From Synechococcus sp. BL107 (GTDB taxonomy: Bacteria; Cyanobacteriota; Cyanobacteriia; PCC-6307; Cyanobiaceae), in the NCBI RefSeq assembly GCF_000153805.1, contig NZ_DS022298.1, positions 1,099,434 through 1,163,433 on the forward strand: a DNA stretch of 64,000 nucleotides, in the 5' to 3' direction. Every line of letters begins with the position of its first letter. The stretch's first letter is position 1. Of this stretch, positions 1-64,000 are shown one piece after another. Both the position numbers and the translations under genes were made by a program. Under the pieces are notes generated by a model. The model did no database searches, was not told the DNA's origin, and worked only from the letters and a program-made list of their open reading frames with translations.

Positions 1-459
1 TTGAAGTGGATTTACCCACTTCAAAGCCTTGTCTCAAGAGCCACCAAAACCTTGGCTGTGGAGATTCCTCTCCACTATTCGATTGCTGGTGTTGGCTCAT
101 ATGCAGGGAGTTGTGATGGAGTCATGCTTGTCAAAGGCGATGTAGTGCTTATTGACTACAAGACCAAGCGTCCTGGAAAGTATGTCAGCCCCAAATATTG
201 TGAGCAGCAGAGACTTCAACTAGCTGCATATTCCCTTGCAATAAGTGATCTTTATCAAGACCAGCTTCCATCACCAATCACACGGACAAGTCTTTTATTT
301 GCTCATCCTGAAGAGGGTAAACCTGTGACTGTTGTATCGACACAAGGAAATCTTCTTCTTGAGTATCAACAGAAATGGCTCGATCTACTTGGTGAATGGT
401 ATGAAGTTCATGGTGAAGAAGTTGCAGATGAGCAAAGTGCTTTCGATTTGGCTAGCTAG
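1..459 (+). CDS. PD-(D/E)XK nuclease, 5' end outside the window
   Basis: The visible 152 codons look like the nuclease core of RecB/Cas4-like and phage exonuclease families. E21, the aspartate in GSCDG (D39), the IDYKTK strand (D52, K54) and a following QxxQLxxY helix (about 70-77) match the metal-binding and QxxxY signatures. Such enzymes resect or cut DNA in phage recombination, repair or defence. The reading frame is open at base 1, and the TTG there is probably not the true start, so the protein is likely longer. It lies 12 bp upstream of the helicase gene on the same strand and probably shares its transcript, which suggests joint DNA processing. The exact substrate cannot be told. Confidence 0.65.
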   Translation: MKWIYPLQSLVSRATKTLAVEIPLHYSIAGVGSYAGSCDGVMLVKGDVVLIDYKTKRPGKYVSPKYCEQQRLQLAAYSLAISDLYQDQLPSPITRTSLLFAHPEEGKPVTVVSTQGNLLLEYQQKWLDLLGEWYEVHGEEVADEQSAFDLAS

Positions 460-471
460 GAGGAACTAAAG

Positions 472-3210
472 ATGGTAACTTTTGACGATTTTTATAGATC
501 TCTACCAGAGGACAGTAATAAGAGAGGGGAGTATTTCGAGAAGATATTCATTCCTTGGTTCCTAAAGACAGACCCTGTGTGGTCATCCAAGGTCAATCAG
601 GTCTGGCTATGGGACGACTATCCACAACGATGGGGCAAGGATTGTGGAATTGATCTCGTTTATGAGGATACTGAGGGAAAGCACTGGGCAATTCAAAGCA
701 AGTGTGTTGCGCCTGAGCGTGAGATCTCCAAGGCAGAAATCGATAGTTTCCTCAGTGAGTCAAGTGATTCCAGGATTCATGGACGACTGCTGATCGCCTC
801 AACGGATGGCATCGGCAAGAACGCACAACAAGTCCTTGATAGACAGGAAAAGCAAGTTGTCTGTTTCTTGCTTGAGCAGTTCAGGCAATCAGAGGTCGAG
901 TACCCAACGTCCTCAGAAGATCTTTCAGGGGGTCAGAGAAGGAAGAAGCGCACACCACTCCCCCATCAACTGGAAGCAATCAACAACGTCGTAGAGGGTT
1001 TCCAGCAGGAAGACAGGGGTCAACTCCTAATGGCGTGTGGCACAGGAAAGACACTGACTTCGCTTTGGATTAAAGAAGCACTGAAGGTCAAGCGGACACT
1101 TGTTCTTCTCCCGTCCCTCAGTCTTCTGTCTCAGACCCTTAGGGAGTGGTCAGCAACGAGTCAGGAGAAATTCAACTGGATCTGTGTCTGCTCTGACAAG
1201 TCAGTCGCAAAGCAGGACAACACCACTGACAGCATGATTGAGCGTGTCAGTGCACTTGGTGTTCCCGTCACAAGCGACCCAGATGAAATCAAAAGATTCC
1301 TTCTGGGCAATGACGGTGGAATTGTGTTCTCGACATATCAATCCTCTCCATTAGTCGAAGAGTCGCAGAGATCACCAGAAGTCCCATCATTTGATATTGC
1401 ATTTGCAGACGAGGCACATCGTTGTGCAGGAAAAGTTTCAAGTGCTTTTGGCAGCATCCTTGATGACCAGAAGATTAGGTCAAAAAAACGCTTGTTCATG
1501 ACTGCAACACCAAGAGTGCTGTCAAAGCAAATTAAGAACAAAGCAGATGAAGAGAATATCAATCTTGCCTGTATGGATGACAGTTCACAATTCGGTGAAG
1601 TATTCCATCAACTCAATTTCTCAGAGGCAATTGAGAATGATCTGTTAAGCGATTATCAGGTTGTCATCGTAGGCGTTGATGACCCATCTGTTCAGGCCAA
1701 AATACTGGACAGAGTGATTGTAGATACAGGTAATGAATGCAATATCGATACAGAAACACTTGCGAATCATATTGCTCTTGCAAAGGCAATTAAAGATTAT
1801 GACCTGAGTCGAATGATCACCTTTCATAGTCGGGTCAAGTCAGCAAAGAAATTCTCTGAGGACCACCCTTTAATCCTTGATTGGATCCCTGAAGCATCCA
1901 AATCATCGAAGTCGGCAATGACTTCATACGTTTCAGGAGAGATGAACGCAAAAAATAGAAATACTGAAATCAATAAGTTGAAAAATGTCAGTGAGCAAGA
2001 GTTTGGAATACTTGCCAACGCAAGATGCTTATCTGAAGGAGTTGATGTCCCGACTCTTGATGGAATTGCATTTTTCGATCCCAGGAGCAGTCAGGTCGAC
2101 ATCATTCAGGCAGTTGGTCGTGCAATCCGAAAGAGTGAGAATAAAACCGATGGATACATCATCCTTCCTGTTTATCTTGGTGATACTACCAATGTCGAAG
2201 ATGAGATCCTGCAAAGCAGGTTTAAAGATATTTGGAGCATTATTCTTGCTCTAAAATCCCAAGATGACTGTATGCGTGACGAGTTGGATCAATTGAGAGT
2301 AGAACTCGGCAGAAGGAATGCTCCAACGGAATCAGTCAAAGGATTATCCAAGATTATCTTTGACCTACCTTCTAGTATTTCAACTACTTTTGCGGATTCA
2401 CTGACGACCATACTTGTAAGAGAAACGACAGAGAACTGGATGGAAAAGTATGGTCAATTTAAGCAATATATTGAGGTGAATGGCAATGCTTTAGTTCCCC
2501 AAACTCATCCAGAACTCGGAAGATGGGTGGAGGTGCAACGATTACACAAGAAAAGAGACAAGTTACAAGAAGAACGAATTCAACTTCTTAACATTCTTGG
2601 ATTCTCATGGGATCCATTCGCAGATTTATGGAAAATAAGATGTCAAGAACTAAAGCAATATACAGAGGACAATGGGAGTATAAGAGTTTCTGAAAATTAT
2701 CCAGTACTTGGGAGATGGGTTAAAAAGCAGAGATCAAAGAGGAAAAATGGACAGTTGTCGGAAGATCAGATACAAATGCTGAATGATATTGGTTTCATAT
2801 GGGAACCATTTGCAGAACCTTGGCAAAAAAAATATCAAGAACTTAAGAACTTCATTGAGCATAATGGCAGTAATGAAGTTTCCAATCATTCAGTACTTAG
2901 GGTATGGTGTCGTTCGCAGAGATCTGAAAGAAAGGAAGGGAAATTATCAGAAGAACGAATCCAACTTCTTGATAAAATTGGTTTCATCTGGGGTGTAAGA
3001 GAAGAAAGATGGCAAGAAAAGTACCAACTTCTCAAAAAATATATTAATCACAATGGTGATGCCAAAGTTCCCGATAAACATCCAACACTTGGAACTTGGG
3101 TTAGAACTCAACGAAGAACAAAGAGGGTAGATCAATTATCACAAGAGCGCATCCAACTTCTTGATAAAATTGGATTCATCTGGGACCCACCGCGGGGATG
3201 CGGTAAATAA
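472..3210 (+). CDS. Restriction-endonuclease-like / SF2 helicase with four helicase-associated repeats
   Basis: A 912-residue multidomain protein. Residues about 15-140 look like an Mrr/PD-(D/E)XK nuclease domain (GIDL near 59-62, then WAIQSK at 72-77). A superfamily 2 helicase core follows: Walker A MACGTGKT (187-194), DEAH (313-316), TATP (344-347) and motif VI QAVGRAIR (546-553). The C-terminus has four tandem helicase-associated (HA) domains of about 60 residues, starting near 656, 719, 784 and 847, each ending in a GFxW-type block. HA arrays occur in helicases of algae, cyanobacteria and linear actinobacterial plasmids. A strong AGGAGG lies just before the ATG. The upstream nuclease gene is probably co-transcribed. 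A role in phage defence or element replication is inference. Confidence 0.8.
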   Translation: MVTFDDFYRSLPEDSNKRGEYFEKIFIPWFLKTDPVWSSKVNQVWLWDDYPQRWGKDCGIDLVYEDTEGKHWAIQSKCVAPEREISKAEIDSFLSESSDSRIHGRLLIASTDGIGKNAQQVLDRQEKQVVCFLLEQFRQSEVEYPTSSEDLSGGQRRKKRTPLPHQLEAINNVVEGFQQEDRGQLLMACGTGKTLTSLWIKEALKVKRTLVLLPSLSLLSQTLREWSATSQEKFNWICVCSDKSVAKQDNTTDSMIERVSALGVPVTSDPDEIKRFLLGNDGGIVFSTYQSSPLVEESQRSPEVPSFDIAFADEAHRCAGKVSSAFGSILDDQKIRSKKRLFMTATPRVLSKQIKNKADEENINLACMDDSSQFGEVFHQLNFSEAIENDLLSDYQVVIVGVDDPSVQAKILDRVIVDTGNECNIDTETLANHIALAKAIKDYDLSRMITFHSRVKSAKKFSEDHPLILDWIPEASKSSKSAMTSYVSGEMNAKNRNTEINKLKNVSEQEFGILANARCLSEGVDVPTLDGIAFFDPRSSQVDIIQAVGRAIRKSENKTDGYIILPVYLGDTTNVEDEILQSRFKDIWSIILALKSQDDCMRDELDQLRVELGRRNAPTESVKGLSKIIFDLPSSISTTFADSLTTILVRETTENWMEKYGQFKQYIEVNGNALVPQTHPELGRWVEVQRLHKKRDKLQEERIQLLNILGFSWDPFADLWKIRCQELKQYTEDNGSIRVSENYPVLGRWVKKQRSKRKNGQLSEDQIQMLNDIGFIWEPFAEPWQKKYQELKNFIEHNGSNEVSNHSVLRVWCRSQRSERKEGKLSEERIQLLDKIGFIWGVREERWQEKYQLLKKYINHNGDAKVPDKHPTLGTWVRTQRRTKRVDQLSQERIQLLDKIGFIWDPPRGCGK

Positions 3211-3341
3211 CAAAATAACGGAATAAAAGTTCGAAACTGGTTTTCTGAAAAGAAATTAAGTCCATTAAAAGCACCTCGTTTGATCTTCCTTGCCTCGCTT
3301 GCATTAAGCAGCATCATTTAATTACTACTCAGGAGCACCTC

Positions 3342-3500
3342 ATGACCAGCGTCAGGAAGATGACGACTATCTGCATCACGCCTGAGCTATCAGCAGCCAT
3401 TGAAGGACGTCGTAAGCAGTGGGGGCTGAAAAGTAAAGGTGAGGTCATTGACCGCCTCCTCGACTGGATGACGAAGGAACCTGTTGAAGGTAAGGACTGA
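3342..3500 (+). CDS. Small ribbon-helix-helix-like DNA-binding protein
   Basis: A 52-codon gene with a good ribosome binding site (AGGAG, 7 bp before ATG). The product begins with a short basic strand (RKMTTICITPEL), followed by two predicted helices with the pattern AAIEGRRKQWGLKSKGEVIDRLLDWM. This is the layout of Arc/MetJ/CopG ribbon-helix-helix proteins: a beta strand for DNA contact, then a dimerising helix pair. It follows the helicase gene by 131 bp and could autoregulate the helicase operon or act as an antitoxin-like repressor. No toxin-like partner is visible beside it; the next gene is a convergent secreted nuclease. The function is inferred from the fold pattern only. Confidence 0.6.
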   Translation: MTSVRKMTTICITPELSAAIEGRRKQWGLKSKGEVIDRLLDWMTKEPVEGKD

Positions 3501-3516
3501 ATCCTTCTTTGCAGCG

Positions 3517-3987
3517 CTACCGGATCCAGGGACATTGATCTGCATAACGCCAATAGATCGAGGCGTGTCCACTTGCTACTAGCTGTTGCTGGACATTGGA
3601 TCCATCTACAAAGAGCTCTGCCACGGTTCGTCCATAACGATCAGTGGTAATACGCCGAATGGTGATCTTGCGACCAACTACCAGTTCCCTCAGATAGTCG
3701 CGCGCTTCTATTGCCTGGACAGGCTCTGCGCGTTTACCCCGTAACTCAGGGGTATCAATGCAAGCCAACCTGATCTTTTCGCCGGTGCTGCTGGTGCAGG
3801 TGTCTCCGTCGTAGCAACTGGTTATCACAACCTGTTCTGAGGTTTGTCCCAGTGCGACCTTCGGGAGCAGAAGCGTCGCAAAGAGGCATAGCCCAAGGTA
3901 TGCCTTGAGTGAGTGTGACCATCCCCGCTGCCGGTGAACTCTTGAGCGCTTCATTGGCTCATTTGTGTTCCATTGAGTTAAGACCAT
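3517..3987 (-). CDS. Secreted thermonuclease (staphylococcal nuclease family)
   Basis: A 156-residue protein of the SNase/TNase OB-fold family, which hydrolyses DNA and RNA with calcium. An N-terminal hydrophobic signal (about 28-47, ending ALGQ) suggests export. Family residues are visible: DGDT at 60-63, IRLACIDTPE at 72-81 (equivalents of Arg35, Asp40 and Glu43 of staphylococcal nuclease) and DRYGRT at 116-121, which supplies the second catalytic arginine. All catalytic positions look intact. The first ATG has a weak purine run upstream; an internal ATG at codon 12 would still keep the signal peptide. It converges on the small ribbon-helix-helix gene with a 16 bp gap. Roles in nucleotide scavenging or clearing foreign DNA are possible. 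Confidence 0.85.
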   Translation of the reverse strand: MVLTQWNTNEPMKRSRVHRQRGWSHSLKAYLGLCLFATLLLPKVALGQTSEQVVITSCYDGDTCTSSTGEKIRLACIDTPELRGKRAEPVQAIEARDYLRELVVGRKITIRRITTDRYGRTVAELFVDGSNVQQQLVASGHASIYWRYADQCPWIR

Positions 3988-4073
3988 TTTCCTGACCGCG
4001 TCGTTCTAAGGGTTTGACACCTCATCAATACATAAGTGAAGTGCGAGAATAGAGATAACTTGCCGGTGAAGTT

Positions 4074-5096
4074 GTGGCTACTTTCCTATTCATCATAATG
4101 ATATTTCTCATAGTGATTCTTGTCATAAGGTCCAAGGATTTATCGGATGATTCGATAAATTATCAAATCACGAATAGAAATAAAGCAGGGTTAAATAAAA
4201 AAATTTCTGACGAAGTAAATGATCAAGATCTCGATCAAGAGGAGAAAGTGATACTAGTAACTCAGTCTCGCGAGGTCGTAAAGACGGTCTCGGGGCGAAT
4301 GTTTTGGGAGGAGGGTTTCGGCACGAATGAATGTCCAGGGATGAGGTCTTCTGTGCCGCGATGGTTTGTTGATATCCGGGACACGAAGAAGTTAAGAATA
4401 AATAGCATGACGTCTTCGACTTTTTACTTTAGAAATGATGGTTATATTTTTGTGATTACTGGACAATATGGCGACCCTCCCCGGCCTCTTCAGGAAGCAG
4501 CCAAAAATAGTGAGAAGAAGAATGAGTACTTATTTATTGATATGTATATGAAAGGCAAGAAAAGCCGAGGTGAATACACGACGTGGGAATGTAGTGAATA
4601 CATTCCAGGTGATGATTGTGATGATAAGTCAAATTTTTGGGTTGTAGCGGCCTCTGCAAGAAGGACTGGACGTTTTGCATATGGAGCAACTCGGAAATCT
4701 CTAAAGCAATTCATTGAGGGTCCTGACATAGAAGTTCCTTGGATTTATGCCGTGTATTTTGACCAATTTACTGAGGAATATGAGGCAAGATATAGGGCAC
4801 GAGTAGAGCAAGCGGCTGAGGATAGGCGTCAAAGTAACGAATGGTCTAAAAGAAATACATATAGGATTGAATTTGACATTAATGACTTTGTTTCCTCTGC
4901 AAGCGGAAAGAGTGTTGATCACTACGATGTATTAGGTCTTGAAAAAAATGCCGGACCTCGGCAAATAAAACATGCCTATTGGACCTTAGCTAAATCCTGT
5001 CATCCTGACTTGAATCCAAATGATGTTAAAGCTGCTGAGAAATTTAAAATGATCTCAGAGTCCTATCAGCAGCTCATTAGAAAATTTAGTGTTTAG
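4074..5096 (+). CDS. Membrane-anchored protein with C-terminal J domain
   Basis: A 340-residue protein with one hydrophobic helix at the very N-terminus (about 3-18), an unrecognised central region, and a J domain at about 282-338 that contains the essential HPD tripeptide at 310-312. J domains stimulate the ATPase of Hsp70/DnaK; the C-terminal position and the anchor suggest a specialised membrane-tethered co-chaperone. No Gly/Phe or zinc-finger DnaJ regions are present. The start is GTG at 4074; an ATG at codon 9 would shorten the membrane helix. AT-rich codon use sets it apart from core genes. The central segment (about 75-235) contains WWx- and cysteine-bearing patches that match no family I can name. 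Confidence 0.7.
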   Translation: MATFLFIIMIFLIVILVIRSKDLSDDSINYQITNRNKAGLNKKISDEVNDQDLDQEEKVILVTQSREVVKTVSGRMFWEEGFGTNECPGMRSSVPRWFVDIRDTKKLRINSMTSSTFYFRNDGYIFVITGQYGDPPRPLQEAAKNSEKKNEYLFIDMYMKGKKSRGEYTTWECSEYIPGDDCDDKSNFWVVAASARRTGRFAYGATRKSLKQFIEGPDIEVPWIYAVYFDQFTEEYEARYRARVEQAAEDRRQSNEWSKRNTYRIEFDINDFVSSASGKSVDHYDVLGLEKNAGPRQIKHAYWTLAKSCHPDLNPNDVKAAEKFKMISESYQQLIRKFSV

Positions 5097-5378
5097 CTGA
5101 TGGTACTTGTTTGTAGTCTGTCGATCGTGGCTATTTGATTTTTCTCTGGCTTCATTGCTACTCGAGCTATGCCATTTGCTATTACAAGCTTTGCAAATTC
5201 ATGGAGTTCAGGCGAGGAAGCACACGTTGTTCATGACCTAAATGACTTCGAGAGTCTCCTAGGCAAGCAATTTTAAATATGCACGGATGGAAGTATATTT
5301 ATGGAAAGTTACCTGAGAACCTAATTGTATAAAATACTAAGAATTGCCGTTGAAATCACTATTTATATAAATAAATGG

Positions 5379-6626
5379 CTAAGAATTATTTTTAATGTAA
5401 TCCAGCATTTTAATGGTAGCGGAATCATTGGGCTTAATCAAAAGAGCTTTTTCTAAATCTCGCTTGGCAGCGTCAATGCTTTTATAAGTATCATAATAAA
5501 TTGAAGCTCGATTTAAGAGTGATTGGAAATCATTAGGATCTAACGTTATTGCTGCCGTAAGGTCGACTAACGCTGAAATATGGTCTCTCCTTATGATATT
5601 AATAGTCGCCTTTAATCTATAAGCCTTCGAAAAAGATGGATCAAGGCTTATCGCTCTCTCTGCACCAGCCAAGGCAGATCTAAAGGATCTAATCGAATAC
5701 ATTCCAACAGCTCGATAATATTCACTTCGAGCACTTGTTTCGATTAAACTAGCCTTATCAGCCAAGATCATAATCTCTACGGGGTCCGAGTTGCCGCTTC
5801 TAAGTAGTGACTCTATTTTGAGTAAATACTTATCGGCACTGCTGATCATCCCGCCAGTATTTCGATTACTAGAAGGTACTTCTTTTATCTCTGAGCTAAA
5901 AAAGGAAAGGGGGATCCCTTGATTCGTTCCAGTCTTGACTAAAATATTTTTATTAGAAGTCATTTCTACATCGATCTCTCCAAGGCCATGAATTGCCAAT
6001 AATTCTCCTTGAGTGCCAAGCACAGGTCCACCACTCATCCCAGGCAAAGTATTATTAGAGTATAGAAAGTTATAGCCATTAGGAAGTTGGATATTTGGGT
6101 CATATGCAATAACTCTGCCATCCAAAAATCTAAAAATTCTAGAGTTAACCGAATCTGTTCGCAATGGAAAGCCTCCAACAAATATGCTCGAGCCAATCAT
6201 ATTTTTATCAATACTTGCAATGCGTGCTGTTTTATAGTTATTGGTAGATGTGAATTTAATAGTAGCTAAATCAACATTTTTAACCCTCTTTACAGAGGAG
6301 GGAAGATGAAAATACTGATTATCGTTAATGACTAAAGTAATCTCTTCTCCTGGTTGATTGGATTTGAGTACATGCCAAGCAGTAAGCACCGTGTAGGTGT
6401 TCCCATCTTTTTTGACAATTACCCCTGACCCCTGCGTAGCGCCTTCTACGCGAACAGTGATTTCCTTCGCGATACGAGCAATATTTGAAGCATCCTGCGC
6501 TACTGCTGCATTCGGAGCCAGTACTACTGCTGAGGCTGCAAGGCCAACTGCCAAAGATCTACTAACCAGAAGGTGCTGGAATATTGGTAGGAGATTCGGC
6601 GCTGCTCCGTTTATGTCCTTTTTCAT
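5379..6626 (-). CDS. Exported trypsin-like serine protease with TPR repeats
   Basis: A 415-residue protein with a signal peptide (about 22-43, cut near AVAQ). The protease domain (about 48-245) has the catalytic histidine in TAWHVL (H85), aspartate in VDLATI (D119) and nucleophile in PGMSGGP (S198). About three tetratricopeptide repeats follow (270-410), with the spacing pattern typical of solenoid protein-binding arrays. It is the last gene of a three-gene operon and starts 3 bp after the metallopeptidase-like gene. A paralogue lies inverted at 8242-9579. Trypsin-TPR proteins are common in cyanobacteria, usually of unknown substrate; periplasmic or thylakoid-lumen location is inferred. Confidence 0.85.
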   Translation of the reverse strand: MKKDINGAAPNLLPIFQHLLVSRSLAVGLAASAVVLAPNAAVAQDASNIARIAKEITVRVEGATQGSGVIVKKDGNTYTVLTAWHVLKSNQPGEEITLVINDNQYFHLPSSVKRVKNVDLATIKFTSTNNYKTARIASIDKNMIGSSIFVGGFPLRTDSVNSRIFRFLDGRVIAYDPNIQLPNGYNFLYSNNTLPGMSGGPVLGTQGELLAIHGLGEIDVEMTSNKNILVKTGTNQGIPLSFFSSEIKEVPSSNRNTGGMISSADKYLLKIESLLRSGNSDPVEIMILADKASLIETSARSEYYRAVGMYSIRSFRSALAGAERAISLDPSFSKAYRLKATINIIRRDHISALVDLTAAITLDPNDFQSLLNRASIYYDTYKSIDAAKRDLEKALLIKPNDSATIKMLDYIKNNS

Positions 6627-6629
6627 CCT

Positions 6630-7400
6630 CTAAAACAAACGATAGTTTTCATATGATTGTGATTGATTAAATCTGCGCAATAGTGCAATCAGTGCTCTCT
6701 TGATCTTGGGTGCATCGCCTGACTGGAGTATCTCCCCTAATTCAACTAACTCCTCTCTGGTGTAATTCTCTTTTGCCCACGCCAATAGAACCTTGAAGGA
6801 ATCCTCTCCCCCCACAATGGAAAGGATGCTCTCTTCACTCTCTGACGGTTGAGTTGTTGAATCGCCTGCACCAGAGTTGTTAGAAGAACCTTCGTTCTTA
6901 GAGCAAGCTCTCAAAAAGATATCCACAACCTGTTCAGGTGATTTCAGCTCCATATCAAATGCTTCTAACTCCATCATCTTGTCCCTTCCTCTGTATTGAT
7001 CGAGGATTGACGCGTAGTGGGGAGCTCTTGATTTCAAGTTCCTCAGCAAGCGTGGGTGGTATTCCGCTTTCCAGATCAGACCACCGTTACATGCCTGCAT
7101 GACATGAGCGCTTTCATGTGCGAGGACTTCCCACACTGCACTGACGTCTTCCATATCAATGTTGTTCGTACAGAAGACGAGGCGATCGCCACTGCCGTCT
7201 TTACGAGGTGGTTGATAGAACCCCATCGTCTGTCCGTCACAGGTGTCCAGCTTTTGGACCTTGGTACCTGTGCCTTTTACAAGCTCTATCAAGTCTTCGA
7301 CATCTTTCCAAGAGTCAGCGATTGCAGGCGTCGTCAGAGATAGGAAACCAAGTAGCTGGGTAGGGATAAGCAGGCTTGCAAGTAGCTGACGAGCTCTCAT
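6630..7400 (-). CDS. Exported HExxH putative zinc metallopeptidase
   Basis: A 256-residue protein with a signal peptide (cut near residues 27-29, after PAIA). LAHESAHVMQAC at 93-104 contains an HExxH zinc site (H95, E96, H99), and ELEAFDME at 144-151 offers glutamates placed like the third ligand of gluzincins. Cysteines at 54, 77, 104 and 166 could form disulfides in an oxidising compartment. It overlaps no neighbour but sits 8 bp behind the COP23-like gene and 3 bp ahead of the trypsin-TPR gene, so the three are almost certainly one transcript. I do not recognise a named family; the metallopeptidase call rests on the motif, the signal and the context. Confidence 0.65.
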   Translation of the reverse strand: MRARQLLASLLIPTQLLGFLSLTTPAIADSWKDVEDLIELVKGTGTKVQKLDTCDGQTMGFYQPPRKDGSGDRLVFCTNNIDMEDVSAVWEVLAHESAHVMQACNGGLIWKAEYHPRLLRNLKSRAPHYASILDQYRGRDKMMELEAFDMELKSPEQVVDIFLRACSKNEGSSNNSGAGDSTTQPSESEESILSIVGGEDSFKVLLAWAKENYTREELVELGEILQSGDAPKIKRALIALLRRFNQSQSYENYRLF

Positions 7401-7408
7401 ATGAGTAT

Positions 7409-7969
7409 TCAGAACAGGGGTAGTGGTGAAGTGCTGCTTGGTGTGGCGGAAGGCATTGGAGCAACGACAGCACCTGACTTATTCCTAATGATCGAGTCCA
7501 CACTCACGTACATCCGTGCTGTTGTTTCTTCAAGTGGTGCAGCTCCTGGCTTAGAGCGAATGTCGAACAGCTTTTGCAAGGTAGCCGTGGCGTTCTGACC
7601 AGGCTTCAAGGTGTAAAGCAGTCCAGCGCACGCACCACCATCTGATTTGGCGACGCAGATCACCGGCATGCCATTCATACGTCCAGTGGTGATGTAATCG
7701 AGATTGCCAGCTGCATGGAAACTTTGGAAACGGCTTGAGACCTCTTGGCATCTACGTTCTGGCGTCCAACCAGCACCAGAGAAGGTTGTGCTCTTCCAGT
7801 AGATGATTGGTACTTGCTTATCCGTTTTGGTTTGGACGACGGTGGCTGGCACTCCGTCAGCGTTCATGCAGGAGATTGATGAAGCTAGGGCAGAACTCGC
7901 ATTTACTCGGAGTCCTGTAGGAACTACACAAGCAACGATGGCTGTAGCAATTACGAATCCTCTTGCCAT
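7409..7969 (-). CDS. COP23-domain exported protein
   Basis: A 186-residue protein with an N-terminal signal sequence (about 5-30) and a central region that resembles the circadian oscillating protein COP23 family: SCMNADGVPATVVQ, then a WxPExRCQEVSSRFQ block, then MNGMPVICVAKSDGGAC. Paired cysteines suggest a disulfide-stabilised extracytoplasmic domain. COP23 was described in cyanobacteria as a membrane-associated protein with daily expression cycles; its molecular role is unknown. The C-terminus is a Ser/Pro-rich low-complexity tail. It is the first gene of an operon with the metallopeptidase-like and trypsin-TPR genes. This linkage points to a shared proteolytic or protease-regulating function, possibly substrate or inhibitor. 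Confidence 0.7.
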   Translation of the reverse strand: MARGFVIATAIVACVVPTGLRVNASSALASSISCMNADGVPATVVQTKTDKQVPIIYWKSTTFSGAGWTPERRCQEVSSRFQSFHAAGNLDYITTGRMNGMPVICVAKSDGGACAGLLYTLKPGQNATATLQKLFDIRSKPGAAPLEETTARMYVSVDSIIRNKSGAVVAPMPSATPSSTSPLPLF

Positions 7970-8241
7970 CAGATTAGATTATTTACCCAATAGTAATACC
8001 TTCTTGGCGTACTTCTAGTCATAGTTAAGAATGCCGCATTTATTTTGGTAATTCTTTTGGCATTGTCGATCAACTATTTGCTAAATCCTTTTTAAGAGAC
8101 TTTATCTCTTCTTGTTTTACAGCCTCCTTCGGTGTCTCCTTTTGCTCTAAAAAGACTTTGCTTTTGATGTGTTACCTTGGATGATATCCATTTTATTAGG
8201 ATGTTGTTTTCTTTGTTGCTAGCTCGCTGGCATGAATACAG

Positions 8242-9579
8242 TTGAAACGTTCTTTTTCGGAATTCCTGATATTTGATGCAAGGAAGGCTCTTTCTTTTCT
8301 GGTCCCAATTCTTGTTGTTGGTTTGTCTGGTTGTTCTGATACCAAGACTACGCTAGATCCAGAAAATATTGCGAAACTGGCAAGATCAGGCTCTGTCAAA
8401 ATTGAAGGCTCTACACAAGGTAGTGGATTTATTGAAGGTATTTCTTGCGCAGGCGGAATAAGTAGATCACCTTTTAGTAAACCTTATTGCAATATCGAAT
8501 ATAAGGTAATAACGGCTGCGCATGTTGTCCAAGATTTGCGGAGTGATGATGAATTATCCGTTATTACTTTTGATGGGGCGGCGCATGGTGTTACTTCTGT
8601 GGAAATCAATTCATCAGGTCTTGATATTGCTCGACTGACATTTAATATCGAAGTCCCTAAGTATTCTTCTTTGAATATTTTAAATTCGTCTAAAGTAAGT
8701 CGAGGCTCTGTTGAATCTCCACTTCAAGTAGGAGAAACCTTGTATGTTTCGGGCTTCCCACTTGCGACTACCGCAGTTCCTAATAGAAGTCTCCGATTTA
8801 CCGATGGTAAGTTAATTGCAGTTCTTGATGAGAAAGTTGTCGGTGGATATCAAGTTTTATACTCAAATTCAACACTTCCAGGCATGAGTGGTTCGCCTGT
8901 ATTTAATAGTTCTGGCCAAGTTGTTGCTATGCATGGAAGAGGTGAAGTGGAAGCTACTTTGACAAGTCAAACAGGAATAGCGGTTAAAACTGGGCAGAAT
9001 CAAGGTATTCCATTATTCCTTCAAGATAGTGCTGGTCAATATACAAATATTTATTCCAAGTCAACAATTGGTTCTGCTAATGCTCCTATTGGCAAACGCA
9101 TTAGATCTTTTGCGAAAGATGGTGGTGTTGAGCAGCCGAAGCAGCCTCTGAATAGTTCAATTGAGCCACTGACGAGTGATATACCAACGGATAAGCAGTT
9201 AGGGGATCTCGTCCAAGCCTGGCTGAACGCCACAGCCAAAGCACTTGCTGGTCAGACAAATGCTGTGCCTTATGCAGTTTCGAAGGAGATTTCCACCGTT
9301 GCCCGCGATCGGTTGTTGCAACGGGTGCAAGCAGAGCGCGCCGCTGATGCCGCGCTGGGCTATACAAAAATCATCAAGTCTTCTGTCACCAGTGTTGAGG
9401 TGGTGAGCCGAACCCCACGGCGCATTGCTGTGAAGGTTGAGGTGGTTTACTCCGATCAAACACTTGATCGCTCCGGAACCACCATTGATCAGACACCTGC
9501 AGGAGCTTTGACCGTCACCTATGTGCTTGGGCGAGATGGAAAACAGTGGAAATTGCATGAGTACATTTCAGACTTTTGA
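8242..9579 (+). CDS. Trypsin-like protease lipoprotein with ARC6/IMS-like C-terminal domain
   Basis: A 445-residue protein starting at TTG, since no ATG is available after the in-frame stop at 8233. A lipoprotein signal ends in LSGC with C31 as the predicted lipidated residue. The protease domain is a paralogue of the 5379-6626 product: histidine in TAAHVV (H94), aspartate in LDIARL (D128), serine in PGMSGSP (S216). The last 130 residues (about 313-445) look like the IMS domain found in ARC6-related cyanobacterial proteins, with the W-x-x-AxAKAL start and a VTYVLxRDGKQWKLHEY end. Base composition changes near 9,130 from AT-rich to core-like, suggesting a fusion of a foreign protease to a resident domain. 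Confidence 0.8.
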   Translation: MKRSFSEFLIFDARKALSFLVPILVVGLSGCSDTKTTLDPENIAKLARSGSVKIEGSTQGSGFIEGISCAGGISRSPFSKPYCNIEYKVITAAHVVQDLRSDDELSVITFDGAAHGVTSVEINSSGLDIARLTFNIEVPKYSSLNILNSSKVSRGSVESPLQVGETLYVSGFPLATTAVPNRSLRFTDGKLIAVLDEKVVGGYQVLYSNSTLPGMSGSPVFNSSGQVVAMHGRGEVEATLTSQTGIAVKTGQNQGIPLFLQDSAGQYTNIYSKSTIGSANAPIGKRIRSFAKDGGVEQPKQPLNSSIEPLTSDIPTDKQLGDLVQAWLNATAKALAGQTNAVPYAVSKEISTVARDRLLQRVQAERAADAALGYTKIIKSSVTSVEVVSRTPRRIAVKVEVVYSDQTLDRSGTTIDQTPAGALTVTYVLGRDGKQWKLHEYISDF

Positions 9580-9642
9580 TTAGTTCCTAAAGTAAATAAT
9601 TTAAATTGTGTCTTCTCTGTATTTGCTGATTCTTCGCACTGC

Positions 9643-12072
9643 TTAATTAAACATATATTGGCTATTCAATATTTTTTGTAAATCACCCTTTCCTTGAACG
9701 AGTTTTGGATGCTCTTTAGAGGGAACTTTCAAATTATTTGCAAGGCGAGCTAAGGGGTCGCCATGACAAATTTCTATAAAAGCCTTGCGTACACGTTCAT
9801 GAGCTTGGTCCATATCGTTTGGCAGCACTGAGATGCAGTCGTGGATGGTCCCCAATGGCTTGCTCCACTGCTGAAAGGCTGTCTTCAGCAGGCATGCGTC
9901 GTAGCTGTGAACGAAGTTGGGTGCGAATCCACTCTTTAGCTTCTTCTCGTTTGGCTCATTGACCGAGCCCACAGCGATTCGCATCCGTCCGTGGCCGTAG
10001 GTGTCCACCTCAATTGAGTCGACTTCGTATTCGGATTGATGGATCTGATCACTACATGGTGTCTCCCACCAGAGTGATGTCGCACCGTTTTCGATGGCTT
10101 TGGTGCATAGCTGTCTTAACCAATCAAGGGTTTCAAAGGCGGCCGGGAAAACCTGCTTGCTGGCTTTCTGCAGGATGTCTGTCATCACCTTGGTGTCATC
10201 CCAGCTGACCATGTCTGGATATGAGCCCAACTTTCTCAGCGCATCGACGATGTCGCCTCTGTTGGTTCGATATGACCCTCCGTAGATTGCAATCATCAGT
10301 ACAGGTTTGCCCAGGCTTCGATCCGTCAGATGTTTTGCAAGCCATACGGTTTGAGGATCGGCTTCCGCTATCTCCCGTGCTACACGGAGTACCTCCAGAT
10401 ACGCATCACGCGGTGGTTGGTCGGGGTCTTCTGAAGGGATGAGGTTCGTCCACTTCATGCCGACTGGGTCACGACGCATCGCACTCAGCAGCTGCAACCC
10501 CGATGCAGTGCTGTCCACACTCACCGGCACCTGCCAAAGCGGCTTCGTCTGTTGAAGGACAACGGCGTTCCACTCCATTGCCATCTGAAGGAACTGCCAG
10601 GGTTCATCGGCGTTCTCCCATTGGCTGCTGTGTCTGATTGGGTCAGAAGCAATGGCAGCAATCAACTCAGTGTTTTCGTAGGTCCACTGGCTTCTTGCTG
10701 CGTAGCTCTGCTTTGTACCGCCGAACGCCGCACCGACTGCCCGTGCTGCCCACTCCTTTCCTTGTTCGTCCAGTCGGCAGCCATCGGCAAACCTCAGGAC
10801 TGAACGCTCGAAGTCTCGGGACTGTGGGTCCAGCCACGATTGCTGCGAGTAGATCCGTCCCCGGAAGTCACAGCTCCACGACAGCCAGAAGCGTTGACGG
10901 GTCTCGTTTTTCCGCGCGGAAATAAGGACAGCCTGAGCACTCTGCGTTTTCTCGATGTGCTCCTGCTCTTGGTCGTGGAGGTATGCCTGCCGTTTGCGCC
11001 AGGCAACTCTGTCCGGGTGTTTTTTATCCAGAGCCTTCAAATGATCTGGCATCTCTTGGTTCAGCTCTGGGTTCTCAAAGGGACTGTTGAACCCGGCGAT
11101 GCTGCGCTGCGTTTCCCAGCAGTCGTCGATCACCTCAAAGACAAGTGGATCCACTTGGAAGGCAGTTCTCCCAAGGGTGTTCAGAAGGTTGATCGCATCA
11201 GATCCAAACCGGGTTTCGTAGTGCCGACCCCTGCACAACGGGTTGTTTGGTTTGCGTGTGTACGGCAGGTGATAGCCGCCACTGAAGTTGAACCGGGCTT
11301 CACCGTCTTGTAGCTGCCAGTCCAATGGCGGTTCGATCAAGACATCCTTTGTCGTCACTAGGTCGTCGATTTGTTCCTTTCGTTTGGATAGATGCTCTTC
11401 CAGCGCAGGCGTTGGGACGACAAACTTCTCTGATCGGTTCTTGGCGACCCACCTTGTCTGCGCATCGAAGTACTTCTCCTTAATTGCTGGATCCAGCAGC
11501 AGTGATCCCACCTGGGTATGCAGTACTGAAGGCCAGTCCTGGTAGAGATCGTCCTTAGCCCACCCCTTTTCCAGCAGTCGGCGTTCCATCGCCAGCTTCA
11601 CACCGAGGTTTCGATACTTGGGTGTTGAACGCGGCTTCTTCAGCCGTTTGTTTCGGATCTTCTTTCCGTTCTCATCCAAGTTCAAGGTGAAGAACTGGTT
11701 CCTCAACTCCTCTTGGATGGCTCGCCCGATGGCAGTGCAGACGTGAGTGCGCTGGTTCTGTTTGGTGTGGATGCAATCGATCAGCTTCCGCAGAGCAACA
11801 AATGCCACGTGTTCGAACGAGACCTCTAAATCCTTGAGCTGGAAGTACAAATGGGAAGCTGCTGATGCAAACCTTCCGTTGCGTCCCACCAGATGCGTGA
11901 CATGGGATTCGACCGCTTTGCTGTACTCGATGAAGATGTATCGGGTGAGTTGTTGTCCTTCTGCAGTGCTGGAGAAATACCCGCGCTCGATTGCTTGCCT
12001 GACCTGATTCTCCCTCTTACGCAGTGCTTCGATCGTTGTGTCTATTTCGTGTTGATGTTGTTTGGTTTTCAT
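9643..12072 (-). CDS. Single-subunit T7-type DNA-directed RNA polymerase
   Basis: A full-length 809-residue relative of phage T7 RNA polymerase (883 residues). DFRGRIY lies at 402-408. Motif A holds the first catalytic aspartate (SVDSTASGLQ, D520, like T7 D537). Motif B has R585, K589 and Y597 (like T7 R627, K631, Y639). Motif C is IHDCISVLP with H744 and D745 (like T7 D812). The C-terminus keeps the GDLQKILNSQ-type foot and ends in an aromatic residue plus Asn. All catalytic residues appear intact and there is no frameshift. It starts 11 bp after the recombinase stop and is probably co-transcribed. Its cognate promoters are unknown; no consensus T7 promoter was seen. Confidence 0.93.
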   Translation of the reverse strand: MKTKQHQHEIDTTIEALRKRENQVRQAIERGYFSSTAEGQQLTRYIFIEYSKAVESHVTHLVGRNGRFASAASHLYFQLKDLEVSFEHVAFVALRKLIDCIHTKQNQRTHVCTAIGRAIQEELRNQFFTLNLDENGKKIRNKRLKKPRSTPKYRNLGVKLAMERRLLEKGWAKDDLYQDWPSVLHTQVGSLLLDPAIKEKYFDAQTRWVAKNRSEKFVVPTPALEEHLSKRKEQIDDLVTTKDVLIEPPLDWQLQDGEARFNFSGGYHLPYTRKPNNPLCRGRHYETRFGSDAINLLNTLGRTAFQVDPLVFEVIDDCWETQRSIAGFNSPFENPELNQEMPDHLKALDKKHPDRVAWRKRQAYLHDQEQEHIEKTQSAQAVLISARKNETRQRFWLSWSCDFRGRIYSQQSWLDPQSRDFERSVLRFADGCRLDEQGKEWAARAVGAAFGGTKQSYAARSQWTYENTELIAAIASDPIRHSSQWENADEPWQFLQMAMEWNAVVLQQTKPLWQVPVSVDSTASGLQLLSAMRRDPVGMKWTNLIPSEDPDQPPRDAYLEVLRVAREIAEADPQTVWLAKHLTDRSLGKPVLMIAIYGGSYRTNRGDIVDALRKLGSYPDMVSWDDTKVMTDILQKASKQVFPAAFETLDWLRQLCTKAIENGATSLWWETPCSDQIHQSEYEVDSIEVDTYGHGRMRIAVGSVNEPNEKKLKSGFAPNFVHSYDACLLKTAFQQWSKPLGTIHDCISVLPNDMDQAHERVRKAFIEICHGDPLARLANNLKVPSKEHPKLVQGKGDLQKILNSQYMFN

Positions 12073-12083
12073 GGCTGATTGGA

Positions 12084-13469
12084 TTAATAACTTTCGGTTT
12101 CGATATTTCTTACACTTGAAGATCCATAATTGAAATCCGTTATCTCTTTTGCCTTTTTGCTCATGTCAATCCTGGCGTAGTACTTCTCGCAAACAGCAAT
12201 TGTATGTCCAGCAAGCTTTGCCACTGTGTAAATATCTTTGTTGTCTAAAATTAGGTTACATATGTAAGTACTTCGCAGGCTATAAGGCGTATAGTTTCTG
12301 TCGCTGAATACATAAGGTTTGAGCCTGGGGTTAATCCCATCAATGACTTTTCTCCATGTCCTGTTGAAACCGTTATAGGCGTATTGCTTCATTTCATTGT
12401 GAGGATTACCAAAGATCAGAGTTTCTTCAGTGATCTCTATTCCAGTGCAATATTTCTCGATGTATTGCCTTTGCTCCTCCTTCCATTGCATGAGTTGACT
12501 GTCCACTCCATTGGTCGGGATGATGCGCTGTTTGCCTGTCTTTGAGTCACGGACATGGAGGACTGCAATCCACTTGTCCTTCTTCTTTTCCTCTGACTTG
12601 GACCATCGACCGACGTTCTCTCGTCGTACGTCGCACCACCGAAGCTTGTTCAGCTCAATGTCCGGTCGGAGTCCAGCATTTCTGCAAACGATGCACCACC
12701 GATAAAACAACTGTGCGAAGTACAAGCCCCGATGGTTTCGTAGCTTCGCTGCACGATCCCGGTTGTTGCTCAATGCAACGACCACCTTCTGCCAATTGCC
12801 TTGTTCGATCAAAGGTGGATTGGCAACGACTTCGGAATCTTTGATCGCAATGGTTGGAAGGGCTTCGCGGGGTGAAACCTCGATGTCTAGTAGCCCACGC
12901 CGTTTACAGAATTCGTTGAGAAAATTTCCGAAGTACGTCAGCTCAAGCTTTCTTGTGGATTTGGCGGCATCTCGCCATGTCGGATAGTCCTCGAACGTAT
13001 TGATGTCGATCTGTCGTGTGTGTGTCACTCCCTTCTCTGCCAGGTAAGGGAGCAACTGCTTAAGCAGTGCCTGGCTCTTGTTCAAAAGGCTTCGGGGTTT
13101 GAGTAGATCCGCATCGACCTTTCGTTGTTCGGCTTCTAAAAACTCAGTGACACAAGCCTCTATTGGTCTGTTCTTGTATCTGCCGGTGTTTGAGTTTCTA
13201 GTGGCTCTTCCTTGACTCCCTAAGGCATGTTTCTGAGTCGTTCCATCAGTTCCGTGCGGAATGGCTTGATCTTTTCTGAGCGCCGTATAAGCCTCGATGC
13301 ACTCTTCTAAAGCGTCCTCAATGGTGGAGGAGTTAGGCAGCAGTCGATGTAAGTACCGCTTGGTGTTGGGTACCTTTTCGCGCCAGTAGAAGTTCTCGGG
13401 CTTATCCACGTACGACAAGACGACCCCTTTGCCGCCTAGCGCTTTGGCCTTTTGAGCAATGGCAGGCAT
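12084..13469 (-). CDS. Tyrosine recombinase (phage-type integrase)
   Basis: A 461-residue tyrosine recombinase. Catalytic candidates are R268 in NAGLRPDIEL, K310 in RDSKTGK, R399 in PYSLRSTY, H422 in LAGHTIAVC and the nucleophile at Y430 or Y431 (EKYYARID). The position normally His in HxxR is Tyr (Y396), a tolerated variant in some integrases. An N-terminal arm-binding region (about 1-60) and a core-binding SAM-like domain (about 100-195) precede the catalytic domain. The ATG follows CAGGAG by 7 bases. The gene abuts a terminator hairpin behind rpsD and is followed by the RNA polymerase gene, an order also seen in T7-like cyanopodoviruses. It probably integrates or excises the island. Confidence 0.88.
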   Translation of the reverse strand: MPAIAQKAKALGGKGVVLSYVDKPENFYWREKVPNTKRYLHRLLPNSSTIEDALEECIEAYTALRKDQAIPHGTDGTTQKHALGSQGRATRNSNTGRYKNRPIEACVTEFLEAEQRKVDADLLKPRSLLNKSQALLKQLLPYLAEKGVTHTRQIDINTFEDYPTWRDAAKSTRKLELTYFGNFLNEFCKRRGLLDIEVSPREALPTIAIKDSEVVANPPLIEQGNWQKVVVALSNNRDRAAKLRNHRGLYFAQLFYRWCIVCRNAGLRPDIELNKLRWCDVRRENVGRWSKSEEKKKDKWIAVLHVRDSKTGKQRIIPTNGVDSQLMQWKEEQRQYIEKYCTGIEITEETLIFGNPHNEMKQYAYNGFNRTWRKVIDGINPRLKPYVFSDRNYTPYSLRSTYICNLILDNKDIYTVAKLAGHTIAVCEKYYARIDMSKKAKEITDFNYGSSSVRNIETESY

Positions 13470-13512
13470 AAAAAAACTCCTGCTGACCGTTCAAGAAAAC
13501 GGTAGCAAGAGT
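13470..13512 (-). terminator. Strong rho-independent terminator behind rpsD, overlapping the integrase ribosome binding site
   Basis: Read on the minus strand, ACTCTTGCTACCGTT pairs with AACGGTCAGCAGGAGT around a six-base loop, giving about 15 base pairs with one bulge and one G-U pair. Six T follow, directly before the integrase ATG at 13469. This is a classic intrinsic terminator for rpsD transcripts. Its 3' arm contains the AGGAG used by the integrase, so readthrough RNA would fold the binding site into the stem. Confidence 0.8.
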
Positions 13513-13530
13513 TTGAGTAAAGTTTGAGTA
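13510..13530. repeat. Tandem 10-bp direct repeat between integrase and rpsD
   Basis: AGTTTGAGTA occurs at 13510-13519 and again at 13521-13530, an 11-bp period, so both copies lie on the same face of the helix. The pair sits between the integrase start and rpsD, where an attachment site or recombinase arm sites would be expected. Function is inferred from location. Confidence 0.5.
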
Positions 13531-13531
13531 G

Positions 13532-13557
13532 GGATTCGAAAAAAGCTCGAATTCCTT
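13532..13557. other. Inverted repeat after the rpsD stop codon
   Basis: GGATTCGA and TCGAATTCC flank a short A-rich centre, forming an imperfect palindrome 15 bp past the end of rpsD. It could be a weak secondary terminator or the strand-exchange core of an attachment site; sequence alone does not decide. Confidence 0.35.
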
Positions 13558-13571
13558 GCCGTGAGCGAAGC

Positions 13572-14180
13572 TTAGACCTTGCGGGAGTAGTACTCCACCA
13601 CCAGCAATTCGTTGATTTCCAGGGCAACCCATTCGCGTTCGCAGCGACCGGTGCACTTGGCGCTCAACTTGGCTTTATCCAACTCCAAGTGGGGAGGGAT
13701 GTTGGATAGGCCGGGGAAGGCAAGGTTGCCTTCGGCTAGCTGTTTGCTGCCTTTCTTTTCGCGGATGGCCAACACGTCGCCGGGCTTCACCTGATAACTG
13801 GCGATGTCCGTGACACGACCGTTCACGGTCACGTGGCCATGGTTCACCAGCTGACGGGATCCAGGAACGGTGGGGCCGAAGCCGAGGCGGAAGCAGATGT
13901 TGTCCAGTCTGCTTTCCAAAAGCTTGAGCAGGTTGGTTCCAGTGGAACCCTCCTGGGCACGGGCCTTTTTCACGTAGCGCACGAGTTGGCGCTCGGAGAC
14001 TCCGTAGTTGAAGCGAAGTTTTTGCTTTTCTTCGAGGCGGATTGCGTATTCGGAGCGCTTGCGACGGGCTTGGCCGTGCTGACCGGGGGGATAGGACCGC
14101 TTTGCGGCCTTCCGGGTGAGACCAGGGAGGTCTCCCAAGCGCCGCGTGATCCTCAGGCGAGGGCCGCGGTAGCGAGACAT
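13572..14180 (-). CDS. rpsD: 30S ribosomal protein S4
   Basis: A 202-residue protein matching bacterial S4 along its whole length: an N-terminal [21 protein letters not shown] block, basic [15 protein letters not shown], and an S4 RNA-binding domain (about 92-155) with [11 protein letters not shown] and [12 protein letters not shown]4 nucleates 30S assembly on 16S rRNA and can act as a translational regulator. No zinc-binding cysteine cluster is seen at the N-terminus, as in many cyanobacteria. It is transcribed away from yidD through a shared 75-bp intergenic region. A strong terminator and the integrase gene lie downstream. Confidence 0.97.
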
Positions 14181-14255
14181 AAGGAGAAGGTGTTAGATCA
14201 AATCGCGCGATCTTTGGGCATGCTGGACCCATTACAGGTATCAGCGCATCCATCG

Positions 14256-14534
14256 ATGCACGAATCTCCCATCTTATCCAATGAAGACCAACCCACTCGC
14301 TGGGCTGGCTTCAATCGTCGTGTTGCGGCGCTGTTCCTGGCTTTGATTGGCTTTTATCGAGCCTTTATCTCGCCTTTGCTCGGCCCGCGTTGCCGCTTTA
14401 CGCCCACCTGCAGCGCCTATGGGCTGGAAGCGATTCAACGCCACGGACCGTGGCGCGGTGGCTGGCTCACGCTGAAACGTGTCCTGCGTTGCCATCCCTT
14501 CACGCCTTGCGGTTGCGATCCGGTTCCTGATTGA
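14256..14534 (+). CDS. yidD: Membrane protein insertion efficiency factor YidD
   Basis: A 92-residue protein with the family pattern: an amphipathic/hydrophobic helix (about 22-42, [21 protein letters not shown]), then the cysteine-rich core [10 protein letters not shown], and a [23 protein letters not shown] tail. YidD helps YidC-dependent insertion of inner-membrane proteins; in cyanobacteria it serves plasma or thylakoid membranes. ATG at 14256 gives the usual length; the same frame runs upstream antisense to rpsD but is not needed. Its stop overlaps the next gene by one base (TGATG), indicating translational coupling. Confidence 0.93.
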
Positions 14535-14809
14535 TGCGCGACTTACGCCTCTACAGCCGTCAAGGCTGCTGCCTTTGTGCCGGCCTCGAGGAGCGCCTGC
14601 GGCAGTTGGATTTAGACAGCCTTCAACTGACACTGACAACAGTAGATATCGACCATCCTGAGACTCCCTCCGAGTGGAAAGCCCGTTACGACCTCGAAGT
14701 ACCCGTTTTAGCCCTGGATCACAAGGAATTGCCGAGGGTTTCGCCAAGATTGTCGGGGGATGGTTTGTTGAAGTGGCTGGTTAAACATTGCCTGCTTGAG
14801 AGTTCATGA
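14534..14809 (+). CDS. Glutaredoxin-like thiol protein (DUF836 type)
   Basis: A 91-residue thioredoxin-fold protein. LYSRQGCCLCAGLEE near the N-terminus carries a CCxC/CxxC-like active site, followed by the strand pattern TTVDIDHPE and the cis-proline region LEVPVLALDHKELPR. This family (glutaredoxin-like, DUF836) is widespread; its redox partners are poorly known. The ATG overlaps the yidD stop codon (TGATG), so the two are expressed together. No partner enzyme is evident downstream; a 246-bp AT-rich gap precedes murE and I see no further gene in it. Confidence 0.8.
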   Translation: MRDLRLYSRQGCCLCAGLEERLRQLDLDSLQLTLTTVDIDHPETPSEWKARYDLEVPVLALDHKELPRVSPRLSGDGLLKWLVKHCLLESS

Positions 14810-15055
14810 GCTTTTTGCTCTGGGCTTTGGTTGCAATGAACTCGTTCGCTTTGTATGGCTACTGAGTTTTTTTGTGGTGGATATTTGATTTTTAAGTATT
14901 GATTGACACGATCGCTTTCAAGAAAGCTTGTGGTTGTTTTGGATCATTGCTGTCAAGGGTTTTGATGGGATAAATACTTTTTTAGGCCAGCCACTTTTCT
15001 TCTTGCTCGGATCGCTTTAGAACGGCATCAGGGTTCAGGTTGATCGGAGTTTTCG

Positions 15056-16564
15056 ATGGGTCAGCGCCTGGATGAGCTTCTTCGAGACGTGGGCCTCACG
15101 CCCACCGTCGGTGGGAGCAATCCGCAGATCGAGTCCGTCACCAGCGACTCCCGCTTGGCTGGTCCAGGCAGCTTGTTTGTGGGATTGCCTGGTGATCGGG
15201 TCGATGGAGGTTTGTTTTGGCGTCAAGCCTTAAACGCGGGAGCCGCGGCGGCGGTGATTGGTCCTGCTGCTGCAGCTGTGGATCCACCAGGGGATAGCGA
15301 TCAAGTGGTGGTGGTGGCCGATCCTTTGGCCAGCACGCTTGGTGAGCTGGCGGCGTCGTTCTGGAGCCGACCGAGTGAGCGCATGGCGCTGTTGGGTGTG
15401 ACCGGGACGAATGGAAAAACCACCACTACCTATCTGATCGAACATCTGGCTCTGGCCTGCGGGAGATCCACTGCGCTGTTTGGCACCCTCGTGAATCGTT
15501 GGTCTGGCCACAGCATCACCGCCACCCACACCACGGCGTTTGCCGATCGCCTTCAGGCCCAACTGGCGGAGGCGGCATCGGCTGGGAGCCTGCTCGCGGC
15601 GATGGAAATCAGTTCCCATGCCCTCGCACAGCATCGGGTGGCGGGGTGCCGCTTTGCTGGCGCTGTGTTCACGAATCTCACTCAAGACCACCTCGATTAC
15701 CACTTGTCGATGGAGGACTATTTCGAGGCGAAAGCCCTGTTGTTTTCAGAGGCGTTGTTGCAGGCCGGCCCCGCCCGGGCGGTAGTGAATGGCGATGACC
15801 CCTGGGGGGCAAAGCTGGCCGAACGGCTTGGAGCGCAGTGCTGGCGCAGCTCCCTTACCGATCCAACGGCTGAGTTGCGCATGGAGGATCTCTGCATGAC
15901 CAGCCATGGGGTGTCAGGACGGTTGATCAGTCCGTTGGGAGAGGGTGCGTTTCAGTCGCCTTTATTGGGTCGCTTCAACTTGATGAATCTGTTGCAGGCA
16001 GTGGGTGTTCTGCTCCAGCAGCAGTTGCCTCTGCCAGACCTGCTGCGGGCCGTGAGTGATTTCCGTGGCGTGCCTGGACGGATGGAACGGGTGCTGTTGG
16101 AGGACGCAATCACCACCACGCTCCCCACGGTGCTGGTGGATTACGCCCATACGCCGGATGGCTTGGAGAATGCCCTGGCTGCAGCACGCCCCTTTGCTGA
16201 GGGCAAGTTGATCTGCGTGTTTGGCTGCGGTGGTGATCGCGACCGGGGCAAGCGTCCTCAGATGGCTGCGATTGCCGCACGCTTGGCCGATCGGGTTGTA
16301 GTGACTTCCGACAACCCACGCACCGAGGATCCCCTGCGCATCCTTGAGGATGTGGTGAAGGGCATCCCGGACGGCGTTGATCGGGTGGTGGATCCAGACC
16401 GTGGGGCAGCGATTGCCCAAACGATTGCCGAGGCTGATGCCGCTGATCTGGTGCTGGTGGCTGGTAAGGGCCATGAGGACTACCAGATTCTCGGCATCGA
16501 GAAGGTGCACTTCGACGACCGAGAGGAAGCGCAAAAAGCACTGCGACGTCGGCTTCAACCTTGA
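15056..16564 (+). CDS. murE: UDP-MurNAc-L-Ala-D-Glu:meso-diaminopimelate ligase
   Basis: A 502-residue Mur ligase that adds the third residue of the peptidoglycan stem peptide in the cytoplasm, using ATP. The ATP loop GTNGKTTT lies at 117-124. The carbamylated-lysine region and metal ligands follow in the middle domain, and the DNPR motif at 419-422 in the C-terminal domain marks specificity for meso-diaminopimelate rather than lysine. Length is typical. It converges on the aminotransferase gene with a 10-bp overlap of the coding ends. It probably has its own promoter in the AT-rich gap upstream. Confidence 0.96.
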
Positions 16565-17733
16565 TGGGTAGCGAGGGCCTCACTCAGCTGGACGAGTTCC
16601 TCATTTGAGGTGGTGATGTGGGTGCAAGCCCTCAGGCAAGCCGGGTCGGCCAGGTCTCGAATCCAAATCCCTTGTTTGCCGAGTCCCGTCACGACGTCGG
16701 CCGGTGGAGGAGCATTGTGTAGTTGAAAACTCACCAGGCCGCTTGTGGGTGGCACCGAGAGCAGCGGTGTGACCCCATCCATCGCATCCAAGCTCTGCCA
16801 CAGCGTTTCGCTGTGTTGGCGGATCTGATCCAGCCGCTCTTCGGCGGATCCTTGTTGCTCCATGAGCTCGAGTGAGCAGCGCAACCCTGCCATCAGCGGC
16901 ACGCAGCTGGTGGCCACTTCAAAACGACGGCTGTCGTGATGAAAGGGATCCTCTGCATCGAAGACGGCTTTGCTTTCATCCTTCAAGCTGCGCCAGCCGA
17001 TCAGGGTGGGCTGGCCCTGCTCGAGGACCCGTTGGGAGAGGGCAACCCCGCCGAGCCCCTCGGGTCCAAAACACCATTTGTGGCCTGTAAAGCCATAGAT
17101 GTCGGACGCGGCAGCTGCCGCCTGCACGGGGATCTGCCCCATGCTCTGGGCTGCATCCACGAGCAGAAATGGATGTTGGTGGTGCTGCTTGAGCTGATTG
17201 GCCACCGCTTCAATCGGCATCACTTGGCCGGTGTTCCAGAGCAGATGGCTGAGTACGACGAGGCGCGTGCGGGGATCGAGAGATGTTTCCAGGCTTTGGA
17301 GAACCCCTGTATCGGTATCGCTCGCTGTTCCCCGCAGATGCTTCACCGGAAGGGTGTCGATCACCAGCTGTTCACGGCGGGCCAGCTCGACGCATGCGGC
17401 CACCACCCCCGGGTGCTCGCAGTCGCTAATTAGCAGGTGGTCTCCGCTGCTAAACGGCAGTCCCCAGAGCGGTAAAACGCAGCCACTGGTTACATTTTCG
17501 GTGAGTGCCATGCGGTGGGGGGGGACCCCACACCATTGCGCCAGGAGACGGCGGGTGCGATTTACTTCCGCGGCAATAAACGGCCAAACATCGGTGGTGA
17601 AGGGTCCAAGCTCCTGAATGCGGTGCCAGCTCGCGGTGATGGCCTCTAGGGATGCTGTAGGTAACGGGCCTTGGCCGCCGTAGTTGAAGTAGGTCTTGTT
17701 CGCTAGGGCCGGCATCTGTTGGCGAAGCTGCAT
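16555..17733 (-). CDS. Class V PLP-dependent aminotransferase / cysteine desulfurase-like
   Basis: A fold-type I, class V aminotransferase-family protein. It has the [12 protein letters not shown]-terminal block, the cofactor aspartate in [10 protein letters not shown] (D193) and the PLP lysine in [13 protein letters not shown] (K219), followed by LIGWRS. These features fit selenocysteine lyase/cysteine desulfurase-like or isopenicillin-epimerase-like members, which remove or move groups on the beta carbon of amino acids. The ATG at 17733 is chosen because it starts right before the conserved region; a TTG 42 bases upstream is also open. It may supply sulfur to the nearby NifU-like scaffold, but this is inference. 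It overlaps murE tail to tail. Confidence 0.82.
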
Positions 17734-17897
17734 CGTGCTCAGACCGGTGGCTTCTATCTTGATGGCCGACAACAAACCCTGGTGATCACAGTTCTCTCAT
17801 CTAGATGTTTGGGCATCAATGCCGAAATATTGCTGACCGTCCTGATGGATTGATGGCTCTCATCGGTCGCCATCCAGAGATGAAGGGGGTGGTGCCC

Positions 17898-18143
17898 TCA
17901 GAGCACCTGAACCACTTCACTCACCTCGGGGATTGACTCGCGCATCTTGCGCTCAATCCCCATTTTCAGCGTCATGGTGCTGCTGGGGCAGCTGCCGCAT
18001 GCTCCCTGGAGGCGCACCTTCACGATCGGACCGTCGATCTCAACAACCTCCACGTTGCCGCCGTCGGCCATCAGGAATGGGCGCAATTCGTCGAGCACGG
18101 TTTCCACGTTCTCGAGTGTCAAGGCCTTGGTTTCGGTGCTCAT
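17898..18143 (-). CDS. nfu: NifU-like Fe-S scaffold protein
   Basis: An 81-residue protein made only of the NifU C-terminal domain. [21 protein letters not shown] and the CGSCPSS cluster-binding motif (near 49-55) are present. These stand-alone Nfu proteins bind labile Fe-S clusters and deliver them to targets such as photosystem I in cyanobacteria. Length is normal for the cyanobacterial form. It is divergent from mqo across an 80-bp spacer, and follows the class V aminotransferase gene on the same strand after about 160 bp of unassigned sequence. Confidence 0.95.
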
Positions 18144-18223
18144 CGGATGTCCACTTCAACTTTGATCCCAGCCTACGGAGTGCCCCCATAGGCTGACGAG
18201 AGCGGTTTCCACCCAAGGCACTG

Positions 18224-19732
18224 GTGCAAAACGACGGCACGTTCGATCCGGAAGCCAGCTACGACGCTGTGTTGGTGGGCGCTGGAATCATGAGCGCCAC
18301 CCTCGCGGCGCTGCTGCATGAGCTGGATCCGCAGATGCGTCTGCTGCTCGTGGAACGCCTCGAGGCCCCAGCATTAGAGAGCTCCGCTGCGGTGAACAAC
18401 GCAGGCACAGGCCATGCAGCCAACTGCGAGCTGAACTACACCCCGATGCAACCGAATGGTCGGGTCGCCACCGATAAAGCCGTGGCCATCAATGCCGCCT
18501 TTGAGCGCAGCCTTGAGTTCTGGGGGTCTCTGCTCGAGCGAGGTCGGCTCACATCCACCGATTTTCTGCATCGAGCAGCTCATATCAGTGCTGTGTGGAC
18601 TCCTGCCAACATCGCTTTTCTCAGGCAGCGCTTTGAGCAGCTCAAAGACATCCCAGCCTTTGCTGAGATGCGCTGGACCGAAGATCGCCAGGACTTATCG
18701 GAGTGGATGCCCCTGGTGATGGAGGGCCGCGATCCCACCCAGGCGGTTGCTGCCACCAGGATTGAGCGCGGCACCGATGTGGACTTCGGTGCCCTCACCC
18801 GGGCCTACCTTCTGCCGTTGCAGAGCAGCGGTGCTCTCACGGTTCAATACGGCACCGAGGTGAGCAATCTCAAGCGATTGCGTCGCCCCAACATGACTGA
18901 AGGGGATTGGCGGGTGATCACCAAGGGGCCTTCCGGTCGGCGTGAGGTCCGTGCGCCCTTTGTGTTTCTTGGGGCCGGCGGTGGTGCCCTTCCGCTGTTG
19001 CAACGGTCTGGGATTCCTGAAGGCGACGATTTTGCTGGTTTTCCGGTGAGCGGTCTTTGGCTGGTGTGCAACGACGCAGCCCTGGCGGAACAGCAGCGGG
19101 CCAAGGTGTACGGCAAGGCGGCGGTGGGGGCTCCACCAATGTCGGTGCCCCACCTCGACACCCGTTGGATGGATGGGCGTCGTTCCCTGTTGTTTGGCCC
19201 CTTCGCGGGATTCAGCAGCAAATTTCTAAAGCAGGGATCTCTGCTGGATTTGCCGGCTTCGGTGCGGCCAACAAACCTGTTGCCGATGCTGCAAGTGGGA
19301 GCCACCAACGTTGAATTGGTGCGGTATTTGATCAATCAGCTGCGTCAGACCCCAGCACAACGCTTTGATGCGCTGCGGGATTTTCTGCCGACAGCGCGGC
19401 AAGACGATTGGAGTTTGTCGGTGGCGGGCCAGCGGGTGCAGATCATCAAACGCAGCAAAGAGGGCGGTCGCCTGCAACTCGGTACGGAAGTGGTGGCTGC
19501 TGCCGATGGCTCATTGGCGGCGTTGCTGGGGGCATCGCCGGGGGCCAGCACGGCGGTGACGATCATGTTGGAGGTGTTGCAGCGCTGCTTTCCAGAACGG
19601 CTCGCCAATGCTGAGTGGCAAGAACGACTTTTGGCATTGCTGCCAAGTTTCTACAGCGATCCCAAGAACGACCCGGAAGTGTTGAAGGGGATGCGGGAGC
19701 GCAGCGACGGCCTGCTGGGCCTCAGCCGCTGA
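18224..19732 (+). CDS. mqo: Malate:quinone oxidoreductase
   Basis: A 502-residue FAD-dependent membrane-associated enzyme that oxidises malate to oxaloacetate and passes electrons to quinone. The N-terminal nucleotide-binding fold shows DAVLVGAGIMSATLAALL. The long family-specific signatures follow, including NNAGTGHAANCELNYTP and FGPFAGFSSKFLK. Length fits the Mqo family. It starts at GTG without a strong ribosome binding site. The neighbouring nfu gene is divergent. Mqo offers a quinone-linked alternative to malate dehydrogenase. Confidence 0.95.
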   Translation: MQNDGTFDPEASYDAVLVGAGIMSATLAALLHELDPQMRLLLVERLEAPALESSAAVNNAGTGHAANCELNYTPMQPNGRVATDKAVAINAAFERSLEFWGSLLERGRLTSTDFLHRAAHISAVWTPANIAFLRQRFEQLKDIPAFAEMRWTEDRQDLSEWMPLVMEGRDPTQAVAATRIERGTDVDFGALTRAYLLPLQSSGALTVQYGTEVSNLKRLRRPNMTEGDWRVITKGPSGRREVRAPFVFLGAGGGALPLLQRSGIPEGDDFAGFPVSGLWLVCNDAALAEQQRAKVYGKAAVGAPPMSVPHLDTRWMDGRRSLLFGPFAGFSSKFLKQGSLLDLPASVRPTNLLPMLQVGATNVELVRYLINQLRQTPAQRFDALRDFLPTARQDDWSLSVAGQRVQIIKRSKEGGRLQLGTEVVAAADGSLAALLGASPGASTAVTIMLEVLQRCFPERLANAEWQERLLALLPSFYSDPKNDPEVLKGMRERSDGLLGLSR

Positions 19733-19747
19733 TGACTTCCTTGGGCG

Positions 19748-20074
19748 TTACGGCTTGAGGTTCACCAGCACCACTCCCGCTGTGATCAGGACGATCCCGA
19801 AGAGTTGCCCAGCTCCCATTGTTTGTTGATACGCGAAGCGACCAACCAAAACAATCGCCACGGTGCCGATGCCACTCCAGAGGGCATAGGTGATGCCAAG
19901 CGGAATGCTCATCACCACTTTCGAGAGCAGGGCCATGGCAATGGCGTAAGCGCTGAACACCAGGAGGGTGGGCAGCGGCCTGGTCATGCCCTCAGAGAGT
20001 CGGAGACATGAGGTGCCAATCACCTCAGCACTAATGGCGAGAAGGAGCAGGATCCAGGGATTATTCAGTGGCAA
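19748..20074 (-). CDS. Small multidrug resistance (SMR) family transporter
   Basis: A 108-residue protein with four transmembrane helices, the SMR size and topology. The membrane-embedded glutamate essential for proton/drug exchange appears in LAISAEVIGT (E16), and the G-W/Y-rich second and third helices (SIPLGITYALWSGIGT) match EmrE/SugE relatives. Substrates may be quaternary amines, guanidinium or polyamines; sequence does not decide. The start is TTG at 20074, with AAGGAG about 10 bases upstream; an overlapping ATG in another frame closes quickly. It converges on mqo with a 15-bp gap and is divergent from lepA. Confidence 0.88.
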   Translation of the reverse strand: MPLNNPWILLLLAISAEVIGTSCLRLSEGMTRPLPTLLVFSAYAIAMALLSKVVMSIPLGITYALWSGIGTVAIVLVGRFAYQQTMGAGQLFGIVLITAGVVLVNLKP

Positions 20075-20141
20075 CCGAGCGCATCTCCTTAGGATTAGTT
20101 GAGATCAGATCGTTGCCCCAAGGAAGGGAGTTCGCCGCTGC

Positions 20142-21950
20142 ATGACCGACGCCCCCGTTTCACGGATCCGCAACTTCTGCATCATTGCCCATATCGACCA
20201 CGGCAAGTCGACGCTGGCTGATCGACTGCTGCAGGACACGGGCACGGTGGCCAACCGGGACATGCAAGAGCAGTTCCTCGACAACATGGAACTGGAGCGA
20301 GAACGGGGGATCACGATCAAGCTTCAGGCCGCCCGGATGAACTACACGGCGGCGGATGGTGAGCAATACGTGCTCAACCTGATCGACACGCCTGGGCATG
20401 TCGATTTTTCTTATGAGGTGAGCCGCAGCTTGTTGGCCTGTGAAGGGGCGCTGTTGGTGGTGGATGCCAGCCAGGGCGTTGAAGCGCAAACCCTGGCCAA
20501 CGTGTATCTGGCTCTGGAAAATGATCTTGAGATCATTCCTGTGCTGAACAAAATCGACCTTCCCGGCGCCGATCCAGATCGGATTAAGGAAGAGGTGGAA
20601 GCGATCATCGGCCTTGATTGCAGCAACGCGATCAACTGCTCCGCCAAAACAGGCCTAGGGGTGCCGGAGATCCTTCAGGCGGTGGTGGATCGGGTTCCGG
20701 CCCCTGCTGATGCGGTGGATGAACCCACCAAAGCGCTGATTTTTGATTCCTATTACGACCCTTATCGGGGTGTGATTGTGTATTTCCGGGTGATGAGTGG
20801 CCGGATCAGTTGCAAAGACAAAGTGCTGCTGATGGCCAGCAAGAAAACCTATGAGCTGGATGAAATTGGGATCATGGCGCCCAATGAGCGCAAGGTGGAT
20901 GAACTTCACGCCGGTGAAGTGGGCTACCTCGCCGCCTCAATCAAAGCGGTGGCTGATGCCCGGGTGGGCGACACGATCACGCTGTTAAATGCGCCAGCCG
21001 ACGAAGAGCTGCCTGGATATGCAGAAGCCAAGCCAATGGTGTTTTGCGGGTTGTTCCCCACCGAAGCGGATCAATATCCCGACCTACGGGAAGCACTGCA
21101 CAAGCTGCAGTTGTCGGATGCGGCGCTGAAGTTTGAGCCGGAAACCAGCAGCGCGATGGGCTTTGGTTTTCGTTGTGGGTTCTTGGGTCTTCTGCATATG
21201 GAGATTGTCCAAGAACGGCTTGAGCGTGAATACGACCTTGATCTGATCGTCACCGCGCCATCGGTGATCTACAAGGTGAACATGGTGGATGGCAGTGAGG
21301 AATTGGTGGATAACCCCGCCACGCTGCCGGAACCGCAGAAGCGGGAATCGATCGAAGAGCCCTATGTGCGCATGGAAATCTTTGCGCCCAATGATTACAA
21401 CGGTGCCCTGATGGGGCTCTGCCAAGAGCGGCGCGGTGAATACCTCGATATGAAATACATCACCAAAGATCGGGTGACGTTGATCTATGAGTTGCCGCTG
21501 GCTGAGGTGGTGACGGATTTCTTTGATCAGATGAAAACCCGCACCCAGGGTTATGCCTCGATGGAATATCACCTGATCGGTTATCGCAAAAACCAATTGG
21601 TGCGCCTTGATGTGTTGATCAATGGCGATCGCGCTGATCCACTCACCACGATTGTTCATCAAGACAAGGCCTACAACGTGGGTAAGGCCTTAGTGGATAA
21701 GTTGAAAGAACTGATTCCGCGCCAACAGTTCAAGATTCCGCTTCAGGCCTCGATTGGTAGCCGCATTATTGCCTCCACCAGCATCAGTGCGATCCGCAAA
21801 GATGTGTTAGCCAAGTGTTATGGCGGTGATATCTCACGGAAGAAGAAATTGCTGAAGAAACAGGCGAAGGGTAAGAAGCGGATGAAGGCGATGGGTAAGG
21901 TGGATGTGCCCCAGGAAGCCTTCATGGCGGTGCTCAAGTTGAATGATTGA
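20142..21950 (+). CDS. lepA: Elongation factor 4 (LepA), back-translocating GTPase
   Basis: A 602-residue translational GTPase. G1 [10 protein letters not shown] (17-26), switch [13 protein letters not shown]3 DTPGHVDF, G4 NKID and G5 are all present, followed by domains II, III and V and the LepA-specific C-terminal domain ending in a lysine-rich [19 protein letters not shown]4 acts on stalled ribosomes and 30S assembly, mainly under ionic or cold stress. Length is typical. The gene stands alone; the AT-rich tail region behind it leads into the remnant of a sensor kinase on the other strand. Confidence 0.98.
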
Positions 21951-22004
21951 TAGTCTTTTTATCCTTTTGATTGATTAATTTAACCGAAATCGTCTTGATT
22001 GTTC

Positions 22005-22760
22005 TCAATCGATTCTTTGTCGATTTGATTGTAGTAACCATGTGTTTTTTGTGATAGATGTTCCAGCCATGGTGAGTTGAAGCCGCGCTGTGTTGAGGTT
22101 GTCAGCCGTGACTTGAGACGTGGTGGCATTGAGCTGTTCCAGTGGTTTCACGATGCGTCGCACCAGCCAGCTCACGGCCAACAAGGTGATCGCCAAGCAG
22201 CTACCCCAAGTGAGAATCATCAACTGCAAGTAGTTGCCGAGGGCCTGTTGATTGGCTCCCACGTCCTGCAAGATCCAGAGCCGCCCTCCACCGGGAAGCT
22301 CTTCCACCAACTCGCTGAGGTAGCGCGTGTTGTCGAGGCTGATCTGCTCTTGGCGACCCACCACGCCTCCGGGATTGCTTCGCATGGCGGCGCGAAGCGC
22401 CGTGTCCGAACTCTTTAGATGCTCTCTTTGAGGAAGGATCAGGCGTCCATCGGGCTGTTCGATCCAAAGCCGAGTGCGATGGCTGGAGTGGACCAGGAGC
22501 TCGAGCTGAAGATGTTCAAGGGCATGGGCAGCATCGGCATTGGCCCTAGCGCTCTGATTGGACCGAAGCGATGTCTGAATCGCGCCGGCACTGCTGCGAA
22601 GTGTTTGTGTTTCGTTGTGGATCAGGGTCCGTTGACCCACCCACAAACCGGCCGTTGAGGCGCCAGTAAAACCGGCAAACACCACGAGATAGGTGGCGAG
22701 CTGAAGCTGCCCCTGAAGGCTTCCGAGCAGCCGTTGTCGCCAGCGACGTTGGGATGGCAT
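22005..22760 (-). pseudogene. Truncated sensor histidine kinase (sensor and HAMP parts only)
   Basis: The product has an N-terminal transmembrane helix (about 20-40), an extracytoplasmic segment of about 130 residues, a second helix and the start of a HAMP-type linker (LVRRIVKPLEQLNATTSQV). It stops within about 40 residues after that. The dimerisation/His-phosphorylation and ATPase domains that should follow are absent; the last 18 residues look like random readthrough into AT-rich DNA. ATG at 22760 is the likely start. It is either a pseudogene made by deletion between it and lepA, or a kinase-less membrane sensor. It is divergent from the ABC permease gene. Confidence 0.65.
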
Positions 22761-22781
22761 CACCCCATTCTCATCAGTTCG

Positions 22782-23663
22782 GTGGACAATGCACTGCATT
22801 CGGACCGTTTAAGGCCTGTGATCCGCAGCCTCTCCTTTCGAATGGCCCGTTGGGGGCTTGTGATTGTTGGGCTGTACTTGCTGGTGGCCTTGATCACCCC
22901 AGTCTTGATCCATTTGGGCTTGCTTCCCGATGCCAATGCCGGTCTGTCCAACCCGATTTACAACAGCCCGAGCTGGAGCCACTGGTGTGGCACTGATCGC
23001 TTGGGTCGGGATGTGTGTGTTCGCACGATGGCCGGGAGTGGTGTAGCTCTCCAGGTGGTGATGCTCGCTGTGGGCTTTGCTCTTGTCTTGGGTGTGCCCC
23101 TGGGAATGGTGAGCGGTTATTTCGGCGGCGCGATCGACCGAACGCTGGTGCTGCTGATGGACACCCTCTACACCCTGCCGGTTTTGTTGTTGTCGGTGGT
23201 GTTGGCTTTCCTGCTCGGTAAGGGCATCCCCAATGCCGCCGCGGCTTTATGTGTTGTGTACGTGCCCCAGTACTTCAGGGTGGTGCGCAACCAAACAGCA
23301 CAGGTCAAAAGTGAGTTGTTTGTGGAAGCGGCCCAGTCGCTTGGGGCCGGACCGGTGTGGATCTTGCGGCGCTACCTATTTCGCAATGTGATTACGTCGG
23401 TGCCGGTGTTGCTCACCTTGAATGCTGCCGATGCCGTTTTGGTGTTGGGTGGTCTTGGTTTTCTCGGCCTTGGCTTGCCTGAAACGGTGCCGGAGTGGGG
23501 AGGGGATTTGAACCTTGCCCTGGCAGCGGTCCCCACGGGCGTTTGGTGGACGGCGCTCTTCCCGGGGCTGGCGATGTTCATCCTTGTGCTCGGTCTCTCC
23601 TTCCTTGGTGAGGGGATCGAAGCGTGGGTGAGCGGCGGCGAAGCACGTCCAGCATCAGACTGA
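22782..23663 (+). CDS. ABC transporter permease, DppC/OppC type
   Basis: An integral membrane protein of about 290 residues with an N-terminal TM helix, an extracytoplasmic segment containing HWCGTDRLGRDVCVR (the family GTDxLGRD motif), and five further helices. The cytoplasmic EAA loop is EAAQSLGAGPVWILRRYLFRN, the contact for the ATPase subunit. It should be the second permease of a dipeptide/oligopeptide/nickel-type importer. No ATPase, partner permease or binding protein gene is adjacent, so partners must be encoded elsewhere. The start is uncertain: GTG at 22782 or 22818, and the open frame extends upstream over the kinase remnant. Confidence 0.87.
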   Translation: MDNALHSDRLRPVIRSLSFRMARWGLVIVGLYLLVALITPVLIHLGLLPDANAGLSNPIYNSPSWSHWCGTDRLGRDVCVRTMAGSGVALQVVMLAVGFALVLGVPLGMVSGYFGGAIDRTLVLLMDTLYTLPVLLLSVVLAFLLGKGIPNAAAALCVVYVPQYFRVVRNQTAQVKSELFVEAAQSLGAGPVWILRRYLFRNVITSVPVLLTLNAADAVLVLGGLGFLGLGLPETVPEWGGDLNLALAAVPTGVWWTALFPGLAMFILVLGLSFLGEGIEAWVSGGEARPASD

Positions 23664-23694
23664 GCGTCACACTGGCGTTGGCAGAGGAGTTTTG

Positions 23695-23910
23695 ATGTCT
23701 TGGGGAGTCAGCGCTCTGTTCTTAACGGCTGCTGCTCTGCTTTGGCTGCTTGCCCGTGATAATTCGGACGATGTGATCGGTCTTCTCGAGAAGATCATCG
23801 CCGTCACCGCCGTGATGCTTGTGTTGCTGCTCAATCGCAGCGTGCTGTTGGAGGGGGTGGCTTTGTTGATCGCCTTTGTCTTGCCGAAAGCGCGTCGCAC
23901 CCCCTCCTGA
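23695..23910 (+). CDS. Small two-helix membrane protein, unknown function
   Basis: A 71-residue protein with two hydrophobic helices (about 4-20 and 33-63) separated by a short charged loop (RDNSDDVIGLLEK). It starts 31 bp after the ABC permease stop with a purine-rich GAGGAG upstream, so it may be expressed with it. I do not recognise a family. The length, ribosome binding site and codon use support a real gene. The short C-terminal tail is basic (PKARRTPS), suggesting a cytoplasmic C-terminus. Confidence 0.65.
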   Translation: MSWGVSALFLTAAALLWLLARDNSDDVIGLLEKIIAVTAVMLVLLLNRSVLLEGVALLIAFVLPKARRTPS

Positions 23911-23920
23911 AGCTGCCGGC

Positions 23921-24094
23921 TTAATCCTGGCTCTTTGCTTTCACTTCCCGAATGGAGATCCTGCAGGAACTCGGGAAGATCGCATGGGCTGCTTCCACGG
24001 CATGGCCAAGATCGACAGATTGGACCATTTCCTCACCCCAGTCCTTGCCGCAGTGATACGTCACCGCGTATTGATGCATCCGTTTGTGATCCAT
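23921..24094 (-). CDS. Small conserved-looking hypothetical protein
   Basis: A 57-residue reading frame. After a short start it has a regular pattern, YAVTYHCGKDWGEEMVQSVD then LGHAVEAAHAIFPSSCRISIREV, which looks like a compact alpha/beta domain rather than noise, with bases placed in a coding-like third-position pattern. ATG at 24094 is taken as start; no clear ribosome binding site is seen. It lies between the small membrane protein (convergent) and trmH on the same strand. The family and function are not recognised. Confidence 0.5.
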   Translation of the reverse strand: MDHKRMHQYAVTYHCGKDWGEEMVQSVDLGHAVEAAHAIFPSSCRISIREVKAKSQD

Positions 24095-24159
24095 CCCTGA
24101 CAAAGCAACTGTTTGAGTTATGGCTCAAGGATGTGTGGGAAACAAGATTCGATGAAGTT

Positions 24160-24849
24160 TCAGCAGCGCAGCTTCACCGTGCGCGGCAACTCTTCCATCA
24201 GTTCCCCCTGTTCATTGAGGTCTGGATAGGGCCTGTTCTGCTCACGGCACCAGGCAGCCACCTCGGGGTATGACCATTCGAGCAGCAGTCGTTGGTAATG
24301 CTCAGCTGTGAGCCCTTCCCCACGACTGGGGGCCACCCCTGCCGCTTGTCGTTGTCGCAGCGATTCGAACAGCAGCGTTGCTGTGGCGACGGACACGTTC
24401 AGGGACTGCACCATCCCTCGCATCGGAATGAACAGGGCTTCATCCATTAGATCCCGAGCTTGATCGCTCAGGCCCCATTTCTCTGCTCCAAGCACAAATG
24501 CGGTGGGTCCGGTGAAATCGCAATCGCGATAGTCCCGGGCGTTCGTGCCGAGATGGGTGCCATACAAGCGGAATCCTTTGGCCTTCAGAACCTTGATTGC
24601 CGTTTCGATGTCGGGATGATCGTTCAACGGCACCCACTTTTGGCTCCCTTGGGCCGTGCTGTTGTAGGTGCGCGGCCGTCCCGAGAAACTCACCGCATGG
24701 GCCTCCAGGGCTCCAACGGCATCGCAGCTACGCAGGATGGCCGAAAGGTTATGGGGCTTCTCCACGTGCTCGAGCAGCACGGTGAGATCCGCCATGCGGT
24801 GGTTTAAGACGGACTTGAGTCGTTCAAACCGACGAGGCAGCAGGGGCAT
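24160..24849 (-). CDS. trmH: tRNA (guanosine-2'-O)-methyltransferase
   Basis: A 229-residue SPOUT methyltransferase that modifies G18 in the D loop of tRNAs with S-adenosylmethionine. The three family motifs are visible: NLSAILRSCDAVGA (motif 1), FVLGAEKWGLS (motif 2) and IPMRGMVQSLNVSVATATLLF (motif 3, forming the trefoil knot). The C-terminal extension (EEHY-type helix, then PDLNEQGEL) is typical of TrmH rather than TrmL or RlmB. Length is normal. It is divergent from the alkyltransferase-like gene with a 119-bp spacer. Confidence 0.93.
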   Translation of the reverse strand: MPLLPRRFERLKSVLNHRMADLTVLLEHVEKPHNLSAILRSCDAVGALEAHAVSFSGRPRTYNSTAQGSQKWVPLNDHPDIETAIKVLKAKGFRLYGTHLGTNARDYRDCDFTGPTAFVLGAEKWGLSDQARDLMDEALFIPMRGMVQSLNVSVATATLLFESLRQRQAAGVAPSRGEGLTAEHYQRLLLEWSYPEVAAWCREQNRPYPDLNEQGELMEELPRTVKLRC

Positions 24850-24968
24850 CGACAGAGTTGATCGTCAAAGAGTGTCGTGATCCGTGTTGAAGGATCCCTG
24901 GTTAAACCGTACGTCCCAGGCTGTTCCATTGAGAGCACCACCCCATCGTTTCAAGACAGCAATGGCCA

Positions 24969-25334
24969 ATGCCGAAACGTGATGAATCCTTGGTTCACCC
25001 AACCTTCGATCAACGCGTTTGGGCCGTTGTTGAGCAAATCCCCCATGGCCGGCTTGCCACCTACGGTCAGATCGCAGATCTCATTGGTGCTTGGGGCTGT
25101 GCACGGCAGGTGGGTTGGGCGCTGCGGCGGCTTCATTTGCCTTCCGAAGTGCCTTGGCATCGTGTGGTGAATGCCAAAGGGCAAATTTCGATGAGCCCGA
25201 GCCGTGAAGGCAGCGACTGGATGCAACGAGACTTGCTGATCACGGAGGGAATTCCTGTGGATCAAGAGGGACGTTTGCCTTTGAAGCGGTTTCTTTGGCG
25301 TCCAGTCGCTATCTCTGGTGCATCAAGCCAATAG
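24969..25334 (+). CDS. Alkyltransferase-like (ATL) DNA repair protein
   Basis: A 121-residue relative of O6-alkylguanine-DNA methyltransferase C-terminal domains. The helix-turn-helix with the arginine finger is present (ATYGQIADLIG, then GCARQVGWALRRLHLP). The active-site PCHR motif reads PWHRVVNAKG, so the acceptor cysteine is replaced by tryptophan. This is the hallmark of ATL proteins, which cannot transfer the alkyl group but bind alkylated guanines and hand them to nucleotide excision repair. The gene ends 3 bp before rsmB, suggesting co-transcription. Confidence 0.9.
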   Translation: MPKRDESLVHPTFDQRVWAVVEQIPHGRLATYGQIADLIGAWGCARQVGWALRRLHLPSEVPWHRVVNAKGQISMSPSREGSDWMQRDLLITEGIPVDQEGRLPLKRFLWRPVAISGASSQ

Positions 25335-25337
25335 CCC

Positions 25338-26675
25338 TTGACCACCTCTGCGAGCATCGGAATTGCGCCACGCCAGCTGGCATGGAAGGTGTTGCAAGCG
25401 GTTGCCGCTGGGGCCTATGCGGATGTGGCGCTCGAACGCTGCCTCCGGGACCACCCTCTGCAGGGTCCTGATCGAGGTTTGGCAACGGAGCTGGCCTATG
25501 GGGCGATTCGTCAGCGTCGCATTTTGGATGGCTGGCTCGATCGCATGGGCAAGGTGCCTGCCGCGAAGCAACCACCAAAATTGCGCTGGTTGCTGCATGT
25601 TGGTCTCTATCAATTGCTGATGATGGAGCGGATTCCCTCCGCAGCAGCCGTTAATACCACGGTGGAACTGGCCAAGGTGAGCGGCCTTGCCCGCTTGGCA
25701 CCGGTGGTGAATGGGCTGCTTCGAGGGGTGCTGCGGGCCCATGAATCCGGCGAAACGCTGGAGTTGTCCGCCGACCCTGCGATTCAGTTGGCTCAGCAGG
25801 CTTCACTGCCCGATTGGTTGGCTGCATCGCTCATTCAATGGCGGGGCCCAGAGGGAGCCGCAGCGGTGGCCGCTGCCTGTAATCACGTTCCGGATCTTGA
25901 TCTGCGCGTCAATCGGTTGCGATCGACGCCCGAGCAGGTGGGTCGTGACTTAGCGGAGGTTGGAATTGAAACGTGTCCGATTGCAGGTTGCGCGAATGGG
26001 TTGCAGGTGTTGGGCCACAGCGGTGATCTGCGGCATTGGCCGGGGTATGCGGAGGGATATTGGTGTGTTCAAGACCGGGCGGCTCAGTGGGTGGCTCCCT
26101 TACTGGATCCCAATCCTGGGGATCGAGTTTTGGATGCTTGTGCAGCTCCCGGCGGCAAGGCCACACATCTTGCAGAACTCATGGGTGATGTGGGTGAAAT
26201 CTGGGCCGTTGACCGTTCAGCGGGGCGTCTCAAACGGGTGGCAGTGAATGCGGCGAGGCTTGGACTCGGTTCAATTCAGGCTTTGGCCGCTGATGCGGCG
26301 TTGCTCTCGAAGGAGCGTCCCGAGTGGCGTGAAGCTTTTCAATCAATCCTGATCGATGCACCGTGTTCGGGGTTGGGTACCTTGGCGCGCCATCCCGATG
26401 CGCGTTGGCGGATGACACCGAAAGCCATTCAAGATTTGCTTCCTCAGCAGCAGGCGTTGTTGGACGGCCTCGTTCCCTTATTGGCTCCCGGAGGACGGCT
26501 GGTGTATGCCACTTGCACGATGCACCCAGCTGAAAATGGTGAACAAATGGCCAACCTTCTCAAACGTTGTTCTGAGTTGACCCTGGAGCGGGAACAACAA
26601 CGTTGGCCGGATGCGGAAGAAGGTGGTGATGGTTTTTATGCCGCCGTTCTTCAGCGGGTCCAGCGCCGCTCCTGA
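25338..26675 (+). CDS. rsmB: 16S rRNA (cytosine-967-C5) methyltransferase
   Basis: A 445-residue RsmB/Sun protein. An N-terminal NusB-like RNA-binding domain (about 10-150) precedes a Rossmann methyltransferase domain with DACAAPGGKATHLAEL (SAM loop), the DAPCSGLG motif and YATCTMHPAENGEQ. The two cysteines in these last motifs are the release and nucleophilic cysteines. The start is TTG, 3 bp after the ATL stop; no better codon is near. Its last 25 bp overlap the end of the convergent penicillin-binding protein gene. Confidence 0.95.
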   Translation: MTTSASIGIAPRQLAWKVLQAVAAGAYADVALERCLRDHPLQGPDRGLATELAYGAIRQRRILDGWLDRMGKVPAAKQPPKLRWLLHVGLYQLLMMERIPSAAAVNTTVELAKVSGLARLAPVVNGLLRGVLRAHESGETLELSADPAIQLAQQASLPDWLAASLIQWRGPEGAAAVAAACNHVPDLDLRVNRLRSTPEQVGRDLAEVGIETCPIAGCANGLQVLGHSGDLRHWPGYAEGYWCVQDRAAQWVAPLLDPNPGDRVLDACAAPGGKATHLAELMGDVGEIWAVDRSAGRLKRVAVNAARLGLGSIQALAADAALLSKERPEWREAFQSILIDAPCSGLGTLARHPDARWRMTPKAIQDLLPQQQALLDGLVPLLAPGGRLVYATCTMHPAENGEQMANLLKRCSELTLEREQQRWPDAEEGGDGFYAAVLQRVQRRS

Positions 26676-28729
26676 ATGCGTGGCTTCATCCAATTCCGTT
26701 GTGGGCTCGCAGCAGGTGCCAGGTTCTCCCTTGGGGATGGAACCGGTGCGGGCGGTGCAAACTCCGGAGGGAATGGATTGTCCGTTGCTGGATATTCACT
26801 CCCATCTGGGGCGTCGACCTGTTCTAGAGATTCTTTTTCGTGCTCATATCCGAGGTACTCAGCCTTTTTGTCGGTTGTCTTCGGTTTCTTTTTGCCAGGC
26901 ACTCGCCAAGGACGGTTCAGCTCAGGCTTTGGTGGGAACGCCTGAACGGGAAGTTCCTCTGTGATTTGAAGCATGAACTGTTTCCAAGTCCATGCCGCCT
27001 CGCCGCTGTTGCTTTTGGTTTCACGGTTGTCGTCGTAGCCGAACCACACCGCGGTGGTGAGTTGGGGGATGGAACCGATAAACCAGAGATCCCGCGCACC
27101 CTCTGAGGTGCCTGTTTTGCCAGCCACCTGACGATCATCCAGTTTTGCTGCGATGCCTGTTCCTCCGGTTACCACGCGCTGGAACATCCAGTTCATCGCA
27201 TCGGCTACATCACTGTCGAGAGCCCGCCGTCCCCGGTCTCCATCGACCCGCCGGCTCCAGAGAATGTTGCTTTCTGGCCCTCGGATTTCTTCAAAGGGAG
27301 TGGGCTTAACGAAGACTCCACGGTTGGCGACACCGGCATAGGCCGCGGCCATATCCAAGACGGTTTGCTCATAGGCACCAATCGCCATCGGGTAGTACTT
27401 GCCGAGCGGGCGTTGGGTTCCAATTTCAAATTTGTTGGCGGTTTTGATGATGGCGTCGAACCCCACGATGTCTTGCAATTGCACAGCCACGGTGTTGAGG
27501 GAGTTCTTCAGGGCATTCGCCAGCGATACTTTCCCGTAATACTTATTGCCAAAATTTTTCGGGCAATATCCTTTCCAGCAGCGCTTTTTATCGAGAACAA
27601 TGGTTTCCGGTTTCACACCTAGATCGATGGCTGTGGCGTAGGGGAACAGCTTGAAGGTGGAGCCCGGTGAGCGCAATGCCAAGGTGGCTCGGTTGAACTG
27701 ACTTTCGTAAAAGTCGCGACCGCCCACCATCACTCGAACCAGGCCGGTCCCTGGTTCGATCGACACCATCACGCCCTCGGTATCGAAGGGGGCGTTCTTG
27801 AGAATCACATTGCGAGCTTTTGTTTGCCAATCAAGGTTCAAGCTGGTTCGTACCTTGATCCCGCCCACCTCCAATTGTTCTGGGGTCACCAGATTGGGTA
27901 ATTCCTGAGCCACCCAGGTGGTGAAGTACGGAGCGGAGCTGTTGAAATACTTGGGTGTGGCCGGCTTCAGGGCGAGGGGGGAGGCGCTGGCTCGTTCAGC
28001 TTCCACGCGGCTGATCGCCCCCGACTGGGCCATGCGATCAAGCACTAAGGCCCGCTGCTTTCGGGCTAAATCTGGATTCACCAAGGGTGAATAGATCGAT
28101 GGAGCTGGTGGGAGCCCTGCGATCAACGCAGCCTCAGCAACCGTCAGTTGATCGGTGGTTTTTGAGAAGTAAATCCATGCGGCATCTGACACGCCATAGG
28201 CACCGGACCCCAAATACACGTAGTTCAGGTATTGCTCGAGAATTTGTTGCTTACTCAGTTGCCGCTCAAGCTTGAGCGCCAGAGCGGCTTCCTTCAGTTT
28301 GCGGGTGATGGTGCGGTCTTGGCTCAGAAAAACAATCCGAGCCAATTGTTGGGTGATCGTGCTCGCCCCCTCACGCACGGCACCCTGTCGCACGTTGGTG
28401 ACCACCGCCCGTGCAATGCCCCAAACATCGACGCCATTGTGCTGAAAAAACCTGCGGTCTTCCGCAGCAATAAAAGCGTTTTGAACCAGCGGCGGCATGG
28501 CGCCTGGTTTGATTTTTTCTCGAGTCGCAGGACCCAACTTTTGGATGATTTTGCCCTGGGACGAGAGCAGCGTGATGGTTCCGGGTCGGTTGAAACTGGC
28601 GATTCCCCTTGCATCGGGAAGGGTCGAATCCACTAGTTCCGTTACAGCACGGGTTCCTAGGGCTGCGCCGACGCCAACAGCAGCTGCTGTACCTGCGATC
28701 AGGGCCCAATGGAGACGAGTGCGATTCAC
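26651..28729 (-). CDS. Class A penicillin-binding protein (PBP1A-like)
   Basis: A 692-residue bifunctional peptidoglycan synthase. After a membrane anchor (about 8-28) comes the GT51 glycosyltransferase domain with catalytic E90 in AAEDRRFFQHNG and GASTITQQLAR at 121-131. The transpeptidase domain follows, with the acyl-serine motif SPGSTFK (S357, K360), SLN and KTGTSEG. The tail is long and Pro/Glu-rich. It polymerises and crosslinks lipid II outside the plasma membrane. The GTG start overlaps the chlG stop by 4 bp (GTGA), so the two are translationally coupled. Confidence 0.95.
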   Translation of the reverse strand: MNRTRLHWALIAGTAAAVGVGAALGTRAVTELVDSTLPDARGIASFNRPGTITLLSSQGKIIQKLGPATREKIKPGAMPPLVQNAFIAAEDRRFFQHNGVDVWGIARAVVTNVRQGAVREGASTITQQLARIVFLSQDRTITRKLKEAALALKLERQLSKQQILEQYLNYVYLGSGAYGVSDAAWIYFSKTTDQLTVAEAALIAGLPPAPSIYSPLVNPDLARKQRALVLDRMAQSGAISRVEAERASASPLALKPATPKYFNSSAPYFTTWVAQELPNLVTPEQLEVGGIKVRTSLNLDWQTKARNVILKNAPFDTEGVMVSIEPGTGLVRVMVGGRDFYESQFNRATLALRSPGSTFKLFPYATAIDLGVKPETIVLDKKRCWKGYCPKNFGNKYYGKVSLANALKNSLNTVAVQLQDIVGFDAIIKTANKFEIGTQRPLGKYYPMAIGAYEQTVLDMAAAYAGVANRGVFVKPTPFEEIRGPESNILWSRRVDGDRGRRALDSDVADAMNWMFQRVVTGGTGIAAKLDDRQVAGKTGTSEGARDLWFIGSIPQLTTAVWFGYDDNRETKSNSGEAAWTWKQFMLQITEELPVQAFPPKPELNRPWRVPGKKKPKTTDKKAEYLGYEHEKESLEQVDAPDGSEYPATDNPFPPEFAPPAPVPSPRENLAPAASPQRNWMKPRIQERRWTR

Positions 28730-29679
28730 ATCACCTGGGTCAGAGAACTGTGGCCGACAGCCAATGCTGTCACCAACATGCCAAGAACCAAGAAAGGCTG
28801 CGCACTCGCTTGATATTTCACATCAAATTCAACGGGATCAGTCAACAGCCAGATGTCCTGAAATGTGATCTGGGGAATGATCAATAGCACCAAAAGAACC
28901 GCTGCGAAATGCTGGCCAATGGCAATTAATACGCCCACCATCGCCAGTTGGAAAATATCGATCATTCCTGCACTGATCCAGCTGGCACGTTTGATGCCAA
29001 ACACCACGGGAAGGGACTGAAGTCCAAGGGCACGGTCGCCCTCAACGCTTTTGAAATCGTTCACCACCGCAATGCCCAGCCCAGCCAAGCTGTAGGCCAG
29101 GGTGAGAAATGCTGTCGTCCAGGTGAGCTGCCCAAATAGGGCTTGGCCGGCCCACCAAGGCAAAGCGATGTAGCTCGCGCCGAGGGCATAGTTCCCGAGC
29201 CAGCCGTTCTGCTTCAGCTTTAGGGGGGGGGCTGAGTAGATAAAGCTCACAAAGGAGCCACCCAGAGCCAGCAGGAACACCACGGGTGTGGTGTGTTGGG
29301 CCCACAAATCCAGCCCGTAGGACACACCGAGGCCTGCCAGCAGCAAGATCCAGATTTGAAGCTTGACCTGCCCGAGAGAAATTGCTCCAGAGGGAATGGG
29401 CCGGTACGGCTCATTAATGGCGTCAATGTCTCGGTCGTAGTAGTCGTTGATGGTCTGGGTAAACCCAGCCAGCAAAGGACCACTCATCAACATGCAAGCG
29501 AATGCTGCCAGCACGTGATCCAACTGCCAGTGGTAGTTGCCGCTGGCTGCTGCTCCGCAAATAACACCCCAAATCAAGGGGATCCAGGTGACCGGTTTCA
29601 TCAGCTGCAACCGCAGCTTCCAAATGTTGGTGGTGCCTGAGGCACCTTTCATGCCCAGTAGCTGACGTGCGTCGCTCAC
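28726..29679 (-). CDS. chlG: Chlorophyll synthase
   Basis: A 317-residue UbiA-family prenyltransferase that esterifies chlorophyllide a with phytyl or geranylgeranyl diphosphate in thylakoid membranes. The metal/diphosphate-binding motif NDYYDRDID lies at 78-86, followed by INEPYRPIPSG, which is characteristic of ChlG/BchG. A second aspartate-rich site appears in NDFKSVEGDR. About eight or nine membrane helices are predicted. It starts with GTG, 11 bp after petP, and runs into the PBP gene with a 4-bp overlap, forming a petP-chlG-PBP transcription unit. Confidence 0.97.
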   Translation of the reverse strand: MSDARQLLGMKGASGTTNIWKLRLQLMKPVTWIPLIWGVICGAAASGNYHWQLDHVLAAFACMLMSGPLLAGFTQTINDYYDRDIDAINEPYRPIPSGAISLGQVKLQIWILLLAGLGVSYGLDLWAQHTTPVVFLLALGGSFVSFIYSAPPLKLKQNGWLGNYALGASYIALPWWAGQALFGQLTWTTAFLTLAYSLAGLGIAVVNDFKSVEGDRALGLQSLPVVFGIKRASWISAGMIDIFQLAMVGVLIAIGQHFAAVLLVLLIIPQITFQDIWLLTDPVEFDVKYQASAQPFLVLGMLVTALAVGHSSLTQVM

Positions 29680-29690
29680 AGGATCAAAAC

Positions 29691-29906
29691 TCAGGCAGCG
29701 GTGATTTCGTCTTCAAAAAACCAGCTGGTGGAGCCGTCGCTCAGGTCAACCACCACACCAATTCCCTTGCCGTCAACGGTCCGGAACTCTTTCACGGTTC
29801 CAGTGGGGTCTTTCTTGAGTAGATCCACCAAGTTTTGGGGAATCCGATCCCTGACACGGGAAATTCGGATTTTGGAACCGATGGTGATCGATGCAGCCTG
29901 GGACAT
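29691..29906 (-). CDS. petP: PetP-like cytochrome b6f-associated subunit (DUF2862)
   Basis: A 71-residue SH3-like protein. The [19 protein letters not shown] start, the central [18 protein letters not shown] and the SWFFEDEI ending match the cyanobacterial/red-algal PetP family. In Synechocystis this protein binds the cytochrome b6f complex on the cytoplasmic side and tunes linear electron flow. Length is as expected. It is the first gene of the petP-chlG-PBP unit and is divergent from hisF across 57 bp, which must hold both promoters. Confidence 0.82.
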
Positions 29907-29963
29907 GGCCTGCGAGGCTTGGAGAGTGGCGCAACCTTAACAGTCGCTTTTGCCCACAGAACC

Positions 29964-30740
29964 ATGGTCGCCCTTCGTCTTATTCCTTGCCTGGATGTTG
30001 CCCGTGGCCGGGTGGTGAAGGGCATCAACTTCGTGGGCCTCCGCGATGCCGGCGATCCCGTCGAGTTGGCCTGCCGTTACAGCCGTGCTGGCGCTGATGA
30101 ATTGGTGTTTCTCGACATCGCTGCAAGCCATGAAGGACGAGCAACGCTGGTTGATTTGGTGCGACGCACCGCCGAGTCTGTGACGATCCCATTCACGGTT
30201 GGAGGTGGGATTTCTTCGGTTGAAGGCATTACCGAATTGCTGCGGGCCGGCGCCGACAAGGTGAGTCTGAACTCCTCCGCTGTGGGCCGGCCGGAGCTAG
30301 TTCGGGAAGGAGCGCAGCGTTTTGGTTGTCAATGCATTGTTGTGGCGATTGATGCGCGACGTCGTAACAACGGCACGGATGGCTGGGATGTCTACGTCAA
30401 AGGCGGACGGGACAACACCGGTTTGGATGTGGTGAGCTGGGCGCAACAGGTCACCGAGTTAGGGGCAGGCGAGATTCTGCTCACGTCGATGGATGGAGAT
30501 GGAACCCAAGCCGGATACGACCTCGAGCTCACCCGTGCTGTGGCTGCTGCCGTTGCAGTGCCGGTGATTGCTTCTGGAGGTGCTGGTTGTCTGGATCACA
30601 TCGCGGCAGCGTTGGAGACCGGCCCTGAGGGCGGGCACGCTTCGGCTGCGTTGTTGGCATCGTTGCTGCACGACGGAGTGCTCACCGTGGAGCAAATCAA
30701 GGCCGATTTACTGGCCCGTGGTCTCAAAATTCGACCATGA
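29964..30740 (+). CDS. hisF: Imidazole glycerol phosphate synthase cyclase subunit
   Basis: A 258-residue TIM-barrel enzyme of histidine synthesis. It cyclises PRFAR with ammonia from HisH. The catalytic aspartates appear in [16 protein letters not shown] and in [15 protein letters not shown]; phosphate-binding loops TVGGGI and SGGAG are present. The ATG at 29964 gives the usual start at MVALRLIPC. Its stop overlaps the menG start by 4 bp (ATGA). HisH is not in the window. Confidence 0.97.
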
Positions 30741-31438
30741 AACCTGGAGATGCTGCTGCTGTTGAGCAGCTTTTTGATGCCGTTGCTCCTCGCTACGACC
30801 GTCTCAACGATGTTTTGAGTTTTGGCTTGCATCGGCAGTGGAAGCGGCAAGTGGTGCGTTCGTTAAAGCCCGTTTCTGGCGAGAATTGGCTTGATTTGTG
30901 TTGCGGTACAGGGGATTTGGCCCTGGAGCTTGCCCGTTGCGTGCGTCCAGGAGGAACGGTGATCGGTATGGATGCCGCTGCCGCCCCACTGCAAGGGGCT
31001 GCGGCACGTCAGCGGCGTCAGCCATGGTTGCCGGTGAGGTTTCAGCAAGGTGATGCCCTGGCGACGGGATTGCCATCGGCGACTGCTGATGGCTTGGTGA
31101 TGGCCTATGGCCTGCGAAACCTGGTTGATCCCGCCCTTGGCCTTGCGGAAATGCGCCGGGTTTTGAAACCAGGCGGACGCGCTGCGGTGCTCGATTTCAA
31201 TCGTTTGATCCCTGGCACGGCAGCAGCCCAGTTTCAGCGCCTTTACCTCCGAGGCCTGGTAGTTCCGATCGCCGCTTCGGTGGGCTTGAGGGATGAATAT
31301 GCCTACCTCGAAGAGAGCTTGCAACGCTTCCCGATGGGTGATGAACAGGAGGCGATGGCCCGTCAAGCTGGGTTTTCGGAGGTCCAGCATCAGCCCATGG
31401 TTGGAGGGCAAATGGGCTGCCTGATGCTCCGCGCCTAA
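30737..31438 (+). CDS. menG: Demethyl-naphthoquinone methyltransferase (UbiE/MenG family)
   Basis: A 233-residue class I SAM methyltransferase of the UbiE/COQ5 family. Motif [22 protein letters not shown], the SAM loop [16 protein letters not shown], and the C-terminal [10 protein letters not shown] / [18 protein letters not shown] block are conserved. In cyanobacteria this enzyme carries out the last methylation of phylloquinone, the photosystem I cofactor. It is translationally coupled to hisF by an ATGA overlap, although the two pathways are unrelated. Confidence 0.95.
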
Positions 31439-31532
31439 AGCTCCGTGAGTGAAGCTTTGCTTGCGGTGCTTGCGCTAAGCCGCCAAAACGATTTAAAGAA
31501 GCTGAAGAAAAGATAAAGAAGGAGGATTCCTC

Positions 31533-31883
31533 TTGGCTTTTCCTCTCCCGAATTTGTTGTCCGACATTGAGGATTTACTGCAAGACGTGCAGTGGCTCGA
31601 TGGCTTGATCCTGGTGACCGACTCCGAGCGAGCCAGTTTTGTGTCGTTCTCCCAGGTCGACCCCTTGTTGCGACGGTTGCGCCAGCGCCCCCGGGGGGCT
31701 GAGGTGGCCGAAAAGCTCTGTATGTCGCTGCTGGAGGCCCATGGCAAAGGAGCGGCAAAGCCCGTATTGGTGTGTCAGGGGAATGGACGTTTCTGGTTGG
31801 GGATGATCGGCCTTAGCCCCATGCAGCGTCATCGCCACAACGCCATTGATCATTTGTATCGCTGCTTAGAGCTGCCGGCCTGA
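31533..31883 (+). CDS. Hypothetical protein, unknown family
   Basis: A 116-residue soluble protein with no family that I recognise. It opens with an amphipathic stretch (LSDIEDLLQDVQWLDGLILVTDSE), has a basic middle (LLRRLRQRPRG) and ends near an RHRHNAIDHLYRCLEL helix. The TTG start is preceded by AAGGAGG at 8 bp, a strong ribosome binding site that decides the start. It lies 94 bp after menG and 34 bp before the 2OG-oxygenase-like gene on the same strand. Confidence 0.7.
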   Translation: MAFPLPNLLSDIEDLLQDVQWLDGLILVTDSERASFVSFSQVDPLLRRLRQRPRGAEVAEKLCMSLLEAHGKGAAKPVLVCQGNGRFWLGMIGLSPMQRHRHNAIDHLYRCLELPA

Positions 31884-31917
31884 GCTTTGCGAAGCTCCCC
31901 GTTTACGGCGTGATCTC

Positions 31918-32787
31918 GTGGTGGAGCGTCTGAGCTGTCTACAGGCGGTGCGATCGATTCAGACCGATCCCTATCCCCATACCTGTGTGGAACAAGCACT
32001 CCCGGATGCCCTCTACGAGGAGCTCGAGGCAACGTTTCCAGAGCAATGGATGCTGGAACGGATTCAGCGGCTTGATGCTGGGAGTCCGACCCGGCGCTTG
32101 AAGGTGGCAGAGGCCCTGCAGTGGAACGATTTAGCCCCGATTTGGGTCGACTTTTTGCGTTTTCATACCAGCCCCGACTACCTGCGAGATGTTGTTCGTT
32201 TGTTTGAACCGCAGTTGTTAGAAGCGCTTGGATCCGACCAACTGCACCAGTTAATGACTGGATCGGTGACGCCACGTCGCATCGGACCACGCGGTGACCT
32301 GGTGACCGACTGCCAATTCGTGCTCAATGAGCCAGTCGGTGGGGATGCCACGACGCAGCCCGCCCATGTGGATAATCCGAAGGAGATCTATGCCGGGTTG
32401 CTTTACATGCGGAAGCCTGAAGATCGAGCTGCGGGAGGTGACTTCACGGTTCATCGGCTGACTCAGCCAATCCGACGACTCGACAAGGCGATCGGCCGAC
32501 AGCTGTCGTCTGAGTTGCACACGCCGGTGCGCACCATCGCCTATCGACCCAATACCTTTTGTTTATTCCTCAATGTGTTGGGGGCGGTCCACAGCGTGAC
32601 GCCACGTTTGAAACCGATCGAACGGCGCCGCAGCATCAACATCATCGGAGAATTTGCGGGGCGGCAACGGATGTGGAACCGTCCTGAATACGACAGTCGC
32701 TTATCTCGTTCTGAGCAGTTTCTTCAAAGAGTCTTGTCGCGTCTGCGTGGATTCATTCCAAGAAAACAATCTACGTCGAGTAACTGA
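31918..32787 (+). CDS. 2-oxoglutarate/Fe(II) oxygenase-like protein
   Basis: A 289-residue protein with the double-stranded beta-helix features of 2OG-Fe(II) dioxygenases. A candidate HxD lies at 150-152 (QPAHVDNPKEIYAGLLYMR), then GGDF, and the distal histidine in LGAVHSVTPR (H225), with an arginine-rich block (ERRRSINI) placed to bind 2-oxoglutarate. Similar proteins occur beside surface-polysaccharide or glycan genes and hydroxylate unknown substrates. Two GTG codons open the frame. The last 30 residues become AT-rich and Ser/Lys-rich just before the chromatic acclimation genes, so the 3' end marks the island border. Confidence 0.68.
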   Translation: MVERLSCLQAVRSIQTDPYPHTCVEQALPDALYEELEATFPEQWMLERIQRLDAGSPTRRLKVAEALQWNDLAPIWVDFLRFHTSPDYLRDVVRLFEPQLLEALGSDQLHQLMTGSVTPRRIGPRGDLVTDCQFVLNEPVGGDATTQPAHVDNPKEIYAGLLYMRKPEDRAAGGDFTVHRLTQPIRRLDKAIGRQLSSELHTPVRTIAYRPNTFCLFLNVLGAVHSVTPRLKPIERRRSINIIGEFAGRQRMWNRPEYDSRLSRSEQFLQRVLSRLRGFIPRKQSTSSN

Positions 32788-32791
32788 AAAT

Positions 32792-34021
32792 CTATATTTC
32801 TTTTTGAGATTGTTGCTGATCAATCATTCTGGCAAATACTTGTTGGCAAGACCATCGCAGTGGCTTCCAGTATGCGGAACTTGATAACTGGTATAGAAGG
32901 TCTAATTGATCATAAAGATTGAGCTTCAAACAAGCCCAAGCTGCTGCAACCCTCGACTTCGTGTATTGAGGAGTGGTCTCTGCAAGAGCTGATCTTATCA
33001 AGTAACTTTTCTCGGAGAATTGTCTTAACCCTACAATGCAAGTGAGGTAATAGTGTGTCACATAGTCCGACCAGAGTCGTTCTTCCATGCTGTTGATGAT
33101 CTGAAGACAATCCTCTGAATTAAGATTCATAAGACTCAATGCGGCTCCATATTGAATAGCTTCATCTCGATGACTAAGGCATCGCTCGATCTCCTCAGGA
33201 TTAGGATCGCACTGCCATTCAGATCTAATCTTTAGATGTTTTGGATTGTCAGTTAAAAGAACTTCAAGTTGTGAATTGAAATTTTTTTGCTGTAGTGCAC
33301 TCTGATCATCAATAATCTGAAAACAACTGTTCGCTCTTAGTGACATCGAGATCGGTGCATCTACCAAGCTCTGGATTCGATTTGGATCTCTCGCATCGCC
33401 TAGATCGATCACTGCTGAACGTCGTTTTCCTGCAGTGAGATTGAGTAACTGTGATTCGAGTAGATTTAAAAGTTCAGTTTTTCCATAGAGTTTGGCTTGA
33501 TAAGCTCGTGCGGCTCCAGCGATCAAGGCTTGTTCATGATCACAAAGTTCCGCAATCAATTTTTCGGCTTTTGAATGTTGAATATTGAGTCTTGTATGAG
33601 CCTGAATCACTGCTCGAACCAAGGTACATTCCCCATTCAAAAGCGATAAGAGCAGATCTTTGTCTTTCTCACTTGGATCCCAATCGATGCGTACTAGGGC
33701 ATTGATTGCATTAATTACGGCCTCCGTATCTGTACAGGTCAAAACATTAGTTAAGGCTGGAATTGCCCGTTTGTCCTTTCTCCTTCCTAAGGATTCGATA
33801 GCTTTTCTTCGTGTTATTCGATCGTATAATTCATCAATATTTAGTTTAGTTGTTGCTGTTAATAGTGCATCTAGAGATTCTTCGGTCTTGCTCAAGCCAA
33901 GTCGAGTGGCAGCGAAATAGCGATCTGCAGGCCTTTGAACAGTTGACGTTTGAGCCAATAATAGGGAGAGTGCCTCTTGCTCACTTATTCCCTGGACAAG
34001 AACATCAAATCGTTCAGCCAT
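32792..34021 (-). CDS. mpeZ: MpeZ-type phycobilin lyase-isomerase (HEAT repeats, E/F clan)
   Basis: A 409-residue alpha-helical HEAT-repeat protein of the CpcE/CpeY/MpeY/MpeZ bilin lyase clan. Family landmarks are the opening ERFDVLVQGISEQEAL, PADRYFAATRLG, RITRRKAIESLGRRKD (about 69-84) and RRSAVIDLGDARDPNRI (about 197-213). Such enzymes attach phycoerythrobilin to a cysteine of phycoerythrin II alpha; MpeZ also isomerises it to phycourobilin, shifting absorbance to blue light. The adjacent FciA/FciB-like regulators make a CA4 enzyme far more likely than constitutive MpeY. MpeW is the alternative; the two cannot be separated here without alignment. Confidence 0.78.
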   Translation of the reverse strand: MAERFDVLVQGISEQEALSLLLAQTSTVQRPADRYFAATRLGLSKTEESLDALLTATTKLNIDELYDRITRRKAIESLGRRKDKRAIPALTNVLTCTDTEAVINAINALVRIDWDPSEKDKDLLLSLLNGECTLVRAVIQAHTRLNIQHSKAEKLIAELCDHEQALIAGAARAYQAKLYGKTELLNLLESQLLNLTAGKRRSAVIDLGDARDPNRIQSLVDAPISMSLRANSCFQIIDDQSALQQKNFNSQLEVLLTDNPKHLKIRSEWQCDPNPEEIERCLSHRDEAIQYGAALSLMNLNSEDCLQIINSMEERLWSDYVTHYYLTCIVGLRQFSEKSYLIRSALAETTPQYTKSRVAAAWACLKLNLYDQLDLLYQLSSSAYWKPLRWSCQQVFARMIDQQQSQKEI

Positions 34022-34107
34022 CTTTATTTTATAGGCTTATGAGAATATAAAACAATTGATATCCTTCTATTTGATTATCTACATATAATATTTGCTCTAA
34101 GCAGGTA

Positions 34108-34269
34108 TTAGAAGCCTTCATTGAAGTTTTGCTCTTTTGCTTTCCTGCGCATCAAGTAGTCTTCATGGATCATATATACATTTTGCGTATATGCATATAT
34201 GTAAGTTGCATAGATATGCAGAGGTCGTTCGTAGCTATTGATCAGGGCTTTTAATTGAGCCCAACTCAT
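34108..34269 (-). CDS. Small unlisted ORF in the CA4 island
   Basis: A 53-codon frame that begins MSWAQLKALINSYERPLHIY and ends in a charged MRRKAKEQNFNEGF. The middle is tyrosine-rich (ATYIYAYTQNVY). It lies 86 bp upstream of the bilin lyase on the same strand and could be co-transcribed. No clear ribosome binding site is visible and the family is unknown. A compact, mixed-polarity protein and its placement inside an otherwise gene-tight island support it; random AT-rich DNA could also give such a frame. Confidence 0.42.
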   Translation of the reverse strand: MSWAQLKALINSYERPLHIYATYIYAYTQNVYMIHEDYLMRRKAKEQNFNEGF

Positions 34270-34361
34270 AGCTCTTGCAAACGAAGATATTGATTATTTG
34301 TGGTTAGAAATTATTTAAAAGTGATCAAAATATTAATCAAAAATAGCTTGAATCTTATGGG

Positions 34362-34532
34362 CTACTTTTGCGACCTATTATCGATTAGTTCGATGAGATG
34401 TGCATCATGCTTATCGCAAAAATCTGATACGCATTGCCTTAAAATATGGCCAATCGACACAGATTCTGTGTAACAAAGCAGTTTGAGCTTTTTATGGAGC
34501 TCATCACTTAGCTCAAAGGTTACTCTTTTCAT
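34362..34532 (-). CDS. Small ribbon-helix-helix protein in the CA4 island
   Basis: A 56-codon gene. The product starts MKRVTFELSDELHKKLKLLC, the beta strand plus first helix of CopG/Arc-type DNA-binding proteins, then a turn and second helix (SIGHILRQCVSDFCDKH). A purine-rich GAAGAAAAAA precedes the ATG. It lies between the AraC regulators and the lyase gene on the same strand, so it may be a third regulator of the island, perhaps acting on the lyase promoter. The fold call rests on the pattern; the target is unknown. Confidence 0.6.
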   Translation of the reverse strand: MKRVTFELSDELHKKLKLLCYTESVSIGHILRQCVSDFCDKHDAHLIELIDNRSQK

Positions 34533-34749
34533 TTTTTCTTCAGAAAGGGATGCAGTTGGTCAACAGTTGCATGAATGAATTATGTGCTCATTTTACTTTC
34601 TTTGATAAGAAATGGATACTGCTTTACGAAGCTTAATCTAATGAAGCATTCAATGCGTCAAGCTGCTTGGCACCTCTCTCAATTGTTGGTACCCAAAGTG
34701 GCAGGACACCTCCCGAGATGTTCTCTAATCTCAAGCAGCACAGCCAGCG

Positions 34750-35706
34750 TTAAAGCCCTTTGTTTTTGTCCAGTGTTTGACTGGGGAGCTCGCCAAAACT
34801 GGTGAAATATCTCCTTGAAAACCGTCCTTGGTGTTTAAACCCGTAGCTAATAGCGACATCACGAACTGTCAAGGTATGATTTTTTTCATCTTGCTTGAGC
34901 ATTAATAGTGATCTTCTTGCCTCTTCAAGTCTTATTTGCGTCATCATTTCAATGATTCCCATGCCGAAGTAATCTTGGCAAACTCTGTAAAGTGATGCTT
35001 GACCAGTATCTAGATGCTGACATACATCTGAAAGTGTCATTGGAGAGATCATTCGACTGCTGTCATGTGAAAGCTCCACAATTTCGCCAAGCAATCGATA
35101 GTTTTTTGTCAATCCCTTCTTATAGCCTCGTTTGTTTCCACTTTCCAGGCATGCAACGATTAGGTCATAATATTTTGTCGGATTCATTATTCCTCTTGCC
35201 AAGTCCTTCCTTGTTAATTTCTTAAGTTGATGCAGAGACTCATTATTTATATCGAGACCCCTTGCTTTTGAGAGGTTATCGATGGCTTGTGCTGCATTAC
35301 ATTCTTTAAGCATTTTCATCAAAATATTCTTATCAAGCATGCAAGCTGTCGATGAGCAACTATTTGAATATTTACCCCACGAGTTCCCTGGTGAAGTATT
35401 GAGAGTATTGAATCCCCCAAGACTAGCTTCCTTCATTTCATACCCCTCGCAATAGCCGAAAGGATCGTTGAATTGGCAGGTTGGTGTAATCCAATTGAAG
35501 TCAACCGACCAAGCTGTTCCCCAGCCCTCATATAAAAGTGGCTGTGTTGATTGTATTTCAGCTAAAGCGATTCCAGCAGATTGTTTGAACGACATCGTGT
35601 ATTTCCCCTCACCCGGCTCAAGTTGAGTGATGCGGGTTGTCTGTCCCAACTCATTGAGAGATTCTGAGAGCTGGATATGATCTGAATAAGCGAGTTCTAA
35701 TTTCAT
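34750..35706 (-). CDS. AraC-family regulator, FciA/FciB-like (second of the pair)
   Basis: A 318-residue protein with a C-terminal AraC/XylS double helix-turn-helix (about 225-312): DVCQHLDTGQASLYRVCQDYFGMGIIEMMTQIRLEEARRSL forms the first motif and connector, VRDVAISYGFKHQGRFSRRYFTSFGELPSQ the second. The N-terminal 200 residues are an unrecognised sensing or dimerisation region. Its ATG overlaps the stop of the upstream regulator by one base (TAATG), so the two are made together. FciA and FciB control CA4 in marine Synechococcus with opposite effects; which of the two this is cannot be decided without alignment. Confidence 0.8.
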   Translation of the reverse strand: MKLELAYSDHIQLSESLNELGQTTRITQLEPGEGKYTMSFKQSAGIALAEIQSTQPLLYEGWGTAWSVDFNWITPTCQFNDPFGYCEGYEMKEASLGGFNTLNTSPGNSWGKYSNSCSSTACMLDKNILMKMLKECNAAQAIDNLSKARGLDINNESLHQLKKLTRKDLARGIMNPTKYYDLIVACLESGNKRGYKKGLTKNYRLLGEIVELSHDSSRMISPMTLSDVCQHLDTGQASLYRVCQDYFGMGIIEMMTQIRLEEARRSLLMLKQDEKNHTLTVRDVAISYGFKHQGRFSRRYFTSFGELPSQTLDKNKGL

Positions 35707-36761
35707 TAACTACGCCTCGTAAATAGATCTGTTACCAATACAGAGGCCTTACTTGATTTATTAATAGTCTCATCGGGGCTCTCTTGAAATGTTTGATAGT
35801 ATAATTTCTGAAATGTTATCCAGTTTTTAAATCCATAGTACAAAGCATTTTGCTTCTTTGTGAAATTTTTAAGTCCTTTTGGTACGTGCGGATTTAGGTA
35901 GGATTTTTTGACTTGCTCTAGTCTGATGCTTTTTATTAAATCGAGAATGGGCATATCAAAATTTGTTCTACAGGCAATGCTTAAGGACTCTTTTTCTGTG
36001 TTCAAATATTTGGTAATCTCACTAATTGTTAGGGGTGGCATTCCTTCCCTATCTTCATAAAGTAGCTTAACAAGATCTTCGATGAGCTCTGTTTTATCTG
36101 ATCTTTCGGTTAGAATTTCTAGATCGCAAGGTTCTTCTAATGTTGCAATCGCTAAATCATAAAAAGCTTCTGACTCGCGCAATCCTTTTGTAAAATGACG
36201 ATCAAATAGGCTCTTTAGTTGAATGCTTGCTGAGCTATTTGAATCAATTCCAATACATTCTTCAAGCTTCGCGAATGCATTATATGCATTCATTTGATCA
36301 ATCTTTTTTTTCATCTTTTCCCACTTAAGACTCATGCAGCAAAGCTGAGTATTTGCGCCAACGATATCCCATACGTTTCCTCCTGTTTTGTTTAATCGAT
36401 TAAATCCTGCAATACTTAAATCCATCATCTTATGGCCACTGATGATTGTATTGGTTTGAGCTTGTTCGCCGTTGCTATTTATCCAGCAGAAGGCCACTGA
36501 ATTTTGGTTGGCTTCTTCTTCATACAGAATAGTTTGATTTGATTTGAAAATTTCAAGATGCGCATCATTGATTGGTGCACAAATTGAACTAGTGACCAAC
36601 TCACCTTTGCTTAGTTGTGTTACATTGCATGAAAAATTTGATTTTGAATAATAATCTGAATAGTGATCTATGCAATAGCTCTCCATCGAGAGGAGATCGT
36701 TGAAGACAAATTCCTTAGCTTTCCTTGCCTTCATTGTTGTGTATTGGTGAGTTCTTGGCAA
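35706..36761 (-). CDS. AraC-family regulator, FciA/FciB-like (first of the pair)
   Basis: A 351-residue paralogue of the next gene. The C-terminal DNA-binding region (about 245-340) is clear in its first helix-turn-helix (ISEITKYLNTEKESLSIACRTNFDMPILDLIKSIRLEQ), while the second is more diverged (YYGFKNWITFQKLYYQTFQESPDE). The N-terminal half contains a cysteine-bearing CNVTQLSKGEL block. ATG at 36761 or, more likely, codon 10 (36734) is the start. It is divergent from the Nif11-like gene; the shared spacer holds repeated GCGAAA boxes. Light colour response is inferred from the CA4 context. Confidence 0.78.
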   Translation of the reverse strand: MPRTHQYTTMKARKAKEFVFNDLLSMESYCIDHYSDYYSKSNFSCNVTQLSKGELVTSSICAPINDAHLEIFKSNQTILYEEEANQNSVAFCWINSNGEQAQTNTIISGHKMMDLSIAGFNRLNKTGGNVWDIVGANTQLCCMSLKWEKMKKKIDQMNAYNAFAKLEECIGIDSNSSASIQLKSLFDRHFTKGLRESEAFYDLAIATLEEPCDLEILTERSDKTELIEDLVKLLYEDREGMPPLTISEITKYLNTEKESLSIACRTNFDMPILDLIKSIRLEQVKKSYLNPHVPKGLKNFTKKQNALYYGFKNWITFQKLYYQTFQESPDETINKSSKASVLVTDLFTRRS

Positions 36762-37047
36762 TAATTCAAATTATTTTAGGTTGTTTATGCAGTCGTGAGG
36801 AGTTGCTGTCGTGTGCCTTTACATTTCATCTTCCCAGGAAAATCACACTTCTCCCATATTTTTCGCATTATTCACTTTCCTTCATTATTGCAGTTCTCAA
36901 TTGTGCGCTTGCGCTATGTGATTTGGCGAAATTTGATATTAGCGAAAAACATATTTGTTAAACGGCAAATTTATTAATCCAGAAACGTATTTTTCGCCGC
37001 TTTTTTTGGAGAATCTGTTGTATTTAGTTTAAAGCGACAATTGTCCG
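36762..37047. promoter_or_regulatory. Divergent regulatory region with GCGAAA boxes
   Basis: This 286-bp AT-rich spacer has no gene. It carries GGCGAAATT at 36925, AGCGAAAAAC at 36941 (16 bp apart, same orientation) and an inverted copy, TTTTTCGCC, at 36990-36998. AraC-family proteins typically bind direct repeats, so these are candidate operators for the adjacent regulators and the divergent Nif11-like gene. Start points of transcription are not assignable. Confidence 0.4.
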
Positions 37048-37371
37048 ATGTCTAAGTCTGCATTGCATGCATTCATCGATAGAGCTCGAGCTGATGAGGA
37101 TTTTCGCTCAAAGCTTGCACACCTTGACCCCAATCAAATTATTGAATTTGCAGGGCAGAATGGTTTTATGTTCTCGGATGAAATTAAAGGGCGCTTTATC
37201 AATCGATGGAGCGGTGTTTACTTTTGCCCCCAGGCCATCGAGGTTGGACAGCTCTGTCCTGCTTTAGTTCCCGAAGGTTATAAAAATCTGATTCATTATG
37301 CTCAATCGACCTGCAGTTCTAGCACTCTTTCAGAGGAGGAGCGGGATTTCAGGTCTGGAATAAAATATTAG
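37048..37371 (+). CDS. Nif11-like family protein
   Basis: A 107-residue protein. Its first 50 residues match the Nif11 leader-like pattern: MSKSALHAFIDRARADEDFRSKL, then a short DPNQIIEFAGQNGFMFSDEI. Nif11-type domains occur as leaders of ribosomally made peptides and as stand-alone proteins in cyanobacteria; here no modifying enzyme is adjacent, and the remaining 55 residues contain three cysteines. A stand-alone regulatory or accessory role in the CA4 island is possible. The ATG has AT-rich DNA and only a weak GGAG 30 bases upstream. Its stop overlaps the convergent DUF2237 stop by 4 bp. Confidence 0.62.
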   Translation: MSKSALHAFIDRARADEDFRSKLAHLDPNQIIEFAGQNGFMFSDEIKGRFINRWSGVYFCPQAIEVGQLCPALVPEGYKNLIHYAQSTCSSSTLSEEERDFRSGIKY

Positions 37372-37769
37372 ACGACCTTACATGCAAATGATTTTAAAAT
37401 ATCTAAAGGTACGACTTCAGTTGCAGAGAGATTTGTCGATTCAATAATGACGGGTGGTGCTACTCCGTCAATTCTGGCTTGTTCCCATCGTTCAGCACAT
37501 AAGCACCAATGATCCCCGGCTTTAAGGCCCGGGAATTCCATCAATAGGTTCGGATCAATCAAGTTATTACCTTGTGATTTTGTATATTTAAGAAAGGTAT
37601 CTGTTACGACACTGCATATAGAATGATTGCCTAAGTCCGAGGAGTCTGTTTTGCAGTAACCATCTAAATACCATCCTGTTTTTGGGCTGCATCCACATAT
37701 TTTCAATGGTTTTCCTAGTAAGTTGACGAGCATTCTCAACGTTTGAAATAGCTTGGTTTGGTTATCCAA
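37368..37769 (-). CDS. DUF2237 family protein
   Basis: A 133-residue member of the DUF2237 family. Conserved blocks are NLLGKPLKICGCSPKTGWYLDGYC, HSICSVVTDTFLKYTKSQGNNL and FPGLKAGDHWCLCAERWEQA, with cysteines and tryptophans placed as in relatives. The biochemical role is unknown. The frame opens at TTG; an ATG at codon 13 (37733) just before the conserved domain is an equally good start. It converges on the Nif11-like gene with 4 overlapping bases. About 175 bp of featureless DNA separate it from the next gene. Confidence 0.8.
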   Translation of the reverse strand: MDNQTKLFQTLRMLVNLLGKPLKICGCSPKTGWYLDGYCKTDSSDLGNHSICSVVTDTFLKYTKSQGNNLIDPNLLMEFPGLKAGDHWCLCAERWEQARIDGVAPPVIIESTNLSATEVVPLDILKSFACKVV

Positions 37770-37945
37770 GTCAGGCTTTGAATAAGCCTAATTTTGGCTA
37801 ACCGCTATTTTCAATCGGCAATAATGCCCACAGTATTCATATATGAATTTTGCACAATGCTGCTGATGTGCATGACTGTTGTAATTATATCGGTAGGGAA
37901 TTTGGTTGAGCCTAATGAGATTATTTTTTTGAGTTATGTCTTTTT

Positions 37946-38461
37946 TTAGGCTTGCTGTTCTGAGCCGCCAGCTGGAACTCCTCTAGTGGCTATTTCGTAC
38001 ATTCGTTGATGAATGTTCTCTGCCTCAATGTTAAACCAATCGATATACCTTATCGCTTTGATCTTCTTCTCGCCTAAATTGAAAATTTTATATTCCAGTG
38101 TTATGAAATCACCTTTGAACGCTTTATATCCTAACTCTAATAAGATCTTGCCTTGAGTTGTTGGAAGATGAATGTCTGCATGGTTTGTGCTTGTTGTTGT
38201 CTCGAGCGTCACAGAAGCGTTGGTTCCATCTCCTGATATATCTCTAATTCTTAGAAATAAAGCTGAATTAAAATTTTCGTCTATTAATCTTTTTGAGCTT
38301 TCTCTGATCGTCCAGTTGCATTGAATCGTGCCATAATTGATTTTGTAATTTAGACTGTCCTCTCTGCCATTTATGCCGCTGGCAGATAAATACTTCTTAA
38401 GAGCATGTAATTTAGATGTTAGCCATTTCATTGAGGATTTTAAGCTGAGTTCTTCCGACAT
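37946..38461 (-). CDS. DUF4912-like protein
   Basis: A protein of about 171 residues with a central strand-rich region, SALFLRIRDISGDGTNASVTLETTT, then DIHLPTTQGKILLELGYKAFKGDFITLEYKIFNLGEKKI. This resembles DUF4912, a carbohydrate-binding-like beta sandwich seen in cyanobacteria and Gram-positives. Here it stands alone rather than fused to other domains. The C-terminal helix lists YEIATRGVPAGGSEQQA. ATG at 38461 is chosen; a TTG 33 bases upstream also opens the frame. AT-rich codon use fits the accessory region. Confidence 0.55.
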   Translation of the reverse strand: MSEELSLKSSMKWLTSKLHALKKYLSASGINGREDSLNYKINYGTIQCNWTIRESSKRLIDENFNSALFLRIRDISGDGTNASVTLETTTSTNHADIHLPTTQGKILLELGYKAFKGDFITLEYKIFNLGEKKIKAIRYIDWFNIEAENIHQRMYEIATRGVPAGGSEQQA

Positions 38462-38592
38462 ATTATGGCTTGATCGTTCGGATAGTTGTGTCAAAGCACA
38501 CTATTTAAAATGTGATGATTGATGTACAAGTGTGTAGTGACTCGCGCTGACTTTTGAGGTGTTTTGCGCTATTTGCGTTCGTTTATTGCGTA

Positions 38593-39114
38593 TTATCGAT
38601 ATGCAAAGAAACTTAATTTTTGTGGCCATTTATCCCAATTTTTTTTTGAAATCTTAGCGATCGGTATATTTTTTTCTGTGCAAATGAATTGCATTGATTG
38701 TTTATCGTCCTTGCATTGGCGTTTTTTTTCTTCTTGTTTTAGTACTAAGTCTATTGTCTTGACTCGGATTTCGCGGTCACTGCAAGCGTCGCCTCTTGTC
38801 GCAATCAGGTCTTTGTACTTCGCTTGTATTTCGTTTTCTTCGAAATTATCTGGTGGGACAGACCGTTCGAGATCTTCTATCTCCTGTTTTGCAAACTCAC
38901 ACTTATTGTTTTTTACGATTCGCTCTCGTCTCCACTGCGCTTTGATCTCACTTTCATTCGGTGGCGTTAATACAGTGACTGTCCCACCTTGTTTGATCCA
39001 CGCCATTGATGCCTTTTGAGCCTCGTCCTTTGAACGATTTGGTCTGAGGCAAGACGTCAGTGTAAGTATTGCTAAAAGAAGAATTGTTCCTCTTGTTATT
39101 GCCATGTAATGCAT
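38593..39114 (-). CDS. Putative lipoprotein with coiled-coil character
   Basis: A 173-residue protein with a lipoprotein signal: hydrophobic ILLLAILTLTSC ends at cysteine 22, the predicted lipidation site. The mature part is highly charged, with heptad-like runs (AKQEIEDLERSVPPDNFEENEIQAKYKDLIATRGD) and four cysteines that could pair outside the cytoplasm. No family is recognised. The first ATG or the ATG at codon 4 may be used. The 343 bp between it and glyQ hold no gene or RNA that I can see. Confidence 0.6.
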   Translation of the reverse strand: MHYMAITRGTILLLAILTLTSCLRPNRSKDEAQKASMAWIKQGGTVTVLTPPNESEIKAQWRRERIVKNNKCEFAKQEIEDLERSVPPDNFEENEIQAKYKDLIATRGDACSDREIRVKTIDLVLKQEEKKRQCKDDKQSMQFICTEKNIPIAKISKKNWDKWPQKLSFFAYR

Positions 39115-39457
39115 GGTTTAGTAGGGGCTGAAGTGAGTTACTTGTTGAAAAAACTCAATTCAAATTATTTTTGTATATTCTCACTGTATCAGTTCCGGCT
39201 CTTATAGTTTCTGGCTCACTCTCAATGATTCTTTTGATGTTGTTGTTGGTCTGATTTTTTGCACCGTTTCAAGACAGTTGAAAAGTTTTCAGGCTAGCTG
39301 TGGGTTCTCGTCCTGTGACTTGGTTTTGTTTGAAGGTGGTTTCCAATTCAACTTGCACATCATTTGGGAAAATAGCCTTGTTGTTCCAGCGGGATCAACA
39401 AGCAAACAACAATGCTTGCTGCCCAAACACCCCACCACCACTTGAAAAGACCGACAT

Positions 39458-40330
39458 ATGCACTTCCAGGACATCATCGGCACGCTGAACAGCTTCTGGG
39501 CCAACCAGGGCTGTTTGTTGCTGCAGCCCTACGACACGGAAAAAGGGGCTGGCACGATGAGTCCTCATACGGTGCTTCGTGCCATTGGGCCTGAACCTTG
39601 GGCTGTTGCGTATCCAGAGCCCTGCCGACGTCCGACGGATGGCCGCTATGGAGATAATCCCAACCGGGCGCAGCACTACTTCCAATATCAAGTTCTGATC
39701 AAACCGTCTCCTGATGCGATCCAGGAGACCTACCTCGCTTCCCTTGAGGCGTTGGGAATCAAGGCAGCCGATCACGATATTCGTTTTGTTGAAGACAATT
39801 GGGAATCCCCCACCCTTGGCGCTTGGGGTGTGGGTTGGGAAGTATGGCTGGATGGCATGGAAGTCACCCAATTCACTTACTTCCAGCAATGTGGCGGATT
39901 GGATTGCAAGCCTGTCTCGATTGAGATCACTTACGGGTTGGAGCGTTTGGCGATGTATCTCCAGGATGTGGAGAGCATTTGGGATCTGAGCTGGAATGCC
40001 GACCGTAAATACGGCGACATTTGGCTTCCCTTTGAAAAAGGTCAATGCAAATTCAACTTTGAGGCCTCCAATTCAGAACGGCTCAAGCAATTGTTTGCCA
40101 TTTATGAGGCTGAGGCGTCGGATCTAATTGATCAGCAGTTACCCGCACCAGCCCTTGATTTCGTACTCAAGTGCAGCCACACGTTCAACCTGCTCGAGGC
40201 GCGTGGCGTGATTTCGGTGACGGAACGCACCGCCACCATCGGCCGGATCCGCAACTTGGCTCGCAAGGTGGCAGAGGCCTGGTTAGCGGAGCGTGAGGCC
40301 TTGGGATTCCCGTTGCTTCCCAGTGACTAA
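39458..40330 (+). CDS. glyQ: Glycyl-tRNA synthetase alpha subunit
   Basis: A 290-residue class II aminoacyl-tRNA synthetase subunit of the alpha2beta2 bacterial type. [25 protein letters not shown] opens the protein, followed by motif 2-like [25 protein letters not shown] and [14 protein letters not shown]. It activates glycine with ATP and charges tRNA-Gly together with GlyS, which is not in the window. Length is typical. It borders the AT-rich accessory region on its 5' side and is followed closely by comEC. Confidence 0.98.
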
Positions 40331-40420
40331 CCAACAGCTGGGGGAACACTCGCGTTAGCTGCTGGGATCGCCCTGCCAACGCGCCGATCCATTGATTACA
40401 TCGCCCTCGGTCTGTTCCTG

Positions 40421-42259
40421 TTGTTGTTGATCAAGGGTCTGTTGTGGGGGGTGCCATCACCAGGCACCCATGATCCATCCCTGCTGAATGGCCGCACCGT
40501 TGAGCTGATCGGTCGGTTGCACGCTGATGCCCGGGTCTTCGACACCAGCTGTTCGGCCTTGATCGCTGTCGACCGCATCGATGGTCGTCGCTTTCGCGGT
40601 CTCACTGAGGCGGTCCTGCGACCTTGCCCAAACCCTCCCCAGCATGGCTGGCAGTTAAAGCTCACCGGTGCGTTGAAGGCACCGCAGTCCAGTGTTCATC
40701 CTCTTGTATCTGGGCCTGCTAGCCGTCTTGATCGGCTCGGCTGTTGGAGTCAGCTCCGGGCTAATCAGTGGCAGGTGTTGCACAAATCCTGGACTCCTAT
40801 TGCGGATGCACGTCGGTCGATTGCCGCACGGTTTCAGCAGGTGGCGGGTCTCCAACGCGGTGGTCTGCTTGCGGCCCTTGTTCTCGGTGGTGCCCATGTT
40901 CAACTTCCGGCCGAGTTGCGCGAAGCCTTCCGTGTTGCTGGCTTATCGCATGCCTTAGCGGCGTCTGGATTTCATTTGTCGGTTGTTCTTGGCTCCGTCT
41001 TGGCCGTTGGCCGCAACGTATCCCGTCCGCTTCGGGTGTCGCTCGGATGTTGTGCCTTGCTCTTGTTTCTCACCCTCGCGGGGGGGCAACCATCGGTGGT
41101 TCGTGCGGTGTTGATGGGGGCGACCGCACTGCTTATCCGCGAGTCAGATCAGCGCAGTCGGGGAGCGGGCGTGTTGTTACTCACGTTGATTCTGATGTTG
41201 TTGATTCGTCCCGATTGGGCCCACTCCGTTGGCTTTCAACTCAGTGCTGCTGCCACGGCTGGTCTCACCCTGTCGGCCCCCGGATTGGAACAACAACTCC
41301 TGCGGTGCTGTCCATCGCGGATGCGTTGGCTTGCTGCTGCGTTTGCGGTGTCTTGGGCGGCTTTGGTTTGGACCCTGCCGCTGCAACTGCTTCATTTCGG
41401 ATCCACACCGCTCTATGCGCTCGTTGCCAATCTTCTGGCGGCGCCCCTGTTGGCTCCCCTCACGTTGTCGGCGATGGGCTTAGCGGTGATCGCTTTGCTC
41501 TTTCCCCACCCTTTCTTGGTGGTGTTGGCCTGGCCCGTGCAGCAGCTTGCGGCACTTTTGATCGCTTTGGTGCACTGGATTAGCCATTGGCCCGCAGCCC
41601 AATTGCTGACCGGTCATCCGCAGCCTTGGGTGGTGCTGATGATGGCTTTTGGTTTGATCCCTTGGGTTATCAACTCCCATCGCGGACTACGTGGTTTTGG
41701 CGTGGTGACTCTTTTGAGTGCCGTTTTTCTCCATGCCGTTGTGCAGCTGGGGGATGGCGTTGTGGTTGCGTCGCGCTTTGGACGGCACTGGCTACTGGCC
41801 CGCCATCGGGGTCGGGCTGCTCTGGTGAGCACCCATGCCGATTCGCAAAGTTGTCGTATTGCTCAGCAACTGGCCCATGCCCACGGACATCGTCGTTTGG
41901 ATTGGCTTGTTCTCTTGGATCCTGTGGCTTCGGAGGCAATGGGCTGCTGGACCTTGATGGCGGAGCATGTCCAGGCTCCGCATCAGGGACAACTCCCCCT
42001 GGTGAAGGGACAACGCTTGCGTAGCGACGGCCTGGTGCTCTCGTTGCTGACTGATAAGGGGCAGGCTTTTCAGCTCCAAGCTGGTGAGCAACGATGGCGC
42101 CTGCTGCCCAAGCCCCAGGCTCTTTGGGCTCTTAGCCATTCGGTTCTTGCTCGACCCGGGAGATGGACGCAAACATGGCTGGGTTTCCAACCCACGAAGA
42201 GTCAGCAACGTTGGCTGCGTCGTCTAGAGGCCAAAGACGCCATGCGGATGGACCTTTAG
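40421..42259 (+). CDS. comEC: ComEC/Rec2-type DNA uptake channel
   Basis: A polytopic membrane protein of at least 612 residues. The extracytoplasmic OB-like part (about 25-85) is followed by the competence domain with GAHVQLPAELREAFRVAGLSHALAASGFHLS and many helices, and a C-terminal beta-lactamase-like remnant (STHADSQSC, LDWLVLLDP). It should carry single-stranded DNA across the plasma membrane in transformation. No ATG, GTG or good ribosome binding site lies between the glyQ stop and 40421, so the true start is unclear; the hydrophobic frame continues upstream to 40331. An unusual start or loss of the N-terminus is possible. Confidence 0.85.
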   Translation: MLLIKGLLWGVPSPGTHDPSLLNGRTVELIGRLHADARVFDTSCSALIAVDRIDGRRFRGLTEAVLRPCPNPPQHGWQLKLTGALKAPQSSVHPLVSGPASRLDRLGCWSQLRANQWQVLHKSWTPIADARRSIAARFQQVAGLQRGGLLAALVLGGAHVQLPAELREAFRVAGLSHALAASGFHLSVVLGSVLAVGRNVSRPLRVSLGCCALLLFLTLAGGQPSVVRAVLMGATALLIRESDQRSRGAGVLLLTLILMLLIRPDWAHSVGFQLSAAATAGLTLSAPGLEQQLLRCCPSRMRWLAAAFAVSWAALVWTLPLQLLHFGSTPLYALVANLLAAPLLAPLTLSAMGLAVIALLFPHPFLVVLAWPVQQLAALLIALVHWISHWPAAQLLTGHPQPWVVLMMAFGLIPWVINSHRGLRGFGVVTLLSAVFLHAVVQLGDGVVVASRFGRHWLLARHRGRAALVSTHADSQSCRIAQQLAHAHGHRRLDWLVLLDPVASEAMGCWTLMAEHVQAPHQGQLPLVKGQRLRSDGLVLSLLTDKGQAFQLQAGEQRWRLLPKPQALWALSHSVLARPGRWTQTWLGFQPTKSQQRWLRRLEAKDAMRMDL

Positions 42260-42286
42260 AATCGACGAGCGTCTCTTTGACGTTAT

Positions 42287-42373
42287 GGAGAGGTGGCAGA
42301 GCCCGGTTGATCGCGCACGACTCGAAATCGTGTAGGGGTAACACCCTCGAGGGTTCGAATCCCTCCCTCTCCG
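42287..42373 (+). tRNA. tRNA-Ser (anticodon CGA)
   Basis: An 87-nt class II tRNA. The acceptor stem pairs GGAGAGG with CCTCTCC, the discriminator is G, the anticodon stem CACGA/TCGTG encloses CTCGAAA (anticodon CGA at 42323-42325), a long variable arm follows, and the T loop is TTCGAAT. The 3' CCA is not encoded. It marks the border to the AT-rich patch downstream. Confidence 0.96.
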
Positions 42374-42472
42374 TTTTAAAAAATGATCAGGAGCTCTTTC
42401 GCTACTGTCAACACCATGGCGTTTGGCAGTAAGCCGATGAAGGGTTATTGATTTGCTTTGAATTAGATGAAA

Positions 42473-43234
42473 TCAACCGCAAGAATAATTGCTTCTATTA
42501 GATGCTATGCCTTTGGTATTCGCTTGATCTTCTGCTCTCCAGGCTTGAAGTACATCAGGAAAATGCTCTTCAATGCATGTATCGCAAATCCCATGGCTGA
42601 AGTTTAAATTTGTTCGTGATGATAAATATTTATCGAGATGCATCCAGTGACCATTCGTGTCTTTTGCTTTTCTGCAGTAAGAACAAGTACTAATAATTCC
42701 TCCTGCCTCTGTTAGCGAGCAAAAGGATTCGATGAGCTTGATTGATCGCTTCCTTAATTCAAGGAAAGAAACCGCTTGCCTCGCAAGTGATTCCATGATT
42801 TTGCACTGAACATCTGTGAGGCCATGGGGCTTTCGATCAATAACGCAAAGGGTTCCTATCCGATGGTTTTGGTCATTTTGTAGGGGAAAACCTGCATAAA
42901 GTCTGATCTGAGGCTCTCCTTGAACGAGTGGATTATCGACAAAACGCTCATCTTGAAGGGCGTCTTCAATGATTAATGGCTCAGGGGAGTGAATTGCATG
43001 GGCACAGAATGACCAGTCTCTTACTGTTTCTTCCACATCAACGCCCACCTTTGATTTGAACCATTGGCGATTCGTATCGACCAGGCTGAGGAGAGCGATG
43101 GGCGTATCGCAGGTGAGAGAAGCTATTTTTGTAATGTCGTCGTAGTTTTGTTCGGGTTTCGTTCCAAGAATCCTGTATTCACTGAGTGCTTTCAGGCGTT
43201 CTGATTCATTTACAGGGATTTCCGGGGTCTTCAC
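42473..43234 (-). CDS. GAF-domain protein with four-cysteine tail
   Basis: A 253-residue soluble protein. A GAF domain spans about 23-165 (YDDITKIASLTCDTPIALLSLVD, then QWFKSKVG and HRIGTLCVIDRKPH), a common small-molecule or chromophore sensor. A helix leads to a tail with CSYC (184-187) and CDTC (217-220) around GHWMHLDKYLSSR and FSHGIC, which looks like a metal-binding knuckle found at the ends of some two-component and cyclase-linked sensors. No kinase, cyclase or DNA-binding domain is attached. The start is GTG. Ligand and partner are unknown. Confidence 0.78.
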   Translation of the reverse strand: MKTPEIPVNESERLKALSEYRILGTKPEQNYDDITKIASLTCDTPIALLSLVDTNRQWFKSKVGVDVEETVRDWSFCAHAIHSPEPLIIEDALQDERFVDNPLVQGEPQIRLYAGFPLQNDQNHRIGTLCVIDRKPHGLTDVQCKIMESLARQAVSFLELRKRSIKLIESFCSLTEAGGIISTCSYCRKAKDTNGHWMHLDKYLSSRTNLNFSHGICDTCIEEHFPDVLQAWRAEDQANTKGIASNRSNYSCG

Positions 43235-43537
43235 CGTTGCGGTAATCTATTTCTTTAAATCTTGGACGGAATCTAGTTATTGGACAAAAAGGAGAATAAA
43301 AATTCATTTTAAATTGTTTAAGTGTCGAGCCATGAAGATTTGTATTGATTTAATATCCATTCATCACTGGCTTTAAATGCCGTTTAGAGCTCTCTTGTGA
43401 AATCTGCCTGATTTGGAGTTGCTCAATAAAAAGAGACTGTGTTGATTTTGTTGAATATTACTTGTTTCGATGTAGACACTGCACACGGCGCTTGCTCCGT
43501 CAATTTTCATTCATTGATCATTTGTATTCACTAGGCT
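43235..43537. other. Intergenic, no gene seen
   Basis: This 303-bp AT-rich stretch holds no supported coding frame, RNA or clear repeat. It must contain the promoter of the GAF gene and the 3' flank of the YqhA-like gene. Confidence 0.5.
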
Positions 43538-44077
43538 TCAATGGTTGCTGTTCTGGCTAACAAGCCAAGCACTAAACGAAAGCATTAGAACGCATCCGCA
43601 ATATTGAAGAACCTCAATAATTGAATCGACTTCAAAGCTGATCATCAACTTAAATGCTGTAACAATTAAGGCGACAATGATAACGTTAGTCAGTTTTTGT
43701 TTGAGACTTTCGAGTGAATTGATACTAAGGATGTTTCTTCTGTCGTCCGTTAGGTCTTGCAAGCGTGGGTCGATATCAGAGATGATTAATTCGTAGACGC
43801 CATAGCCGAAAATAAGCAATGCTATTCCAATCACATAGTAATCAATTCCACCCACCACTTTGCCGAGAAGGAGGATGCTTTTATCGGAGTCGAAGTGCCC
43901 GTTAAAGAGCTTATGGAGTGCAGATAATTCTTCATGAGTTCCTAAGATGAAACAGCTTATGCTGCCTAAAAGGCTCATTAGAACCGGAATGATACTGATC
44001 AGCCTGAAGCGCCACAGCCATCGTTCAAAGTTTGCTTCAATGCGATTTCTTCTGTTCTGTGAGGCGTTTGAACTCAT
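43538..44077 (-). CDS. YqhA/UPF0114-like membrane protein
   Basis: A 179-residue membrane protein with three or four helices: about 25-45, 66-88 (GGIDYYVIGIALLIFGYGVYELIISDID), 117-135 and 143-162. The pattern RFRLISIIPVLMSLLGSISCF and the DLTDDRRNIL loop fit the UPF0114/YqhA family, of unknown function and widely distributed in bacteria and plastids. It lies alone in an AT-rich region; neighbours are unrelated. Confidence 0.75.
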   Translation of the reverse strand: MSSNASQNRRNRIEANFERWLWRFRLISIIPVLMSLLGSISCFILGTHEELSALHKLFNGHFDSDKSILLLGKVVGGIDYYVIGIALLIFGYGVYELIISDIDPRLQDLTDDRRNILSINSLESLKQKLTNVIIVALIVTAFKLMISFEVDSIIEVLQYCGCVLMLSFSAWLVSQNSNH

Positions 44078-44302
44078 GGATAGCTCGTTTCTAATTACTG
44101 CTCTTTAGTGGATTATTACTCATACGTTGTTGCTTCTGGATGCTTGATGATTGAGTCAAATTTAGACCAAATTTCAAACCTTTTTGCTTGATTGAATGAA
44201 TTCTTTGTGGGAGGGACCCTCTTTTGGCGCTTCGATAGGTTTCACCCTGCTAAGCCGAATCATTTTGTCCGGTTTAAACTCTGGAAAAGTTGTTGATCTG
44301 AG

Positions 44303-45670
44303 ATGGGGTTAAGGGCATCTGCGCGTCAATTGCTCAAACGTGTGATTGGGGAGTCGTCCTATGAAACTCTTCGGCATGCCTTGCGAGACGGGCCCGATGG
44401 CGCCTTTAAAGGAGGGCGTCCAATCCCATGGTCCTTAAGCAGCAATGCCACACCTTTTCTGAAGCGATTCAAGGGCTCCACTGCTGATCTGCCCCGGGTC
44501 TCGGCGACTCAGCCCAAAACACCTGAAAGTGAGACGGTCAAGAACAGCCCGATCTGCTGCAGTAAGTTTCTTGCCACAGACACTCTTCAGATCGATTATG
44601 TGAGCAAGGTAGGTCAATCATCCTCTCGGATGATTCGTACCGAGGAGGTCTATGAATATGACGATGGAGTTTTTGTTTTAAGGGCTTGGTGTTCCCTCCG
44701 AAAAGATTACCGAACATTCGTTAGCTCTCGGATTCAGTCGTGTTGGGATGCATTTACTCAAGAACCGATCGGTGACTTGCTGGGCCGCCTTAAGAAAGCC
44801 TCGTCGTTGGATCCTGGAAACGTTGCCCATGAGGTTCTCACTCTCAGCTCTCTAGAAATTCCGATTGCGATTAACTCCCTGATGAAATCATCAGGACACA
44901 AGAGCTATGACAAGCGATTTGTTCAAGGGGCGAAGAGGCGTGCCTTAGTTCGTTGGGTTCTTGGTAAACCGAGGGCGTTATCGCTTCTTCAAACATTGCC
45001 CTTGGAAAAGCGCGGTGATGTTGAGGAGATTGTTGAGCGGGCGATTGGTGATACCAAGGTCACTACCAGTACCTATCACTCTTGTGTGGGTGCTTTGCAA
45101 AAAACTCGATACACCCCTCATCTTGAGTTCAGGCGTGAAGAGTTGATTCTGTTTATCGCTGAGGCGATGCTGGGTGATCCCGCGAAAGATCCTGTTGTAA
45201 ATGCATTAAAACAGGATTTGCTTGATCCTTCATTTCGAATCAAGCCTGGTTTGGATGACCTGCAAGAGTTTCATAAAGAGTTCAAGAAACTCAAAAAAGA
45301 TTCAGACAAAGCAAAGAAAAAATATCAACGTAAAAGTAAACCCAAGACTGTTTCCTCGAACTACCGCCTCTATGAGAGAGGACAGCCCGTGCGTTTATTA
45401 GCGATTGATGAGGCGCTGCGCCAGCTCAAGGTTTGTGTTGAGTCGGAGCGTTTCCTTCTCGGTAAAGCTGAGTTTGAGCAAAGGGTGATGGATGCTGTCT
45501 CTGCTGAGTTCACAACCAAGGATGTTGAGGGTGAGATGTTTTCAAAACGTCTGGGTGAAGGTCTTAGTACTGCCTATTGTGCATTTGGACTTCGTAAATA
45601 TAATTCATCGTGGTTTACAGATTCCTACGGTAAGGAGTGGCTTGATTTGAAGACCCGCTCCAGTTCGTAG
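44303..45670 (+). CDS. Large hypothetical protein, unknown family
   Basis: A 455-residue protein that I cannot place. The N-terminus is basic (RASARQLLKRVIGESSYETLRHALRDG). The middle has alternating charged helices, and a lysine-rich linker (KEFKKLKKDSDKAKKKYQRKSK at about 330-352) precedes a final helical segment with RLLAIDEALRQLKVC and a SAEFTTKDVEGEMF block. No signal, membrane helix or known catalytic motif is visible. It may be nucleic-acid associated given its basic character, but no function is claimed. Composition is intermediate between core and accessory genes. Confidence 0.7.
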   Translation: MGLRASARQLLKRVIGESSYETLRHALRDGPDGAFKGGRPIPWSLSSNATPFLKRFKGSTADLPRVSATQPKTPESETVKNSPICCSKFLATDTLQIDYVSKVGQSSSRMIRTEEVYEYDDGVFVLRAWCSLRKDYRTFVSSRIQSCWDAFTQEPIGDLLGRLKKASSLDPGNVAHEVLTLSSLEIPIAINSLMKSSGHKSYDKRFVQGAKRRALVRWVLGKPRALSLLQTLPLEKRGDVEEIVERAIGDTKVTTSTYHSCVGALQKTRYTPHLEFRREELILFIAEAMLGDPAKDPVVNALKQDLLDPSFRIKPGLDDLQEFHKEFKKLKKDSDKAKKKYQRKSKPKTVSSNYRLYERGQPVRLLAIDEALRQLKVCVESERFLLGKAEFEQRVMDAVSAEFTTKDVEGEMFSKRLGEGLSTAYCAFGLRKYNSSWFTDSYGKEWLDLKTRSSS

Positions 45671-45749
45671 TAATTTATTGTGATGCATATCCTGAAATTC
45701 AATCACTTATTGCTATTGCATAAAAGACTTTTAAGTATGAAATTGTGTA

Positions 45750-46142
45750 ATGTCAAATAAACCATTTCATCGGATTTACCTGCAACCAACGCAATCTCGA
45801 CTGTTCTTTTCATTTGTTACGTATACGCCGCAAACAAGGGATCAAATGATTCGCTGTGGCGACTTGCAAGATGATGAGGAATACATCAATCAAGTTGTTT
45901 GTGATTTCCTCCTTTTTATTGCAGAGGGGATTCTTGACGTGAGATTTACAAGCGATTTCCCGATTCAATATGATGATGTAATGATTGTTTGTTCTCGTCA
46001 GCGTGGTCGGGGAGTTCAACATGAGTACCTTCTTGGCATTCAAGCTGATCGCCTAACGAATTCTGGATTGGATCTTCTTGATCTTCTAAGCAACGTGCTG
46101 TCAAGCCCGCTATGGGAAGGATTTGTAAAGCGTAGAGATTGA
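45750..46142 (+). CDS. Hypothetical protein
   Basis: A 130-residue soluble protein without a recognised family. It has a strand-like start (HRIYLQPTQSRLFFSFVTYTP), an acidic middle (CGDLQDDEEYINQVVCDFLLFIAEG) and ends in DLLDLLSNVLSSPLWEGF. It starts 79 bp after the preceding orphan gene on the same strand. The even coding pattern supports a real gene; the function is unknown. Confidence 0.6.
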   Translation: MSNKPFHRIYLQPTQSRLFFSFVTYTPQTRDQMIRCGDLQDDEEYINQVVCDFLLFIAEGILDVRFTSDFPIQYDDVMIVCSRQRGRGVQHEYLLGIQADRLTNSGLDLLDLLSNVLSSPLWEGFVKRRD

Positions 46143-46152
46143 AATAATATGC

Positions 46153-46245
46153 TTATCTTAAGGAGATGATCAGATAAAAAGTCAGCATGAGTGTAGTGAA
46201 TCCTCCAAGCCAAAATGTTGCAACAAAGAGCAAGTGCTTTTTCAT
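46153..46245 (-). CDS. 30-residue membrane miniprotein
   Basis: A very short gene whose ATG overlaps the stop of the upstream 75-codon gene by one base (TAATG). The product begins with MKK, then forms a single hydrophobic helix (LLFVATFWLGGFTTLMLTFY) and ends in a short basic tail. Size and topology recall the small single-helix subunits of membrane complexes, but I cannot match it to one. Translational coupling is the main support. Confidence 0.5.
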   Translation of the reverse strand: MKKHLLFVATFWLGGFTTLMLTFYLIISLR

Positions 46246-46472
46246 TAAATCTCAGGATGTTCAGTTCTGAGTGGTGTGTTGTTTGTATTTGCGTCGAACT
46301 CTTTCAGGGCTGGTTTGGTTGGTTGATCGATTGAGGCTGGCGGCTGATGCTGTTCTGTCTCTGGTGAGATCGTTTCGGCTGCACTACGAAGTAGATCTGC
46401 GGTGATGCGTCTTGCTTGGGGGGACGTGAAGAGTAGATATCCAAGGACCAGTCCAATGAAAATTTTCAACAT
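46245..46472 (-). CDS. Small membrane-anchored protein
   Basis: A 75-residue protein with an N-terminal hydrophobic helix (IFIGLVLGYLLFTSPQAR) and a hydrophilic Pro/Glu/Thr-rich tail of about 50 residues. The helix is followed by ARRITADLLRSAAETI, a pattern typical of small cyanobacterial thylakoid or plasma membrane proteins. It is coupled by TAATG to the 30-residue miniprotein downstream, suggesting a two-peptide unit. No family or function recognised. Confidence 0.65.
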   Translation of the reverse strand: MLKIFIGLVLGYLLFTSPQARRITADLLRSAAETISPETEQHQPPASIDQPTKPALKEFDANTNNTPLRTEHPEI

Positions 46473-46597
46473 TTTTGCAGTTCTTCTGTGTTGATCATTG
46501 CTGACGCTCGTCAGAGATTTGTCTCTGTTTGTCGACGCGTCTATTGTAAATCTAGACGGTACTAGTCACAATAATTGTGTTGACCGTTTTTAATGAA

Positions 46598-46762
46598 ATG
46601 ACTGCTGATTCGCCCAAGGGTAAGGAGTATTGGATGGATGAAATTGCTTTTCTTGAGGCTCGTCTGAACGGTAGTCAGGGGGATATTGATTCAGATGATC
46701 GCAAGGCCTGTGAAGAGGCTTTAAAAGTGGCAAAAGTGAATCTTTCTGCCGGAAAGTCATGA
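46598..46762 (+). CDS. Small hypothetical protein
   Basis: A 54-codon gene from ATG at 46598; a GTG 21 bases upstream is also in frame. The product is acidic and helical (KEYWMDEIAFLEARLNGSQGDIDSDDRKACEEALKVAKVNL) with no cysteine pairs or membrane helix. One base separates it from the next small gene, so the two are probably expressed together. Family unknown. Confidence 0.55.
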   Translation: MTADSPKGKEYWMDEIAFLEARLNGSQGDIDSDDRKACEEALKVAKVNLSAGKS

Positions 46763-46942
46763 ATGGAATTTCTCACTGAATCCAATCAATGCCTTGATCG
46801 AGAGCAAGCCATTGCATTGCTGGTTTCTCTTGTGGCCTTCGACGCTAATTCTGAAAAGAAATGGAGAGGCTTTTATAACTCGTTGACGTTTGATGAGCTG
46901 TTAGTGGAATGGAGTGAATGCTGGGATTGCTTGGTCGATTGA
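46763..46942 (+). CDS. Small hypothetical protein with tryptophan-rich end
   Basis: A 59-codon gene that begins directly after the stop of the preceding small gene. The product has a helical start (NQCLDREQAIALLVSLVAFDA) and a tryptophan/cysteine-rich end (LLVEWSECWDCLVD). Immediate adjacency and clean codon use support it as the second gene of a two-gene unit. No family is recognised. Confidence 0.5.
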   Translation: MEFLTESNQCLDREQAIALLVSLVAFDANSEKKWRGFYNSLTFDELLVEWSECWDCLVD

Positions 46943-46982
46943 ACAAGGGTCCTTAATGGACTATTGGCTTATACGGACTTGA

Positions 46983-47252
46983 TCAAGAATGAAAAAGAAG
47001 CACAAGTCCTTGTTCCACTTGGTGAAATTCGCGTTCTTCGCGGCTGAGGTCTAAGCCCACGGTTAAACCTTCTTGGAGTGCATCCTCGAAGGGGGGAGTG
47101 CTTGGCGTATTGGTTTCCGTCCACAGCGCAGCGATTCCGATGGCAGTTGCGTGCCATCGGAATCGGCTGGTTGTGCCGATGTCCGGTTCGTTCAACGCCT
47201 CCTCAAGGAGGGTGTTGATCGTTAGGTTCGAGCTGTACATGTCCACCAGCAT
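46983..47252 (-). CDS. Small hypothetical protein
   Basis: An 89-residue soluble protein: an opening helix SNLTINTLLEEALNEPD, then TSRFRWHATAIGIAALWTETN and EDALQEGLTVGLDLSREEREF. A TAGGAG six bases before the ATG supports the start. It is divergent from the glycosyltransferase gene across a 42-bp spacer. Core-like base composition suggests it belongs to the conserved flank rather than the AT-rich patch. Function unknown. Confidence 0.6.
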   Translation of the reverse strand: MLVDMYSSNLTINTLLEEALNEPDIGTTSRFRWHATAIGIAALWTETNTPSTPPFEDALQEGLTVGLDLSREEREFHQVEQGLVLLFHS

Positions 47253-47294
47253 CGTGAGCTCCTAAGGACCCTGCAACGAGCTGAGAGAATTTGT

Positions 47295-48545
47295 ATGGAT
47301 ACTTCGTCAAAGATCATGTCGCCGGCCTCCGATGCGTTGCCCCGGCGCATTGCTCTCGTTCATGAATGGTTTACTCCCCGATCAACCGGTGGAGCGGAGC
47401 TTGTTGTTGAGGCTTTGGATCGCTTGCTGACCGATCTCGAGCGGCAACCCACCCTGGCGGCTCTTGTTGATGGTGAAAGCAAACGCCGAGGTAGTTGGTT
47501 GTCGGGCCGTTCAATCCGTACCAGTCCGATTCAGAATTTGCCGTGGGGAGTGAGCCATGTGCAGCAATATTTGCCACTCCTTCCGATGGCGATCGAGCAA
47601 ATTGATCTTGGGGATGCTGATTTGGTGATCAGCAGTAGTCACCTTGTGGGCAAAGGGGTGCTCACGTCGCCCGACCAACTCCATATCAGTTATGTGCATA
47701 CGCCGGTGCGTTACGCCTGGGATCAGATGCATGCCTACCTCCATCGTTCAGCCTTGGCTCGACGGGGGCTAGGCCCTTTCATTCGCTGGCAATTGCATGC
47801 GTTGAGGCAATGGGATCAACTCAGCGCTCAGCGTGTGGATCACCTCATCGCAAACTCTCGCTTTACTGCTCGCCGGATTCGTAAGTTCTGGGGACGTGAT
47901 GCTGAAGTGATCCATCCCCCCGTCGATGTGGCGCGGTTCCGTTGGCAGTCCAGCCGTGACGACACCTTTTTATGTGTGTGTCGATTGGTTCCCTACAAAC
48001 GCGTCGATTTGGTGGTTGAGGCGTTTAATCGGCTTGGTCTTCCTTTATTGGTTGTTGGCGATGGCCCAGAGCGATCGCGCTTGGAGGCGCTCGCAGGGGG
48101 CAACGTCACCCTGTTGGGGCGTCAGTCCCAGCAGCAGGTGGAAACGTTGATGTCGCGCTGTCGCGCCTTTGTGTATGCAGGGCTTGAAGATTTTGGGATT
48201 GCTCCGGTCGAAGCCATGGCGGCAGGTGCTCCGGTTATCGGCCTCGGTCGTGGTGGTTTGCTCGACACGGTGCGATGTGCTGCCAAAGGTTGCTCAAAGC
48301 CCACTGGCGTGCTTTTCCCCGACCAATCGGTGGAGTCGGTGATGCAGGCCGTTCAGTGGTTTCAGCAGCAGCAGCGGCTTGAGTCGTTCAACGCAGAGTC
48401 CATTAGGTCTTGGGCTGAACGTTTTCGTCCGGAGGCGTTTGCGGCCCGCTTTGAGGCGTCCATGCGTCGGTCGTGGGCAGACCACCAGATGCGCTGTGCC
48501 GTTGCGGCGAGTGACCCCGCCGAGGTGTCAGGGCTGTTCTCCTGA
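47295..48545 (+). CDS. GT4-family glycosyltransferase
   Basis: A 416-residue GT-B fold enzyme. The N-terminal donor/acceptor domain starts IALVHEWFTPRSTGGAELVVEAL; the C-terminal nucleotide-sugar domain has VCRLVPYKRVDLVVEAF and the EX7E-like EDFGIAPVEAMAAGAPVI motif. It should transfer a hexose, likely mannose or glucose, to a lipid-linked or polysaccharide acceptor at the plasma membrane. It directly precedes the sugar-phosphate transferase, so both probably serve exopolysaccharide or O-antigen assembly. Confidence 0.92.
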   Translation: MDTSSKIMSPASDALPRRIALVHEWFTPRSTGGAELVVEALDRLLTDLERQPTLAALVDGESKRRGSWLSGRSIRTSPIQNLPWGVSHVQQYLPLLPMAIEQIDLGDADLVISSSHLVGKGVLTSPDQLHISYVHTPVRYAWDQMHAYLHRSALARRGLGPFIRWQLHALRQWDQLSAQRVDHLIANSRFTARRIRKFWGRDAEVIHPPVDVARFRWQSSRDDTFLCVCRLVPYKRVDLVVEAFNRLGLPLLVVGDGPERSRLEALAGGNVTLLGRQSQQQVETLMSRCRAFVYAGLEDFGIAPVEAMAAGAPVIGLGRGGLLDTVRCAAKGCSKPTGVLFPDQSVESVMQAVQWFQQQQRLESFNAESIRSWAERFRPEAFAARFEASMRRSWADHQMRCAVAASDPAEVSGLFS

Positions 48546-48576
48546 CGTTGAGTGTGTTGAGACGCAAACTGAGCCT

Positions 48577-49335
48577 TTGACCACGGCCCCCCGGCCCTCT
48601 CTGCGTAAAACCACCGGTTTGGGAATCGGGCGGGGTTCTTATCGCCCCCATTTGGCTGTGATATCGGCCCCGCCCTCCACCCTCACCGCTGGTTCATTGA
48701 TTCGCCAGCAGAGCAGGACTGGTCGGGGACTGAAGCGCACTGGAGATGTGGTTTTTTCCTTGGCCGTTTTGGGCTTGGGTTCACCGGTGCTTCTGCTCTT
48801 GGCTTGTTTGATCAAACTCAGTTCACCCGGCCCTGTCTTTTACGTTCAGCGGCGTGTGGGTCGGGATTACCAACGTTTTGGTTGCATCAAGTTCCGCACA
48901 ATGCGCCCTGATGCAGATGTCGTCCTTGCCAAGGTGTTGTCTGAAGATCCCGAGCTGAGAGCTGAATACGAACGTGATTTCAAGCTCAAGAGCGACCCGC
49001 GCATTACTTGGGTTGGAAAGTTTTTAAGACGTTCGAGCCTCGACGAATTACCTCAGTTCATCAACGTTTTGCGCGGTGAGATGAGTGTCGTTGGACCTCG
49101 ACCGATTGTCGATAAAGAATTGAGTCGTTACGGCCCTTATATGGATGAAGTGGCGGCTGTGCGCCCTGGCCTCACTGGCCTCTGGCAGGTGAGTGGTCGT
49201 AATAATCTCAGTTATAAAAAGCGAGTCAAACTCGACTTGGCTTACGCCCGTGGTCGTTCATTCGTCCTTGATGTTGCCATTATTCTTCGCACCTTTGGGG
49301 TGTTGTTGCTCCCCATGGATCGCGGTGCCTATTAG
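48577..49335 (+). CDS. Polyprenyl-phosphate sugar-1-phosphate transferase (WbaP/WcaJ type)
   Basis: A bacterial sugar transferase domain protein. A hydrophobic hairpin (VVFSLAVLGLGSPVLLLLACLIKLSSPGPVFY) is followed by the conserved FGCIKFRTM, FLRRSSLDELPQFINVLRGEMSVVGPRP and PGLTGLWQVSGR blocks, which carry the catalytic Asp-Glu pair. It loads the first sugar phosphate on undecaprenyl phosphate. The start is unclear: the frame opens inside the glycosyltransferase gene, and TTG at 48577 or GTG at 48658 are the candidates after its stop. Confidence 0.9.
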   Translation: MTTAPRPSLRKTTGLGIGRGSYRPHLAVISAPPSTLTAGSLIRQQSRTGRGLKRTGDVVFSLAVLGLGSPVLLLLACLIKLSSPGPVFYVQRRVGRDYQRFGCIKFRTMRPDADVVLAKVLSEDPELRAEYERDFKLKSDPRITWVGKFLRRSSLDELPQFINVLRGEMSVVGPRPIVDKELSRYGPYMDEVAAVRPGLTGLWQVSGRNNLSYKKRVKLDLAYARGRSFVLDVAIILRTFGVLLLPMDRGAY

Positions 49336-49362
49336 GGCATTCGCCTGACTCGTTTTTCGAGC

Positions 49363-50370
49363 TCACCAGATCAAGATCACTCCAAGTAGCCAGAAGAGTT
49401 CGAGCTTGAGGTTGAGGTTCAACACCCTCATAATTGCCGTTCGATCGGGTGGTGGGCAGTTTTCAGCCAAGATCGGTTTATTCACCCAATTGGCCCCGTA
49501 GCGATTGCGGCCTCCGAGGCGTATGCCGGCGCAGTGGGCGAAGCTTGCCTCCGAGCGTCCTGCATTTGGCGATGGATCTGGAGCTCCATCGCGCTCTGCG
49601 GCTCGAACGAATTCAAACCATTGGCTCCATGGTTGCGCCACGAGCGGCAACGTCACCATCACGATTCGGCAGGGAATCCAGGTGAGCAGGTCGTCGAGAC
49701 GAGCTCCAGCGGTGCCCATCCAGTACAAGCGACCCGTTCGGTACCCGAGCATGGAGTCCAGGGTGCTGCTTGCTTTGAAGGCCCAAGCCAGGGCCAATGG
49801 ACCGGGGAGATCTGGTCTGATTCTCCAAAGGGCTAATCCGAGCAGCATCCAAAACAGCGGTGCAAACAGACCGTCCACTGCATTTTCCGAAGCGCTTTCC
49901 GCTGTTGCTCGAAGGATCTCTTGCTCATTCAGCTCGCTGACATCGCGACCCACAATCCAGCTGAGTCGTTGGCGCGCCGTCGTGAGATCCCCCTGCCCGA
50001 TTGTCGTTGGCAATGCGTAGATCACAGCACGCACGCTGGATCGCAAGCTACGGGCGGCCAGGGCGCTTGCTAACCCAATCAATAGCAGGCTCCAGCCCAA
50101 TGCATGGATGGGTGCTGGAGCAAAACACAAGCGCTCAATCGCCCAGCCCACCGTGCCGCTACCCAGCACCACTGTCATGGTGATCAGCCCACCACCCAGC
50201 CTGAGGGCAAAGGGATCGTCACCCACCACCCATTCCAAAAGGGACCGCAGCGTTTTGATGAACCAGCCCATCACGACGACGGGATGCACAACCCGGGCGG
50301 GATCTCCGATTAACCAATCCAGCCCGGCGGCGGCCGCAACCAGCCAAATTCCGGGCTGAACAACGATCAA
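49363..50370 (-). CDS. cobD: Adenosylcobinamide-phosphate synthase
   Basis: A 335-residue CobD/CbiB membrane protein of cobamide synthesis. It joins the aminopropanol arm to adenosylcobyric acid. Family blocks are LDWLIGDPARVVHPVVVMG at the start, ATAESASENAVDGLFAPLFW and GTAGARLDDLLTWIPCR. Several membrane helices are predicted. It begins one base after the ilvC stop, so it is the last gene of a clpR-clpP3-ilvC-cobD run on the minus strand. No cobalamin riboswitch is visible. Confidence 0.94.
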   Translation of the reverse strand: MIVVQPGIWLVAAAAGLDWLIGDPARVVHPVVVMGWFIKTLRSLLEWVVGDDPFALRLGGGLITMTVVLGSGTVGWAIERLCFAPAPIHALGWSLLLIGLASALAARSLRSSVRAVIYALPTTIGQGDLTTARQRLSWIVGRDVSELNEQEILRATAESASENAVDGLFAPLFWMLLGLALWRIRPDLPGPLALAWAFKASSTLDSMLGYRTGRLYWMGTAGARLDDLLTWIPCRIVMVTLPLVAQPWSQWFEFVRAAERDGAPDPSPNAGRSEASFAHCAGIRLGGRNRYGANWVNKPILAENCPPPDRTAIMRVLNLNLKLELFWLLGVILIW

Positions 50371-50371
50371 A

Positions 50372-51403
<1,032 letters not shown>

Positions 51404-51428
51404 TTACGCAGGTGCCGTCTGGTTTGGA

Positions 51429-52031
51429 TCAGGCTTCGTTCGGGTGAGAGATCACACGGTCGATCAGGCCGTAGTCCATGGCTTCTTGCGCACTCAAAAA
51501 GTAGTCGCGGTCCGTGTCCTTTTCGATTTTCTCGAACGTCTGGCCACTCATGTCGGCCAAGGAGTGGTTGAGCATGTCTTTCATGCGGAGAATTTCACGG
51601 GCCTCGATTTCAATGTCGCTCGCCTGACGACGACTTGTACCGCCCAAGGGTTGGTGGATCATGATCCGACTGTGCGGTAGGGCCACCCGTTTCCCTTTCG
51701 TTCCAGCCGCTAAGAGGAAAGCTCCCATGGAGGCGGCGAGCCCCACGCAGATAGTGACCACCTCACTTTTGACGTATTGGATGGTGTCGAAGATCGCTAG
51801 ACCTGCAGTGACGGAACCACCTGGGGAGTTGATGTACAAATAGATCGGTTTGCTGCTGTCCTCAGAGTCGAGATAAAGCATTTGAGCAACGAGGCTGTTG
51901 GCAATGCCATCGTTCACCTCAGATCCGAGGAAAAGAATGCGCTCAACACCGAGACGGGTGTAGATGTCGACCCAGCGCTCCATTTGGCTGCCGGGAAGAC
52001 GATAAGGGACGCTAGGAGTACCGATCGGCAT
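51429..52031 (-). CDS. clpP3: ATP-dependent Clp protease proteolytic subunit (ClpP3-like)
   Basis: A 200-residue ClpP with an intact triad: serine in [10 protein letters not shown] (S101), histidine in IMIHQPLGG (H126) and aspartate in [10 protein letters not shown] (about D177). The gene follows clpR by 44 bp. In cyanobacteria ClpP3 and the inactive ClpR form a mixed heptameric ring that works with ClpC, is essential, and turns over regulatory and damaged proteins. The pairing of an active and an inactive subunit here matches that known operon. Confidence 0.94.
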
Positions 52032-52075
52032 GGGTCAGGTCAGGGAAGTGAGTAAAAAAAGAAGGATGAAAACGA

Positions 52076-52744
52076 TCAGTTAGCTGTGGAGCCGGGGAGA
52101 TCTTTGCGGCTGCTCAGGACCCGGTCGATGAGGCCGAATTCAACGGCTTCATGGGGCGTTAGGTAACTCATTCTGTCTGAGTTTTTGCTCAACTCCTCGA
52201 CAGTGCGACCCGTGTTGTTGGAGAGAATCTCCAACATGGCCTGCTTGTTGTGCAAGACCTCTTTGGCTCTAATTTGGATGTCGGTGGCTTGTCCCTGAGC
52301 ACCACTGCGGGGCTGATGCAAAACGATGGAGGAATGCGGTAGCGCTGCGCGCTGACCTTTGGTTCCTGCAGACAAGATCACGGCAGCAGTACCCATGGCC
52401 TGGCCGATACAGATCGTGTGAACGGGAGGTTTGACATAACGCAGGGTGTCGCAGATAGCGAATGCCTCTGTTTCGAAACCAATTGCGTCGCCGGAATACC
52501 AACTCGTTCCAGTTGAATTGATATAAAAATAAATTGGTTTTTCTGGGTCATCAAATTCCAGAAAAAGCAATTGGGCAATAATTAATTCGGTAACGTCAAT
52601 GCCCATTTGACGCTTGGCATCGTCATCTGAAAAGAGCGGCAATCCCAGATAAACGATCCGTTCTTTGAGAAGCAAAGAAGGAAGATCAGGGGGCGGCGTT
52701 CTCATTGCGGCGCCGTCGCCGTAATAAGGGGCTGACGTGGTCAT
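52076..52744 (-). CDS. clpR: Inactive Clp protease subunit ClpR
   Basis: A 222-residue ClpP paralogue in which the catalytic serine is missing: the block aligned to GLAASMGA reads IGQAMGTAAV, placing glycine at the nucleophile position. The histidine (VLHQPRSG) and the aspartate region (NSDRMSYL) remain. The insertion NSTGTSWYSGDAIGFETEAF near residue 80-100 is also typical of ClpR. It shapes a mixed ring with ClpP3 encoded directly downstream. A long N-terminal extension (PYYGDGAAMRTPPPDLP) precedes the fold. Confidence 0.93.
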   Translation of the reverse strand: MTTSAPYYGDGAAMRTPPPDLPSLLLKERIVYLGLPLFSDDDAKRQMGIDVTELIIAQLLFLEFDDPEKPIYFYINSTGTSWYSGDAIGFETEAFAICDTLRYVKPPVHTICIGQAMGTAAVILSAGTKGQRAALPHSSIVLHQPRSGAQGQATDIQIRAKEVLHNKQAMLEILSNNTGRTVEELSKNSDRMSYLTPHEAVEFGLIDRVLSSRKDLPGSTAN

Positions 52745-52773
52745 TTCCTCGCAACATCTCGAGTGGAAAAAGC

Positions 52774-53940
52774 CTAGCGGGGGTCGATGGGTCGTTGAGC
52801 AGTGGTTTGATCGGTTTTGGACTTGGCCTCACTCTTGACCTGACTTTTTCCCTTATCACTTGATTTATTTTCTTTGTTGGCCTCGAGCCGAGCAAACACC
52901 ATCCGACCAGTCGGTGTTTGTAGGGCACCGGTCACCACGACAGGACGTCGCTGTCCAATGAGCTCCCGCGCATCGTTGACGACCACCATCGTTCCGTCCT
53001 CGAGGTAACCAACCCCTTGGCTGGCTTCTTTGCCCTCCCGAACGATTTTTAATTTGAGTTCATCACCAGGTTGCACTTCTGGGCGCAATGCAATGACCAA
53101 CTCACTCAGATTCATCACCTTGAGGGATTTCACTTGAGCGACTTGGGCCAGGTTGAAATCTGCTGTCACCAAGGTTCCGCCAGTGTCTCCAGCGAGTTGA
53201 AGCAGGCGGTCGTCGGTGCCTTTGCCGTCGTACCGGGTGCTGTTGATCACCAACCTGCGGCCATAGGTTTCACGTAAATCCCTCAATAATTTCAGTCCAC
53301 GACGACCTTTAGCCCGTTTTTCGATGTTGGTCGAATCCGATAGTTGCTGCATCTCATCAATCACAGATTCCGCAACGATCACCTGACCCTCCAACAGGCC
53401 ACAGGCGAGCATGCCGCGAATACGACCATCGATGATCACGCTTGTATCGAGGATTTTTGCGGTCGCTGGGGTGAGCACTCCATCGGCGACCAGCAGTGCT
53501 TCAGTGCTGGCTGGGTTGAACAACCGAAGCAGGGTGCGTCCATGCACTTCGGCGAGGTTGCTTCCCAATATTCCGAAAAACACATTGCTGACAACCGCCA
53601 GGAGTGGCTTGACCAGCGCAACGCCACCGGAGAAAGGCAGCAGCAAAACCGGAAGCAGCAGCAAATTGGCTACCAGCAAGCCCAGGATTAATCCCAAGGC
53701 TCGGCTTACAAGCAGATCGGTCGGCATCGTGCGGACCTGCTGCATCAGGCTCACCCGCAGCCTTTTGAAGACGAGGCCAGCGATCAATCCAATCCCACCG
53801 CCTGAGGCCGTCAGGATCAAACGAAGTTGCTCTGCATCGGTGGTTTCGTTCACCACTCCGATCGGAAGGAGATGAATTCCCATCCACCCAGCGGCAGAGC
53901 CGGAGAGGATGAACAGCAGCAGGATGAGCGGATCCACCAT
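52774..53940 (-). CDS. Membrane PIN-TRAM ribonuclease-like protein (YacL type)
   Basis: A 388-residue protein with about four N-terminal membrane helices (3-110), a PIN nuclease domain (KILDTSVIIDGRI, then VIDEMQQLSD, with further acidic residues in GKGTDDRLLQLA and VTADFNLAQVA) and a C-terminal TRAM RNA-binding domain, followed by a Lys/Ser-rich tail. The acidic metal-binding residues appear intact. The ATG at 53940 is used because the frame upstream overlaps the divergent hemW promoter. The RNA target is unknown; the family is universal in cyanobacteria and Firmicutes. Confidence 0.85.
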   Translation of the reverse strand: MVDPLILLLFILSGSAAGWMGIHLLPIGVVNETTDAEQLRLILTASGGGIGLIAGLVFKRLRVSLMQQVRTMPTDLLVSRALGLILGLLVANLLLLPVLLLPFSGGVALVKPLLAVVSNVFFGILGSNLAEVHGRTLLRLFNPASTEALLVADGVLTPATAKILDTSVIIDGRIRGMLACGLLEGQVIVAESVIDEMQQLSDSTNIEKRAKGRRGLKLLRDLRETYGRRLVINSTRYDGKGTDDRLLQLAGDTGGTLVTADFNLAQVAQVKSLKVMNLSELVIALRPEVQPGDELKLKIVREGKEASQGVGYLEDGTMVVVNDARELIGQRRPVVVTGALQTPTGRMVFARLEANKENKSSDKGKSQVKSEAKSKTDQTTAQRPIDPR

Positions 53941-53979
53941 GGGCTCAGGTCGTGGCAGCTCAGTCCGAATAATCGAAGC

Positions 53980-55227
53980 ATGCCTTATCCCGCTCCACCT
54001 CGCAGCGCCTACCTCCACATTCCTTTCTGCCACCGTCGCTGTTACTACTGCGACTTTGCTGTTGTTCCCCTTGGAGATCGGGCCCGCGGTGGCCAGGGAC
54101 CAGGGAGTGCTTCAATCCAAAGTTATCTCAAGGTCTTGCATCGTGAGATCGCTTTTGCACCAACGGGTCCACCGCTTTCTACGGTGTATTTCGGAGGTGG
54201 AACTCCATCGCTTTTAAGTCCGGATCAGATCGCTGATTTGCTCGATCAGCTCCGGTTGCGCTACGGGCTGCAAGAAGGTGCGGAAATCACCCTTGAGATG
54301 GATCCCGCCAGTTTTGATCAGCATCAGCTGAAGAAAGTTTTGGCCCTTGGGGTGAACCGGATCAGCCTTGGGGGCCAAAGTTTTGATGATTCGGTCTTGG
54401 AGCAGTTGGGTCGACGCCATCGCGCCAAGGATCTCTTAGAGGCCTGTGAATGGATGGACGATGCCTATCGATCTGGGGAACTCAGCTCTTGGAGCTTGGA
54501 TTTGATTCAGAGCCTGCCTGGACAGACCCTGGCGGGCTGGGAGCATCAGTTGGATCGGGCCATCGCCTGTGGATCGCCGCATATCTCGATTTACGACCTT
54601 TCTGTGGAACCGGGAACGGTGTTCCATCACAGGCTCAACCAAGGTGATCTGGCATTGCCCGACGACGATGTCTCCTGCGATCTGATGGCACTGACATCGG
54701 CCCGTCTATCCACAGCGGGGTTGCGTCGTTACGAGATTTCTAACCATGCCAGGCCTGGGCATGCGTCGCGGCACAACCGGGTGTATTGGAGTGGAGCGGG
54801 TTGGTGGGGGTTTGGCATGGGGGCAACATCCGCCCCATGGGGACAACGCATCGCTCGGCCGCGGACCCGTGAGGCCTATGCAGCGTGGTTGGACGATCAC
54901 CGTGAATCGGAGTGTGGACTCGGAGTGCCCCTCGATGAGCAGCTGCTGGTGGGATTGCGGCGAGAGGAGGGAATGGATTTGGGTGCGTTCAATCTGAGCT
55001 CTGCCCAGATCACAGCCTTGGAAGAGCGATGGGCACCATTCCTCAAAGAGGGATTAATGCAGCGGCGTGCCGGTCGATGGTGTTTAAAAGATCCGGAGGG
55101 GATGGCCCTTAGCAATCGGGTTTTGCTGGAGGTGGTGCTGTGGTGGGAGAGCCAGCCCGATGCTGCTGGATCCAGCCCCTCAGGGCCTCTGTGCAGAGCT
55201 GGCGTCCATTCAACAAAGGGGGGCTGA
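53980..55227 (+). CDS. hemW: Radical SAM heme chaperone HemW-like protein
   Basis: A 415-residue radical SAM protein of the HemN/HemW family. The Fe-S cysteines lie in [14 protein letters not shown] (C17, C21, C24) and are followed by [11 protein letters not shown] and RISLGGQSF. The short N-terminus lacks the extra features of true coproporphyrinogen dehydrogenases, favouring HemW, which carries heme to apoproteins. The ATG at 53980 fits the family start. Its last 119 bp run antisense through the end of panB, a rather long convergent overlap, so the final 35 or so residues are specific to this strain group. Confidence 0.88.
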
Positions 55228-55921
55228 ACGGCGGTTGTTGTGGGGTCATACCCAATAGATCTGCTGTGACACGCACCTGCCCATCACAGTCGTCGCCGGC
55301 GCCGATGCCGATCACAGGAATTCCTAGCTCATCCCTTGCTCGCCCGGCCAGCTCGGCGGGAACATGCTCCAGCACGAGGGCAAAACAACCCATTTCCTCG
55401 AGGGTCAAGGCCTGTTGGATCAGACGGTCCTGACTGACTGGATCCAGGGCTTGGCGTCGGTATCCCAAACGATGCACCGATTGAGGCGTCAGGCCCAAGT
55501 GACCCATGACAGGGATGCCCATTCGCACCAGCCGGGCCACAACAGCGACGATCTCGGGATCCGCTCCCTCCAACTTCACCGCAGCGGCGGAGGATTCTTT
55601 GAGGAGTTTTCCCGCAGCGGCCACCGCCAGGTCTGCACCACATTGATAGCTGAGGAATGGCAAGTCACAAACGAGCAGCGGCTGCTGGTCATGGGATGCC
55701 GTAAATCCTCTGGCCACGGCAAGGGTGTGATGCAGCATTTGATCGAGGGTGACTGGCAGCGTGGTGGCATGGCCCAACGCCACCATCCCCAACGAATCAC
55801 CCACCAAAACCACGTCGGCCCCTGCCGCCTCAACCAAGGCAGCCGAGAGGCAATCCCAAGCCGTCAGCATGGTGATTGGGCGTCCGCTCTGCTTGAAACG
55901 GATCAGGTCGAAGGGACGCAT
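55109..55921 (-). CDS. panB: 3-methyl-2-oxobutanoate hydroxymethyltransferase
   Basis: A 270-residue TIM-barrel enzyme of pantothenate synthesis. It transfers a hydroxymethyl group from methylene-tetrahydrofolate to ketoisovalerate. Family blocks are [57 protein letters not shown]-like GYRRQ, and [13 protein letters not shown]. The product of the neighbouring ilvC pathway is its substrate precursor. The C-terminal 40 residues overlap hemW on the other strand. The SRP RNA gene lies 41 bp beyond its start. Confidence 0.95.
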
Positions 55922-55962
55922 GAAACTTTCGGTCTCCCCTTCATCACATTGCTAGCATCGCA

Positions 55963-56060
55963 GTGACTCGGACCCATGCGGTTCTGACGCCCAAATCTGG
56001 TCAGGACCGGAAGGTAGCAGCCACACGGGATGCTCAGGACAGGCGTGGACTCCGGGTCAC
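55963..56060 (+). ncRNA. ffs: Signal recognition particle 4.5S RNA
   Basis: A 98-nt RNA. GTGACTCGGACCCATGC at the 5' end pairs with GCGTGGACTCCGGGTCAC at the 3' end, and the conserved domain IV loop (TCAGGACCGGAAGGTAGCAG, with the GGAA tetraloop) lies in the centre, followed by the asymmetric AGCAG side. This is the small bacterial SRP RNA that binds Ffh and FtsY for co-translational targeting. It stands between the divergent panB promoter and the end of ftsZ. Confidence 0.93.
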
Positions 56061-56075
56061 CAAACAATGCTGAAG

Positions 56076-57221
56076 TCAGTTCTGGTTCTCGGTTTCCTGT
56101 TGCCGACGTCTTAAAAACTCAGGAATCCGAGCTCCGTTTTCTTCCGCGATTTGGGGAGATAACGGATTATTAGCGACGCGATTCGTGCGTTCAGATCGGT
56201 AGGTTTGGTTGTTTTCGAAGCCCGTGGCGATCACGGTGACGTGAATCTCTCCTTCAAGCGCTTCATCAACGACTGCACCAACAATGATGTTGGCTTCTGG
56301 ATCAACCACGTCGTAAATCACTTCAGAGGCTGTGGTCATGTCCTCAAGGGTCATGTCCTTGCCACCGCTGATATTGATGACGCAGCCCTTCGCTCCATCA
56401 ATGCGTTCGGTTTCGAGAAGGGGGCTGGCAATTGCCGCCTGTGCTGCCTCGATCGCACGGGACCGACCGGACCCGATGCCGATGCCGAGGAGGGCTGTTC
56501 CGGCTTCCGTCATCACCGACCGGACATCGGCAAAATCAACGTTGACCAGGCCAGGGCAAGTAATGATGTCGCTTATGCCCTTGACGCCCATCCGCAAAAC
56601 GTCGTCAGCGCTGCGGAATGCTTCTTGAAGCGGTGACCCAGCAATGGCATCACGGAGTCGATCGTTCGGAATCACGATCAAAGTGTCGACGTGCTCTGCT
56701 AATCGAGCAATGCCTTCGTCGGCTTGGCGCATGCGCCGACGTCCTTCGAAGCTGAAGGGCTTCGTGACGATGCCGACGGTGAGGGCACCAATCTCACGGG
56801 CGACCTCCGCGACAACGGGGGCGGCACCCGTTCCCGTTCCGCCGCCCATGCCAGCCGCGATGAAAACTAAATCGGCTCCTTGAAGCGAATCATGCAGATC
56901 GGTGCGGGATTCTTCCGCTGCTTTCTGGCCGATGGTGGGATTACCGCCGGCACCTAGGCCTCTTGTCAAGGTTTGGCCGAGTTGCAGGCGATGAATGGCC
57001 TGCGACTGGATTAAGGCTTGTGCATCCGTATTCAGAACGCGATAAGCGACGCCCTCCAGGTCGCTCAGGATCATGCGGTTGACCGCATTGCTTCCACCAC
57101 CACCGACGCCGATCACCTCGATGCGAGCCGACTGGCTGGGTTGAATCCCAGCACTTTCTAAGGAGGTCCGACCGCTCGCCATCTCCATCGCTTCGGCAGA
57201 ATGAGTGATGTGTGGCTGCAT
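56076..57221 (-). CDS. ftsZ: Cell division GTPase FtsZ
   Basis: A 381-residue tubulin-like GTPase forming the division ring. The start of the core [17 protein letters not shown], the tubulin signature [14 protein letters not shown] (about 128-141) and the T7 loop [11 protein letters not shown] are complete. The C-terminal tail is short and ends in [10 protein letters not shown], which is the usual binding peptide for ZipN/SepF-type anchors. The ATG gives a 35-residue leader typical of picocyanobacteria. It follows ftsQ by 85 bp in a ddl-ftsQ-ftsZ order. Confidence 0.98.
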
Positions 57222-57306
57222 TATGTCTCTGAGAGCAGTTATTGGCTCGAATTAGCCTCAACTAAAGACAGGTTGATCGACTTTGAGGGTGTGCAGCGTT
57301 TCTCAT

Positions 57307-58119
57307 TCAAGGGATTGGCGCTTCTGAAGCAGGAACGGTTGTCACGGGTAGCTGAAGCTCGGGGCGGTCGGGATTCGTGAGATCCAGGTAACCCTGATTC
57401 GGCTTTAACAAGTCCGGAGGCAGGGTTCGTCTCAGCTGAACGATCGCGTCAATTTGTTCATTCAATCGTCCGCGATCTTGTCCCAGGTCGATACGACCGG
57501 TGTTGCTTGTTCGCAAACTGATTCCTCCATCCGGATGCACGGTGATGGTTTGGAGCTTGCCTTGGAATCGGTTGCGATCTTCAAGGAGTTTGGCAATGGC
57601 GAGTCGTTGAGACAGCCTCCAGCCATGAACGGTGATGGCCGATAACGGCATGGGCATGGACGAGTTGGCACTGAGGGGGATCCAACGACCGTCGGCATCG
57701 ACCATTCCGCGTTCTCGTAATCCCGCCTGTTGTCGGGTCGCACGAGCCACTGGCGTTTGACGCAGCAGATGGACTTCAAGCCTGGCTGGATGGAGGCGTC
57801 TTTCGATCGATGCTGCCTGTACAGGAAGGTCGCGGAGAAGCTGGCGCTCCAGCTCCGCAGGACTCACTTCAAATAGCGGTTGGGGAAAAGACAGCTTCCC
57901 CGCTTGGGCCACTTGTTCAGCTCTGAGCCCTGTATCCCCGCTGATCACAATTCTGTCGATGCTGTCCATGGTCCATCCATGGCGCAGCAACAACCAGCCA
58001 AGGCCGCTGCCGAGCAACAGACAAATCGCTACACGCCATGCTTGAACACCAAGCTCTCGGCGTTTGCGCTGGCGTAGTTCTCGACGGCGTGCGCGTTGCG
58101 GTGAGAGAGGACGACTCAC
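57307..58119 (-). CDS. ftsQ: FtsQ-type POTRA cell division protein
   Basis: A 270-residue bitopic membrane protein. A basic cytoplasmic start (RRRELRQRKRRELG) leads to one membrane helix (about 28-46), then an extracytoplasmic POTRA domain (MDSIDRIVISGDTGLRAEQVAQ, FEVSPAELERQLLRDLPVQAASIERRLHPARLEV) and a beta domain. It links the Z ring to septal wall synthases. The start is GTG. It lies 3 bp behind the small membrane protein gene and upstream of ftsZ, the usual division cluster order. Confidence 0.9.
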   Translation of the reverse strand: MSRPLSPQRARRRELRQRKRRELGVQAWRVAICLLLGSGLGWLLLRHGWTMDSIDRIVISGDTGLRAEQVAQAGKLSFPQPLFEVSPAELERQLLRDLPVQAASIERRLHPARLEVHLLRQTPVARATRQQAGLRERGMVDADGRWIPLSANSSMPMPLSAITVHGWRLSQRLAIAKLLEDRNRFQGKLQTITVHPDGGISLRTSNTGRIDLGQDRGRLNEQIDAIVQLRRTLPPDLLKPNQGYLDLTNPDRPELQLPVTTVPASEAPIP

Positions 58120-58122
58120 CGT

Positions 58123-58533
58123 TCAGAGATCGCAGCGGGCTCGCGCCATGAGCTGCCCCCCCCAGTTTCTGGCCCGTTCGGCATCGGCAAATGGCACATC
58201 CATCTGCAGGCCTTTGCCCACCAACCTCAAACGACAGGGGCCTTGGGATTCATCGGTGAGAGGTGCATCGCCCGATGCGAGTGCCATGAGCTCAACTAAT
58301 TCCAGCTTGCAAACGTCGAAGCTTCCTTGATCTTGAAATTTTCCAGCTTCAAAACGGCTCCAATGGAGCTGCCCATTTTTGAGCTGTGCTCCGCCGCTGC
58401 CGTCAAGTTTGGCGAGCTCTGACCCCTTGGCCCAGGTGCGAAACATCGTCTGACGACGACGTTCTAGCCAACCAAGGGAGGCCAGCAGGACGAAGGCGAA
58501 AAGGAGTGGAAGCCAGAGCAGTCCGTGACTCAT
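58123..58533 (-). CDS. Hypothetical membrane protein in the ddl-ftsQ cluster
   Basis: A 136-residue protein with one N-terminal hydrophobic helix (LLWLPLLFAFVLLASLGWL) and a soluble domain with RFEAGKFQDQGSFDVCKLELVEL and CRLRLVGKGLQMDVPFADAE, probably a small beta-rich fold. It sits between ddl (22 bp upstream) and ftsQ (3 bp downstream), so it is expressed with cell wall and division genes. I do not recognise the family; a role at the septum is suggested only by the operon. Confidence 0.75.
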   Translation of the reverse strand: MSHGLLWLPLLFAFVLLASLGWLERRRQTMFRTWAKGSELAKLDGSGGAQLKNGQLHWSRFEAGKFQDQGSFDVCKLELVELMALASGDAPLTDESQGPCRLRLVGKGLQMDVPFADAERARNWGGQLMARARCDL

Positions 58534-58555
58534 CGGGACAGTGGGGACGCTGCTT

Positions 58556-59608
58556 TCATTCTCCTGCGGATTGAACCAGTTTGTGCACGAGCTGGTCGAG
58601 TGTTACGCCACTGGCCTCCCAGAGCATGGGGTACATGCTCTGACTTGTGAAGCCAGGCAGGGTATTGATTTCATTGATCCAAAGTTGATGTTTGGTGTCG
58701 TCGTAGAAAAAATCAACGCGGGCCATTCCCGTAACACCCAGTGCCGAGCAGGCTTCGAGGGCTTGTTTCTGAACACGCTCGGCGACACCCTCTGGCAGCT
58801 CAGCCGGGATCACCGTTGTACTAAGCCCGGCGGTGTATTTCGTGGTGTAGTCGTACCAATCGGCATCGAAGCGCACCTCTCCAACAACAGACGATCGAAG
58901 CTGATGTCCCCCTAAAACAGCGCACTCCAGTTCTCGGGCATGAACGCCCTGTTCCACCACCAGACGAGGGTCGAGCTGCGCCGCATGGTCGAGGCCTTGC
59001 TCCAGCTCATAACGGTTGTGCACTTTGCTGATCCCCACCGAAGAGCCGAGATTGGCTGGCTTCACAAAGCATGGGTAGTGCAGTTCGGCTTCGATCCGAT
59101 CCAAAACATGTTCACGTCGGATGGAATCATTGAGATCGGTGGCATTCAGTCCGACGTAGGGCACTTGAGACAGGCCAGCGCCTGTGAACGCCGCTTTCAT
59201 CGCAAGCTTGTCCATGCTCACCGCTGATCCGAGGACTCCTGCACCAACGAAGGGCTGACGCATCAGTTTGAACAAGCCTTGAACAGTTCCGTCTTCTCCG
59301 TTCGGTCCATGCAACACCGGGTACCAAACCTCAACGGTCTCACTGCCCTCGGGGAGACCCCGAAAGCCTTTGGCCTTGAGCGGGTCAGATTGATCGATGG
59401 GCTTTTGACTCGCCAAGACCCGATTGGCGACCGTTTCTCCCCACCAGCGCCCCTCCTGGTCGATATAAAACGGAATCACGCGGTAGCGCTGACTGTTTTC
59501 GCCGCTGCGTAGACCATGGATGACCGTGGCTGCTGACCGAATGGAGACCTCGTGCTCGCCGGAGTAGCCGCCAAAAACAAGACCGATCGTTGTGGGTCGC
59601 GACTCCAT
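58556..59608 (-). CDS. ddl: D-alanine-D-alanine ligase
   Basis: A 350-residue ATP-grasp enzyme that makes D-Ala-D-Ala for peptidoglycan. [18 protein letters not shown] opens the protein; [14 protein letters not shown], the ATP-lid region [16 protein letters not shown] and the metal-binding [17 protein letters not shown] are intact. The Tyr-rather-than-Phe lid residue cannot be judged here, so D-lactate specificity is not excluded, though unlikely. First gene of the ddl-ftsQ-ftsZ run. Confidence 0.97.
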
Positions 59609-59667
59609 GGCTCGGGCTGACCCCGTTAAACAAGAGCGCCAAACGTATCAGTGCACTGCGTTACTGG

Positions 59668-61080
59668 TCAGGGGGTGCTGGGTAGGGGGGTCCCGCTGAG
59701 AGAAAAAGAACGCACCGCATCAATGCGAACGTTCACAAGATCTCCAGGCTGGTAAAGATGCCCATCGGCCGAAGTGGCACTGAAAAACGTGAGCCGGTTG
59801 GTGCGGGTACGACCCATCAGTTGTTCAGGATCCTTGGGGTTGATGCCCTCGGCAAGAACTTCTTCCGTCCGTCCTTGATACCGGGCATTGCGTTCGCGGG
59901 CATTGCGTTCCACCAAGGCATTGATTTCCTTGAGACGCTCGACCTTCACGCTTTCTGAGAGCTGATTGTCCCAAGTGGCAGCCGGGGTATTGGGCCTGGG
60001 TGAATAAGCGGCGGTGTTCACCTGATCGAAGGCGATCTCGTCGATCAGATTCAGGGTTCGTCGGTATTGAGCATCTGTTTCGCCTGGAAAACCCACAATC
60101 ACATCAGCGCTAATTGAGGCATCGGGCATCCGATCGCGAATGCGATCGATGATTCTCCGGTAACGCTCCACCGTGTAACCGCGGGCCATGGACTTCAAGA
60201 GTTCGTTATCGCCGCTTTGAAAGGGGATGTGAAAGTGTTCGCAGACTTTGGGAAGGTCAGCGCAGGCGTCAATTAATCGTTCGGTGAAATATCTCGGATG
60301 ACTCGTGGCAAAACGCAGGCGTTCAAGTCCCTCGACGTCATGAACCTGGTGAAGGAGATCCGTAAGAGTGTGTTCACGGCGTCCTTCTGCTGTGATCCCA
60401 GGTAGATCACGCCCATAGGCATCAATGTTTTGTCCCAGAAGCGTGATTTCCTTGAATCCTTGGGCCGCAAGACCCTCCATCTCAAGCCGGATCGCCCCAG
60501 GCTGACGGGATTGTTCTTGTCCACGGACGGATGGCACAACGCAGTAGGTACAGCGTTCATTGCACCCATAAATCACATTGACCCAGCCACAGATGGCGCT
60601 GTCGCGTCGAGCCGTTGTGATGTCTTCAAGGATGTGATGCTCTTCGGTGGCGACGACCTGCTGTCCGCTATCCACCTGCTGCAGAAGGGTCTCGAGGCGA
60701 TTGGCGTGTTGGGGCCCCATGACGAGATCCAATTCAGGCACGCGACGGAGTAGCGATTCACCTTCTTGTTGCGCAACACATCCCGCCACCACCAGGGTGA
60801 GGTTGGGATTGTCCCGTTTTCGCTGAGCTTGTCGACCTAGATAGCTGTAAACCTTTTGCTCGGCGTTATCGCGAATGGTGCAGGTGTTGTAGAGAACCAA
60901 ATCTGCGTCGAGTTCTGCTGTCGCCTCGCGGTACCCCATCGTCTCGAGGATCCCAGCCATCCGCTCGGAGTCAGCCTTATTCATCTGGCAGCCAAAGGTG
61001 GTAATCCAATAGCTGCGATGGTTTTGATCCAGTCCCTGTTCAGACGGTGGGATCAACGTTTTCAGGGATGTCGCTGTCAT
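59668..61080 (-). CDS. miaB: tRNA-2-methylthio-N6-dimethylallyladenosine synthase
   Basis: A 470-residue radical SAM methylthiotransferase that modifies A37 of tRNAs. The UPF0004 domain has C31 in [14 protein letters not shown]67 in [13 protein letters not shown] and a third cysteine in [10 protein letters not shown]. The radical SAM cluster is in [15 protein letters not shown]-terminal TRAM domain closes the protein. ATG at 61080 is chosen over the longer open frame, whose extra 48 codons would run across the 3' end of tRNA-His. Confidence 0.95.
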
Positions 61081-61182
61081 TTCCCCATCTTCTGATATGG
61101 AGGTGCAAAGATTCTGTGGCTGAATCCTGACGGCATTCAATCCTTCGGGAATGAAGCGATGCAGGTCAGGCTCAAAATTGAG

Positions 61183-61256
61183 GGCGGATGAGGGGATTCG
61201 AACCCCCGGATGGCGGCACCACAAGCCGCTGCCTTAACCACTTGGCGACACCCGCC
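61183..61256 (-). tRNA. tRNA-His (anticodon GTG)
   Basis: Read on the minus strand, GCGGGTG pairs with CATCCGC in the acceptor stem. An extra G at position -1 faces C73, the identity feature of tRNA-His, and it is encoded in the genome. The anticodon stem GCGGC/GCCGC encloses TTGTGGT with anticodon GTG; the T loop is TTCGAAT. The 3' CCA is not encoded. It lies upstream of miaB on the same strand. Confidence 0.96.
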
Positions 61257-61297
61257 GTGTCGGTAAGAATCTACCAATTCGTGCCACGGCTCACCAG

Positions 61298-61729
61298 GTG
61301 TTCCGTTTTTTCACGCGTCAGCATCCGCCAGTCACGGCATTGTTGGCGGTGAGCTTTGGTGTAGCTGGGGCTTTGGCGCTGATTTGGACCAACCCGTCTT
61401 TTGATGAGTACGAGGCCCATGCCGGTGATCAGTTGGTGCTGCTTGCTGCCGAAGAACTGTGCGATGAAAATGCGTTATCGATGTTGCTGCGGTTATGGGT
61501 GAAGGATTGTTCCGCTCTTGTGACATCGCAGCGAGGGGCCCTCGCTGATTTGGCGGGTCGATTCACAACGCGTTGGAACTTTGGAATCGGCAGCGTCTAC
61601 GTCACGCAAATTGGATCTAAAACGTTGCTGCCTGGTTTGAGCCTGCCGGAGGCAGAAGTTGTGAGCCTTGGCTTGGCTGGTCGTTTTGTCATCCTGCGGG
61701 CTGAAACGAATCCGGGTTTCGAGGAGTGA
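61298..61729 (+). CDS. DUF4359 family protein
   Basis: A 143-residue protein with one N-terminal membrane helix (about 12-30), the TNPSFDEYEAHAGDQLV block that marks DUF4359 proteins of cyanobacteria, two cysteines (CDENALSMLLRLWVKDC) and a strand-rich end (FGIGSVYVTQIGSKTLLPGL...). It is probably anchored in the plasma or thylakoid membrane with an extracytoplasmic domain. The start is GTG at 61298. Its stop overlaps the next start by 4 bp (GTGA). Function unknown. Confidence 0.8.
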   Translation: MFRFFTRQHPPVTALLAVSFGVAGALALIWTNPSFDEYEAHAGDQLVLLAAEELCDENALSMLLRLWVKDCSALVTSQRGALADLAGRFTTRWNFGIGSVYVTQIGSKTLLPGLSLPEAEVVSLGLAGRFVILRAETNPGFEE

Positions 61730-62991
61730 GTCAGAACCCCAATCGATCCGATTTCCTTCAAGCCTGGATCCCGCGCGGGTTGCTTGAGCTTCAGGCTCAA
61801 CACCGTGTGCCGGCATGCACGCTGGAGGGGCTTACGCCCGTACAGATCCAGTGGTGTGAAGGTGTCTTAGAGGATCTGCGGCCCCTAGATGCAGATCAAT
61901 CTCCACCAGAGCATGTGGTGTTGCCACGGCTCGTGGATGCCCATGTGCATCTCGATAAAGCCTTCACCTGGCAAGACCATCCCAATCTTCTCGGCACCTA
62001 TGAGGAAGCCTTAAAGGCCAATCTGGTGGAGCACCAATCCCGATCGACAGAGCTGGTGTTGATCCGCGGCGAACGGGCTCTGCAGCAAGCGTTCATGCAG
62101 GGGTTGAGGGCCGTTCGTAGCCACATTGATAGTGGTGGCCCTGGAGCGGCATCGAGTTGGGACGCGCTTGAGCTGCTCCAACGTCGTTGGCAGGATCGGG
62201 TTGAGCTTCAACTTGTTGCCCTTGCACCTCTTCCCTTTTGGACGAGTGCTGAGGCGGAATCCATGGCCAGGCGACTCGCGAAGTGCCGGGGGCTTCTGGG
62301 CGGGGTGCTGGATCCATCAATGGTGGGGCCAGCGGTCGATCAGTCGTTGAAGGCCCTACTTGAGCTGGCTGATCGCCATGGCCTTGCCGTGGATTTGCAT
62401 ATTGATGAAGCCGACCATGCACCGGCACAAGGGGTGAAACAGCTCCTACGGGCCTTGACGATCACTCCGGTGGAGGTGCCGATCACTTGCAGTCATGCCA
62501 GCAGCCTTGCGCTGTTGCCCCAGGCAGCGTTGCAACGACTTGGCGAGCGCATGATCAGGGCCAATCTGCAGGTGGTTGCCCTACCCCTGACGAATGCTTG
62601 GTTGCTGGAACGACGATCCGACATCACTCCGCTGCAGCGGCCTCAAGCTCCCATCCGACAACTCCAACGATCTGGCGTCCGCGTTGCCGTTGCCGGCGAC
62701 AACGTCGCTGATCCCTGGTTCCCTGCTGGTGATTTCGATCCTCTGTCGTTGATGGCTGCTGCCATTCCACTCACCCAGCTTTTGCCTTGGCAGCGTCTTG
62801 GTTTGGCGCCCTTCACGACGGCGGCGGCCGGAGTTCTTGGCCTGTCTTGGGATGGGGTGCTGCGTCGGGGTGCCCCTGCCGATCTGGTGGCGGTGAAGGG
62901 AACGAGTTGGTCGGATGTCTTGCGCGGGTCGTCGTCTCGGCGTGTTCTCGTTCAGGGGCAATGGTTGTCGTCGACATTCCCGACCAAGTAA
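61726..62991 (+). CDS. Amidohydrolase, cytosine deaminase-like
   Basis: A 421-residue metal-dependent hydrolase of the cytosine-deaminase branch. The metal ligands are visible as HVHLDK (about 77-82), HIDE (about 225-228), the histidine in CSHASS and the aspartate in VAVAGDNVADP (about D325). A product on nucleobase-like or cyclic amide substrates is expected; cytosine itself is not proven. The GTG start overlaps the DUF4359 stop by 4 bp. The FAD-linked oxidase follows after 34 bp, and these genes form a common run. Confidence 0.85.
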   Translation: MSQNPNRSDFLQAWIPRGLLELQAQHRVPACTLEGLTPVQIQWCEGVLEDLRPLDADQSPPEHVVLPRLVDAHVHLDKAFTWQDHPNLLGTYEEALKANLVEHQSRSTELVLIRGERALQQAFMQGLRAVRSHIDSGGPGAASSWDALELLQRRWQDRVELQLVALAPLPFWTSAEAESMARRLAKCRGLLGGVLDPSMVGPAVDQSLKALLELADRHGLAVDLHIDEADHAPAQGVKQLLRALTITPVEVPITCSHASSLALLPQAALQRLGERMIRANLQVVALPLTNAWLLERRSDITPLQRPQAPIRQLQRSGVRVAVAGDNVADPWFPAGDFDPLSLMAAAIPLTQLLPWQRLGLAPFTTAAAGVLGLSWDGVLRRGAPADLVAVKGTSWSDVLRGSSSRRVLVQGQWLSSTFPTK

Positions 62992-63025
62992 CGGTTAGAC
63001 CCATTGGAGTGAACCGTCTGCAGCC

Positions 63026-64000
63026 ATGACTCGCGCCGATGCGCTTCTCGCTCTAAGACAGGATTTAGCCCATATTTCCGACCTGGATCTTCAGGACGAA
63101 CCTGGCCAGTTGCTGCGTTGTTCCCGCGATGCATACGACTACTCGCCTGTGCTGACTCCCAAGCTTGCGGGGGCCCGTGCGCAGTTGGTGTCTCGCCCTC
63201 AGTCGGTGGCCGCCGTCGAACAGTTAGCAGCAGCGTGTGCCAAACATGGCGTCCCACTCACGGTGCGGGGTGCTGGCACCGGGAATTATGGGCAATGCGT
63301 CCCCCTCGAGGGCGGGATGGTGATGCTCACCACTGGTTTGCAGCGCATTCGCAAGTTTGATCCCGTCACGGGTGTCGTCACGGTGGAGCCGGGTTGCCAG
63401 ATGAGTCATTTGGATCAGGAGCTACGCCGTCATCAGCGTGAGTTGCGCTTGCTTCCCAGTACTTGGCGCAGCGCAACGGTGGGTGGTTTTGTTGCGGGGG
63501 GATCGGGGGGGATTGGTTCGATTCGCTGGGGATTTCTGCGCGATCCAGGCCACTTGTTGGGTCTTGAGGTCGTGCCGATGACGACCGATGCCCATTGCCA
63601 TCAATTGGATGAAATTGAGGCGGAACCACTGAATCATTCATACGGCACGAACGGGATTATTACGGCGTTGACGTTGTCCACGGCTCCTGCGGTGAACTGG
63701 CATCAGGTCTGCATCGACTGCATGGATTGGGCCGATGCCGTGGCGTTGTTGTTGGCGTGTGGACGCTCCGCCGTGTCGCTTCAGCTCGCAACGGCACTAG
63801 AAGCCTCCGTTTTGGATTGCTTGCCTGGTTGGAGTGGCCCGGCCAAGGGTCAACACAGGTTGTTGTTGTTGGTGGCCCCGGATGGTATTGCAAGCCTGAA
63901 ACGCTTAGCCGCTGATTCCGGGGCTGATCTGCAGGATCTTGGCCCGGAGGATTTCAACGCTGGCAATGGTTTACGGGAACTGAGTTGGAATCACACCACG
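63026..64000 (+). CDS. FAD-linked oxidase (GlcD-like), 3' end outside the window
   Basis: The first 325 codons of an FAD-binding oxidoreductase; the frame is open at base 64000. The PCMH-type FAD domain shows AAVEQLAAACAKHGVPLTVRGAGTGNYGQ, then GGMVMLTTGLQRI, and WRSATVGGFVAGGSGGIGSIRWG. The SYGTNGIITALTL block closes the flavin domain. Relatives oxidise glycolate, lactate or other alpha-hydroxy acids. It starts at ATG 63026, 34 bp after the amidohydrolase. Confidence 0.88.
   Translation, partial: MTRADALLALRQDLAHISDLDLQDEPGQLLRCSRDAYDYSPVLTPKLAGARAQLVSRPQSVAAVEQLAAACAKHGVPLTVRGAGTGNYGQCVPLEGGMVMLTTGLQRIRKFDPVTGVVTVEPGCQMSHLDQELRRHQRELRLLPSTWRSATVGGFVAGGSGGIGSIRWGFLRDPGHLLGLEVVPMTTDAHCHQLDEIEAEPLNHSYGTNGIITALTLSTAPAVNWHQVCIDCMDWADAVALLLACGRSAVSLQLATALEASVLDCLPGWSGPAKGQHRLLLLVAPDGIASLKRLAADSGADLQDLGPEDFNAGNGLRELSWNHTT

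Follow-up and report, generated by a model that had tools for sequence, protein, structure and literature searches.

A recombinase and phage-type RNA polymerase pair that marks one end of an integrative element with a structured RNA in picocyanobacteria

A tyrosine recombinase gene and the phage-type RNA polymerase (RNAP) gene behind it in Synechococcus sp. BL107 lie at one end of a mobile, integrative element of a type found in picocyanobacteria, in which the phage-type RNAP probably transcribes a structured RNA. This RNA represents a new structured RNA family with strong covariation. The element may also be of a new kind, in which phage-type RNAP switches on the structured RNA and its HTH-like partner. 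Members without an RNAP gene would then display promoters taken over from several podovirus lineages and await an infecting phage, and one branch, that of the window, would have internalised the polymerase and become independent of the promoter specificity of the phage. This broader reading falls somewhat short of being probable.

The window, i.e., the whole stretch of 64,000 nucleotides that was analyzed, carries the pair next to the right end of the element (window coordinates, with strand and methods in brackets):

9643..12072 (-): phage-type (T7-like) single-subunit RNAP, 809 aa (ORF, Pfam, PHROG, alignment, tree, dN/dS)
12084..13469 (-): tyrosine recombinase (integrase), 461 aa (ORF, Pfam, PHROG, integrase tree)
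13515..13532 (-): 18-bp repeat GAGTAAAGTTTGAGTAGG, just within the right end (repeat comparison)
13571..13593 (-): right attachment site, 23-bp repeat CTTAGACCTTGCGGGAGTAGTAC, at the 3′ end (stop codon) of rpsD (repeat comparison)
13572..14180 (-): rpsD (ribosomal protein S4), host attachment gene

The RNAP reading frame has no internal stops and matched Pfam RNA_pol (E 1.9e-51) and, over its full length, PHROG 414 'RNA polymerase' (E 5e-151). It is the single copy of a T7-type RNAP in the complete 2.29-Mb genome (G000). An earlier note on this DNA had described an intact polymerase, with both catalytic aspartates, the motif B Arg/Lys/Tyr and the C-terminal foot, 11 bp behind a tyrosine recombinase. 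Both observations were borne out: D520, D745, R585, K589, Y597 and the C-terminal FN foot are invariant in ten aligned element RNAPs, and the 11-bp spacer occupies 12073-12083. The recombinase matched a PHROG integrase (E 1e-17) and, below the Pfam cut-off, PF00589 (E 1.8e-5); it keeps Arg, Lys, Arg and His as well as the Tyr nucleophile, the first His being a Tyr in its subfamily. The note had also taken integrase followed by RNAP for the podovirus order, which is true of P-SSP7 and S-CBP1 but not of Syn5 and S-TIP28, where the RNAP precedes the integrase.

The element measures 22,495 bp and has a GC content of 44.6%, compared with 57% in the right flank. The window covers its right 13.6 kb; the left end, with the other copy of the 23-bp repeat (G000:1090509-1090531), lies 8.9 kb beyond the window start. 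A second copy of the 18-bp repeat was found just within the left end (L032 578-595), and this repeat is probably an integrase arm site. The recombinase gene starts about 100 bp past the 3′ end of rpsD. In G319, a relative whose RpsD protein is identical, the left-end flank comes directly after rpsD, i.e., the relative has an empty site. The island hence shows the hallmarks of an integrative element, namely a recombinase gene at one end, direct-repeat attachment sites and an empty site in a relative. At their 5′ ends, glyQ and a deacetylase-like gene bear further attachment repeats in relatives. The ORFs searched from attachment site to attachment site, the small ones in part, included no structural, terminase or DNA polymerase genes. 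This agrees with the earlier note, which had seen no capsid, portal, terminase or DNA polymerase gene leftward within the window; phage structural genes just beyond the window start, which by its account would have pointed to a simple prophage, were also absent from the ORFs searched in the 8.9 kb to the left end.

Seven cargo genes of the element lie on both strands within the window:

472..3210 (+): restriction-type nuclease-helicase (Mrr_cat_2, ResIII, HA repeats), probably a defence enzyme
3517..3987 (-): thermonuclease (SNase), with a 59% relative in the G207 element
4074..5096 (+): DnaJ-domain protein
5379..6626 (-): trypsin-like protease with TPRs, the N-terminal part resembling the LmuA protease domain
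6630..7400 (-): 256-aa protein without assigned function
7409..7969 (-): COP23-like protein
8242..9579 (+): trypsin-like protease with IMS domain

The window's 912-aa protein matches type IIG restriction enzymes, and the cargo left of the window includes two PD-(D/E)XK nucleases that are weakly Cas4-like (L032 7590-8270 and 9051-9893). At the same site, G207 carries an element with integrase and RNAP genes 86% identical to those of G000 and mostly different cargo. The same RNAP recurs in other islands with different cargo, where the earlier note had proposed to look for the recombinase–RNAP pair. A conserved G000/G207 block (L032 2765-3326) was first thought to be non-coding and was dropped when inspection by eye revealed small ORFs. 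The G207 element has a Glutamine-II riboswitch close to its left end (L033 1975-2033).

RNAP matches were obtained in 37 of 400 genomes of the family, sampled at one per species. About 15 belong to a close group of ~810 aa that spans many genera and includes Prochlorococcus single-cell genomes as well as Synechococcus; when contigs were searched, a single-protein query gave zero matches and an alignment query succeeded. The tree with cyanopodovirus polymerases that the note had called for placed the window RNAP outside the podoviruses: in the maximum-likelihood tree of 43 rows, all 13 element RNAPs formed one clade (100/100) on a long stem, with no phage RNAP within it. Element and cyanopodovirus RNAPs share 25-28% identity. 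The comparison of G000 with G207 gave dN/dS values of 0.078 (integrase), 0.108 (rpsD), 0.114 (RNAP) and 0.154 (ORF290, see below). With a value near that of rpsD, the polymerase is therefore retained by purifying selection and is not decaying, as the note had considered it might be; the G207 RNAP copy has one frameshift. RNAP-bearing and RNAP-less elements are intermixed in the integrase tree, where supported branches force at least four changes, and we therefore conclude that the RNAP has combined with several integrases. Podovirus integrases formed a clade of their own (99/99) that contained no element integrase.

The RNAP and a structured RNA (R1) are common to 13 related Prochlorococcus and Synechococcus loci, most of which also have an HTH-like gene. 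This gene, ORF290 (~290 aa), emerged from an all-against-all comparison as the third core gene. At nine loci it lies downstream of the RNAP, from which it is separated by a conserved stretch of ~350 nt. In the element of the window, these parts lie left of the window start:

G000 1093735-1094601: ORF290
G000 1094908-1095056 (-): RNA core (covariance-model search)
G000:1095090-1095116: the element's own promoter-like motif TTTTTACACCTACTATTGTGAAGGGAG

Comparing G000 with G207, the RNA region is 88% identical and the ORF290 DNA only 75%. A profile from nine loci recovered the RNA in three further loci (L034, L035 and L125). The alignment of 13 RNA cores revealed four helices with 84.9% of cells paired, and 15 of 20 pairs had changed on both sides. 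The covariation score was 0.596 compared with 0.204 ± 0.027 in shuffles (0/500), the signal was lost when the pairing was slid by one column, and the three main helices ranked top in an unbiased search of all column pairs. Six loci gave zero matches to Rfam at a relaxed threshold. The covariance model found the RNA in 29 of the 400 genomes, several of them without any RNAP gene; a search of the whole order, which in effect covers the same family, added no further loci. At RNAP-less loci the integrase is followed by the RNA and the RNA by ORF290 or a different small gene. UW140 and G115 have the RNAP and the R1 RNA at separate loci.

A variable direct repeat of ~12 nt stands on either side of the 3′ hairpin of the RNA (L032 4620-4900, G000:1094619-1094899) and changes in concert between elements, i.e., TCCCAAACATCTC in G000, TCCCAAGCATCT in G207 and TACAAGATCAAG in G056. 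We had considered TCCCAAACATCTC as a promoter and rejected it, as it occurs just twice, both times within the RNA, and is the paired repeat. ORF290 had no match in Pfam or PHROG. Structures predicted for three sequences (mean pLDDT 63.6) gave no significant fold match, with weak hits to ParB/Spo0J at E 6 and above. In IMG/VR viral contigs, ORF290 was not found with one sequence pattern; for the RNA, DNA-pattern matches were at chance level and none was confirmed by the covariance model.

Directly 5′ of the RNA, a motif such as GGACACTAATAGTAGAGAAG that resembles T7 and SP6 promoters occurs once per RNAP-bearing element, apart from one case in which a partial duplicate of the RNA contains a second copy. 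The motif of the window's element is among the least T7-like, and spacing inside the motif varies among RNAP-bearing elements. No promoter-like motif was found at cargo genes, and the Syn5 promoter ATTGGGCACCCGTAA is absent from the G000 element. The note had suggested a motif shared by the intergenic regions of the island; what we found instead is a single motif per element, at the RNA. From its position and its resemblance to known promoters, we infer that the element RNAP may recognise this motif at the RNA 5′ end.

RNAP-less loci lack this motif and have a different sequence in its place. Upstream of the RNA in loci of this type we found repeats such as TAATGGCGCACTTATACAGGGAAG, in 3-7 copies in five loci and as a single copy in two. 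They lie nearly all on the RNA sense strand; other parts of the locus have 0.00-0.09 copies per 620 bp. The genomes of array loci UW140 and G115 have an RNAP elsewhere, those of G092, G134 and G218 have none; the G115 array contains CGGGC, CACATG and ACCCG types. The published promoter of podovirus Syn5 (PMC3950665) has two copies in that phage, one within the RNAP gene and one directly behind the terminase. In S-CBP1, these two positions are taken by CCCACCCGTATACAGGGGGAG and a close variant of it. When patterns derived from the chromosomal arrays alone were scanned over 2.9 million IMG/VR viral contigs, array units lay at podovirus promoter positions, i.e., at +809 to +818 nt of the RNAP gene or 38-126 bp after the terminase, in 31/33, 10/10, 35/53 and 1/5 loci. 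A promoter matrix built from 35 distinct phage sites (reversed-sequence background 0.09 per 10 kb) detected further arrays behind integrases of the same family. G396 (L435 5713-6475), G147 (L433 5102-5241) and G291 (L436 5672-5780) have 17, 5 and 4 sites, respectively, the 17 of G396 within 760 bp. These three arrays lie directly behind the integrases, are followed by small ORFs and not by R1 RNA, hence the RNA is not the sole thing that arrays could drive; one such ORF in L433 is HTH_36-like (weak match), and the G396 locus also has a RepB-regulator-like gene. The G000 element has zero podovirus promoter sites above background, as expected if it uses its own RNAP.

We propose a core that would run from the recombinase through the phage-type RNAP, a single RNAP-type promoter and the structured RNA of ~350 nt to ORF290, with cargo inserted within. 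The element RNAP would recognise the motif and transcribe the RNA, along with ORF290, as its main task; in sister elements that lack an RNAP gene, a podovirus infecting the cell would supply the RNAP for this. Judging from the sequences, the RNA core may hence be transcribed by an RNAP that is either self-made or supplied by a podovirus. The family would behave as a phage satellite or phage-triggered element, of which the RNAP-bearing branch, including the window's own element, would have brought the polymerase in-house. As the least certain step, the RNA and ORF290 most likely would serve replication or maintenance of the element after excision.

The earlier note had offered two readings, neither of which fits the data as a whole. 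That a podovirus prophage has decayed to its control genes is extremely improbable. An integrase adjoining an RNAP is indeed the order in P-SSP7 and S-CBP1, but the RNAP clade lies outside the cyanopodoviruses, the integrase does not group with theirs and the RNAP is under purifying selection. Moreover, no structural genes were found among the ORFs searched up to the true left end, the same core recurs across genera, and the RNA and ORF290 were not found in IMG/VR with the patterns used. The other reading, an element with a private polymerase that drives its own cargo, was right about the element: the island is bounded by attachment sites, a relative has the empty site, and the polymerase is retained by selection and recurs in islands with different cargo. 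An intact RNAP under selection and a diverse cargo that likely includes defence enzymes would suit cargo as the target of the polymerase. This is nevertheless very unlikely, as each element has one promoter-like motif, which was found at the RNA and never before cargo genes, cargo genes lie on both strands, and the G079, G056 and G129 cores have little or no cargo.

The arrays could also act as decoys for podovirus RNAP, or the RNA as a phage-triggered anti-phage RNA, which would make the family a defence and not a satellite. Mixed promoter variants of several podovirus lineages in one array, as in the 17 sites of G396 or the G115 types, and the defence-like cargo would suit this explanation. 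A pure decoy, on the other hand, needs neither a structured RNA nor its own RNAP, and the single promoter of RNAP-bearing elements would be useless as one; we regard defence as rather unlikely. It is unlikely that the motif is merely a conserved RNA start and that the host RNAP transcribes the RNA. Differences in motif spacing among RNAP-bearing elements would be in line with this, but RNAP-less loci lack the motif there and yet carry, upstream, array units known from podovirus promoter positions. We therefore keep to transcription of the RNA by a phage-type RNAP as the probable explanation.

T7-like cyanopodoviruses (Autographiviridae: P-SSP7, Syn5, S-CBP1) resemble the element in having a single-subunit RNAP, sometimes beside an integrase, and promoters of the same general type. 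They differ in that the element has an RNAP of a separate clade, an integrase of another group, and a structured RNA with ORF290, whereas no replication or structural genes were found among its ORFs searched. Phage satellites such as PICI, PLE and P4-like elements are likewise integrated and respond to signals from an infecting phage, either by sensing its proteins or through its activators. In contrast, the signal proposed here would be a phage RNAP acting on the element's copies of the phage promoter; such regulatory sequences of a helper phage are seen in RNAP-less relatives, and none above background in the window's element. Tycheposons of Prochlorococcus are reportedly tyrosine-recombinase elements with variable cargo, some of which are regarded as viral satellites, and are said to integrate at tRNA genes. 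Compared with this description, the attachment sites here lie at the termini of protein-coding genes (rpsD, glyQ), and no tRNA was present at the RNAP-bearing ends examined. Flamholz et al. (PMC10187409) define a picocyanobacterial element by its integrase; it sits beside tRNA-Phe or tRNA-Cys, a serine recombinase often accompanies it, and an RNAP is unreported. It shares the tyrosine integrase and the islands of variable genes with the element described here and differs in the tRNA site and the serine recombinase. No description of an element with RNAP, RNA and arrays was found in a search of non-subscription journals. If our proposal is true, picocyanobacteria harbor phage-responsive mobile DNA of a type not described in the literature searched. 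Besides a new family of structured RNAs, the analysis provided a set of new single-subunit RNAPs together with candidate promoters, as well as promoter sequences of many podoviruses that are still uncultured.

A second clade of chromosomal single-subunit RNAPs (~860-1260 aa) was observed in picocyanobacteria (L059, L064, L065, L056, L061, L062, L066 and L068). Some of its loci share a set of small genes (clusters 5-8, 14 and 22), which looks like another element type, and some close-group RNAPs (L042 (UW140), L046, L050 and L093) adjoin this gene set and not ORF290. In g56 genomes, RNA and RNAP fragments lie amid long TPR-like repeat proteins (L045, L057, L177-L179, L183 and L184), as if elements decay there. 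Finally, in AG-679-A04 an array of seven podovirus promoter-like sites (L043 1432-1875) precedes a broken element RNAP by 3 kb on the same strand, and two elements may be nested there.
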